A DNA stretch of 43,295 nucleotides from Methanoregulaceae archaeon (GCA_028679315.1 JAJRBU010000116.1:1-43295); one strand, 5' to 3'; numbered from the stretch's first letter, positions 1 to 43,295 are shown. Numbers and translations: made by a program. Notes: a model not told the origin generated them from the letters alone.

Positions 1-89
1 ACTGCAACATCGGTATCCATGGAGCCATGCAGGGCTTCAAGCTCGGATTCAATGATTGCCCTGCTGATAATTCTCTCATCCAGATCCAT
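1..89 (-). CDS. N-terminal fragment of a Thi4-like protein (thiazole/ribulose-1,5-bisphosphate synthetase family), truncated by the window edge
   Basis: Reverse complement of 1-89 reads MDLDERIISRAIIESELEALHGSMDTDVAV, similar to archaeal Thi4 N-termini; only about 30 aa visible. Confidence 0.5.
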   Translation of the reverse strand, partial: MDLDERIISRAIIESELEALHGSMDTDVA

Positions 90-337
90 CCGGGTTCCTC
101 ATCCCATCATACCTTGTGGGATATATTAAAGAAGCACTTTTGCAGTACATGAAAAAAACAGTATATGGACCGAGCCGCACCGGTCCAGGAACTGCTGTTT
201 ATGATATCCCTGGGCACCGGATGGGAGCGCTTTTTTCTTAAAAACCAATAGATCCGGGCGTATTTTCACATTCCGGGAGGGATATCATCGTCGCTCTGGA
301 GAATGTTTATGAGCCCCGCACTCAGTACCTTCTTACC

Positions 338-1222
338 ATGAAACCATGGAAGCGTGACTGGGGACTGACGGGCAGGATCTGGCTCACTATGTTCCTGCTG
401 TTCCTGGTCTACCTTGCCTTCATTGCAGTACTCTCCATGCTTGGTATCGGTCTCCCGTTTCTGGTAGTCATCGTATTCCTGATGGCATTCCTCCAGTATT
501 TTTTCTCGGACCGCCTCGTACTCTGGAGTACACGGGCACGGGTGATAGAACCGGATGAATACCCTGAGATCCATCGTATCGTTGAGCGCTGTTCTTCTGA
601 AGCAGGAATTCCAAAGCCGCGGGTGGCCATCATGCAGACTCCGGTACCCAATGCCTTCGCAACAGGAAGGAGTCCGAGCCACGCGGTAGTAGCGGTTACT
701 GACTCCATCATGCGCCTGCTTACCCCGCGTGAGCTGGAAGCCGTGATTGCCCACGAGATCTCGCATATCAGGAACAGGGATGTGCTGACCCTCACCATCG
801 CAAGTTTTGTTGCAATGATTGCAGCACTTGTGATGAACAACTTCCTGTTTGCTGCCATGTTTAACCGGCGAGATTCCGGGAATGCATGGATTATAGCAGG
901 GATTGTTGCCGTAGTAGTCTATATCATTGCCCAGCTCCTAATTATGGCGCTCTCTCGCTACCGTGAGTTTGCCGCAGACCGGGGAAGTGCCTATATCACA
1001 GGCTCTCCGGCAGACCTCATATCAGCACTCGGTAAGATCAGCGGGAGGATGGCGGCAGTACCTCCTCAACAGAAGCAGGCAGTCGAGACTGCAAACGCGT
1101 TTTTCATTATCCCGGCCCTGTCAGGATCCACCCTGCTCGAACTCTTCTCCACCCACCCCGCTCTCGAAAAGAGAATCGCTGCACTCGAGCAGGTCGAACT
1201 CGAACTCAAAGGTCTCGAATAG
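338..1222 (+). CDS. htpX: HtpX-like membrane zinc metalloprotease (M48)
   Basis: 294 aa, HEISH zinc motif (AVIAHEISHIRNRD), several TM segments. Confidence 0.93.
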   Translation: MKPWKRDWGLTGRIWLTMFLLFLVYLAFIAVLSMLGIGLPFLVVIVFLMAFLQYFFSDRLVLWSTRARVIEPDEYPEIHRIVERCSSEAGIPKPRVAIMQTPVPNAFATGRSPSHAVVAVTDSIMRLLTPRELEAVIAHEISHIRNRDVLTLTIASFVAMIAALVMNNFLFAAMFNRRDSGNAWIIAGIVAVVVYIIAQLLIMALSRYREFAADRGSAYITGSPADLISALGKISGRMAAVPPQQKQAVETANAFFIIPALSGSTLLELFSTHPALEKRIAALEQVELELKGLE

Positions 1223-1344
1223 CTCTCTCTTTTTTCCTGGTCCCCTTGTTAGTCCTTTTACCGTATATCAGCCTTTGATATCTCCGGGGTGAGGTTATAA
1301 CAAAAGGAATAAGTGGGAGTATCTCAAAATAGAATGGCGCGATT

Positions 1345-1415
1345 GCATCGATGGTCTAGTGGCATGACTTAGGCCTTCCAAGCCTATAGCCCGGGTTCAA
1401 TTCCCGGTCGATGCA
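1345..1415 (+). tRNA. tRNA-Gly (TCC)
   Basis: Acceptor gcatcga/tcgatgc, T-arm gggttcaattccc, anticodon loop cTTCCAA gives TCC. Confidence 0.93.
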
Positions 1416-1418
1416 TGC

Positions 1419-1492
1419 GGGCTCGTGGTCTAGCTGGTTATGACGTCGCCTTCACACGGCGGAGGTCAGGAGTTCGAATCTCCTCGAGCCCA
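1419..1492 (+). tRNA. tRNA-Val (CAC)
   Basis: Acceptor gggctcg/cgagccc, anticodon loop ttCACac, T-loop gttcgaatc. Confidence 0.93.
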
Positions 1493-1732
1493 TCTTTCTC
1501 CTGACATCATCTGAATCTCATTGGTATACCATCCGGATATGGGAATACTATTGCAGATCTTTACCTCTCTTCTTTCTCATCTTCTTTCTCATATTCAACT
1601 AGGTTTTGCTATCAAGAGGTTTTCTATGTACCTCACATGAAGTTGGACCGTGATCCCAATGAAACAGATAATCATTACATATACTCGTTCTGGATATTGT
1701 TGTGGAGAATCCTCCGCATAAATGCATTAATT

Positions 1733-1746
1733 TTTACAATTGTAAA
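1733..1746. promoter_or_regulatory. 14-nt perfect palindrome TTTACAATTGTAAA upstream of the rubrerythrin gene
   Basis: Direct reading; about 55 nt upstream of the TATA-like ttttaaatag at 1801-1810. Confidence 0.4.
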
Positions 1747-1849
1747 TATCTGTTGTTTATTTCGAGATACGAGCGGGCATTCAGGTTTTGGAATCAATTC
1801 TTTTAAATAGGACGATTCTCAATACCTATTCAGAGGAGCTGAAAGAATT

Positions 1850-2305
1850 ATGACTCCGGAACAGTACAGAGCAATTATATCGAAGGCAATTGAAAGAGAA
1901 GTGGAATCATACACCTATTACCGGACCATCTCCGATAAGGTAAAAGATACATATCTGAAGAAGATCTTTGCAGACCTTGCAGGGGATGAAACCAAGCACC
2001 GCGAGTTCCTGCAGGATCTCCTCGCAAAGGAACCGAAGAAGCTGAAAATTTCAGCTTCAAAGGATTATAAGATTGCCGATTCAGTGAAAGCACCCACACT
2101 TTCTGCCGACCTGAAGCCCCTGGATGGAATCGTTCTCGCTATCAAGAAAGAACTTGAAGCTATGCAGATGTACACCCAGCTTGCAGAAGCCCAGACCGAT
2201 CCAGAACAAAAGAATCTCTTTACCGATCTTGCTGCAATGGAGCGGGGCCACAAAGCCCGGCTTGAGGACATTTACACGAACATGGCATTTCCTGAATCCT
2301 GGTAA
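1850..2305 (+). CDS. Rubrerythrin/ferritin-like diiron protein
   Basis: Four-helix pattern with EREVESYTYY and DETKHREFL plus repeated KKELEAMQMY / MERGHKARLE. Confidence 0.85.
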   Translation: MTPEQYRAIISKAIEREVESYTYYRTISDKVKDTYLKKIFADLAGDETKHREFLQDLLAKEPKKLKISASKDYKIADSVKAPTLSADLKPLDGIVLAIKKELEAMQMYTQLAEAQTDPEQKNLFTDLAAMERGHKARLEDIYTNMAFPESW

Positions 2306-2521
2306 GGGAAATCCTTTTTTCCCGTTTTTTTCTCTTATTTTGGTATTATCTAGTCAGATACGGGAAAAAATGGTATGAACCTTTAAAAATAAGGGATGAT
2401 CCCAACACATTCTTATCGTGGTATTGGATGAAAAATTTCCGGGAGAGGATTTTTAGAAGAGGAAGAATCGTACTCCTTCGCTACTCTAATAACCCCCCAG
2501 ACAAAGATTATAGCAGCATAT

Positions 2522-3370
2522 ATGCATCATAGTTCCAGAATCTTCCGGTTGACTGCAGTCCTCATCATAGCAGCACTCAGCGTATTCGCGATTGTTCCTG
2601 TTACAGGAGATTCTCCATCTGAAATTGCCGCATCCTACATTCAGAGAGGAGATGATCTTACCCTACAGAAACAGTATCACGAAGCACTGGAGGCATATGA
2701 ATTTGCGGTTGCGAGTGATCCGTACAACAGTATCGCCTGGAACAAGCTTGGAGTCGCCCATATGAACACCGGGAGATATCAGGATGCAGTAGAGGCATTT
2801 GATCGATCACTTACCATCGATCCGTATTATCAGAAGGCCTGGAATAACAAGGGGGATGCGCTCGCGGCACTGGGGGAGTATGAGGAAGCCATTCTCGCCT
2901 TTGAACAGGCTCTACGCCTGAATTCCAATGATCACTATGCCCTGCTCAGAAAAGGCACCAGCCTCCAGCAATCTGGCGCATCTGCCGAGGCCATGCTCAT
3001 CTATCAGGAGGTTGTCAGCCGTGCTGAGAAGGAGGTAAGAAAACACCCGGATTATGCACGTTTTGATGGTGAATTATGGACCAATAAAGGTGAAGCTCTC
3101 TACCGGCTCGGGCGGTATGAGGAATCTTTAGAGGCTTATTCTACCGCGTTAACCATCAATCCGAAATATGACCGTGCCCTCCAGGGGAAAATTCATGCAG
3201 AGGAAGAGATCCTGCGGGCCCGGGGTGCTCCCACAACACCAAGTTTGGTGACCGAAGAAAATGGCGTTGATATCGGATTGACCAACCTCCCCGTATCGTT
3301 CCCCATTCTTATAGGGGCCCTCATCGCTGCAGTATTCTTCTTCCGTTTGAGACCGCCCCGGCAGAGATAA
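2522..3370 (+). CDS. Exported/membrane-anchored TPR-repeat protein
   Basis: N-terminal signal-like helix, repeated TPR units (AWNKLGVAHMNTGRYQDAVEAFDRSLTIDP etc.), C-terminal TM segment. Confidence 0.88.
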   Translation: MHHSSRIFRLTAVLIIAALSVFAIVPVTGDSPSEIAASYIQRGDDLTLQKQYHEALEAYEFAVASDPYNSIAWNKLGVAHMNTGRYQDAVEAFDRSLTIDPYYQKAWNNKGDALAALGEYEEAILAFEQALRLNSNDHYALLRKGTSLQQSGASAEAMLIYQEVVSRAEKEVRKHPDYARFDGELWTNKGEALYRLGRYEESLEAYSTALTINPKYDRALQGKIHAEEEILRARGAPTTPSLVTEENGVDIGLTNLPVSFPILIGALIAAVFFFRLRPPRQR

Positions 3371-3386
3371 AAAAAACGAATAATCC

Positions 3387-4508
3387 ATGTTCTTTCATAT
3401 TATCCTGACTGATGAGTGCAATCTCTGCTGCCGTTACTGCCGTGGAAATGAACCAGGGGTATTTCTCCCTTTGGATGAAGATTGCGGCATCGATATGAAT
3501 CTCCCGGTAGAACTGGCGTACGATCTCACCGATCTCTACTCATTCCTGGCAAGGGATCCCACCCCCTGTATCACTTTTTATGGTGGTGAACCTCTGATCA
3601 GGGCTGACCTTATCAGAGAGATCATGGACGGTGCACCGGCGGCTTCCCGGTTCATGGTCCAGACCAACGGACTCCTGCTCGATGCGGTTGATCAGGAATA
3701 TCTCAATCGTATGGAGACAATTCTTGTCTCGATAGACGGCCAGGAGGATCTTACCGACTATTATCGCGGAAACGGTACGTATCGCAAGGTCATCTCACAG
3801 GTCAATGCCCTCCTGAACAAAGGGTATCCGGGTGAAGTGATAGCGCGGATGACCGTGACCCGGAAGACAGATATCAAGGCAGCGGTGCACCACCTGGCGT
3901 TCAACCACGAATGTCCTTTTTCATCCATCCATTGGCAGATCGATGCCGATTTTTCCGGAAATCCAAGGATCATTGATTTCGGCAGGTGGCTGGAGCGGTC
4001 GTATAAACCCGGAATCAGGCGCCTGATCGGGGACTGGGTGAGGACAATGGAAGAGGAGGACAGGGTTGCACGGTGGTACCCTTTTCTCCAGACAACCGAG
4101 GATCTCCTCTTGAGGAGATCATCCCGGCTCCGCTGTGGATCAGGGTATTCCAATTATACCGTCATGACCGATGGGCATATAGGCCCCTGTCCTGTCATGA
4201 CCGGTATGCGTGATTTTTATATAGGGCATATACAGACTGCCGATCCCCTCTCCCTTCCTGTGGTTGGAGTGGGGGGTTCCTGTCCGGACTGTGAGATCTT
4301 CGGTTTTTGCGGTGGGAGATGTCTGTATGCCAGTGCCACCCGCCCCTGGTCCCCGGAACAGAAAGAACTCATCTGTAGTGCTGTGAAGGCTCTTTTTCAC
4401 GATCTTACGGATGTCCTCCCCCGAATCAGGACGTGCATTGAATCAGGTGGGATCGAACTGGCTGATTTTTCCCACACCCGTTATAACGGGTGCGAGATCA
4501 TCCCTTGA
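3387..4508 (+). CDS. Radical SAM protein resembling the AF0577 family (putative peptide-modifying enzyme)
   Basis: CNLCCRYC (CxxxCxxC), FYGGEP, C-terminal auxiliary-cluster Cys region CGSGYSNYTVMTDGHIGPCP...CPDCEIFGFCGGRC. Confidence 0.8.
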   Translation: MFFHIILTDECNLCCRYCRGNEPGVFLPLDEDCGIDMNLPVELAYDLTDLYSFLARDPTPCITFYGGEPLIRADLIREIMDGAPAASRFMVQTNGLLLDAVDQEYLNRMETILVSIDGQEDLTDYYRGNGTYRKVISQVNALLNKGYPGEVIARMTVTRKTDIKAAVHHLAFNHECPFSSIHWQIDADFSGNPRIIDFGRWLERSYKPGIRRLIGDWVRTMEEEDRVARWYPFLQTTEDLLLRRSSRLRCGSGYSNYTVMTDGHIGPCPVMTGMRDFYIGHIQTADPLSLPVVGVGGSCPDCEIFGFCGGRCLYASATRPWSPEQKELICSAVKALFHDLTDVLPRIRTCIESGGIELADFSHTRYNGCEIIP

Positions 4509-4517
4509 GGTATGCCA

Positions 4518-4997
4518 CTATTTATGGTAGGGAATACCCTTCCTGATACAGTCAGCCCGATAGATCTGCTCAATGAGCATGAGCCGGACCAGCTCATGGG
4601 GGAATGTCATCCGTGACAGGGAGAGAACAAGGTCGGCATGGCTGATCACTTCCGGTGAGAGACCGAAAGGTCCACCGATGAAAAATGAGATATTCCCCTG
4701 TCCTTTCAGTTCCCATTCCGCAATCCGGGCTGAAAGCTCTGGGCTAGAGAGTATCGCTCCCGTTGGATCAAGTGCAACGATAACAGAAGTATCTGGTGCT
4801 GCGGCCATCAGTTTTCTCCCCTCCTTCTCTATTGCCAGCCGCTTTTCTGATTCGGAGCTCTTCGCGGATATCCGTTCTTCGGGGAGGTCAAGAAGAGAGA
4901 TTTTATGCAAGCGAGAGAGACGAGTAGAATACACCCCTATTCCCTCCCTTAAATAGGACTCCCGGATCTTCCCGATTGCCACAATCTGTATCTGCAT
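4518..4997 (-). CDS. rlmH: 23S rRNA (pseudouridine-N3)-methyltransferase RlmH (SPOUT)
   Basis: VALDPTGAILSSPELSARI, FFIGGPFGLSPEV, LSLSRMTFPHELVRLMLIEQIYRA. Confidence 0.95.
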   Translation of the reverse strand: MQIQIVAIGKIRESYLREGIGVYSTRLSRLHKISLLDLPEERISAKSSESEKRLAIEKEGRKLMAAAPDTSVIVALDPTGAILSSPELSARIAEWELKGQGNISFFIGGPFGLSPEVISHADLVLSLSRMTFPHELVRLMLIEQIYRADCIRKGIPYHK

Positions 4998-5404
4998 GCA
5001 AATTCCCCTTCAATCACCGTTCAAAAGGACCGGTACCTCTCCCTTCATCACACTTTCACGGTGCACGGCTGGAATATTTGAATCCTCTTACTGATGAACT
5101 ATCCGGAGAGGTATTCGGTAGAATCCCAATCACGGTTCGTGAGCGACCCCCTCCACTCTGCAGTCCAAAAGACCCTGAAGAGAAATCCCGGGACTCCCCC
5201 TTTTCTCCGGGTTTTCTCTCTTTCCTTATGCATCCCCTTAGCGGTTTGAGAATTGTCCGAAAAATTCACGTGAGATTCATCCACGGGTATTCATGGTGTT
5301 GAATTATGGGGATCTCATCACGTTTACTCTGAAAGGGGCAGAAAATTTTCCTATCCTTCGAATGAGATGACAATGTATTTTTGGAACCATTCCAAATCAA
5401 TCAT

Positions 5405-5890
5405 ATGCCACTCCGGTCCGTCACCCTGCCCGGGATAGGGACAAAATATGAACTGGAAACCGAAAAGAAGGATATTGTCGCAGTTTTCTTTCTGAAATCG
5501 GGAAATGTTCAGATGTACACGCTCACGCATGAGAGCCAGACTCCGAGTGTTGCGGAACTCTCTCCCCAGGAAGCAAGGAGGCTTGGCGCAATCCTCACTG
5601 GGGCGATCATGGAGGTTGACCAGGAGAGTGTCGAGATTGCCTTTTCAGCGCTGTCAGATTTGAGACTCAGCCTTCATACCTACCTAATCGGCAAGGAGAT
5701 GGCCGGAAAGAGCCTCACCGATCTTCAGATCAGGGCAAAAACCGGAGTGACTATCATTGCCGTCTCGAGAGGTGAAAATAATGTCGTGAATCCCCCTGCG
5801 GATTTTGAATTCAGGGAGGGTGATGCTGTTGTTGCAATCGGGGAGACGGACCAGCTGAAAAATTTTGAGCGTGAGATCATGGTGAAGTGA
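5405..5890 (+). CDS. TrkA-C/KhtT-like regulatory subunit of a cation:proton antiporter
   Basis: LPGIGTKYELET start, TrkA-C domain GVTIIAVSRGENNVVNPPADFEFREGDAVVAIG; ATG at 5405 preferred to TTG at 5381. Confidence 0.85.
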   Translation: MPLRSVTLPGIGTKYELETEKKDIVAVFFLKSGNVQMYTLTHESQTPSVAELSPQEARRLGAILTGAIMEVDQESVEIAFSALSDLRLSLHTYLIGKEMAGKSLTDLQIRAKTGVTIIAVSRGENNVVNPPADFEFREGDAVVAIGETDQLKNFEREIMVK

Positions 5891-7041
5891 TGCAGGGAAT
5901 CGTCCTCGCTCTTTTCATCTGTATGCTCCTGGCCTTGGTCACGAAACGCTTCTCGCTCCCCACTATCCCCTTTTATATCCTCGCAGGGCTCGTCCTCGGT
6001 AAAAGCGGCCTTGATCTGGTAGGTGCCGACCAGGTCTCAGCATTCCTTACGCATCTTGGCCTTATCTTTCTCCTGTTCTTCATGGGACTCGAGATCAAAC
6101 CAGATCGGATCTGGCAAAACCAGTCGGCAATTGTCTCAAGCGGACTTATCGATCTGAATATCAATGCTCTGATAGGCTTTCTTTCAGCATATGCGCTCGG
6201 TTTCTCCCTATCAGATTCCCTCATCATCGCTGCAGCCTTCTTCATCAGCAGCACGGCAATGGCAGTCACCTCTCTTATTGAGAACCGGAAACTCCTCATG
6301 AGGGAATCAGAAACCATTGTCTGGCTGATGGTCTTTGAGGATATGGTGGTTATTCTCATCCTGGCTCTCATCACCCCCCAGACAGGTCATCCGGGGATAC
6401 TACTTGCAAAGACGATCACGGTCCTTTTATTTCTGTATGCACTGATCCGGTTCGGGAAAGAACAGATTATATGGATCCTCAGACGTGATGATGAACTTCC
6501 GGTTCTTCTGACATTTTCTGCCGTCCTCGGCATTTCTGCTCTCTCTATCTATATGGGCATCCCCGAGTCTTTCATGGTGATCGCTTTCGGGACATTGCTT
6601 GGAACAATTGATCCTGTATCCTTTGAAGTCCAGTCCAGGCCATTCAAGGACGTGTTCCTGGTGGTCTTTTTTGTCTTCTTTGGAATAAGTGTCAACATTG
6701 TATCTGCGGGGATCTCATTTGTTGTTCTTATTGCTGTCAGCGTTGTTGCAATCCTATCGAAATACCTGTCAGGTATTGCAATAGGAAAATACATCCATAA
6801 AAGTTCCCGATCCGGCATCGAGATATGGGCAAACACGATCGGGAGGGGCGAGTTCTCCATTGTCATCGCAGCCCTTTATGCCTCTGATGCCGTCTCCGGG
6901 ACCATCGCATGCATGGTGATCGTCACCTCAATCCTTGGGGCTTTTGTCGCAAAATACAGTGAAAAAATCGGAGAGATCCTCCTACGTCAGGGAAGACGAG
7001 GTGTACCTCTCCGTACAATGAAGGGGGCGGGGCAGGACTGA
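5887..7041 (+). CDS. CPA2-type cation:proton antiporter (KhtU/KefB-like membrane subunit)
   Basis: Multi-TM Na_H_exchanger pattern; start overlaps the KhtT-like stop. Confidence 0.88.
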   Translation: MMQGIVLALFICMLLALVTKRFSLPTIPFYILAGLVLGKSGLDLVGADQVSAFLTHLGLIFLLFFMGLEIKPDRIWQNQSAIVSSGLIDLNINALIGFLSAYALGFSLSDSLIIAAAFFISSTAMAVTSLIENRKLLMRESETIVWLMVFEDMVVILILALITPQTGHPGILLAKTITVLLFLYALIRFGKEQIIWILRRDDELPVLLTFSAVLGISALSIYMGIPESFMVIAFGTLLGTIDPVSFEVQSRPFKDVFLVVFFVFFGISVNIVSAGISFVVLIAVSVVAILSKYLSGIAIGKYIHKSSRSGIEIWANTIGRGEFSIVIAALYASDAVSGTIACMVIVTSILGAFVAKYSEKIGEILLRQGRRGVPLRTMKGAGQD

Positions 7042-7048
7042 CTGGGTA

Positions 7049-8632
7049 TCAGGTCTCAAGTTCAGACCGCACAGTGAAAAAGACAGGTCCCCGCAGGTCC
7101 ACTTTTTTCTTCTGGTCTGTTATGAACCTCATAGCATACTCTTCAATCCTGATGTTGATATCGCTCGGCAGCTTTGCCATTTTTACCTGCACTGTGACGG
7201 ATTGCCCACAACGGGCTGCCTGTTCAATCCGCGCCGCTGCAAGGGTGGCAACCGCAGAGAGATACGTCATTCCACAATCCACACCCGTTGAACGGACTTC
7301 CTTCCACTTCTCAGTGTCAGGAACCCCCAGCACCGACCCTGCATGGGCATAAATCCTGTTCAGACATGCAGGTCCGAGCAGTTTTGTCCCACTCTCCGGT
7401 TCTTCAACATAGACGCGGACTTGTCTGCCTTCTATCCCACATTCTGACACCAGGAATGAGCAGGGGCCGGGCTCCGATCCATGGGATTCAGCGGTCGAGA
7501 TTATTGCACGAGCAAGCTGCTTTCCGGCAGGGCTTTTCGGCTCTTCCCTGAATGACACTGCCCGGGCGATTTCAAAATCGGGCAGATCGGTGGGGAAGAA
7601 CTGTGGGAATGTGAGTTTCCTGATATCCTCGGACTGGTAAGCAATCATTGCAAGCCGCTCAACACCAAGACCAAGATTCATCACCGGTACCCCTATTCCA
7701 TACTCCCCGAGTGCCGAAGGAGAGTACATCCCAAAGGTGGCAACCTCTACCCAGTCATGGACAGGATGGCGGGCATACACCTCGGTCTGGGAGCCGGGCA
7801 TGTAATACTTTGACCGTTTCTCATCGGGCTGGAACCGGAAGTCGGTGTATCCGAATGAGGAGAGGAGCGCTCTGCTCACTGCCTTCCCATCCTCGTTCGT
7901 TACGTCCTCGCCGGCAATTACGCAGGATGCAGAATGGTAACTCATCAGACGGGTCGGCCCTTCCTCCTGCTCGCGGCGAAAGCACCGATCCACTGAAAAT
8001 AGCCGGAGGGGCTGCGGGCGCTTCTCCCAGATATGTGATAAGGTGAGGAACCAACCGCTCGTCATATGGCTCCTGAGGGTATTCCTGGACGAGTGAGGCT
8101 CCAGTGAACGGAATGCCGAGAATACCTTCTCATAGATTTCAACGGTTACCCCATCATCGATCCCAAGCACCTGTGAAGTAGCATGAATGAGGTCATCACC
8201 ATCAATCGCCGATTTTTTATACGACTGGAGCAGTTCCCGCAGATGCTCCTCTTCATCCGTGCCCACCTCCTTTCCGGTTATTGCAGCTATCCCTTCGAGC
8301 TCTGATCTTCCGATACCCTGGTTCGGCCGCTCCAGCCCTCCAAGGTAAAATACCCTGTCGAGTACCGCACTTGCTTCAGGGCCAAACTGGCGGTACACAT
8401 CCTGCTCCTCGACCATAATCGGGTTGCATATCTCTTCAAATCCAAGCAGGAGGTAGGTCTCCCTGAGCCGGTTCACCATCTCAAAGATGGGGTGGGGTGA
8501 AGCCTTCCGATACTGCAGGCGTGGGTATTCCTGCTCTCTTCCCGGTGGAGTAAGGACTTCAGGTCCCGTGTGCCAGGCCTTTTCGAAATTATCCCTCGCG
8601 GCTTTCCGGTACTCTTCTGGGTTGAATCTCAT
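7049..8632 (-). CDS. sepS: O-phosphoserine--tRNA(Cys) ligase
   Basis: 527-aa class II aaRS resembling SepRS ([30 protein letters not shown] motif 3). Confidence 0.93.
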
Positions 8633-9522
8633 GCCACGTTCTCCAGCAGGATGACCCTGCTCTTTGTATTCTCATCGGTTATCCGGTAGTCGCAGTATTG
8701 TGCAATCCTTCCTGCAAACTCCCTTATGTGCGAATGGTCCGGCATATGCTCCCTGCGTAATCGTTTTCTACTGTATCCAAGATACATATATCCCTTTATC
8801 TCGATGTAGGAAGCCCCGGAACTCTCAAACAACGCGGCATACTTTTCCGGGCTGTGATCATTCAGGCCCCGGACCAGCGTCAGCCGTACCGCTGATCTCC
8901 TTGTTGACAGAAGTGCAAGGCTCCTGCAGATCTCGTCCCAGTAATCCCCTGCAGGCCTGCAGATACTGAGATAGGTCTCTTCATCCGGTGCTGGAAGGGA
9001 GACGTACGTCTGGAAAGGGGCACACTGCGCCAGCACATCCGGGTTTGTTCCGTTACTCACAAGAAACGTGGTAAACCCCTGGCTATTGAGAAGATCAATA
9101 AGTGCGGGAAGCTGTGAATAGAGGGTTGGCTCTCCTGAAAGGGAGATCGCGACATGGGCCGGCTTGAGAGCTTCGGAAAAACGCTCACAGGTCACATAGG
9201 GTGAGACCTTGTATCCTGAAAGAGCCTTCTTCTGGAGATCATGTAATCCGGTAAGGATCTCTTCAGGAGTGCATTCCCTTTCACCCGGATATTCATGCTC
9301 AAACGATCGCCAGCAGAAGAGACAGCGGTGATTGCACCGAAGGGTCGGCGTCATCTGGACACAGCGGTGACTCTCTATGCCGTAAAACTGATGCTTGTAA
9401 CACTGCTCCCCCCCCTTTAAGGCCTTTTTGCACCAGAGACATGGTTTGACTGCCGCAGAAGATTCGGGTGAGAAAAACTGGTATCCCTGTCCCCGGAGTG
9501 CCTTACATGGTGACAAGGGCAT
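8629..9522 (-). CDS. taw1: 4-demethylwyosine synthase (archaeal TYW1)
   Basis: Radical [27 protein letters not shown]; start at internal Met (9522) preferred to 9552. Confidence 0.92.
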
Positions 9523-11167
9523 CGATACCAAGTGTCCCGAGCGTCTCGGCAAGCGTGTTCTTCGTTGCCTTCACAAGAGTGAGCCGGCTCTGCCTGGTTA
9601 TCCCAGTGCTCTTCAGCACCGGTTCAAACTGGTAAAAGACATTGAACAGATCCGCAAGTTCCCTGGCGTACGTGGCAACGAGATGCGGTTTCAGGTCCCG
9701 AACAGCAATCCTGATTACATAGGGGAACTTTGCGATATGTTTGGCAAGCGCGATCTCGCTCTCCATGGTGAACTCAAACTCCGGGTCAAACTCACCCGCT
9801 TTACTGAGGATACTGCAAGCCCTTGCATGGGCATACTGGATATAAGGGCCGCTCTGACGCTCGAAATCAAGGGCTTCCTTCCAATTGAAAACGGTACTCT
9901 TCTCAGGAGATATCTTCACGATGTCGTAGCGGATTGCAGCGATGGCAACCGATCGGGCAATCTCCTGTTTTGCCCCCTCATCAAGGTCATCCCGGCGTGA
10001 CGTGACCTCCTCATATGCCCTTCGTGACACTTCGTCGATAAGTTCATCTGCCGAGACGAACTTCCCTGCCCGCGTACTCATGGAACCTTCCGGGAGGGAA
10101 ACAAACTCAAAGTGCACGATCTCGGGCGCTTTCTCTCCCATAAGTTTGAGTGTTGCTTTGAGCTGTGCACCTATCAGCTTGTGATCAGCCCCGAGAACGT
10201 CAATCATGTGGTCGAAATTTCTTCCCTTCCATATATGGTATGCGAGATCCCGAGCTGCATAGACCGATGTCCCGTCACTTCTTCGGAGGATATACTCCTT
10301 TTCGAATCCTTCCTTCGAGAGATCGAGCCACAGCCTTCCGTCTTCATGGCATTCTTCCATCCTTCTCACCCGGTTGAGGAGACGCTCCGTATCCCCGTTC
10401 CGGACAAAGTCGCTCTCCCAGACGAACCGGTCGTGACGTACAGAAAGGCGCCCAAGAGTGACCTTGAATCCTTCAAGGCATTCAGTGACCGCATTCCTGA
10501 ATAATACTGCTGTTGTGGGATCCCCTCTCTCAACCTGCTGCATCAGAAGGTCAATTTCAGCCACAATTCCCGGATCTTTTTCCAGCTCTCGGTTCCCCGC
10601 AATATACACCCGTGCAACATGGTGATCTCCCTTCTCACCGTCTTTCCGGGCACCATCAAGATGTAAAAATCCCCATGCGACGATTGCAATCTGGCGGCCC
10701 ATATCGTTCACATAATATTGAACCTCAACACGGTGGCCGGCTTTCCGGAACAGCCGGGACAGGGTATCCCCAAGGATGGTATTCCTGATATGCCCGACAT
10801 GGAGTGGTCCGTTCGGATTGGCACTGGTATGTTCAAGTACAACTCTGCCCTCCTTCATGGGAAGAGTACCATAGCCAGGTTGGAGTGCCGATTCAACTGA
10901 TGATTTGAGGAAACCAGCACCTGTGTGAAAGTTGATATAGGGCCCTTTTGTCTCGATCCTTATCCCCTGAATGGATCGATCCTCCCTGAGAGATGCCGCA
11001 ATCTCCTCTGCTATCTGAACAGGAGATCGATGAAGCTGCTTTGCGCGTTCAAACGCGACGGCAGTAGCAAAGTCAGCATGGGTTCCCCCATCGGTCAGAA
11101 TTGGATTTGGTATCCCGGCAGCTGCAGAAAGTGCCCGTTGTATGGTATCGAAGATCTCGAGGTACAT
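9503..11167 (-). CDS. argS: Arginyl-tRNA synthetase
   Basis: HTSANPNGPLHVGHIRNTILGD, class I C-terminal domain; likely start MYLEIFDTIQ at 11167. Confidence 0.95.
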   Translation of the reverse strand: MYLEIFDTIQRALSAAAGIPNPILTDGGTHADFATAVAFERAKQLHRSPVQIAEEIAASLREDRSIQGIRIETKGPYINFHTGAGFLKSSVESALQPGYGTLPMKEGRVVLEHTSANPNGPLHVGHIRNTILGDTLSRLFRKAGHRVEVQYYVNDMGRQIAIVAWGFLHLDGARKDGEKGDHHVARVYIAGNRELEKDPGIVAEIDLLMQQVERGDPTTAVLFRNAVTECLEGFKVTLGRLSVRHDRFVWESDFVRNGDTERLLNRVRRMEECHEDGRLWLDLSKEGFEKEYILRRSDGTSVYAARDLAYHIWKGRNFDHMIDVLGADHKLIGAQLKATLKLMGEKAPEIVHFEFVSLPEGSMSTRAGKFVSADELIDEVSRRAYEEVTSRRDDLDEGAKQEIARSVAIAAIRYDIVKISPEKSTVFNWKEALDFERQSGPYIQYAHARACSILSKAGEFDPEFEFTMESEIALAKHIAKFPYVIRIAVRDLKPHLVATYARELADLFNVFYQFEPVLKSTGITRQSRLTLVKATKNTLAETLGTLGIDALVTM

Positions 11168-11168
11168 G

Positions 11169-12440
11169 TTATGATCCCGTCCTATAACGAAGAATTGCAG
11201 CAATTCCCCCAAACGCATTGTAGAGGATCGCCCCCTCTTCAAAATCATCGGAGATGATCTCTACCCGTGTACTCGTCTGGTCTGCAAGATTCGTGAGCTC
11301 CTCCACGATATCCACTTCCGATTCCACAATGAGGGGGGCTGTGCATATCCGGCAGGTATGTGTAAGAATGTCTCCAATCGTCTTCCCTGGTTCAAGGGCG
11401 ATGGTCCGTTCTTCTGAGTGGCCGCAGCTCTGGCAGGTGATTTTTACTCTCGATTTCCGGAGACGGCTGGAGAGGAGAAGGACATCCACGGAACCGAGAT
11501 CAAGGTTCTTTCTCACGCTCTCCTCACCATACGAGGCAAGCCCGGCATCTTTCACGAGCTCTTTTAAGAAACGCTCCATCACCTCCTTCTCTTTCACGAC
11601 TTCCTGGCCTTTCAGGGCATCCTTTGCGGCATCCACTAGTTCGGAGAGACCGTCCTCGTTGGTGTATGCCACATCAAAGAGACCGATGATCCGTTTCTGG
11701 ATCTCATGGTGGAGATATTTGCCGGCCTCAAACTCTTCCTTGGTCGGGCTCGGCCCTCCAATCAGAACCCCCTGGAACCGCTCGAAAAAATCCTTCTCGG
11801 CAAGGAAAATGGCACTTGATCTCTCGCCAATCTTTGTGTAAAACTCATTGATTGCGATCTCGCGGAGACGCTGGAACCTGGCGCTGGACTGACCCCCCTT
11901 CCTCTGCTTTCCCGGGACAGTAGAGGTTACTCCTCCGATTGGCTCGATACGGTTCCCCCGTAAAAAACCCCAGTACGCCTCACGTCTGTCGAGGACAAGG
12001 AGCCCGTACACCACCTTCTCCTCGAGCATCTGCTTTAAGGGCTCGAGTTCGAAATTCGAACTGCACCGGTACATATAGAGGTTGAGGGGTTCAGGTGGTT
12101 CGATGATCGTACATTCGAGGTCAGACCGGTCGCCTCCCATCTGAATGGTACCGCAGAAGACCGCCATCCCATTGGACGGAGGATTCTTGTAATACTTCAG
12201 GCGTGAGAGGATTGAAGAGATGGCACTCTGGACATTGCTGCGGGTCTGTTTGCTCTTGATATTGGCGCACTGCCCGAATTCGTCCCGGAGCTGGGCTGTG
12301 ACATCATAGATCTGTTTGTCGGGAGGGATGTAGAGCGAGATGAGCTCAGTCCCGCTCCCTTGTTTTGCCTGGAGCTTCTCCAGGGTTTTCTTGAATTCAT
12401 ATCGACGCCGCGCGTTATCCATCTCGGCTGCTTCTGCCAT
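11169..12440 (-). CDS. prf1: Peptide chain release factor aRF1
   Basis: GGQ motif (GKQRKGGQSSARFQRLRE), archaeal eRF1 domains. Confidence 0.95.
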   Translation of the reverse strand: MAEAAEMDNARRRYEFKKTLEKLQAKQGSGTELISLYIPPDKQIYDVTAQLRDEFGQCANIKSKQTRSNVQSAISSILSRLKYYKNPPSNGMAVFCGTIQMGGDRSDLECTIIEPPEPLNLYMYRCSSNFELEPLKQMLEEKVVYGLLVLDRREAYWGFLRGNRIEPIGGVTSTVPGKQRKGGQSSARFQRLREIAINEFYTKIGERSSAIFLAEKDFFERFQGVLIGGPSPTKEEFEAGKYLHHEIQKRIIGLFDVAYTNEDGLSELVDAAKDALKGQEVVKEKEVMERFLKELVKDAGLASYGEESVRKNLDLGSVDVLLLSSRLRKSRVKITCQSCGHSEERTIALEPGKTIGDILTHTCRICTAPLIVESEVDIVEELTNLADQTSTRVEIISDDFEEGAILYNAFGGIAAILRYRTGS

Positions 12441-12552
12441 TTTTAGGTCTCACCGGTGCTCAAAAGCTTATTATTGTTCAGTGCTGGTACCCATAAAATT
12501 GCGCCCGGAGGAACGAACGCAGTTTCCACCAGATCGGGAGAACGAGAATCCC

Positions 12553-13062
12553 TCATATGGCTCCAGGTCCCAGGCAGCGGTATACCAGCGCGATGGTCTT
12601 TGCATCCGAAATCCTGCCGTCATGAATCATGAGAGGGAGATCGGCTAACGGCACCCTGATCACCTCGATCTCCTCGTCTTCGTCTTTCTCATAAAGACAG
12701 GAAGGTGAGAGGTCATGGGCTTCGAAGAGATATATCCGTTCATCGGTGAATCCTGGTGTCGTGTAAAGAAAACCTCTTGGGATAAGGGTTGCCGCCTGGT
12801 AGCCTGTCTCCTCGATCAGCTCCCGGTAAGCAGTCTCTTTTGGCTTTTCTCCGCTATTGAGTGTCCCGGCAGGGGCTTCAAGGATATATTCCCCGATTGC
12901 ATAGCGGAACTGCCGGATCAGGTAGCAACTCAGGTCAGCTCTGACCGGGAGGACTGCCACAGCGTCTCCGGGGTGCACCACCACCCGTTCCCTCTCCTGA
13001 CCATTGGGCAGGCGGACTCTGACCTTATCGACCGACAACCGGGTTCCCCGGTAGAGTTCCAT
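12553..13062 (-). CDS. NUDIX hydrolase (ADP-ribose pyrophosphatase-like)
   Basis: Nudix box GEKPKETAYRELIEETGY. Confidence 0.88.
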   Translation of the reverse strand: MELYRGTRLSVDKVRVRLPNGQERERVVVHPGDAVAVLPVRADLSCYLIRQFRYAIGEYILEAPAGTLNSGEKPKETAYRELIEETGYQAATLIPRGFLYTTPGFTDERIYLFEAHDLSPSCLYEKDEDEEIEVIRVPLADLPLMIHDGRISDAKTIALVYRCLGPGAI

Positions 13063-13065
13063 ACG

Positions 13066-13737
13066 CTAGTCCTCCTCATATGGGATGGGATCACGGAGAC
13101 CGAGCGACTCAAAAGCGGTTCTCCGGAAGTAACAGGCTCCGCAGACACCGCATGCCCGATCTTCGTTCTGGTAACAGGACCAGGTATATTCATAGGGAAC
13201 TTTCATACGGGAACCTATAGTGAGGATCTCGCGTTTTGTCATGGTGAGGAAGGGGGCCATTATCCGGATGGAGGTCCCTTCTCGTGTTCCGGCATCGATC
13301 AGTCTCTGAAATGCCTCTATAAACTGTGGGCGGCAATCAGGATACCCGCTGTAATCCTGGGACTGGACTCCGATGAATAGCGATCCTGCACCCCGGGCCT
13401 CAGCATAACTTGTCCCTATCGAAAGGAGGTTTGCATTACGAAACGGAACATAGGTATTCGGTATCTCCCTGCGGTCTTCCTGATACGTGTCAACGGGCAG
13501 TCTGTGGTCCGTGAGGCTGCTCCCCCCGAACCAGGTCAGGTAGGAGAGGTCAATCTCGACAAACTCTTCTGCACCCATCAGTGTAGCGATCTTTTGTGCG
13601 GACGTCCTCTCCTTTCGTTCGGTCCGCTGGCCATAATTAAAGTGGAGACAGTAGACCTGATGCCCCTGGTCGCGGGCGAGATATGCCAGGGTGGCTGAAT
13701 CCATACCCCCAGAGAGTAAACAGACTGCCTTCATCAT
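13066..13737 (-). CDS. queC: 7-cyano-7-deazaguanine (preQ0) synthase
   Basis: LLSGGMDSATLAYLA PP-loop, C-terminal CYQNEDRACGVCGACYFR zinc site. Confidence 0.95.
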   Translation of the reverse strand: MMKAVCLLSGGMDSATLAYLARDQGHQVYCLHFNYGQRTERKERTSAQKIATLMGAEEFVEIDLSYLTWFGGSSLTDHRLPVDTYQEDRREIPNTYVPFRNANLLSIGTSYAEARGAGSLFIGVQSQDYSGYPDCRPQFIEAFQRLIDAGTREGTSIRIMAPFLTMTKREILTIGSRMKVPYEYTWSCYQNEDRACGVCGACYFRRTAFESLGLRDPIPYEED

Positions 13738-14342
13738 CTTACTCCTATTATTTTATGTAACTGCAGTTGTAACCGTGCTGGAAGGTTACGTCTCATCATG
13801 AACTCTGCGATTGCCCCATAATCCGATCCATGAACAGGGGAGAAGAATATCTCGCCCCTGACCGGATGAGAGGCGAGCACTTCTTCAGCATACCTGCAAT
13901 CATCACCATCTCCGACGACGAACTTGACACTGTCCTGTTCGGAGATGGAACCAAGGAGGGAGAGGTCGCTGCACTCTCCTGAAGAGGGGCATTTTACATC
14001 CATGCAGACAGAGGCATATGGCTGGAACGGCCGGAAATCCCTTGTTCCATTCGTTTCGATGGTAACCTGGTACCCGGTTCGTTTGAGTTCTGCAAGGAGA
14101 GGCAGGAGCTGAGCACCCTGGAGGAGCGGTTCGCCTCCGGTGATGCACAGACGGTTTCCGGGAAAGTCGGTGATCATCGTGAGTATCTGTTCACAGGATA
14201 ATTCAGTACCCCCGGAACGGGCATAGCCGGTATCACACCAGGCACAGTTGAGATTGCAACCGGCTAACCGGATAAAGATCGTCGGGAAGCCCTGGAACCT
14301 GCCCTCTCCCTGAATACTCCTGAATATCTCAATGACTTTCAT
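13734..14342 (-). CDS. queE: 7-carboxy-7-deazaguanine synthase (radical SAM)
   Basis: MKVIEIFRSIQGEGRFQG, CNLNCAWCDT, ITGGEPLLQ. Confidence 0.95.
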   Translation of the reverse strand: MKVIEIFRSIQGEGRFQGFPTIFIRLAGCNLNCAWCDTGYARSGGTELSCEQILTMITDFPGNRLCITGGEPLLQGAQLLPLLAELKRTGYQVTIETNGTRDFRPFQPYASVCMDVKCPSSGECSDLSLLGSISEQDSVKFVVGDGDDCRYAEEVLASHPVRGEIFFSPVHGSDYGAIAEFMMRRNLPARLQLQLHKIIGVR

Positions 14343-14742
14343 GCCTGAGCTCTGCAAAGCAGGTATCGGATTCCCAGACCCTGATTCTTACCACATGCGC
14401 GATTATCCCTGAATTTCTGCATTCTTCATCGAGCATTTCAGTGAACAACCCGGCAAGAAGCTCACTTGTAGGATCCCCCTCTGTTGTGATGACCTGCTGG
14501 AACTGCCTTATGCAAGGGACCATCGGGTCATCCCGGTTCAGGATGGTCTGATGATCGAACCGCTCAATAATGGATTTGATGGTATTGTAGTCAATAAGGA
14601 TCCCTGTGACATCATCCACTCTCCCTTCAAGCCATACCTCAACGCGCCATCTGTGGCCATGAAGATTCGCACACTTCCCGCGGTAATGCATGAGCCGATG
14701 GCTTGCGTCAAAATGAACCGACTTGTAAATTCGGGAATTCAT
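14329..14742 (-). CDS. queD: 6-carboxytetrahydropterin synthase (PTPS/QueD family)
   Basis: FDASHRL, CANLHGHRW zinc ligands; start MNSRIYKSVHFDASH at 14742, not 14994. Confidence 0.92.
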   Translation of the reverse strand: MNSRIYKSVHFDASHRLMHYRGKCANLHGHRWRVEVWLEGRVDDVTGILIDYNTIKSIIERFDHQTILNRDDPMVPCIRQFQQVITTEGDPTSELLAGLFTEMLDEECRNSGIIAHVVRIRVWESDTCFAELRHESH

Positions 14743-14847
14743 CAGTACAGGTACGCCTGAAGCATGTATAATATTATTATCAATGCAGGATAACCTATTC
14801 AGGCACAGGTTGGCGACTCCACAACATATAAAACCGTTCCGCGCGAT

Positions 14848-14857
14848 TTTATATATC
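14848..14857 (+). promoter_or_regulatory. TATA-like element (region ttttatatat) upstream of rpsL
   Basis: AT-rich archaeal TATA-like sequence about 55 nt before the rpsL start. Confidence 0.45.
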
Positions 14858-14907
14858 TCAGTGGGGCGTATCCACATCGTCGAGACCAAAACCAATGAGG
14901 ATAATGC

Positions 14908-15336
14908 ATGGGACAGGGTAAGTTCGCAGCAAGGAAGCTGACTCGCGACGCTAAGAAGTTCCGGTGGAGTGATCCCAAATATGTCCGGAGCCATTCTGGT
15001 GTCAATGTAAAATCTGACCCCCTAGAGGGTGCACCACAGGCACGGGGTATCGTGCTTGAGAAGATTGGGGTAGAGGCAAAACAGCCGAACTCAGCCATCA
15101 GGAAATGTGTCCGGGTTCAGTTGATCAAGAACGGCCGCCAGGTCACCGCTTTTGCAGTAGGGGACGGGGCTATCAACTTCATCGATGAACACGACGAGGT
15201 AGAGATCGAGGGTATTGGTGGCAGACTCGGCAGGTCCATGGGGGATATCCCCGGTGTCCGGTATGTCGTTACGAAAGTGAACAATGTATGCCTCCATGAA
15301 ATGGTGATTGGAAGGAAGGAGAAACCACGCAGGTGA
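14908..15336 (+). CDS. rpsL: 30S ribosomal protein uS12
   Basis: [23 protein letters not shown]. Confidence 0.97.
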
Positions 15337-15341
15337 GAAGT

Positions 15342-15923
15342 ATGGCAGAAACCGAAGCAGGAAAACGACTTCTCTTCAATCGGTGGGATCTCGCCGAGGT
15401 CCAGATAGCCGACCCTGGCCTGGTCAGATATGTGGGACTCAATCCGGTCATCGTCCCCCACACAACAGGGAAATTCACAAGGCAGGAGTTCAACAAGGCC
15501 AACATGCTCATCGTGGAGCGGCTGATCAACCGGCTCATGAAATCGGAGATGAATACCGGGAACAAGCAGCTTGCGACCAGGATCGTACGTGATGCATTCG
15601 AGATCGTCCACCAGAAGACAAAGAAGAACCCCGTCCAGGTCCTTGTCGAGGCGATTGCCAATACAGGCCCCCGGGAAGAGACGGTTCGTCTGAAATATGG
15701 TGGGATCAACGTCCCGAAATCAGTGGATACCGCACCGATCAGGCGTGTCAATACAGGTCTTTACTTCATATCAGAGGCAGTATACAAGGCTGCCCACAAG
15801 AACAAGAAACCCGTTGCAGCATGTCTTGCTGATGAACTGATTGCGGCATCGAAAGGCGATGTGAAGGCATTTGCAGTGAATAAAAAAGAAGAGCGGGAAC
15901 GAATCGCAAAGTCCGCTCGATAA
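15342..15923 (+). CDS. rpsG: 30S ribosomal protein uS7
   Basis: Archaeal S7 sequence; ATG at 15342 preferred to GTG at 15333. Confidence 0.96.
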   Translation: MAETEAGKRLLFNRWDLAEVQIADPGLVRYVGLNPVIVPHTTGKFTRQEFNKANMLIVERLINRLMKSEMNTGNKQLATRIVRDAFEIVHQKTKKNPVQVLVEAIANTGPREETVRLKYGGINVPKSVDTAPIRRVNTGLYFISEAVYKAAHKNKKPVAACLADELIAASKGDVKAFAVNKKEERERIAKSAR

Positions 15924-15947
15924 TTAATCTTTTTTTATGGTGTTGTT

Positions 15948-18140
15948 ATGGCCCGAGGCAGGAAATCCATAGATCGAGTAAAAGAACTGATGAACGAGCC
16001 GGCACATATCCGGAATATCGGCATCGTAGCGCATATTGACCATGGGAAAACCACCCTCTCCGACAATCTCCTTGCAGGCGCCGGGATCATCAGCGAGGAG
16101 CTCGCCGGGAAACAGCTCTTCATGGATTCCGATGAAGAGGAGCAGGCACGAGGGATCACGATCGACGCGAGCAACGTCTCGATGGTGCACGAATATGGAG
16201 GGCATGAATATCTGATCAACATGATTGACACCCCCGGTCATGTTGACTTTGGTGGCGACGTTACCCGTGCGATGCGTGCGGTTGACGGCGCGGTAGTCCT
16301 TGTTGATGCCGTTGAGGGAACTATGCCCCAGACCGAGACAGTGCTCCGTCAAGCCCTCAAGGAGCAGGTACGCCCCGTCCTCTTCATCAACAAGGTTGAT
16401 CGCCTTATCAATGAACTCAAGGTCGACGAGATGGAGATGCAGATCCGGCTTGGGAAAGTGATCGACAAGGTCAACAAGCTGATCAAGGGCATGAACGAGG
16501 AGTCCTATAAAAACGGCTGGAAACTGGATGCGTCTCTCGGAACGGTTGCATTCGGATCGGCCCTCTACAACTGGGCAGTCTCGGTCCCATACATGCAGAA
16601 GAGCGGAGTCTCGTTCAAGGAAGTATATAATAGATGCCGTAGTGGCGACATGAAGTACCTGGCCAAGAACAGTCCCCTCTCCGAGGTCTTGCTCGATATG
16701 GTGGTCCGTCACCTGCCAAACCCGGTCGATGCCCAGAAACGCCGTATCGGAGCGATCTGGCATGGAGACAAGGAAACAAAGGAAGGAAAATCCATGCTTA
16801 ACTGTGACCCGAACGGTCCTGTTGCCCTGATGGTGACCGACATCTCCTTTGATCCCCACGCAGGGGAGGTGGCAACAGGACGTCTCTTCTCAGGACGTCT
16901 CAAACGGGGTGACGGACTTTATGTCATTGGTTCGGCAATGAAGGAGAACCGGCTCCAGCAGGTCGGTATCTTCATGGGCCCGAAAAGGGTCGAGGTCGAT
17001 GAGATTGTGGCCGGAAATATTGCCGCAGTCACCGGCCTGAAAGACGCCATCGTCGGTTCTACCGTGACCACGCTCATGGAGATGACCCCCTTCGAATCCC
17101 TCAAGCACTACAGTGAACCGGTCATGACTGTTGCAGTGGAAGCCAAGAACATGAAAGATCTGCCGAAGCTGGTCGAAGTGCTCCGCCAGGTGGCCAAGGA
17201 GGACCCGACCCTCGTGATCACTATCAACGAAGAGACCGGTGAGCATCTCATCTCGGGCATGGGGGAACTTCACCTCGAGATTATTACCGGACGTATCAAG
17301 AGGGATAAGGGGGTCGAGATCATCACTTCCGAGCCTATCGTCGTCTACCGTGAAACTGCCACCCAGAAGGTGGAAGCAGTTGAAGGAAAGTCACCGAACC
17401 GGCACAACAGGTTTTATTTTGACCTTGAACCCCTGCCAGATGAGATTGTTGCCCTGATCAAGAATAACGAGGTCTCCATGAACCAGCAGGCGCTTGAACG
17501 GCGTGACGTGCTGATGAAGACTGGCATGGACAAGGATGAGGCAAAGAGTGTCAAGGATATCAAGGGCACCAACATGTTCATCGATATGACCAAGGGTATC
17601 CAGTACCTCAATGAGACGATGGAGCTGATCATCGAAGGTATCCACGAGGCACTTGCCGGTGGTCCGCTGGCTGACGAACCCGTCCAGAATCTCAAGTTGC
17701 GCCTTGTTGATGTGAAGCTCCATGAGGATGCGATCCACAGAGGTCCGGCACAGGTTATCCCGGCAGTACGGAGCGCGATCAAGGCCGGCATCCTCATGGC
17801 CGGAGATTCTCTCCTTGAACCGATACAGAAGATCCAGATCACGGTCCCAACTGACCAGATGGGGAGCGCGACCTCCCAGATCCAGGGAAGGAGAGGGCAG
17901 GTCTTTGACATGCAGAGTGAGGGTGACACGATTACGGTTGTCGGAAAAGCACCGGTCGCGGAGCTGTTTGGTTTTGCAGGGGATATCAGGTCTGCCACCG
18001 AAGGCCGGGCCATGTGGAGCACCGAATTTGCCGGATTTGAGATAGTCCCGGCAGGTATGGTAAAAGAAGTAGTAACTGCAATCAGGAAGAGGAAGGGCCT
18101 CAAGGAGCAGGTTCCGACACCCTCTGATTACCTGGCCTGA
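15948..18140 (+). CDS. fusA: Translation elongation factor aEF-2
   Basis: [22 protein letters not shown], diphthamide-loop region [16 protein letters not shown]. Confidence 0.97.
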
Positions 18141-18219
18141 AACCTCCCCCTTCTTTATAAAAAGAGTTCTTTACCACTCCTCTTCAAGGGGAAGTCTTCT
18201 TTGAACCATGATTCTGTCA

Positions 18220-18238
18220 TGATCGGATCAGCCGATCA
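18220..18238. repeat. Inverted repeat TGATCGG-ATCAG-CCGATCA (7-bp stem, 5-nt loop)
   Basis: Perfect hairpin read directly, downstream of fusA. Confidence 0.45.
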
Positions 18239-18378
18239 GGGTAGGATTGGTAGAGAGAAAGAGTATAACTACGAGGATTCCTTGACGCTCCGGTAAATTC
18301 TTTAACGATCTGACGAAAACATTCGTGGATCGTCCCCGGATTGCTTCAGGGGAAAAATAAGGGCTGTGGAAGGTCTGT

Positions 18379-18858
18379 TCAAACGACAGAGGCTCTTATA
18401 ATTGTGACAGGTGAGAGTGGCCTGTCGTTCCGGTCGGTTTTTACTTTGCCGATTTTATCGACAACATCCATACCACGAATAACCTTTCCAAAGACGGGAT
18501 GATTTTTGTCGAGGTAGTTGTTATCGACGAGATTGATGAAAAACTGACTCCCTCCGGTATTGGGACCGGCATTGGCCATCGAGATAGTACCTCTGTTATT
18601 CTGATTGGCGGCAGTAAACTCATCCTTTATCACGTAACCAGGGCCACCGATTCCGGTTCCTTTGGGGCATCCTCCCTGGATCATGAAACCCTCGATAATA
18701 CGATGGAATATAATTCCGTTATAGAATCCTGATGAGACCAGTTTCTCGAAGTTTCCTGCGGTCAAGGGCATATCCCCATATAGCTCGAGCAGGATCTCGC
18801 CCATCGATGTCTCCAGGGTTACTCGTTTTCCAGCAGGATGTGTCTTCGCTTCAGACAT
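18379..18858 (-). CDS. Cyclophilin-type peptidyl-prolyl cis-trans isomerase
   Basis: [40 protein letters not shown]. Confidence 0.95.
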
Positions 18859-18997
18859 GGTTTAAGGGTTGACTTTAAAAGAGAATAAAACCGATGAACG
18901 GTAAACCGTCTCAATGGTAAGCATCTGTCAGGGGGACTCTTTTGTAAACGAAAAAGATCGAAACAGTTAATAAAAAAATCCATACCATAACTCCCCT

Positions 18998-19504
18998 ATG
19001 GAAGTCTCGCGGCTGAAAATTGTGGTCTTCGGGTCATATCATGCCGGGAAGTCAACATTCATCCAGGCGGTCGACCCTGCATCACGCCACGTTGATACCA
19101 AATGCGGTGATGGCACCACAACAGTCGCCCTTGATTATGGCAAAGTGATGATTCACGACCACCTGACAATCCACCTTTTTGGTACACCCGGTCAGGAACG
19201 GTTTGAATTTGCCCGCAGGATCATCATGCAGGGGATGGATGCCGCGCTTCTTCTGGTCGATTGTACGTGTGCGGTGGATGATTTTACACGGAGCCTGTAC
19301 CATGATCTCCTGGAAAGCAATATCCCGCTCGGCCTGCTGGTCAACAAATGTGATGTGACTGAGTCATGTCCGGCGATGGTGAGAAGGGAACTGCCTGGGA
19401 GCAGCTACATCTACGAGGTCTCTGCAAAAGATCCTTCAAGTGCACGGGAAGCATTGGGCCGGTTTGTAGAAGATATCACAAAGACTCTCCAGCATAGCAG
19501 TTAA
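18998..19504 (+). CDS. Small Ras/Arf-like GTPase
   Basis: G1 GSYHAGKST, G3 FGTPGQERF, G4 NKCD. Confidence 0.85.
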   Translation: MEVSRLKIVVFGSYHAGKSTFIQAVDPASRHVDTKCGDGTTTVALDYGKVMIHDHLTIHLFGTPGQERFEFARRIIMQGMDAALLLVDCTCAVDDFTRSLYHDLLESNIPLGLLVNKCDVTESCPAMVRRELPGSSYIYEVSAKDPSSAREALGRFVEDITKTLQHSS

Positions 19505-19620
19505 CATCATTCCATATCGAGGAATCCGAAAAGCATTATTATCAGGTAGCCTTACCTCGTCTGCCGACCAGGCATTGGATCCGGGTAATGACCAGGGAAA
19601 ATCAGAGTAGTCCTGCTGGT

Positions 19621-20121
19621 CTACCGGTCTGCCTGGGAGAACGCACCTGCGAGATCCCGTGCCCAGGACACAACCAGGTCATCATCGCGAAAATCACCCG
19701 GAGTGACACCGCCAATCGTAATCACTGCCTTATCGACCGGGGACATCATGTCTGGGTCCACCCTTCCGGGGAAAAAACCAGTACTGATAGGATTGATGAA
19801 AAGGCGGATTGCATCAAGGGCGTCTTCACCGCTTCGCAAATGCTCCTTCGTCCTGTCCTTCAGGGAGTAGCCGACAGAGAATACTGCAACAGAACGTTCT
19901 TTCAAGGAATGCCTGAATCTGCTCACAAAGTCTCGTGCTTCTGCGAGCCATTTCCCCATGTAAAGCGGGCTTCCGATCACAACTCTATCATACTCCCCTG
20001 GATCTTTGATATCGGCGATAGGACTGACAGTCACCTGGTATCCTGCACCCTCCAGTTCCCTTCCGATGATCCGGGCGATATCTCCGGTTGAGCCATAGCG
20101 CGTGGCATAACAGACAAGAAT
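19621..20121 (-). CDS. Flavodoxin-domain protein; reading frame extends 5' of the listed GTG start with no ATG/GTG/TTG
   Basis: Manual translation of 20035-20121 on the minus strand gives ILVCYATRYGSTGDIARIIGRELEGAGYQ, a flavodoxin FMN-loop, in frame with the listed ORF; 5' boundary uncertain. Confidence 0.7.
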   Translation of the reverse strand: MLVCYATRYGSTGDIARIIGRELEGAGYQVTVSPIADIKDPGEYDRVVIGSPLYMGKWLAEARDFVSRFRHSLKERSVAVFSVGYSLKDRTKEHLRSGEDALDAIRLFINPISTGFFPGRVDPDMMSPVDKAVITIGGVTPGDFRDDDLVVSWARDLAGAFSQADR

Positions 20122-20245
20122 TTTATTTAAGATGAAAATCCCCTCACCGCACGAATGTTACATTAATATTGGAGCATCTCCCTATTTACATTCCCGGTAG
20201 TCCGGCCGGCTCCGATAGTCCGGATATGGTGTATCTGTGATAAAC

Positions 20246-20728
20246 ATGAAACAAAAAGAGGTTTTTCAGGGTGTTCCCGGCATGTTGCGGCCGTTTAAGG
20301 AATACCTCGAGAAGAACGGGATCTCCGGCGGTGACCAGCTCGTGTACTATGGGTGCCCGGGCACCTGTACACCGTTTGTCGAGCTTCTCGGGTTCGCCGT
20401 GAGGGGTATGAACCTTGAACAGGTGTTTGTTCCGTATGTTGACGAGGCAAAAGCACAGAAGATGAAACTTATTCCCGATATCGGTATGCAGGCAGGAGGT
20501 GCCGTAAAGATTAGCAATCCAAAAGCAGTAGTTGTTATGGGAGGCCTCTCGATGCCAAATGTACCCGTTACGATGGAGCAGGTAAAATCGGCTGTGGACA
20601 CACATCCGGATGCCCTTCTCATAGGGGTCTGTTTCATGAACATGTTTGAAAAAGCAGGCTGGATCAAATCGATGGATTTTGATCTTTTGATCGATGCGAT
20701 GATCAGCCCGGTTGATGTCTGGAAATAA
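20246..20728 (+). CDS. DUF2124-like methanogen protein
   Basis: MKQKEVFQGVPGMLRPFKEYLEKNGISGGDQLVYYGCPGTCTPF; ATG at 20246 preferred to GTG at 20237. Confidence 0.65.
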   Translation: MKQKEVFQGVPGMLRPFKEYLEKNGISGGDQLVYYGCPGTCTPFVELLGFAVRGMNLEQVFVPYVDEAKAQKMKLIPDIGMQAGGAVKISNPKAVVVMGGLSMPNVPVTMEQVKSAVDTHPDALLIGVCFMNMFEKAGWIKSMDFDLLIDAMISPVDVWK

Positions 20729-20898
20729 AAATCTGGAACGATCAAAACTTTTGTTTTCAAACATAGCAGGTATGAAAATCCGGATTTCGGGTACTCACTC
20801 TCCTGAATCCCTTCATTTCTTTCTTGTACATGGAAAAAGTGGCAAAGGCAAAAATTCCAGCCTAAAAAGAATGTTCATGGCAATCGGCATGAAAGAGA

Positions 20899-20917
20899 GG
20901 GAAAAATCTGTTTTCCC
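20899..20917 (-). terminator. Hairpin GGGAAAA-atctg-TTTTCCC downstream of frhB
   Basis: 7-bp perfect stem followed on the minus strand by a pyrimidine-rich tract, in the convergent intergenic gap. Confidence 0.4.
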
Positions 20918-20940
20918 ATGTTTAAAAAATTTTGAGGGTA

Positions 20941-21822
20941 TTATTTCGGGCTGATGTAGGGGTTCCGGAGCGCCTTGTTGACGCCGAACTTTGCCCGCTC
21001 TTCTACGGTCTTCTGGTTCTTGGTAATCTTCTCGTTGGCCAGTTTCGAGACAAGCTCAAGGCCGGGTTTCACCTGTTCGATGGGCTTTGTCTCAAAGCAT
21101 CCTGCAGCGATTGCTTTCGACCAGATGTCATCCCCTTTCTTGGTCCGCACAAACACCGTGCTCCAGCCGTCCGGGCTTCCAACCGACCCGGTGGAGACAT
21201 CGGCAAGGTTCGCGACGTAATCGAGACAGACGTGGCAGCCTGGCTGTTCGTATTTGTGGGTGACCTTGAGTGGCAGCTGGACAACCTGTCCGCGTTCACC
21301 GTAGACCCAGAACTTCCCTTTCCCGATCTCCATCTTTTTGACAGATTCGAGTTTCATTGCGGCATGGTCTTCCACGAGTTGCTTGATGCTCTGGTAGGGG
21401 AAGTTCTCCATGCAGAAGATGCCGATCGCGAGGGCAATCTTGTCAGGAACATCCCTTAGACCGACCGGATAGAGTTGTCCTTTCCGGACAGCCTGCATCT
21501 GGCAGGGTGTACCGACAATACCGATCCTGTCGAGACCGTAGCTCCGTGTTGCTTCCTTGATGAAGGAGACGTTGGGGCTGATATTGTACCGGGTTCCCCT
21601 TGACTTCATCAGTTCTTCGACGGTCGTGGCGACGAATGGGCGTGGCCTCCAGGGCTCATCGCTGGGCCCGCTGACGATCGCACCGTCAATGATCCCCTCT
21701 TCAAGAGCATACTTGAAGATCTGGGTGACGATTCCCCCGTCCTGGGCTTTCTTCAGGATCTCCTTGTCAGTGCTGCGCGCTGATATACAGAGTTTGTAAT
21801 TGCCGAGTTCAGTTCCCATCAT
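20941..21822 (-). CDS. frhB: Coenzyme F420-reducing hydrogenase beta subunit
   Basis: FrhB-like ELGNYKLCISARSTDKEILKKAQDGGIVTQI, GTPCQMQAVRKGQL, last gene of the frh cluster; start MMGTELGN. Confidence 0.94.
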   Translation of the reverse strand: MMGTELGNYKLCISARSTDKEILKKAQDGGIVTQIFKYALEEGIIDGAIVSGPSDEPWRPRPFVATTVEELMKSRGTRYNISPNVSFIKEATRSYGLDRIGIVGTPCQMQAVRKGQLYPVGLRDVPDKIALAIGIFCMENFPYQSIKQLVEDHAAMKLESVKKMEIGKGKFWVYGERGQVVQLPLKVTHKYEQPGCHVCLDYVANLADVSTGSVGSPDGWSTVFVRTKKGDDIWSKAIAAGCFETKPIEQVKPGLELVSKLANEKITKNQKTVEERAKFGVNKALRNPYISPK

Positions 21823-21829
21823 GTTCACC

Positions 21830-22714
21830 TCACTTGAGCGCTCCGTCAATGGCTTCCAGTATCCCCTCGAATCCGGTGATAACGTCAAAGTTGAAGAAGC
21901 TCCGCGGGCACTGGGCATAACAGGCTCCACACTTGATGCACATCTCCCGGTTCACATTGGGTTTCCCATATTCATGGGTGATTGCCCTGACCGGGCAGGC
22001 TGCAGCGCAGCTCCCGCACCCCATGCAGAGCCCCTGGTTGACGACATCGTACATCAGGTCGCATCCGCAGGCTTCTGTCCCACGCTCTGCAAGCTGCATG
22101 AGCGGGGTCAGGTACTTCTTTGCAAGATCCTGCTGGTCCTTGTTCCCTTTCAGGAGCAGGTAGGCCATCACACAGACGTTCCTGATCAGCTGCGGCGTTG
22201 GTGCACATCCTGGGATATACACATCGACCTTGATCAGGTCGCCCACAGGAAGGAACGATTCGTGCTGCGGCTGGTTGGTCTGACCGCCACGGGCAAACCT
22301 GGTGATATTACCATAACAGGCGCATCCGCCGACGGCAACAACGACTGCTGCCTTCTCGCGTGTCTCTTTAATCTCATCAACTGAAATCTTGTCCTGGATA
22401 CAGACTGACCCCTCGACAAGCGCAACATCCATCTTTGGGATGTGACGAACGTCCGCAAGGGTCAGGCCATAGACCAGGTCAGCATATTTGTCAAGGATTG
22501 TAAGCAATCCTCCGTAATTGTCTGCTAAGGATACAAGGCAGCCTGTACATCCACTCATGTGTACATGGCCAACTTTTATCTTGTCTGCCACAGGCTTATC
22601 CTCCTTTTGTAAAACTACTGCCTTTTTTTCAACATCAGCCTTCACCGGAACAGGTTTCTCTTCCGGTTTCACGCTGTTGTCCTTCATTCCGAAGATTCTT
22701 GATAGCCATCCCAT
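21830..22714 (-). CDS. frhG: Coenzyme F420 hydrogenase gamma (small) subunit; start uncertain (22714 ATG or 22591 GTG)
   Basis: VGHVHMSGCTGCLVSLADNYGG, C-terminal ferredoxin motifs CMGCGSCAAACP and CIKCGACYAQCP. Confidence 0.94.
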   Translation of the reverse strand: MGWLSRIFGMKDNSVKPEEKPVPVKADVEKKAVVLQKEDKPVADKIKVGHVHMSGCTGCLVSLADNYGGLLTILDKYADLVYGLTLADVRHIPKMDVALVEGSVCIQDKISVDEIKETREKAAVVVAVGGCACYGNITRFARGGQTNQPQHESFLPVGDLIKVDVYIPGCAPTPQLIRNVCVMAYLLLKGNKDQQDLAKKYLTPLMQLAERGTEACGCDLMYDVVNQGLCMGCGSCAAACPVRAITHEYGKPNVNREMCIKCGACYAQCPRSFFNFDVITGFEGILEAIDGALK

Positions 22715-23174
22715 AGTCCACCCCTAGTAATTCCAATACATGACGGACAGTTCTTGGGATTGCCTCCTGTACCTCATCAGTGAGCCCCAGTTCGAACTCA
22801 GGGGCAGTAACCCTTCGCGGCTGGCATCCGATAACGGTGATGTCGACTGAATCTTTCAGGCGCTGGAGCGGCTCGGTGAGATCCCACGAATGAATATCCC
22901 GATAGCTCCCTGCAGGAAGGTCCTCTACCCGGAAATCCCGTATCTCCCCTGGTTGAGCACCAAAATCGGCAATATCGATGATGATCAGCCGTTTGGTTTG
23001 TTCGGGATTGATTAGGGTAAAAATAAAATGCGGTCCGCCTAGTCCGGCGTCCACAATTTTTATTGTATCGGGAAGTTCGAGACGACCGAGCTCTTCTGCT
23101 ACAGCGGGACCAAACCCGTCGTCGGCAAAGAGCGGATTTCCACACCCTGCAACCACTATTTCCGGAAACAGCAT
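22635..23174 (-). CDS. frhD: F420 hydrogenase maturation endopeptidase
   Basis: VAGCGNPLFADDGFGPAVAEEL (HycI-type peptidase); start MLFPEIVVAG at 23174. Confidence 0.92.
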   Translation of the reverse strand: MLFPEIVVAGCGNPLFADDGFGPAVAEELGRLELPDTIKIVDAGLGGPHFIFTLINPEQTKRLIIIDIADFGAQPGEIRDFRVEDLPAGSYRDIHSWDLTEPLQRLKDSVDITVIGCQPRRVTAPEFELGLTDEVQEAIPRTVRHVLELLGVDYGMAIKNLRNEGQQRETGRETCSGEG

Positions 23175-23184
23175 GGGGTTACCC

Positions 23185-24552
23185 TCACTGGATGAGCTTC
23201 TGGGCAACTATCCTCTTGTCTTCATCAATGACGATCATGTGGGTAGCACATGAGACGCACGGATCATAGGCGCGGACCACCATCTCTGCAACCTGCCATG
23301 GTGCACCGGTCAGCGCACGGCTGCAGGTCGGGAAGTTCCAGGTGGTGGGTACCAGCATCTCATAATAGAGTACACGCCCGTCCTTGACCTTCGCAAGGTG
23401 AACATCAGTCCCGCGTGGGGCTTCGTTCGCTGCCCAGCCCATGGAACCATCTCCCTGAGGTATGGGATCAGCGAGCACCTTCCCGGATGGGTTGTATTCA
23501 TCGAGTGCATTGATGATGGTGTAAAGGTTGTCGGTATATTCAAGCTGGCGGGCGATATGCTGGCCCCAGGTTCCCTTCTCGTCGAAGTTCTTGAACTTGA
23601 CGAGCCTGGCACGTGGACCTACCTCGACCGGGGCACCATCGTAGAGCGGGACACCGGTACAGGCTTCCATCTGGGGATTGACTTTCGTGCCGACCGGAGA
23701 TGTACCGCCAATTGGGTAGCTTGGATCTGCCAGGCTGACTTCTCCTTCACCCATGTACCAGTCCCATGGCCGTACATCGGTCCAGCGCTGGGGATCCCAG
23801 CCGGGATTATCGTCAAGGTTCGAGCTGGCATACATTGGATGTGCAGCCATGTAGCCCTGGTTGTGGTAGCCGAGCGTCTTTGGCAGGGGGATCTGTTTTC
23901 CACCGACCTCAGTCCAGTCGCGTTTTTTCATGTTGTTGAGGACCGCGAGCATGAATTCCATCTGCTCGTGGGCCAGGACAAGACCTTCTTTTGCAAGATC
24001 GTACATCTTGGCCTTCGCATGGGGAGTGCATGCCTTGTACAAACCCCCAACACGGGGATTGCTCGGATGGACCGCCTCTCCACCGGCGATCTCACCGATT
24101 GTCTGGCCAATTTCGCGGAGCCGCTGGATACGCTTTGCGACGCTCCGGACAGGCTCTTCGGGAGTGAACGGGTTGATCTTTGTGTCCGTGCCCGGGATAT
24201 AGAAGTCGGGCAGGATCAGGATGTTGTGCAGTGCGATGCTGTGGAGCCGGTTGGCACACTGCAGCACGATACGGAGGAGCTTGGCATCCCGCGGGATCTC
24301 GCACCGGATGGAACCTTCCATTGACTCGATTCCGGCAAGCGTGTGGGCAATCGGACAGATACCACAGACGCGTGATGCGATCTTTGGCACCTGGTCCATT
24401 GTCTTACCGATGGCAAGCTTCTCGACTCCCCGTACGGGGGTGATGGAGAGCCAGTCACCACGCTCAATGATGCCTGCATCGTCCACTTTGAGGACGAGCT
24501 TTGAGTGTCCCTCATGCCTCGTAGTTGGGGATATCTCTACAATTTTTGACAA
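23185..24552 (-). CDS. frhA: Coenzyme F420 hydrogenase alpha (large NiFe) subunit
   Basis: N-terminal RVCGICPIAH and C-terminal DPCVSCATH NiFe ligands; no in-frame TGA-Sec. Confidence 0.96.
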   Translation of the reverse strand: MSKIVEISPTTRHEGHSKLVLKVDDAGIIERGDWLSITPVRGVEKLAIGKTMDQVPKIASRVCGICPIAHTLAGIESMEGSIRCEIPRDAKLLRIVLQCANRLHSIALHNILILPDFYIPGTDTKINPFTPEEPVRSVAKRIQRLREIGQTIGEIAGGEAVHPSNPRVGGLYKACTPHAKAKMYDLAKEGLVLAHEQMEFMLAVLNNMKKRDWTEVGGKQIPLPKTLGYHNQGYMAAHPMYASSNLDDNPGWDPQRWTDVRPWDWYMGEGEVSLADPSYPIGGTSPVGTKVNPQMEACTGVPLYDGAPVEVGPRARLVKFKNFDEKGTWGQHIARQLEYTDNLYTIINALDEYNPSGKVLADPIPQGDGSMGWAANEAPRGTDVHLAKVKDGRVLYYEMLVPTTWNFPTCSRALTGAPWQVAEMVVRAYDPCVSCATHMIVIDEDKRIVAQKLIQ

Positions 24553-24627
24553 TAGTATCGCCTCAGGTTATTGAGTTGTTCAGTTTGCAATACAGGTGTT
24601 AATCCACACACCTCATCTCATCGGATG

Positions 24628-24652
24628 AATGACCGTACAGAGTACGTTCATT
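24628..24652. promoter_or_regulatory. Imperfect inverted repeat AATGACCGTAC-AGA-GTACGTTCATT, candidate operator of frhADGB
   Basis: 10/11 half-site complementarity; centre about 35 nt downstream of TATA-like gtatatatca at 24671-24680. Confidence 0.5.
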
Positions 24653-24670
24653 TACAATAGATTCACTCCT

Positions 24671-24680
24671 GTATATATCA
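24671..24680 (-). promoter_or_regulatory. TATA-like box for frhADGB (tgatatatac on minus strand)
   Basis: AT-rich element upstream of frhA on its coding strand. Confidence 0.5.
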
Positions 24681-24865
24681 GCTCTGGATCATTCCGGGCC
24701 GGAATGGGCTTTAAATGCCGAAATAGTAAATTTTATATGTTAATTACCTTCCAAAAATGGAAATCATACGGGAAAAAGTGGATTTCAAAATCCAAGTCCT
24801 CCATGCATCGGAAAAAAATCGATAAGATATGCAGAGAAAGGGGTTTTATCCTGTATCAGGTCTGA

Positions 24866-25828
24866 TTATTTCTGCTCACCATTCAGTTCAACGTAGAGCT
24901 CTGCCATGGTAGCCCTGCGCTCTGCGTAGGCATCATGCTGGTGAATACTCTCTTCGTTGGTCTGTTTGATGGTTATGAGCGAATCTCCCGGGAGGTCCTG
25001 GAATTCAGCAAGCACTTTCTTTGCAACTTCCCTGACACAGTCTTCAACAAACCGGGGATTCTTATGTGCGTTCAGGACAACATAGCTCTCGTCACCCCGT
25101 TTGAGGAGTTCGAAGATACTGGTGCTCATGGAGTCCTTGAGAATCCGGATGATCTTTTCAAGTTTAACATGCTGATCATCGTCAATCTCAATGCACAGGA
25201 ATCCTCGTCCACGCTGGTTATGGGTAGCCATGGGGACTTCGCGGAGGAACGCATCGATCTTTTCATCTTCAACTTTAAGATCCTTGAGCACGTAGAGTGC
25301 CCTCTCTTTCATGATATCCTGTGCACAGGGGCATGCGGTCATACCGGTCACTTCGGCACCGATGCTTTTCCTTACGATGGGATCGCGAAATGTCCGCCTT
25401 GCAACAGCACGGGCATGGACCTTTACCACTTCGTGGCAGCTGGTGTGGGATACCGGAGTCTCGCGCTTGACCATGAACTGGCTCCGCATCAACACCTCGG
25501 TATTGTCTGCGTATTCATGACGGTCCAGCAGCTTTCGTGCAACCACGCTGCAGAGGTCTTCGATCTCCTTTACGTCGCCATCGATAGCCTGTTGAAGCAC
25601 CTCATCGATAACTTCAAAATTCCTCGAAAGGTTAGCCCCTTTGAGACTTCCCGGGAGATCCACAAAAACATCAAAATTGGATATGAATATGACCGGGCGT
25701 TTCTCACCCCGGGATACCTCCACCAGTTTCTTGACATTCTTTACCCCAACACGGGTGAGGTTAATGCGGACCGCCGGGGTTGTTGATTGGATGTCTGGCA
25801 AATCACGGCCCATCTTTACACTTTTCAA
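24866..25828 (-). CDS. mptA: GTP cyclohydrolase MptA (type IB, methanopterin pathway)
   Basis: GTPCH-IB pattern: VSHTSCHEVVKVHARA, SIGAEVTGMTACPCAQ, MATHNQRGRGFLCIE. Confidence 0.92.
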   Translation of the reverse strand: MKSVKMGRDLPDIQSTTPAVRINLTRVGVKNVKKLVEVSRGEKRPVIFISNFDVFVDLPGSLKGANLSRNFEVIDEVLQQAIDGDVKEIEDLCSVVARKLLDRHEYADNTEVLMRSQFMVKRETPVSHTSCHEVVKVHARAVARRTFRDPIVRKSIGAEVTGMTACPCAQDIMKERALYVLKDLKVEDEKIDAFLREVPMATHNQRGRGFLCIEIDDDQHVKLEKIIRILKDSMSTSIFELLKRGDESYVVLNAHKNPRFVEDCVREVAKKVLAEFQDLPGDSLITIKQTNEESIHQHDAYAERRATMAELYVELNGEQK

Positions 25829-25935
25829 TTCGTGAATACTACATCGCTCCCGCTCTTTTATTTGGATAGGGTGTGGAATGTAATTTTTTTATATAATATT
25901 TAAGTGCTCTGTTAGCGATATCTGTTGGACGAAGT

Positions 25936-26928
25936 ATGATTAAGAAATATTATGAATCCGATGCAGATCTCTCGGTTTTCGATGGAAAACGTATTGCGGT
26001 GATAGGATACGGATCGCAGGGAAGAGGGCAGGCACTGAACCTGAAGGACAGCGGGCTTGACGTAATAATCGGGCTACGACAGGGAAAGAGTTGGGATCTT
26101 GCCAAAGCGGATGGATTCAAGGTATATCCTGTGCCTGACGCGGTAAAAATGGCACAGGTCGTCCAGATACTTCTCCCCGATGAAAGCCAGGGAGGGGTAT
26201 ACAAGACCGAGATCAGGCCTCACATGACCACCGGCAAATGCCTGATGTTCTCGCATGGATTCAATATTCATTTTGGACAGATCGTCCCACCCCCTGATGT
26301 TGATGTTATCATGGTGGCACCAAAAGGTCCCGGTGCACTGGTGAGGAGGATGTACGAGGAAGGAAAAGGCGTCCCTGCCCTTATTGCAGTCCATCAGAAT
26401 TATTCCGGTAATGCCCAGGCACTTGCTCTCGGATATGCGAAAGGAATTGGTGCCACCCGCGCGGTAGTACTGGAAACGAGCTTCCGCGAGGAGACTGAGA
26501 CTGATCTTTTCGGCGAACAGGCTGTGCTCTGCGGCGGTATGACCTCGCTTATCAAGGCCGGGTTCGAGACCCTTGTCGAGGCAGGGTATGCGCCGGAAAT
26601 GGCATATTTGGAAGTACTCCATGAGACCAAGTTGATCGTTGATCTCATTTACGAAGGAGGCTTCACGAAAATGCGGAATTCGATCTCGAATACCGCACAA
26701 TACGGAGATCTCACCCGTGGTCCAAGGGTTATCGGCCCGGAGAGCTACCTTGCCATGCAGGAGATACTGCGTGAAATCCAGACCGGGGAATTCGCTCGTG
26801 AGTGGATGCTCGAAAACATGGTCAACCGTCCGGTCTTCAATGCCCTGACAAAGGAGGACGAGGAACACCTCATAGAAGAAGTAGGAAAAGAAGTGCGTTC
26901 CCTTATGCCCCAGTTCCAGAAGAAGTAA
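25936..26928 (+). CDS. ilvC: Ketol-acid reductoisomerase
   Basis: [31 protein letters not shown], short class I KARI length. Confidence 0.97.
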
Positions 26929-27214
26929 TCAGATCCTTCCTCCCCCTCTTTTCAAGCAATAAGCTTTCAAGGAATCAAAGAAACAGTGAGTAAAACAACG
27001 CAAATCTCTCTGTAAATGATATCGGTCTTCTCGGCTGGAACACAGGTAACAGGGAGGGATCATTTCGTCGATTAGTAAAGGTGACACCTTAAGAGAACCC
27101 CGGAAACGGAAAATGCTGGTTCATAAAATCTGATTTTACTGGTGAAACCGGCGCATTCTCTCTATCTTTCAGGAACTCCCCCTCCCCCCTCCTCACGAAA
27201 CTCATGGAAAATAT

Positions 27215-29293
27215 CTACCCCTTCATAATACGGGTAAACGAGGATAGAGCATACTCGACATGATCTTTTATAAGACTGACCTCCCCACCGGGATGCCGTA
27301 TCTCGAACCCTTCAGAGGTAACCTCGCCGATTGTTCGGTAATTGAAGCCCTTTAACGAGGATTCGTTGTCATACGCTATCAGAAATCTCCCATATGTCTC
27401 TGACAGGAGTGCGGGTAATGCAGGAACTTCAAGTTTCACACTCGCTCCTGGTAAAAAAGTTGCAAGAGCGGCTGCGAGACCTCCCTGCGAGATATCAGTT
27501 ACTGCGATGCACCTGTCAGACGTGGTGAGCGAACGGATTGCGCTCAGTATTGAGGGATCAGCTTTCGGCGGCGGCATCCCTCCACAGGAAAAGACCGCGT
27601 CAAGAACTGATCCACCAAAATGGGATCCTTCCTGCCCGCAGACTGCAAGACCCATCCCGGGTTTTGGTTTCACCGGATGGGTAACGGAGATACGGCCAAC
27701 CATTCCAATCGAAGGGGTGGGTATTATCCGCGTTAACATCTCATCGCTCTCATTATAGAGTGAGACGTTGCCTCCCACGACCGGAACCCCGATCGCCCGT
27801 GCCATGTCTCCCATACCCTTCACACATTCAGAGAGCTGCCAGTAGATATCGGGATGGACAGGGCTCGCAAAGTTCAGGCAGTTTACCATACAAAGCGGAT
27901 CGGCCGCAGTACATGCAAGGTTTGCTGCATTCTCGTATACTGCATTTGCCGTACCGTCATAGGGGGAAAGGAATATCTGTCTGGGATTGCACCCGCAGGA
28001 AAGGGCAAGACCCTGGGATTCTCCATCGAGACGTAATACAGCGGCATCGTGGAGGAGAGAGATCGTCCTTACCTGCACATCATGATCATATTGTTCGCTC
28101 ACCCAGGTCCGGTGTGCTACTTCGGGGTGGGAAAGAACCTGAAGGAGGAGATCATCGAGCGATCCGGAAGGAGGGCTGAATGGTTTCACTTCATTATAAG
28201 GCCGGCTCTCCCAGGTACATTCCGGTGCGTCGCCGCAGAGGAAGTGAATCGGGATATCAGCGACTGTTTTCCCGTGGAATTTCACGATATAACGGGGATC
28301 AGCGATCACCACCCCGATATCACTCCACTTGAGATCATACTTATCGGCAATACTGCCCATCAGGGATACATCGGATGCTGCCACCTCGATAAGCATCCGT
28401 TCCTGGGATTCGGCGAGCATGATCTCAACCGGCCGCATGTTGGTTTCGCGCTGATGTACCTGGTCAGCATGTATCAGGCCGCCAAACGTGCTGCACATCT
28501 CGCTCGAAGCCCCGGCAAGCCCGGCTGCTCCAAGGTCACGGCAGGAAAAGATCTTCCCCGTTTCTGCCATCTCGAGAATGGCCTCAATGAGAAGCTTCTC
28601 CGTGAACGGATCCCCTATCTGCACACTTGGGCGATCCTCAGCTTCTGAATCCTCAGACAAGTCCCGGGATGCAAATGACGCTCCGCCAAGGCCATCACGC
28701 CCTGTCGATGCCCCGATGAGAACAAGGTGGTTTCCTGGCTGTTTTACCCGCGCAGTGATGTATCGCTCGGGATGGACAATACCGACGCAGACCACGTTTA
28801 CCAGCGGATTGCCGTTGTAACTGCTGTCAAAAGCAAGATCTCCCCTTACTACGGGAACCCCGATACAATTTCCGTATCCCCCTATTCCCTCCACCACATG
28901 TTCAAGCAGATACCGGTTCTTCTCCTTCTCGAGCGGCCCAAAATACAATGGATCCATAAGAGCTATTGGCCGTGCACCCATCGAGAGGACATCACGAACG
29001 ATTCCCCCTACTCCTGTAGCCGCACCGTCATGCGGATCAACGTAACTCGGATGGTTATGGCTCTCCATCGAGATTGCAAGTGCCATCCGGTTGCTGAAAC
29101 GGACAATCGCCGCATCATCCCCCGGTCCGAGAATGACATCATCACCGCTGGTCGGGAGCGTTTTTAAGAGGCGCTTTGTTGAGCGGTAACTACAGTGTTC
29201 ACTCCAGAGATTTTCAAAACATGCAAGTTCGACATCGGTAGGTTCCCGGTTGAGGGTATTCCTGATGGTGGAAAGGTCGGCGGGCGACAGCAT
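27215..29293 (-). CDS. purL: Phosphoribosylformylglycinamidine synthase large subunit
   Basis: [44 protein letters not shown]; likely start [11 protein letters not shown]. Confidence 0.95.
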
Positions 29294-29393
29294 GGTGGTA
29301 GATGAGCTCTCTCTCTGAAACCATAAAGTTCCATCGCGTAAGGGAGGCGGCATGGTGGGGGTATTTAGGGGCTTGAAGGGAATATATAGTCAT

Positions 29394-30005
29394 ATGGTCG
29401 ATCCGTACGAGGCACTCCTCAAAAAAGCATATTCGAATGTGACCGAGCAGAGTGAATCCACAGACCGGTTCATCGTTCCTGAGGCCAAAGTCTACATTGA
29501 AGGAAAAACGACGATTCTTGAAAATTTTGCAGAAATAGCCGATGTGGTACGAAGGGATCAGGACCATCTCATGAAGTACCTGCTTGGTGAACTTGGCACT
29601 GCAGGAAAAATAGACGGAACGCGTGCTATCTTTAATGGAAAGTTCGAGTCATCCCTGATCAACGGGCTTGTCAAGGGATATGTTGATGATTATGTCATCT
29701 GTTCCGAATGCGGAAAACCCGATACACGTCTTGTAAAGGATGACCGGGTACTCCTGCTCCGCTGCGATGCCTGTGGCGGGCACCGGCCGGTGCGGAAGAG
29801 GAAAGCCCGCTCTGAGCCGGTGGGCAGCGATCTCCAGGAAGGACAGGAACTGGAGGTCGAAGTCCAGTCTGTGAGTAAACGTGGAGATGGTGTGGTGAGG
29901 ATGGGCCGGTACATCATGTATATCCCAAGAGGTAAGCCAGGACAGAAGGTAAAAATACGGATTTCCCGGATATCGGGCTCAATTGTTTTTACAGAACAGA
30001 TATAA
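29394..30005 (+). CDS. Translation initiation factor aIF2 beta with C-terminal TRAM domain
   Basis: [28 protein letters not shown] zinc ribbon, then [41 protein letters not shown]. Confidence 0.92.
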
Positions 30006-30021
30006 TCTTTTTCAGATGTTT

Positions 30022-30291
30022 CTATCGTTCCGGCATTTTCTCAAGAAGATCTGTGCAATATCCGGAAAGGCGGGCACAGGCGTCCTTGATCGCGGCGAGG
30101 GGATCACGGTCCCCTTTTGTGGTGACCAGCAGTTCAGGGTCTGAGAACTGGAATTTAATCAGATATCGGGCGACATCAACCCCTGGATCCATCAGGATCT
30201 CCTCAGTAAGGGCATTCATGTAAGTATGTCCTTCTCCTGAAATCACCAGACGTGCCTTATTCTTCTCAAGCTCAAGAATTTTGATATTCAT
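30022..30291 (-). CDS. rpoL: DNA-directed RNA polymerase subunit L (Rpb11-like)
   Basis: GEGHTYMNALTEEILMDPGVDVARYLIKFQFSDPELLV. Confidence 0.9.
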   Translation of the reverse strand: MNIKILELEKNKARLVISGEGHTYMNALTEEILMDPGVDVARYLIKFQFSDPELLVTTKGDRDPLAAIKDACARLSGYCTDLLEKMPER

Positions 30292-30419
30292 CCCACCTAT
30301 TATTGAGAGATAAACTGGTATATAGGTATGTGTAGATCCACGAGAGAGAATATGAGGGTGTAGCGGTTTTGTGATATTATCGTGGTGGGTGTGTCACAGG
30401 TCTATACTCATGCCTATTC

Positions 30420-31139
30420 TTAAAAACAGAATACCTCTCCGTCTTTCCCGGTATGAGGGAGATCCCAGGGGATGGTATGGCTCATGTGGACACATCTGAA
30501 ATCTCCCACGTCAAGATTATCGGCAAGAGCGCAGGCTTCGTCGTAGTTCATATGCTTGGGGATATGTACGGGAGGTGGGACCAGCGCATCAACGAAAAGG
30601 AGGTCGGCGTTGGAAAACCAAGAAAGAGTATCTGCGGGGAGGTCTGCATTTGAATCAGAAGTAAATGCAATTTTTGTCTTTCCATCAGACAGAACAAGAC
30701 CATATGCCTCTACAGGAGGATGGTTAACCGGGACCAGGGTCACCCCAAGTCCGAACAGAGTGAAGGGGAAGTACGGATCTGCAGCATTTCGCTTGAAATT
30801 CAGAAATCTGAAAATATTCCCGCAATAGTCAAGGACATGTGGAGCAGCATAGACGGCGGGCATAGCCTGGACGCGGTAAAATTCACCAAAACCCATAAAA
30901 TGATCATAATGGCCATGGGTCCATATCACGGCATCAATATGTGGGGATCCATAGATCAACAGCTGTTGTCGCAGATCGGGAGAAGAGTCGATAAGGATGG
31001 TCCTCTCCCCATGTTCGACAAGAAAGGATGTCCTCAGCCGGTGAATTCCATATTCAAGAGCAAACGCACATCGCGGGCAGGAACACCCTACCTTCGGCGT
31101 CCCTACTGCATCCCCGGTCCCCAGAACCGTAATTTTCAT
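30420..31139 (-). CDS. MBL-fold metallo-hydrolase (PhnP-like)
   Basis: MKITVLGTGDAVGTPKVGCSCPRC; HGHYDHFMG zinc motif; FTSDSNADLP. Confidence 0.88.
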   Translation of the reverse strand: MKITVLGTGDAVGTPKVGCSCPRCAFALEYGIHRLRTSFLVEHGERTILIDSSPDLRQQLLIYGSPHIDAVIWTHGHYDHFMGFGEFYRVQAMPAVYAAPHVLDYCGNIFRFLNFKRNAADPYFPFTLFGLGVTLVPVNHPPVEAYGLVLSDGKTKIAFTSDSNADLPADTLSWFSNADLLFVDALVPPPVHIPKHMNYDEACALADNLDVGDFRCVHMSHTIPWDLPHTGKDGEVFCF

Positions 31140-31140
31140 C

Positions 31141-32463
31141 CTATAACCAGTTCTGGCGGCGCACTGCACCCCTGTTGCTTACGAGGATGATTCCGCGTTC
31201 GATATCACAGTCATTGATATGGGATCTGCCCTCGATCAGCGCTGAAAGCAGGGCTTCCTTGATCATAATCCTGAGATCGGCACCGGAGAACCCTTCTGTG
31301 GTATCGGCAATAAGTCCATAATCGCATTGGCAATCGATGGAGGCGGTGATATGTTTAAGTATCTGAATGCGCATCTCCCTTCCTGGAAGGGAAAATTCCA
31401 CAATCTCGTCAAAACGTCGCCATGCCGCTTCGTCTAGCAGCTGAGGATGGTTGGTTGCGCCTATCAGGAGTACTCCGTCCCGGATAAGGCTTATCCTGTC
31501 GATGTTTTTCAGGAGTGCATTTACTGCCCTCTTCATGGCACCATGATCATCGGTGACCCTGCTCTTGGCAACGAAATCGAATTCATCAATGAATAAAATG
31601 CAGGGTGCGATCTGCTTTGCAAATTCAAAGATCCTGTCGATGTTCTTTGAGGTCTCTCCAAGATACTGCGAGGTTACCATCGATATGCGAACCTCGATGA
31701 GGGGGAGATGCATCTCCCTGGACAATCCCAGGGCGAGGCTTGTCTTGCCCGTACCGGGAGGTCCGACAAACAGGAGTTTTCCCACTTCATGAATACCATG
31801 CCGTTGCAGGGTCTCCCGGTGTTGCCGCGCAATCTTGATCTTGCTGATGATCCGGATCTGCTCATCCGTGCAGACGAAATTTTCGAATTTCTGTTCAACC
31901 TCATCCGGGGCACTGATGATGACAAGGTCCAGCCCAGATTTGAGGGATTCATCTCCGGAGAGGATTGTGGCAACCTTCTTATCAAGGAATATGCGTGTAT
32001 CCTCGTATGGCGGATTCGCAGCTCTGACAAGTTTGTAGGAAGGCGCAGTGGTATCAACGGATCCAAGGTAGAATGCCAATGCCGGGTTACTGCCGGCAAG
32101 ATTGATTCCCCCTTTCCTTACAAACATCCGTGCAGCCGCTTCGAGGCTTGTCACATGGATACGTTGGCCAAAATCATCACACGTGATAACAGGGATTTTG
32201 GATAGCTTTGAACAGGCATCCTGAATACCGAGACTACGCTTGATCATGCCTTCGCTGACAGAGAGGGGGCGCTTTACCTCTCCTTCACCGTTAACACCAA
32301 ATAACATCCGGCATTCCGGGGTAAGGTCATTGATGTCAAGGTTCTGGTGCTGGTTGAATATCTCCGCAGTGAGCGCTACCTCAAGGAGCTTTAACGTCTC
32401 ATCCTCTGGGGACATCTCTGTAACGTATGATATTGGTGCCGTGTTTCCATAAGCATATCTCAA
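31141..32463 (-). CDS. AAA ATPase (PAN/CDC48-like AAA domain with unassigned N-terminal region)
   Basis: Walker A GPPGTGKTS, Walker B ILFIDEFD, GATNHPQLLDEAAWRRFD; TTG start at 32463 overlaps the map stop (TTGA). Confidence 0.85.
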   Translation of the reverse strand: MRYAYGNTAPISYVTEMSPEDETLKLLEVALTAEIFNQHQNLDINDLTPECRMLFGVNGEGEVKRPLSVSEGMIKRSLGIQDACSKLSKIPVITCDDFGQRIHVTSLEAAARMFVRKGGINLAGSNPALAFYLGSVDTTAPSYKLVRAANPPYEDTRIFLDKKVATILSGDESLKSGLDLVIISAPDEVEQKFENFVCTDEQIRIISKIKIARQHRETLQRHGIHEVGKLLFVGPPGTGKTSLALGLSREMHLPLIEVRISMVTSQYLGETSKNIDRIFEFAKQIAPCILFIDEFDFVAKSRVTDDHGAMKRAVNALLKNIDRISLIRDGVLLIGATNHPQLLDEAAWRRFDEIVEFSLPGREMRIQILKHITASIDCQCDYGLIADTTEGFSGADLRIMIKEALLSALIEGRSHINDCDIERGIILVSNRGAVRRQNWL

Positions 32464-33347
32464 GCAGTAGTCACAATACACCCATCACTGGTGACAATGA
32501 CGGTGTGCTCGTGCTGGGATACGAGTGAACCTGGCACATCAGAAAGGACAGGATAAGAGCGGACAATGCCCTGGTTGATCAGGCTTGCAAGTGCGAGATC
32601 CTGTTTCCCATCACCAACCCAGCGTCGCGCAAAAGGCATTCCATGTCGTTTTCTTACCGATTCAAGCAATTTACGAGCGGAAGGCAGCCGCACGGGCTTG
32701 ACTGCAGTCTGCTGAAAAATCTCTATGCGCCTCTTCTCGCTTACCCTCCCAGAGCCCGTACTGGCAAACGGCTCGATGGCGAATACCATCCCTTCCTCAA
32801 GGATAGCCCCCCCCTGATAGGAGATGTTTGGGATACTCGGGGGGGTATGGATCGAATACCTGGCAAGGCCATGACCCGTGAGGTTGGTAATGGGGTGATA
32901 TCCCCGTGCTTCGATCTCATGCTGGATTATTCTTCCAAGTGCTCCGGATGTAACCCCGGGTTTCACCATCTCTATGGCATTAGTGAGTGCGGCTTCTGAA
33001 GCTTCAAGGAGCAGCGCGTTATCTCCTAGGTCGATCGTCACAGCGGTGTCCGCGATATATCCTTCCAGGTGTACACCCAGGTCCAGTTTTACGACATCTC
33101 CTCCCGAGAATATTCGCTGTTCTTCAGATGAAGCCGTATCATGTGCCGCATCTTCGTTAAACGAGAGATTGAGAGGGAATGCCAGCCCGGCGCCTTGATC
33201 CTCAACCATCTGCTCGATGGACTCGACAATTTCAAGGACCTGGTTTCCAATCTTTATCAGGGAAGACCCTTTTTCCAGGACAGCAGATGCGATCTTCCCC
33301 GCGTCACAATAATATGAGAGAGCATCCTCATCGGGCATCATGTTCAT
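32460..33347 (-). CDS. map: Type II methionine aminopeptidase
   Basis: KLDLGVHLEGYIADTAVTIDLG, GHGLARYSIHTPPSIPN, HEHTVIVTSDG. Confidence 0.93.
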   Translation of the reverse strand: MNMMPDEDALSYYCDAGKIASAVLEKGSSLIKIGNQVLEIVESIEQMVEDQGAGLAFPLNLSFNEDAAHDTASSEEQRIFSGGDVVKLDLGVHLEGYIADTAVTIDLGDNALLLEASEAALTNAIEMVKPGVTSGALGRIIQHEIEARGYHPITNLTGHGLARYSIHTPPSIPNISYQGGAILEEGMVFAIEPFASTGSGRVSEKRRIEIFQQTAVKPVRLPSARKLLESVRKRHGMPFARRWVGDGKQDLALASLINQGIVRSYPVLSDVPGSLVSQHEHTVIVTSDGCIVTTA

Positions 33348-34471
33348 ACCACCAGCTCACGGGGAAAAACGGTAAAATCCCGATATCCTGTCCGCGTTAT
33401 TACCCCGATATCCTCAAGCCTTACCCCTCCTGTCGTTTCATAGTAGAGCCCGGGTTCATTGGTGACAACATTTCCCCTGCAGAGAGCATCCCCTCCCGGC
33501 CCAAGGGACGGGAGCTCGTGAACCTCAAGCCCTACCCCGTGCCCGAGATTATGAATGAATCCTTCACCCTTCGTTCCATATCCCTGGCTGGCAAAAAGGT
33601 CAACCACAGCCTGATGCACCTCCTCTCCGGATATTCCCGGTTTCATGATGGAGGCTGCAAGGTCCTGTGCAGCCTTCACGGCATCGAACATCTCGCTTAT
33701 CTCCAATGACGGTTCACCTTTTACCACCGTTCGTGCCATATCTGAGTAATAACCGGTGTGTTCATTCCTTGGAAAAATATCGATCACAATCGGCTCTCCT
33801 TCGCACAATGTCCCGGTGCCCTTGGTATGAGGTACCGCAGTATCTCTCCCACAGGAGAGGATCGTATCCTTTGCACTACATCCCCTATGCATCAGCAGGG
33901 TATGCATATCAGATCGGATTCGTTCGGATGTGAGAGGTTTGCCATCGAGCCAGAGCATGCTGTTCCGTGCTTTTGATCTACGGATACAATCAATTGCATG
34001 GAGCATCGCTTGTTCCGCCGAGCGCTGAACCTTCTCGATTATGGATACCTCAGAGCGGGACTTTTTTGCTCTCATCAACGGGACTGTCCCCCGGTCAATA
34101 ATCACCCCGTTCAATTGATCAAGGTGACAGCCAAGGGCGTAGGGGAGGTCTGGGGGGATGAGGACCTTCCCTCCTGCCAGGCCTCCCACCATCCTTGCGA
34201 GGGCTCTCCATCGGTCCTTCTCTTCTTCAAGTATCCCGAATAGTCCGGCATCAGCCCGTGTCATGACCATCGTGGCTGCCTCTTGCTGGGCACGGGTGTA
34301 TTCCATCTGGGAAACAATGATCCATCCGCGCTCCCCGACTTTTCGAATATATATGATTGGATCGGTAGTGATGAAACGGGTGAGGTATCGCATGTCGGCA
34401 TAATCCGATGAACCGGCCATCACATACGCTGATGCCCCGCTCTTTTTGAGTGCCCGATCGAGCGCGTCCAT
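33344..34471 (-). CDS. Xaa-Pro aminopeptidase/dipeptidase-like M24 family protein
   Basis: Creatinase-like N-domain; VIDIFPRNEHTGYYSDMARTVVKG, HNLGHGVGLEVHELPSLG, TNEPGLYYETTGGVRLEDIG. Confidence 0.9.
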   Translation of the reverse strand: MDALDRALKKSGASAYVMAGSSDYADMRYLTRFITTDPIIYIRKVGERGWIIVSQMEYTRAQQEAATMVMTRADAGLFGILEEEKDRWRALARMVGGLAGGKVLIPPDLPYALGCHLDQLNGVIIDRGTVPLMRAKKSRSEVSIIEKVQRSAEQAMLHAIDCIRRSKARNSMLWLDGKPLTSERIRSDMHTLLMHRGCSAKDTILSCGRDTAVPHTKGTGTLCEGEPIVIDIFPRNEHTGYYSDMARTVVKGEPSLEISEMFDAVKAAQDLAASIMKPGISGEEVHQAVVDLFASQGYGTKGEGFIHNLGHGVGLEVHELPSLGPGGDALCRGNVVTNEPGLYYETTGGVRLEDIGVITRTGYRDFTVFPRELVV

Positions 34472-34530
34472 ACCGATCCATTTTGATTCCGGACCACAAG
34501 TAGTTTTATCATAGAAACTACCTATGTGTA

Positions 34531-34758
34531 ATGGACCTGGCGACGAAAGAAAAGTTCAAATGGAAATTTTATCGTCTTGCGATAATGCTGAATATCATCA
34601 TTCTGCTCGTTGCCATTGGAATACTTGCATGGTTTTTGGTACCTGGAGTATATCGGATTCCTGTCATTCTGATTATTGCTCTCCTGGTTGGTGGACTAAC
34701 GATCTATTTCCAGGGTCAATACAGAAAAACCCGGGAATGGCTACATGACCAGGAGTAG
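34531..34758 (+). CDS. Small two-TM membrane protein
   Basis: 75 aa with two hydrophobic helices. Confidence 0.6.
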   Translation: MDLATKEKFKWKFYRLAIMLNIIILLVAIGILAWFLVPGVYRIPVILIIALLVGGLTIYFQGQYRKTREWLHDQE

Positions 34759-34803
34759 ACAATCTATGACATAACAGAGTATTCTGTAATCCTCGGGGGA
34801 ATA

Positions 34804-35091
34804 ATGATCGAAAAAGTGAAGAGTGAAATTGAGCTGATGCAACGGCATATTGAAGTTCTGCGGACCGTTGTCGATCATGAACCGATTGGTATTATGAAAC
34901 TCTCCGAGATACTCGATCAGCCGTTTCATCGGATTCGATACTCGCTTCGTGTTCTGGAGCAGATGGGCTATATCCGAGCTTCACCTTCAGGCGCTGTGGC
35001 AACCGAACTCACCGCGGATCTCCTTGAACATCTCGATGAAGAGCTTGATGAAATGATGAGACTTCTCGAAGGAATGAAAAAAGCGCATTAG
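34804..35091 (+). CDS. Winged-helix-like predicted regulator
   Basis: EPIGIMKLSEILDQPFHRIRYSLRVLEQMGYIRASPSGAVAT. Confidence 0.65.
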   Translation: MIEKVKSEIELMQRHIEVLRTVVDHEPIGIMKLSEILDQPFHRIRYSLRVLEQMGYIRASPSGAVATELTADLLEHLDEELDEMMRLLEGMKKAH

Positions 35092-35162
35092 TCAGGCTCT
35101 TATGGGATGTAACGCTACTTTTAAAAGTATTTAGAAAGAATGTATTAAGGCACAGCATTTGT

Positions 35163-35235
35163 GCCGCCATAACTCAGTTGGTAGAGTGGCTGGCTGTTAA
35201 CCAGCATGTCACAGGTTCGAGTCCTGTTGGCGGCG
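35163..35235 (+). tRNA. tRNA-Asn (GTT)
   Basis: gccgcca/tggcggc acceptor, anticodon loop ctGTTaa, T-loop gttcgagtc. Confidence 0.94.
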
Positions 35236-35244
35236 CTTCAATCT

Positions 35245-35319
35245 GGGCCCGTAGCTTAGTCCGGTAAGAGCGCCCGGCTCATAACCGGGCGGTCATGCGT
35301 TCAAATCGCATCGGGCCCA
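35245..35319 (+). tRNA. tRNA-Met (CAT; elongator Met versus Ile2 not resolved)
   Basis: gggcccg/cgggccc acceptor, anticodon loop ctCATaa. Confidence 0.88.
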
Positions 35320-35488
35320 TCTTCATTTTTTCTTACCTCGTCCTTGAATCAGCAGGAGAAAAAAATCATGGAATGGTTCTCAATCCCAGTAGTGAATCCC
35401 GGACCGGTCCCTTATAGAGCGATACCCGCTCAATGAGTATTTTGAATATACTCAAAAGATATCGTTTCCGAAAGCAGAGGATTCTTCT

Positions 35489-36517
35489 ATGAAATGCCCT
35501 GTCTGTGGGGATGACTGTGTCAGAGAAGCACGGGAGATCATCGATATGATCCCTGCAGTATTCGCGGGATGCAAAGACTGCAGGATGACAATTCTTGATA
35601 AGAGTCTCCCTCCTCCAAAGGACTCCTATCATGAGGCCTGCAGCTGCGGAAGGCGATCTCTTGATGATGTTTTTGCCCATCTGTATACTCTCCTTGTCAG
35701 GGAAGGAATATTCACCGGAAAAGAAGCTCTCAGAGAGGTTGGATCACCTCTGCTCCACCCCGGTTATCCTATGGTGAATCCTCCGTTTTTACTAAAACGA
35801 TCGCTTGTTCTCCTCTCCCGTCATCCAGATAAGTCCGTTGCCCGGATGATAGTCGATGAAATCCCTGAAGTCCGGGGTGTTGTCAGGGCCGGGAAGTATG
35901 TGCCCGGAGTGACTGATACTTCCCTGAAGAAACCTCCCCGCACCTATGCACTGTTGGCAGGGTGTGATGTAAGAGCCAATGTCTTCCCGACAACGATAGG
36001 TCCTGTCGTGATCTACCAGCAGCATTCGGCAATCCATATTGAATTTCCCCGCGGTTACAATCCTAAAATACGTTCTGTTGAGGATCGGATAGCCAGGATA
36101 AAGCCCGGCTGGTTTGTTGACGTTTGCTGTGGAGCGGGAACGCTCGGTCTGACCGGTGCAAGGCTGGGAGTTCCACACGTCATTCTGAACGATGCCTGGT
36201 ACGCTGCGGCATTCTGGTCTGCATATAATACAAGAGTGAACTCGGAATTTTTCAAGGTTGATGACTTTAAAATGTATACGGATTATGCATCGATGGCAAA
36301 ACATCCGGTGGGAAAAGAACCGGTTTTGATCGCTGAGACAGAAGGCGCGCAGCAAATACAGATTTTCCAGGCGGATCTCCATGCTCTTCACCGGGTCATT
36401 CCGAAAGAACCAGTACTATCCGTAATCGATCTTTTTGATAAATCAAACCAGGCCAATTCAGGGAGAGTGATCAGAGGATGGATGTCACAGGTAAACGGCG
36501 AGGCCTTTATCCCCTGA
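35489..36517 (+). CDS. Uncharacterised methyltransferase-like protein with Cys-rich N-terminus
   Basis: N-terminal CPVCGDDC/CKDC/CSCG zinc-ribbon-like; SAM motif I-like VDVCCGAGTLGLTGARLG. Confidence 0.65.
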   Translation: MKCPVCGDDCVREAREIIDMIPAVFAGCKDCRMTILDKSLPPPKDSYHEACSCGRRSLDDVFAHLYTLLVREGIFTGKEALREVGSPLLHPGYPMVNPPFLLKRSLVLLSRHPDKSVARMIVDEIPEVRGVVRAGKYVPGVTDTSLKKPPRTYALLAGCDVRANVFPTTIGPVVIYQQHSAIHIEFPRGYNPKIRSVEDRIARIKPGWFVDVCCGAGTLGLTGARLGVPHVILNDAWYAAAFWSAYNTRVNSEFFKVDDFKMYTDYASMAKHPVGKEPVLIAETEGAQQIQIFQADLHALHRVIPKEPVLSVIDLFDKSNQANSGRVIRGWMSQVNGEAFIP

Positions 36518-36535
36518 TATTCAGATACTATATAC

Positions 36536-36843
36536 GGGGACTAGTCCGGGTGGTTCGGCGTCACCTGTCACCTGAAACCGTCGGAATGCAGGGGACGAAG
36601 TTTGCGGAAGGCCGAGGCGGGCTTCGGGAGTCGTGAGTCTCCTGACGTTGAAACCTCGTCCCATGAGGTCGGTGGACAGGGATCAAGGCTCCGGAGGGAG
36701 TGGCGACCTGCTGCTGCGGAGAACGGTTCAGGCCCGGAAGGGAGCAGACTTACCGTAGACATCCGGCGCCCATGGGGTTGCGGGGCGGAGGAGGGGGTCT
36801 CTGGCGAACGCTGACACGTGCGGTCGACCAAAAACGTGTCCCC
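36536..36843 (+). ncRNA. ffs: Signal recognition particle 7S RNA
   Basis: Conserved helix-8 sequence ggttcaggcccggaagggagcagac, 5' gggtggttcggcgtcacctgt domain, terminal pairing ggggac/gtcccc. Confidence 0.92.
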
Positions 36844-36859
36844 ACTGATTGTTACTATC

Positions 36860-37816
36860 ATGGCAAAAGTCACCATTATCGGGGCGACAGGCAATGTAGG
36901 AACATTTGCCGCGCATACCATAGCTGAGATACCCTATGTAAGCGAGATCCTTCTTGTCGGTCGGAATGGGAGGGAAAACCTGCTCTGTGGCATAGCCCAG
37001 GACATGAAGGACGCTTTTGCCGCATGCGGTAACTATACCGAGTTAAACTGGACGACGGATCTCTCTGATGTTGCCGGTTCGGATATTGTGATCTGCGCCG
37101 CAGGAGCTGCCAGGCAGGCTGGTCAGGACCGTCTTGATCTGGCTCTGGGCAATGCCCGGATTGTTGCATCCAATTCACGACACATCGGGGAGCATGCTCC
37201 CGATGCAGTGATCCTCATGGTCACCAATCCTGTTGATGTTATGACCTCTGTTGCACTCAGATACTCCGGTTTGGATCCATCCCGCGTTTTCGGACTGGGA
37301 ACCCACCTTGATTCAATGCGGCTCAAATCGCTCATCGCTTCCTTTTTCAAAGTTCATGTGAGTGAGGTGCATACCCGTATTATCGGAGAACACGGAGACA
37401 GCATGGTCCCTCTCTGGTCAGCTACCACTATTGGAGGTATCCAGATCAGCAACCTTCCCGCATTCTCCGGGCTACCTGTTGCCGATATGGTAAAGACGGT
37501 GAAATCAAGTGGTGAAGATATTATCAGAAACAAGGGATCAACGGTTTTTGGGCCTGGAGAGGCAATTGCTACCCTCGTTCAAACCGTGCTTGGAAATGAA
37601 AACAGGATCCTGACCGTTTCAGCCTATGTAAAGAGCGAAGTACACGACATCGGTGATGTATGTATTGGCGTTCCTGCCCGGATAAACCGCGACGGGGTGT
37701 TCCCGATTACCATAAAGATCGATCCCGACGAAATAGCCCAATTCCAGAATTCTGTGGAAAAAATCCGGGAAATAACCAGTGAACTGATGCAGCTTCTTGA
37801 AAAAGAAGAATCTTAA
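36860..37816 (+). CDS. mdh: Malate (lactate/malate family) dehydrogenase
   Basis: VTIIGATGNVGTFAAH, VTNPVDVMTSVA, GEHGDSMVPLWS; start MAKVTIIGA at 36860, not 36818. Confidence 0.93.
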   Translation: MAKVTIIGATGNVGTFAAHTIAEIPYVSEILLVGRNGRENLLCGIAQDMKDAFAACGNYTELNWTTDLSDVAGSDIVICAAGAARQAGQDRLDLALGNARIVASNSRHIGEHAPDAVILMVTNPVDVMTSVALRYSGLDPSRVFGLGTHLDSMRLKSLIASFFKVHVSEVHTRIIGEHGDSMVPLWSATTIGGIQISNLPAFSGLPVADMVKTVKSSGEDIIRNKGSTVFGPGEAIATLVQTVLGNENRILTVSAYVKSEVHDIGDVCIGVPARINRDGVFPITIKIDPDEIAQFQNSVEKIREITSELMQLLEKEES

Positions 37817-37845
37817 GATCTTCAATAGGGTTGATACATACCCTC

Positions 37846-38103
37846 TCAAGTAAGTGTCAGTTCGATGATCTCCGCCCTCTCAACGCCCTTTATCGCATTG
37901 ATATCTGCTTCCACGGTATCACTCTCACCCGCACCATCACCCACAACAACGGCAATTTTCAGTGCCTTTAATCCAAATCCAATCGGTTCTTCCCTTACAT
38001 CCTGAAGGCCCGGCACTTTCTTTTTTATCTGTTCTGTGAGATTATTGAGATCAATATCCGGGGATTCCGGCATGACGCGGAGAATGAGTGCAACGTTCCC
38101 CAT
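37846..38103 (-). CDS. Elongation factor aEF-1 beta
   Basis: 85 aa; MGNVALILRVMPESPDIDLNNLTEQI...FGLKALKIAVVVGD. Confidence 0.92.
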   Translation of the reverse strand: MGNVALILRVMPESPDIDLNNLTEQIKKKVPGLQDVREEPIGFGLKALKIAVVVGDGAGESDTVEADINAIKGVERAEIIELTLT

Positions 38104-38106
38104 CGC

Positions 38107-38265
38107 TTACGGTCCCCCAAATCCACATTTCGGGCAGGTATAGGGGATGCTCTGTTCCCTGCAACGCACACAGCGTCGTATCTCATATCCACATTTGGGG
38201 CATCCGAATTCCGCCGCACCCTGTTCTGCAAGGGGGGCATTGCATGAAGTACACTTCCGGATCAT
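38107..38265 (-). CDS. 52-aa double zinc-ribbon protein (HVO_2753-like); absent from the supplied ORF track
   Basis: MIRKCTSCNAPLAEQGAAEFGCPKCGYEIRRCVRCREQSIPYTCPKCGFGGP, four CxxC pairs. Confidence 0.85.
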   Translation of the reverse strand: MIRKCTSCNAPLAEQGAAEFGCPKCGYEIRRCVRCREQSIPYTCPKCGFGGP

Positions 38266-38316
38266 GTATTGTTTCACTCCAGATTATCAGTCCTTATATT
38301 ATCTTCCCTGAAGGAT

Positions 38317-38901
38317 TTAAAATCCGATGGTTGTACACTGAACCTTACGGCCATCGAGCAGATTCATGAGGCGGCGGAGATTACGACCGTTTAACACGAC
38401 GGCCTTTACCCCGGTAGCAATCACATAGCGTAGGAAACAGGGATCCACATCCTCTGTCGGGACATCCCCTGTTATCTGCTTCTGGAGTGTTCCCCCGGTT
38501 CGGATCCCATCGACAGATTTGAGAAGGATCAGGGGAAGTGAAAGACGGGATGCAATCCATACCGATATTGTGTCAGAAGTAACATCCCACGAATGAGGGA
38601 GCGGATCGGCGTTTCTGAGCAGGGTATAGGGGAGAAGAACCTCTACCCCGCGGGGAACCTGGAGGGAAGTGACGGTGCTCACGCCCTTTGAAGCAATGAA
38701 CCAGCCCATCTGCTCCATTGCAGCAATAGCCATCCAGTGGGCTGCATCACCAGAAGTACCCGTCTCCCGTACCAGTCTGGCAAACCTTCCTCCTCCGGGT
38801 ACGATCAGAACGGGCAATTGCCGCGTATTGAACAATTTGATGATGGGATCGATCTCATCCATGAGACTCCCACCGATCTTCACCACAAGGGGACTATTCA
38901 T
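38317..38901 (-). CDS. mfnE: Amino-acid-kinase family protein, probably MfnE (methanofuran biosynthesis)
   Basis: VVKIGGSLMDEI, VPGGGRFARLVRE, LLKSVDGIRTGG; short length; MfnE is inference from lineage and size. Confidence 0.6.
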   Translation of the reverse strand: MNSPLVVKIGGSLMDEIDPIIKLFNTRQLPVLIVPGGGRFARLVRETGTSGDAAHWMAIAAMEQMGWFIASKGVSTVTSLQVPRGVEVLLPYTLLRNADPLPHSWDVTSDTISVWIASRLSLPLILLKSVDGIRTGGTLQKQITGDVPTEDVDPCFLRYVIATGVKAVVLNGRNLRRLMNLLDGRKVQCTTIGF

Positions 38902-38956
38902 GAAAAGAGGATAAATTTCACCAGATTAATAATTTAAGGCTTCGAACACAAGTGCT

Positions 38957-40627
38957 ATGCACGGGTCGTTGATTTTTTTCTTTCTGCTCACCCTGGTTAT
39001 TCCGGTACATGCAGTAGAGATCGTGGAATTCTGCCCGGATCCCTTCCTCGACGGCGATCCGGATGAATACCTTATCCTTTCCGGAACCGGGAGCCTGGAC
39101 GGGATTGTGGTCTCCGATGGAGAAGGCGGATTCCGGTTTCCACAGGGCTCTACAATAGAGGGGGAGATCGCGATCGCCCGAAACAGTCGCGCATATCAGG
39201 TGACCCACGGATGCAACCCGGATTACGAATGGTACGATTATTCTCCTGCTGTACCCGATGTAGTCAGGAGCGGCACATTTCAGATGGCCAATACAGGGGA
39301 CCAGCTCCAACTGTATGTTCATGGGACTCTCGTCCAGGAACTTGTCTGGCCGGGGAACTTATCCGCACGTCAGGGCCAGGTTCACTACGCTGATAATGAA
39401 TTTTGGGATCAGCGGGTCCTGATGCTTGGCCAGTCACGCTTTATGAGTCAGGAGTTTATCTCGGTTGATGGTGTAGCATTTGCCGCACCTGACTGTTCTC
39501 TCTCCGTTTATGAAGATACGGTCCGATCTGCAAGGAAGGAGATTCTGGCAAATGTGTACGAATTTTCCAGTCCTATAATGGTCCAGTCTCTTATTGAAGC
39601 AGGAAAGAGGGGTGTTGCGGTTACCGTCCTCCTGGAGGGGGGACCTGTTGGAGGAATCAGTGATGAAGAGAAAGGGGCCGTTGCAGAACTCAATAAAGCC
39701 AATATCCCGGTATTTCTGATGACATCGTCGAACGATATTCATGCGCCCTACCGGTTCGACCATGCAAAATATCTGATCATAGATCACAGCCTGGTGCTGG
39801 TAACGAGCGAAAATTTCAAATCGAACGGATTTCCCAAACAGGGACTTTCCGGAAACCGTGGATGGGGAATAGTTATTGAGGATGAAGGAGTTGCCCATTA
39901 TTTCAGGGGTGTTTATTCCCATGATTCATCAGGAGGCTGGTGTATCCCCGCCGCGTTCAGCAGCGGGGGAACAGAATACCCCCCCACAGACAAGTACAGG
40001 ACCGAATTCTCCCCCTACCAGTTCGAAGATGCAAGGGTTATACCAGTCGTATCTCCTGATACAAGTTACCTTATCAGGGATATGATCGCCGGGTCAGAGG
40101 TGACAATTGACATCGAGCAGGCATATATTACGAACCAGACGAATGGAACGATCAATCCGTTTCTCGATGAAGCTATCAGGGCGGCACGCAGGGGGGTACG
40201 GGTTCGGGTTCTCCTGGATTCCTACTATTACAATACTGAAGGGCCGGCTGATAACGATGAAATGGTCCGTTTTATCAAAAACCTTGCAGCAGAAGAGAAT
40301 CTACCCCTTGAAGCCCGTCTTGCCGATTTGGAGGCAAATAACATTGAAAAGATTCATAATAAAGGAGTAATCGTTGATGGAAGGAGCGTATTGGTCAGCA
40401 GCATCAATTGGAATGACAATTCACCCAGATTCAATCGTGAAACAGGGGTGATTATCGATCATGATGGGGTAGGGGAGTATTTTTCACGAGTCTTTGAGGA
40501 CGACTGGGCGGCATCTCCATTATCCACGAAAAAAACAGGACCTGACTGGTTCAAGATCGGCATTGCTCTCATAGTTCTCTTTACCCTTTGTATCATTGCT
40601 TATATCAAGAAAAGGACACGGTTCTAG
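38957..40627 (+). CDS. Exported, C-terminally anchored phospholipase-D-like protein with lamin-tail-like N-terminal region
   Basis: Signal peptide; two HKD motifs (HAKYLIID; HNKGVIVD); C-terminal TM IGIALIVLFTLCIIAYIKKR. Confidence 0.85.
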   Translation: MHGSLIFFFLLTLVIPVHAVEIVEFCPDPFLDGDPDEYLILSGTGSLDGIVVSDGEGGFRFPQGSTIEGEIAIARNSRAYQVTHGCNPDYEWYDYSPAVPDVVRSGTFQMANTGDQLQLYVHGTLVQELVWPGNLSARQGQVHYADNEFWDQRVLMLGQSRFMSQEFISVDGVAFAAPDCSLSVYEDTVRSARKEILANVYEFSSPIMVQSLIEAGKRGVAVTVLLEGGPVGGISDEEKGAVAELNKANIPVFLMTSSNDIHAPYRFDHAKYLIIDHSLVLVTSENFKSNGFPKQGLSGNRGWGIVIEDEGVAHYFRGVYSHDSSGGWCIPAAFSSGGTEYPPTDKYRTEFSPYQFEDARVIPVVSPDTSYLIRDMIAGSEVTIDIEQAYITNQTNGTINPFLDEAIRAARRGVRVRVLLDSYYYNTEGPADNDEMVRFIKNLAAEENLPLEARLADLEANNIEKIHNKGVIVDGRSVLVSSINWNDNSPRFNRETGVIIDHDGVGEYFSRVFEDDWAASPLSTKKTGPDWFKIGIALIVLFTLCIIAYIKKRTRF

Positions 40628-40696
40628 TGTTAACCCGGATAACGGGTAAAACTGGTAACTAACCTTTTTCGGAGAATTCTCTCTACTCGAGATCTC

Positions 40697-41002
40697 TTAT
40701 CGTCTCATCGTACACTTGCAGATATCACAGAGTGTGATTCCCGTGTCTGAGCTTGTTACAGACAGTGCCCACCGGTCGATGAGCGAATCGAGCTCATGAG
40801 AGATCTCAACACCCGAATCTCCCCTTTTTCTGCTCATATACTGGGATACTGCCGCACGGCTGACACCAAGCATCTTTGCCGCATCGCTCTGCGTGATACC
40901 TTCACGCTGCACGAGGCGTGCAACCATCTCAGCCCTCATGGCAGGAAGGTACTTGCGTACCATAATATCACAGACGATGATATCACAGCTGGCATTCTTC
41001 AT
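40697..41002 (-). CDS. XRE-type HTH regulator with Cys-rich termini
   Basis: GITQSDAAKMLGVSRAAVSQYMSRKRG; CDIIVC at N-terminus and CDICKC at C-terminus. Confidence 0.8.
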   Translation of the reverse strand: MKNASCDIIVCDIMVRKYLPAMRAEMVARLVQREGITQSDAAKMLGVSRAAVSQYMSRKRGDSGVEISHELDSLIDRWALSVTSSDTGITLCDICKCTMRR

Positions 41003-41229
41003 GCAGGCACCTGTTGGGGCTCACGATTCTGGTAAATAATCTGGCGTGCATCCCGGAAATTGAACTTTTCGATAATCAACTGGTTCTCTTTCAATTTCTT
41101 CAGGGCATAGCGCACGGTCCGCGGTGCAAGTTTGCTCTTCCTGACGATCTCCTTATGGGTCATCGCGCCGCCTTCATCGAGAAGGTGCAGGACAGCCCGC
41201 GAGGACGGGGGAAGGTTTACTTCAGGCAT
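40999..41229 (-). CDS. Winged-helix regulator (MarR/ArsR-like fold)
   Basis: LLDEGGAMTHKEIVRKSKLAPRTVRYALKKLKENQLI; ATGA overlap with the XRE gene. Confidence 0.8.
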   Translation of the reverse strand: MPEVNLPPSSRAVLHLLDEGGAMTHKEIVRKSKLAPRTVRYALKKLKENQLIIEKFNFRDARQIIYQNREPQQVPA

Positions 41230-41236
41230 AGATTAA

Positions 41237-41253
41237 TGTTAACACTGTTAACA
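41237..41253. promoter_or_regulatory. Tandem palindromic operator TGTTAACA-C-TGTTAACA
   Basis: Two exact 8-nt self-complementary copies separated by one base in the divergent promoter region. Confidence 0.65.
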
Positions 41254-41299
41254 TATCAAACTGTCGATTATAAATCGGATTGAAACCGAGGATTCGGGT

Positions 41300-41671
41300 A
41301 TGCTTGTCCGGCAGGAACGTGTCGCATTTATGCTTCTCTGCTTTGTTTCAGTGTCGATCATTACCGCCTCTTTCATCCTCACAGGTATTGACAAATCCAT
41401 CCTGGCCTCAGAATATAATCCCCGATCAGATGAGGGTTCACTGGTTCACGTGGAGGGGGAGGTAAAAGAAGTACATATGACAAAGAACGGCGGGCATATC
41501 CTTGCTCGCATCAATGGAACTGCAGTGTTCATTCCGGCAGATGTTGCAGGGGAGATATCACTGGATGAGGGGGATCAGGTCTCCCTGTATGGTATTGTTC
41601 AGACTTACCGGGGTGAGAGGGAAATTGTGTTGAATTCGAAAGACGATATCTCGATTCTGAATGCTCGATGA
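41300..41671 (+). CDS. Small membrane-anchored OB-fold protein
   Basis: N-terminal TM then OB-like GSLVHVEGEVKEVHMTKNGGHILARINGTAVFIPADV. Confidence 0.75.
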   Translation: MLVRQERVAFMLLCFVSVSIITASFILTGIDKSILASEYNPRSDEGSLVHVEGEVKEVHMTKNGGHILARINGTAVFIPADVAGEISLDEGDQVSLYGIVQTYRGEREIVLNSKDDISILNAR

Positions 41672-41760
41672 GATGGACGGCTTCATATCTCACCAAGTGA
41701 ATAAGACTCATCACTCCGGAAATCTGAATTCAGAGTAAAATCTTTCTGGCAGGATCCCTG

Positions 41761-42354
41761 TTATTCTTCTGAATCGCCAGCTGATTCCCCCTCTCTGGAA
41801 GCTTCAGATTTCATGCGTATCATCCTTGCGGATAGTGCCGCTGCCGCTTTCACCTTCTCATCCACGTCATCCTGTGCAGCTTTCTCAAGCGGGGACAGAG
41901 CCCGTTCATCGCCGATAAGGCCTAATGCAAGTGCAGCATGTTTCCGGACCTGTTTTTTTGGGTCACCGAGAAGTGCAATCAAAGGTTCCACCGCCCTGAT
42001 ATCGTGAAGCTTACCCAGCCCCAAAGCGGCACCTGCCCTCAGCCATGGTTCCGTTGAGTTCAGTGCCTGGAGCAAAGGTTCGACCGCCCGTGCATCCCCG
42101 ATGGAGCCAAGTGATTTTGCAGCCAGCCAGGCGACATCAACAAAGGGATCCCTGAGTGACTCGATTAACGGCAGAACTGCAGTCTGGTCACCAATAATAC
42201 CCAGCTGTTCGGCTGCTTTCCAGCGCGTATCAAGGTGCGGGCTTTTTAAAAGATCGATATATGCCTGGATGTTTCGTCTGCGGACATTGAGATCAATGAA
42301 TTTTATGTCAAGGGGTTCTTCATTATCCGCTGCCATCAGGTACCTCCCGCTCAC
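41761..42354 (-). CDS. HEAT/PBS-lyase repeat protein
   Basis: Repeated units such as LIESLRDPFVDVAWLAAKSLGSIGDARAVEPLLQALNS. Confidence 0.9.
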   Translation of the reverse strand: MSGRYLMAADNEEPLDIKFIDLNVRRRNIQAYIDLLKSPHLDTRWKAAEQLGIIGDQTAVLPLIESLRDPFVDVAWLAAKSLGSIGDARAVEPLLQALNSTEPWLRAGAALGLGKLHDIRAVEPLIALLGDPKKQVRKHAALALGLIGDERALSPLEKAAQDDVDEKVKAAAALSARMIRMKSEASREGESAGDSEE

Positions 42355-42439
42355 CGGGGGTTGGTGGCAGGCTCTATTAATTGTTTTGGTATGAAGATGT
42401 TCGGAAAGAGATTTGTCTTAATCCTTGATTGAGGCTGTT

Positions 42440-43276
42440 TCATAATTCACGAGTAATATCTAAGCTGACGTCAAAATTTCGGACCGTGTGCGTCAGGATA
42501 CCGGCACTTATCCGGTCAACCCCGGGAATGGCATACGAGAGAAGATTGGTCTCATCAATGGTACCCGAAACCTCGATGATGAGCTGGTCCCGGAGACCAT
42601 GAGTGGTACATATCCCCAGTGTCTCGCTGACAAGTTCCGGGGTCATGTTGTCCAGGAGAAGGATGTCTGCGCCAGCCTTTGCCGCAGAAACAGCGTCAGC
42701 AGGGGTAGAGACCTCTACCTCGATATTCCGATACATTGAACGCTGCTTCGCCCGCTGTATGGCAACCTCCAGGGAAACGAGGGCGAGATGGTTATCCTTG
42801 ATGAGGATACCATCTGAAAGGTTCATGCGGTGTGGATCTCCCCCGCCCAACACTACCGCTTTTTTATCAAGCATCCTCATGCCGGGTGCGGTTTTACGGG
42901 TAGCTGCAATACGGGTCGTCGATCCCGCAGATGAAAGGAGCGAGGATAGGTGACTGGTCCGGGTAGCAATCCCACTCATCCTCCCAATGATGTTCAATGC
43001 GGTCCTTTCAACGAGGAGGATCCCTCTGGCCGGGCCATCAAGCGACATGACGATGTTACCGGGAGTAACCTCGCATCCATCTGGAGTTTGATCGAGTATG
43101 GTTACTCCGAAATGCGAAAAAAGGGCTGCAGCCTCTTCAAGCCCTGCAATCAGCCCTGCTTCGCGTGTGGAAATGACCGCGTGGCACCTGACATCGCCGA
43201 TTACGGCTTCGGTTGTAATATCCCCATACGGGGCATCCTCGCGGATGAACGAAAGGAGGTATTCAGGAGCATGCAT
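42440..43276 (-). CDS. nadC: Nicotinate-nucleotide pyrophosphorylase
   Basis: EDAPYGDITTEAV, ERTALNIIGRMSGIATRT, ATRKTAPGMR, LSDGILIKDNHLA. Confidence 0.96.
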   Translation of the reverse strand: MHAPEYLLSFIREDAPYGDITTEAVIGDVRCHAVISTREAGLIAGLEEAAALFSHFGVTILDQTPDGCEVTPGNIVMSLDGPARGILLVERTALNIIGRMSGIATRTSHLSSLLSSAGSTTRIAATRKTAPGMRMLDKKAVVLGGGDPHRMNLSDGILIKDNHLALVSLEVAIQRAKQRSMYRNIEVEVSTPADAVSAAKAGADILLLDNMTPELVSETLGICTTHGLRDQLIIEVSGTIDETNLLSYAIPGVDRISAGILTHTVRNFDVSLDITREL

Positions 43277-43295
43277 TGGTTTGTCCCTTCGGAGA

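Follow-up and report, generated by a model that had tools for sequence, protein, structure and literature searches.

The best-known relatives of the ATPase described here are PAN and the 26S Rpt subunits, CDC48 and AMA (AAA of Archaeoglobus and methanogens), which share with it a classical AAA domain and an aromatic pore loop. PAN carries an N-domain made of a coiled coil and an OB-fold, CDC48/VAT proteins have two AAA domains, and a C-terminal HbYX motif has been described for AMA (PMC4192671). By score, however, the closest named AAA domain is that of IetA from the IetAS system, a protein with a different N-domain whose partner is the subtilisin-like IetS. In contrast, the ATPase analysed here is a chromosomal single-copy core gene, and its neighbours encode an MBL-fold hydrolase (MBL), M24 enzymes, RpoL and aIF2 subunits. 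It lies in a contig of a Methanoregulaceae archaeon (GCA_028679315.1, JAJRBU010000116.1:1-43295), a stretch of 43,295 nt that is referred to below as the window. The features of the locus are listed in Table 1.

Table 1. Features of the four-gene locus, in the order of transcription (positions counted from the first nucleotide of the window).
Feature	Coordinates	Strand	Remarks
M24 family Xaa-Pro-type peptidase, 375 aa	33344..34471	-	Metal ligands present; score below the curated PepQ_Arch cut-off
Type II methionyl aminopeptidase (map, MetAP), 295 aa	32460..33347	-	Metal ligands present
map-ATPase spacer, 44 nt	32416..32459	-	Conserved GATAnnCTTAT...AATA...GTTACA-ATG; putative promoter
AAA ATPase, 424 aa	31141..32415	-	Start at ATG 32415
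ATPase N-domain, aa 1-174	31894..32415	-	Family-specific, mostly helical
PhnP-like MBL-fold hydrolase (MBL), 239 aa	30420..31139	-	Metal ligands invariant in alignment

The AAA module of the ATPase (residues ~187-424) contains a complete Walker A (GPPGTGKT, 218-225), Walker B (FIDEFD, 275-280), sensor (GATN, 319-322), two Arg fingers (AAWRRFD, 330-336) and a pore loop (SQYLGE, 249-254) in which YLG is invariant in the alignment. PAN and CDC48 ranked with the best matches of this module in both sequence and fold, but the protein has neither the HbYX tail nor the OB/coiled-coil or double-psi N-domain of the PAN/CDC48/AMA group. It reached 137 bits against the PAN family model (cut-off 500) and 125.9 bits against the CDC48/VAT model TIGR01243 (cut-off 802.65), and has a single AAA domain; from AMA it is set apart by the missing HbYX motif, a comparison with the published description of AMA and not with a reference sequence. 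The source genome encodes, apart from this ATPase, three PAN-type proteins, two ending in RMYT and one in AMFA, and a CDC48-type protein. Judged from its sequence, the protein is thus a full AAA ATPase that is neither PAN, CDC48, AMA nor IetA. The original prediction was right that it ends in RRQNWL without HbYX, and among 108 relatives the tail itself is unconserved (..NWL, ..RGIGY, ..RTGR, ..SAYA), with no conserved HbYX. A reading as a proteasomal ATPase was rejected because of this absence.

The N-domain has no Pfam match, and a search against PDB sequences gave nothing convincing (best E 0.013), which leaves it without a Pfam family or a solved relative. The structure prediction that had been proposed for it yielded an AlphaFold2 model (pLDDT 87.5), mostly helical with two short strands and so different from the coiled coil and OB-fold of PAN, but no significant fold match was found with Foldseek at E<=0.001. 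A winged-helix fold was considered, as the Foldseek matches were mostly wHTH regulators, but was discarded at E values of 0.4 or worse and TM scores of ~0.2.

The tight packing of the four minus-strand genes was borne out with the exception of one boundary. The peptidase and map genes do overlap by an ATGA at 33344-33347, and -4 nt is the commonest junction among Methanomicrobiales relatives (66/92 loci); likewise, the ATPase stop TAG (31143-31141) and the MBL ATG (31139) are separated by 1 nt, again the commonest arrangement (78 of 108 Methanomicrobiales loci). In contrast, the predicted TTGA overlap of map and ATPase at 32460-32463 proved wrong. The distance from the map stop to a conserved ATG is exactly 44 nt in 75/108 loci, and in most Methanomicrobiales relatives an in-frame stop lies between the two, which rules out TTG 32463 as the start. 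Therefore, the ATPase starts at ATG 32415 and does not overlap with map.

The ATPase was found in 144/150 Methanomicrobiales genomes, nearly always as a single copy, and in 107 of the 108 of good quality. The order peptidase-MetAP-ATPase-MBL is kept in every Methanomicrobiales locus with enough flanking sequence; rpoL and aIF2-beta usually come after the block, and flanking genes such as purL are variable around it. As the order is kept in all sufficiently flanked loci while the genes outside vary, the packing exceeds chance.

The 44-nt spacer upstream of the ATPase was compared among relatives, and 27 non-redundant spacers gave the consensus TGA-GATAnnCTTAT, a variable stretch, AATA.T.aA, GTTACA and ATG. 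Shine-Dalgarno motifs were practically absent upstream of the ATPase (0-1 per position in 67 loci), whereas the other genes of the same loci showed a peak at about -15 to -9. CTTAT-like boxes were located at -38 upstream of the ATPase and, at lower frequency, before other genes of that set. The spacer would fit an archaeal promoter followed by a near-leaderless ATPase-MBL mRNA. Since the spacer carries promoter-like sequence and lacks a ribosome-binding site, the most suitable reading of the locus is a pair of two-gene units, Xaa-Pro peptidase-MetAP and ATPase-MBL, and the translational coupling of all four genes that had been put forward is unsupported.

The first of these units corresponds to ordinary N-terminal and peptide processing. 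MetAP matched TIGR00501 at 310.8 bits (cut-off 222.65), with the motifs of its five metal ligands located, and is a clear member of the type II methionyl aminopeptidase family; the other M24 protein resembles an archaeal Xaa-Pro peptidase with intact ligands, but scores under the PepQ_Arch cut-off. The sole oddity of both enzymes is the conserved order in which they precede the ATPase.

The distribution of the second unit was followed in 394 Halobacteriota genomes; family codes (f7, f11 and so on) stand for the lineages beyond the named loci, and labels such as haloarchaeal-type reflect the size and content of the genomes. The ATPase was counted with an N-domain profile, so that the shared AAA domain had no influence, and was present in 318/394 genomes, with one gene each except for one genome with two matches. 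The MBL profile detected 306/394 genomes, with orthologues at E<1e-70 and the next-best proteins near 1e-11. Both genes were present in 304 genomes, the ATPase only in 14, MBL only in 2 and neither in 74 (phi 0.88); as the absences are clustered by lineage, this phi is descriptive and the Fisher value overstates independence. The 14 genomes with the ATPase only comprise all 7 of f7, all 4 ATPase-bearing genomes of f12 and three singles, while in f11 MBL is present without the ATPase. Therefore, each gene can act alone.

MBL lay directly downstream of the ATPase on the same strand in 52 of the 54 placements checked. In a wider sample of 41 loci from 21 families outside Methanomicrobiales, it was found within 6 kb of the ATPase in 35, nearly all directly downstream and often with junctions of -4, -1 or 0 nt, a breadth that no other gene downstream of the ATPase attains. 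Second among the real neighbours came aIF2-gamma with its cluster, in ~10/41 loci, the aIF2-gamma-PIN-RpoE' cluster following in haloarchaeal-type genomes, f7 and f12. In f8 genomes (L160-L164, L170; for example L162 6011-6460), a DUF5817 zinc-ribbon protein is encoded directly before the ATPase. An M24 gene stood beside the ATPase in only 4/41 loci, both genes in f7, f12 and f26 and MetAP only in f25. The neighbourhood search suggested earlier thus left the ATPase and MBL paired and the M24 genes mostly gone, although the M24 linkage does reach past close relatives, since it is scattered over five separate lineages. The tree follows families, which indicates vertical descent; on this tree the M24 linkage needs three changes, and would fit a four-gene order that was ancestral and later broke on the M24 side.

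The ATPase-MBL pair is, in summary of these counts, conserved and adjacent with intact motifs, and it is the unit under selection. About three in four sampled Halobacteriota genomes carry it, among them members of the window's order and apparently also haloarchaea, Methanosarcina-type methanogens and Archaeoglobus relatives, as judged from genome type. Such near-fixed pairing in methanogens and salt-loving archaea speaks for a core function of the cell that is so far unstudied, and the near-universal pair can be tested directly in archaea with established genetics, for instance Haloferax. A search limited to a library of open-access papers found no description of an AAA-MBL pair. Accounting for the locus as two adjacent units, an ordinary M24 pair and a vertically inherited core ATPase-MBL pair with its own promoter and a shared client or pathway, is the explanation we tentatively prefer, at a confidence just short of even.

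The MBL partner belongs, on the residues it conserves, with the PhnP-like phosphodiesterases and has a full dinuclear metal ligand set. In 20 aligned sequences, from methanogens to haloarchaeal-type genomes, C19, C21, C24, H75-x-H77-x-D79-H80, H140, D162, K195-H196, H218 and H221 are invariant, and the profile matched PhnP (PDB 3g1p) at 6e-26. The likeness to PhnP extends to the structural metal motif GTGxxxGxPxxGCxCxxC, to HxHxDH and the other metal ligands, and to a conserved second-sphere His. However, at 80.9 bits against the PhnP equivalog TIGR03307 (cut-off 272.25) the protein is no equivalog by score, and unlike PhnP it is encoded outside any phn operon and paired with an AAA ATPase. 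Sequence does not reveal which substrate a PhnP-like enzyme acts on. A hypochlorite-linked MBL, Haloferax HVO_1041, is encoded near rpoL; no identity with the MBL of the window is claimed.

Within the two-unit explanation, the ATPase would form a hexameric ring, its own N-domain would select a client, and the YLG pore loop would pull on or remodel it. Lacking the HbYX tail, the ring would probably feed no substrate to the 20S proteasome. MBL might then serve as a PhnP-type dinuclear-metal phosphodiesterase for this client or in its pathway, and attack, for instance, a cyclic phosphate or an RNA/nucleotide end exposed by the ATPase. The likeliest guess places the client in translation or RNA metabolism, because MetAP, aIF2-gamma, aIF2-beta, RpoL and RpoE' are recurrent neighbours. 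A more specific version, in which a two-component core machine of Halobacteriota uses an AAA ring with a new N-domain to remodel a translation- or RNA-linked client for a dedicated PhnP-like phosphodiesterase, is possible but rather doubtful; if true, it would represent a phosphodiesterase that depends on energy, in analogy to the pairing of unfoldases with proteases.

It is unlikely that the ATPase and MBL share no function and merely lie in an ancient, slowly reshuffled translation/transcription cluster with MetAP, aIF2-gamma, PIN, RpoE' and RpoL. Housekeeping surroundings in many lineages, and the existence of lineages with only one of the two genes, would fit such a cluster, but its other members leave the ATPase whereas MBL stays at most loci of the wider sample, the ATPase-MBL junctions overlap, and presence and absence are joint.

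The partnership proposed at the outset, in which the whole four-gene block is a single translationally coupled module of a non-proteasomal unfoldase and N-terminal trimming enzymes, seems improbable to us. The four-gene linkage is lost in most of the phylum, where the ATPase-MBL pair is kept, even if the order is constant in every informative Methanomicrobiales locus and the M24 linkage, which also turns up at scattered places of the tree (f7, f12, f25 and f26), may be ancestral. Moreover, a promoter-like spacer without Shine-Dalgarno motif separates map from the ATPase, and MetAP, as a housekeeping enzyme, is to be expected in every archaeon. What stands of this proposal is a non-proteasomal ATPase in a conserved, undescribed module; what finds no support is its partnership with N-terminal trimming, as an M24 gene so rarely adjoins the ATPase. 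Most of the phylum can do without the M24 genes as neighbours of the pair, which makes an N-terminal trimming module less likely, and the sequences would most likely describe an ATP-driven remodelling ring with a phosphodiesterase.

PhnP-type enzymes cleave five-membered cyclic phosphates, and this chemistry speaks for another, similarly improbable, alternative: that MBL is the missing MptB enzyme, which opens 7,8-dihydroneopterin 2',3'-cyclic phosphate (EC 3.1.4.56) in folate/methanopterin synthesis, and that the ATPase merely shares its transcript. For haloarchaea the MptB step is on record as a gap (PMC8305020), MBL adjoins an MptE-like gene in f11, and an MfnF-like gene follows MBL in f9, f26 and f31. 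However, such neighbours are confined to few lineages, a different enzyme would be required where MBL is absent, the near-fixed ATPase-MBL pairing is left unexplained, and the work that records the gap names HVO_A0533 as the candidate (PMC8305020). The HD protein of the source genome gave a dGTPase-like match only and matched no MptB model in NCBIfam. The outcome would be either a new ATP-driven machine or, if MBL is the MptB enzyme, the closing of the archaeal folate/methanopterin gap.

Some further observations concern these neighbours. The MfnF-like gene (methanofuran synthesis, TIGR03123 above cut-off) lies directly after MBL in six loci, for example at L153 3822-4787, with relatives in f9 and f31. 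In the f11 genomes (L190 4951-6414, L191) that carry MBL without the ATPase, the MptE-like gene is divergent and aIF2-gamma-PIN-RpoE' follow MBL. Contigs C51 and C65 of the source genome (L195, L196) both bear a similar cofD and dGTPase-like HD gene, perhaps through strain mixture or assembly duplication.

An IetA-type defence ATPase with MBL in place of the IetS protease is highly improbable and was rejected: the IetA models are the best named matches of the AAA domain (PADLOC 214.5 bits, NCBIfam 191.8 bits), but the match is confined to that domain and stands at 191.8 bits against an NF042959 cut-off of 510, and, unlike a defence system, the ATPase is single-copy, vertical and near-universal, with no full-length copy among 72,556 plasmid records or in viral contigs, and is therefore a chromosomal core gene.

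Upstream of the locus, divergent from the Xaa-Pro peptidase, a small membrane protein and an HTH protein (34804-35091) are encoded on the plus strand at 34531-35091, and the HTH gene keeps its place ~330 bases upstream of the peptidase in nearly all Methanomicrobiales loci. Further on, a 342-aa ORF (35489-36517, plus strand) found no match in Pfam or NCBIfam; it adjoins malate dehydrogenase across Methanomicrobiales with 40-75% identity and contains a methyltransferase-like motif (VDVCCGAGTLGLTGA).
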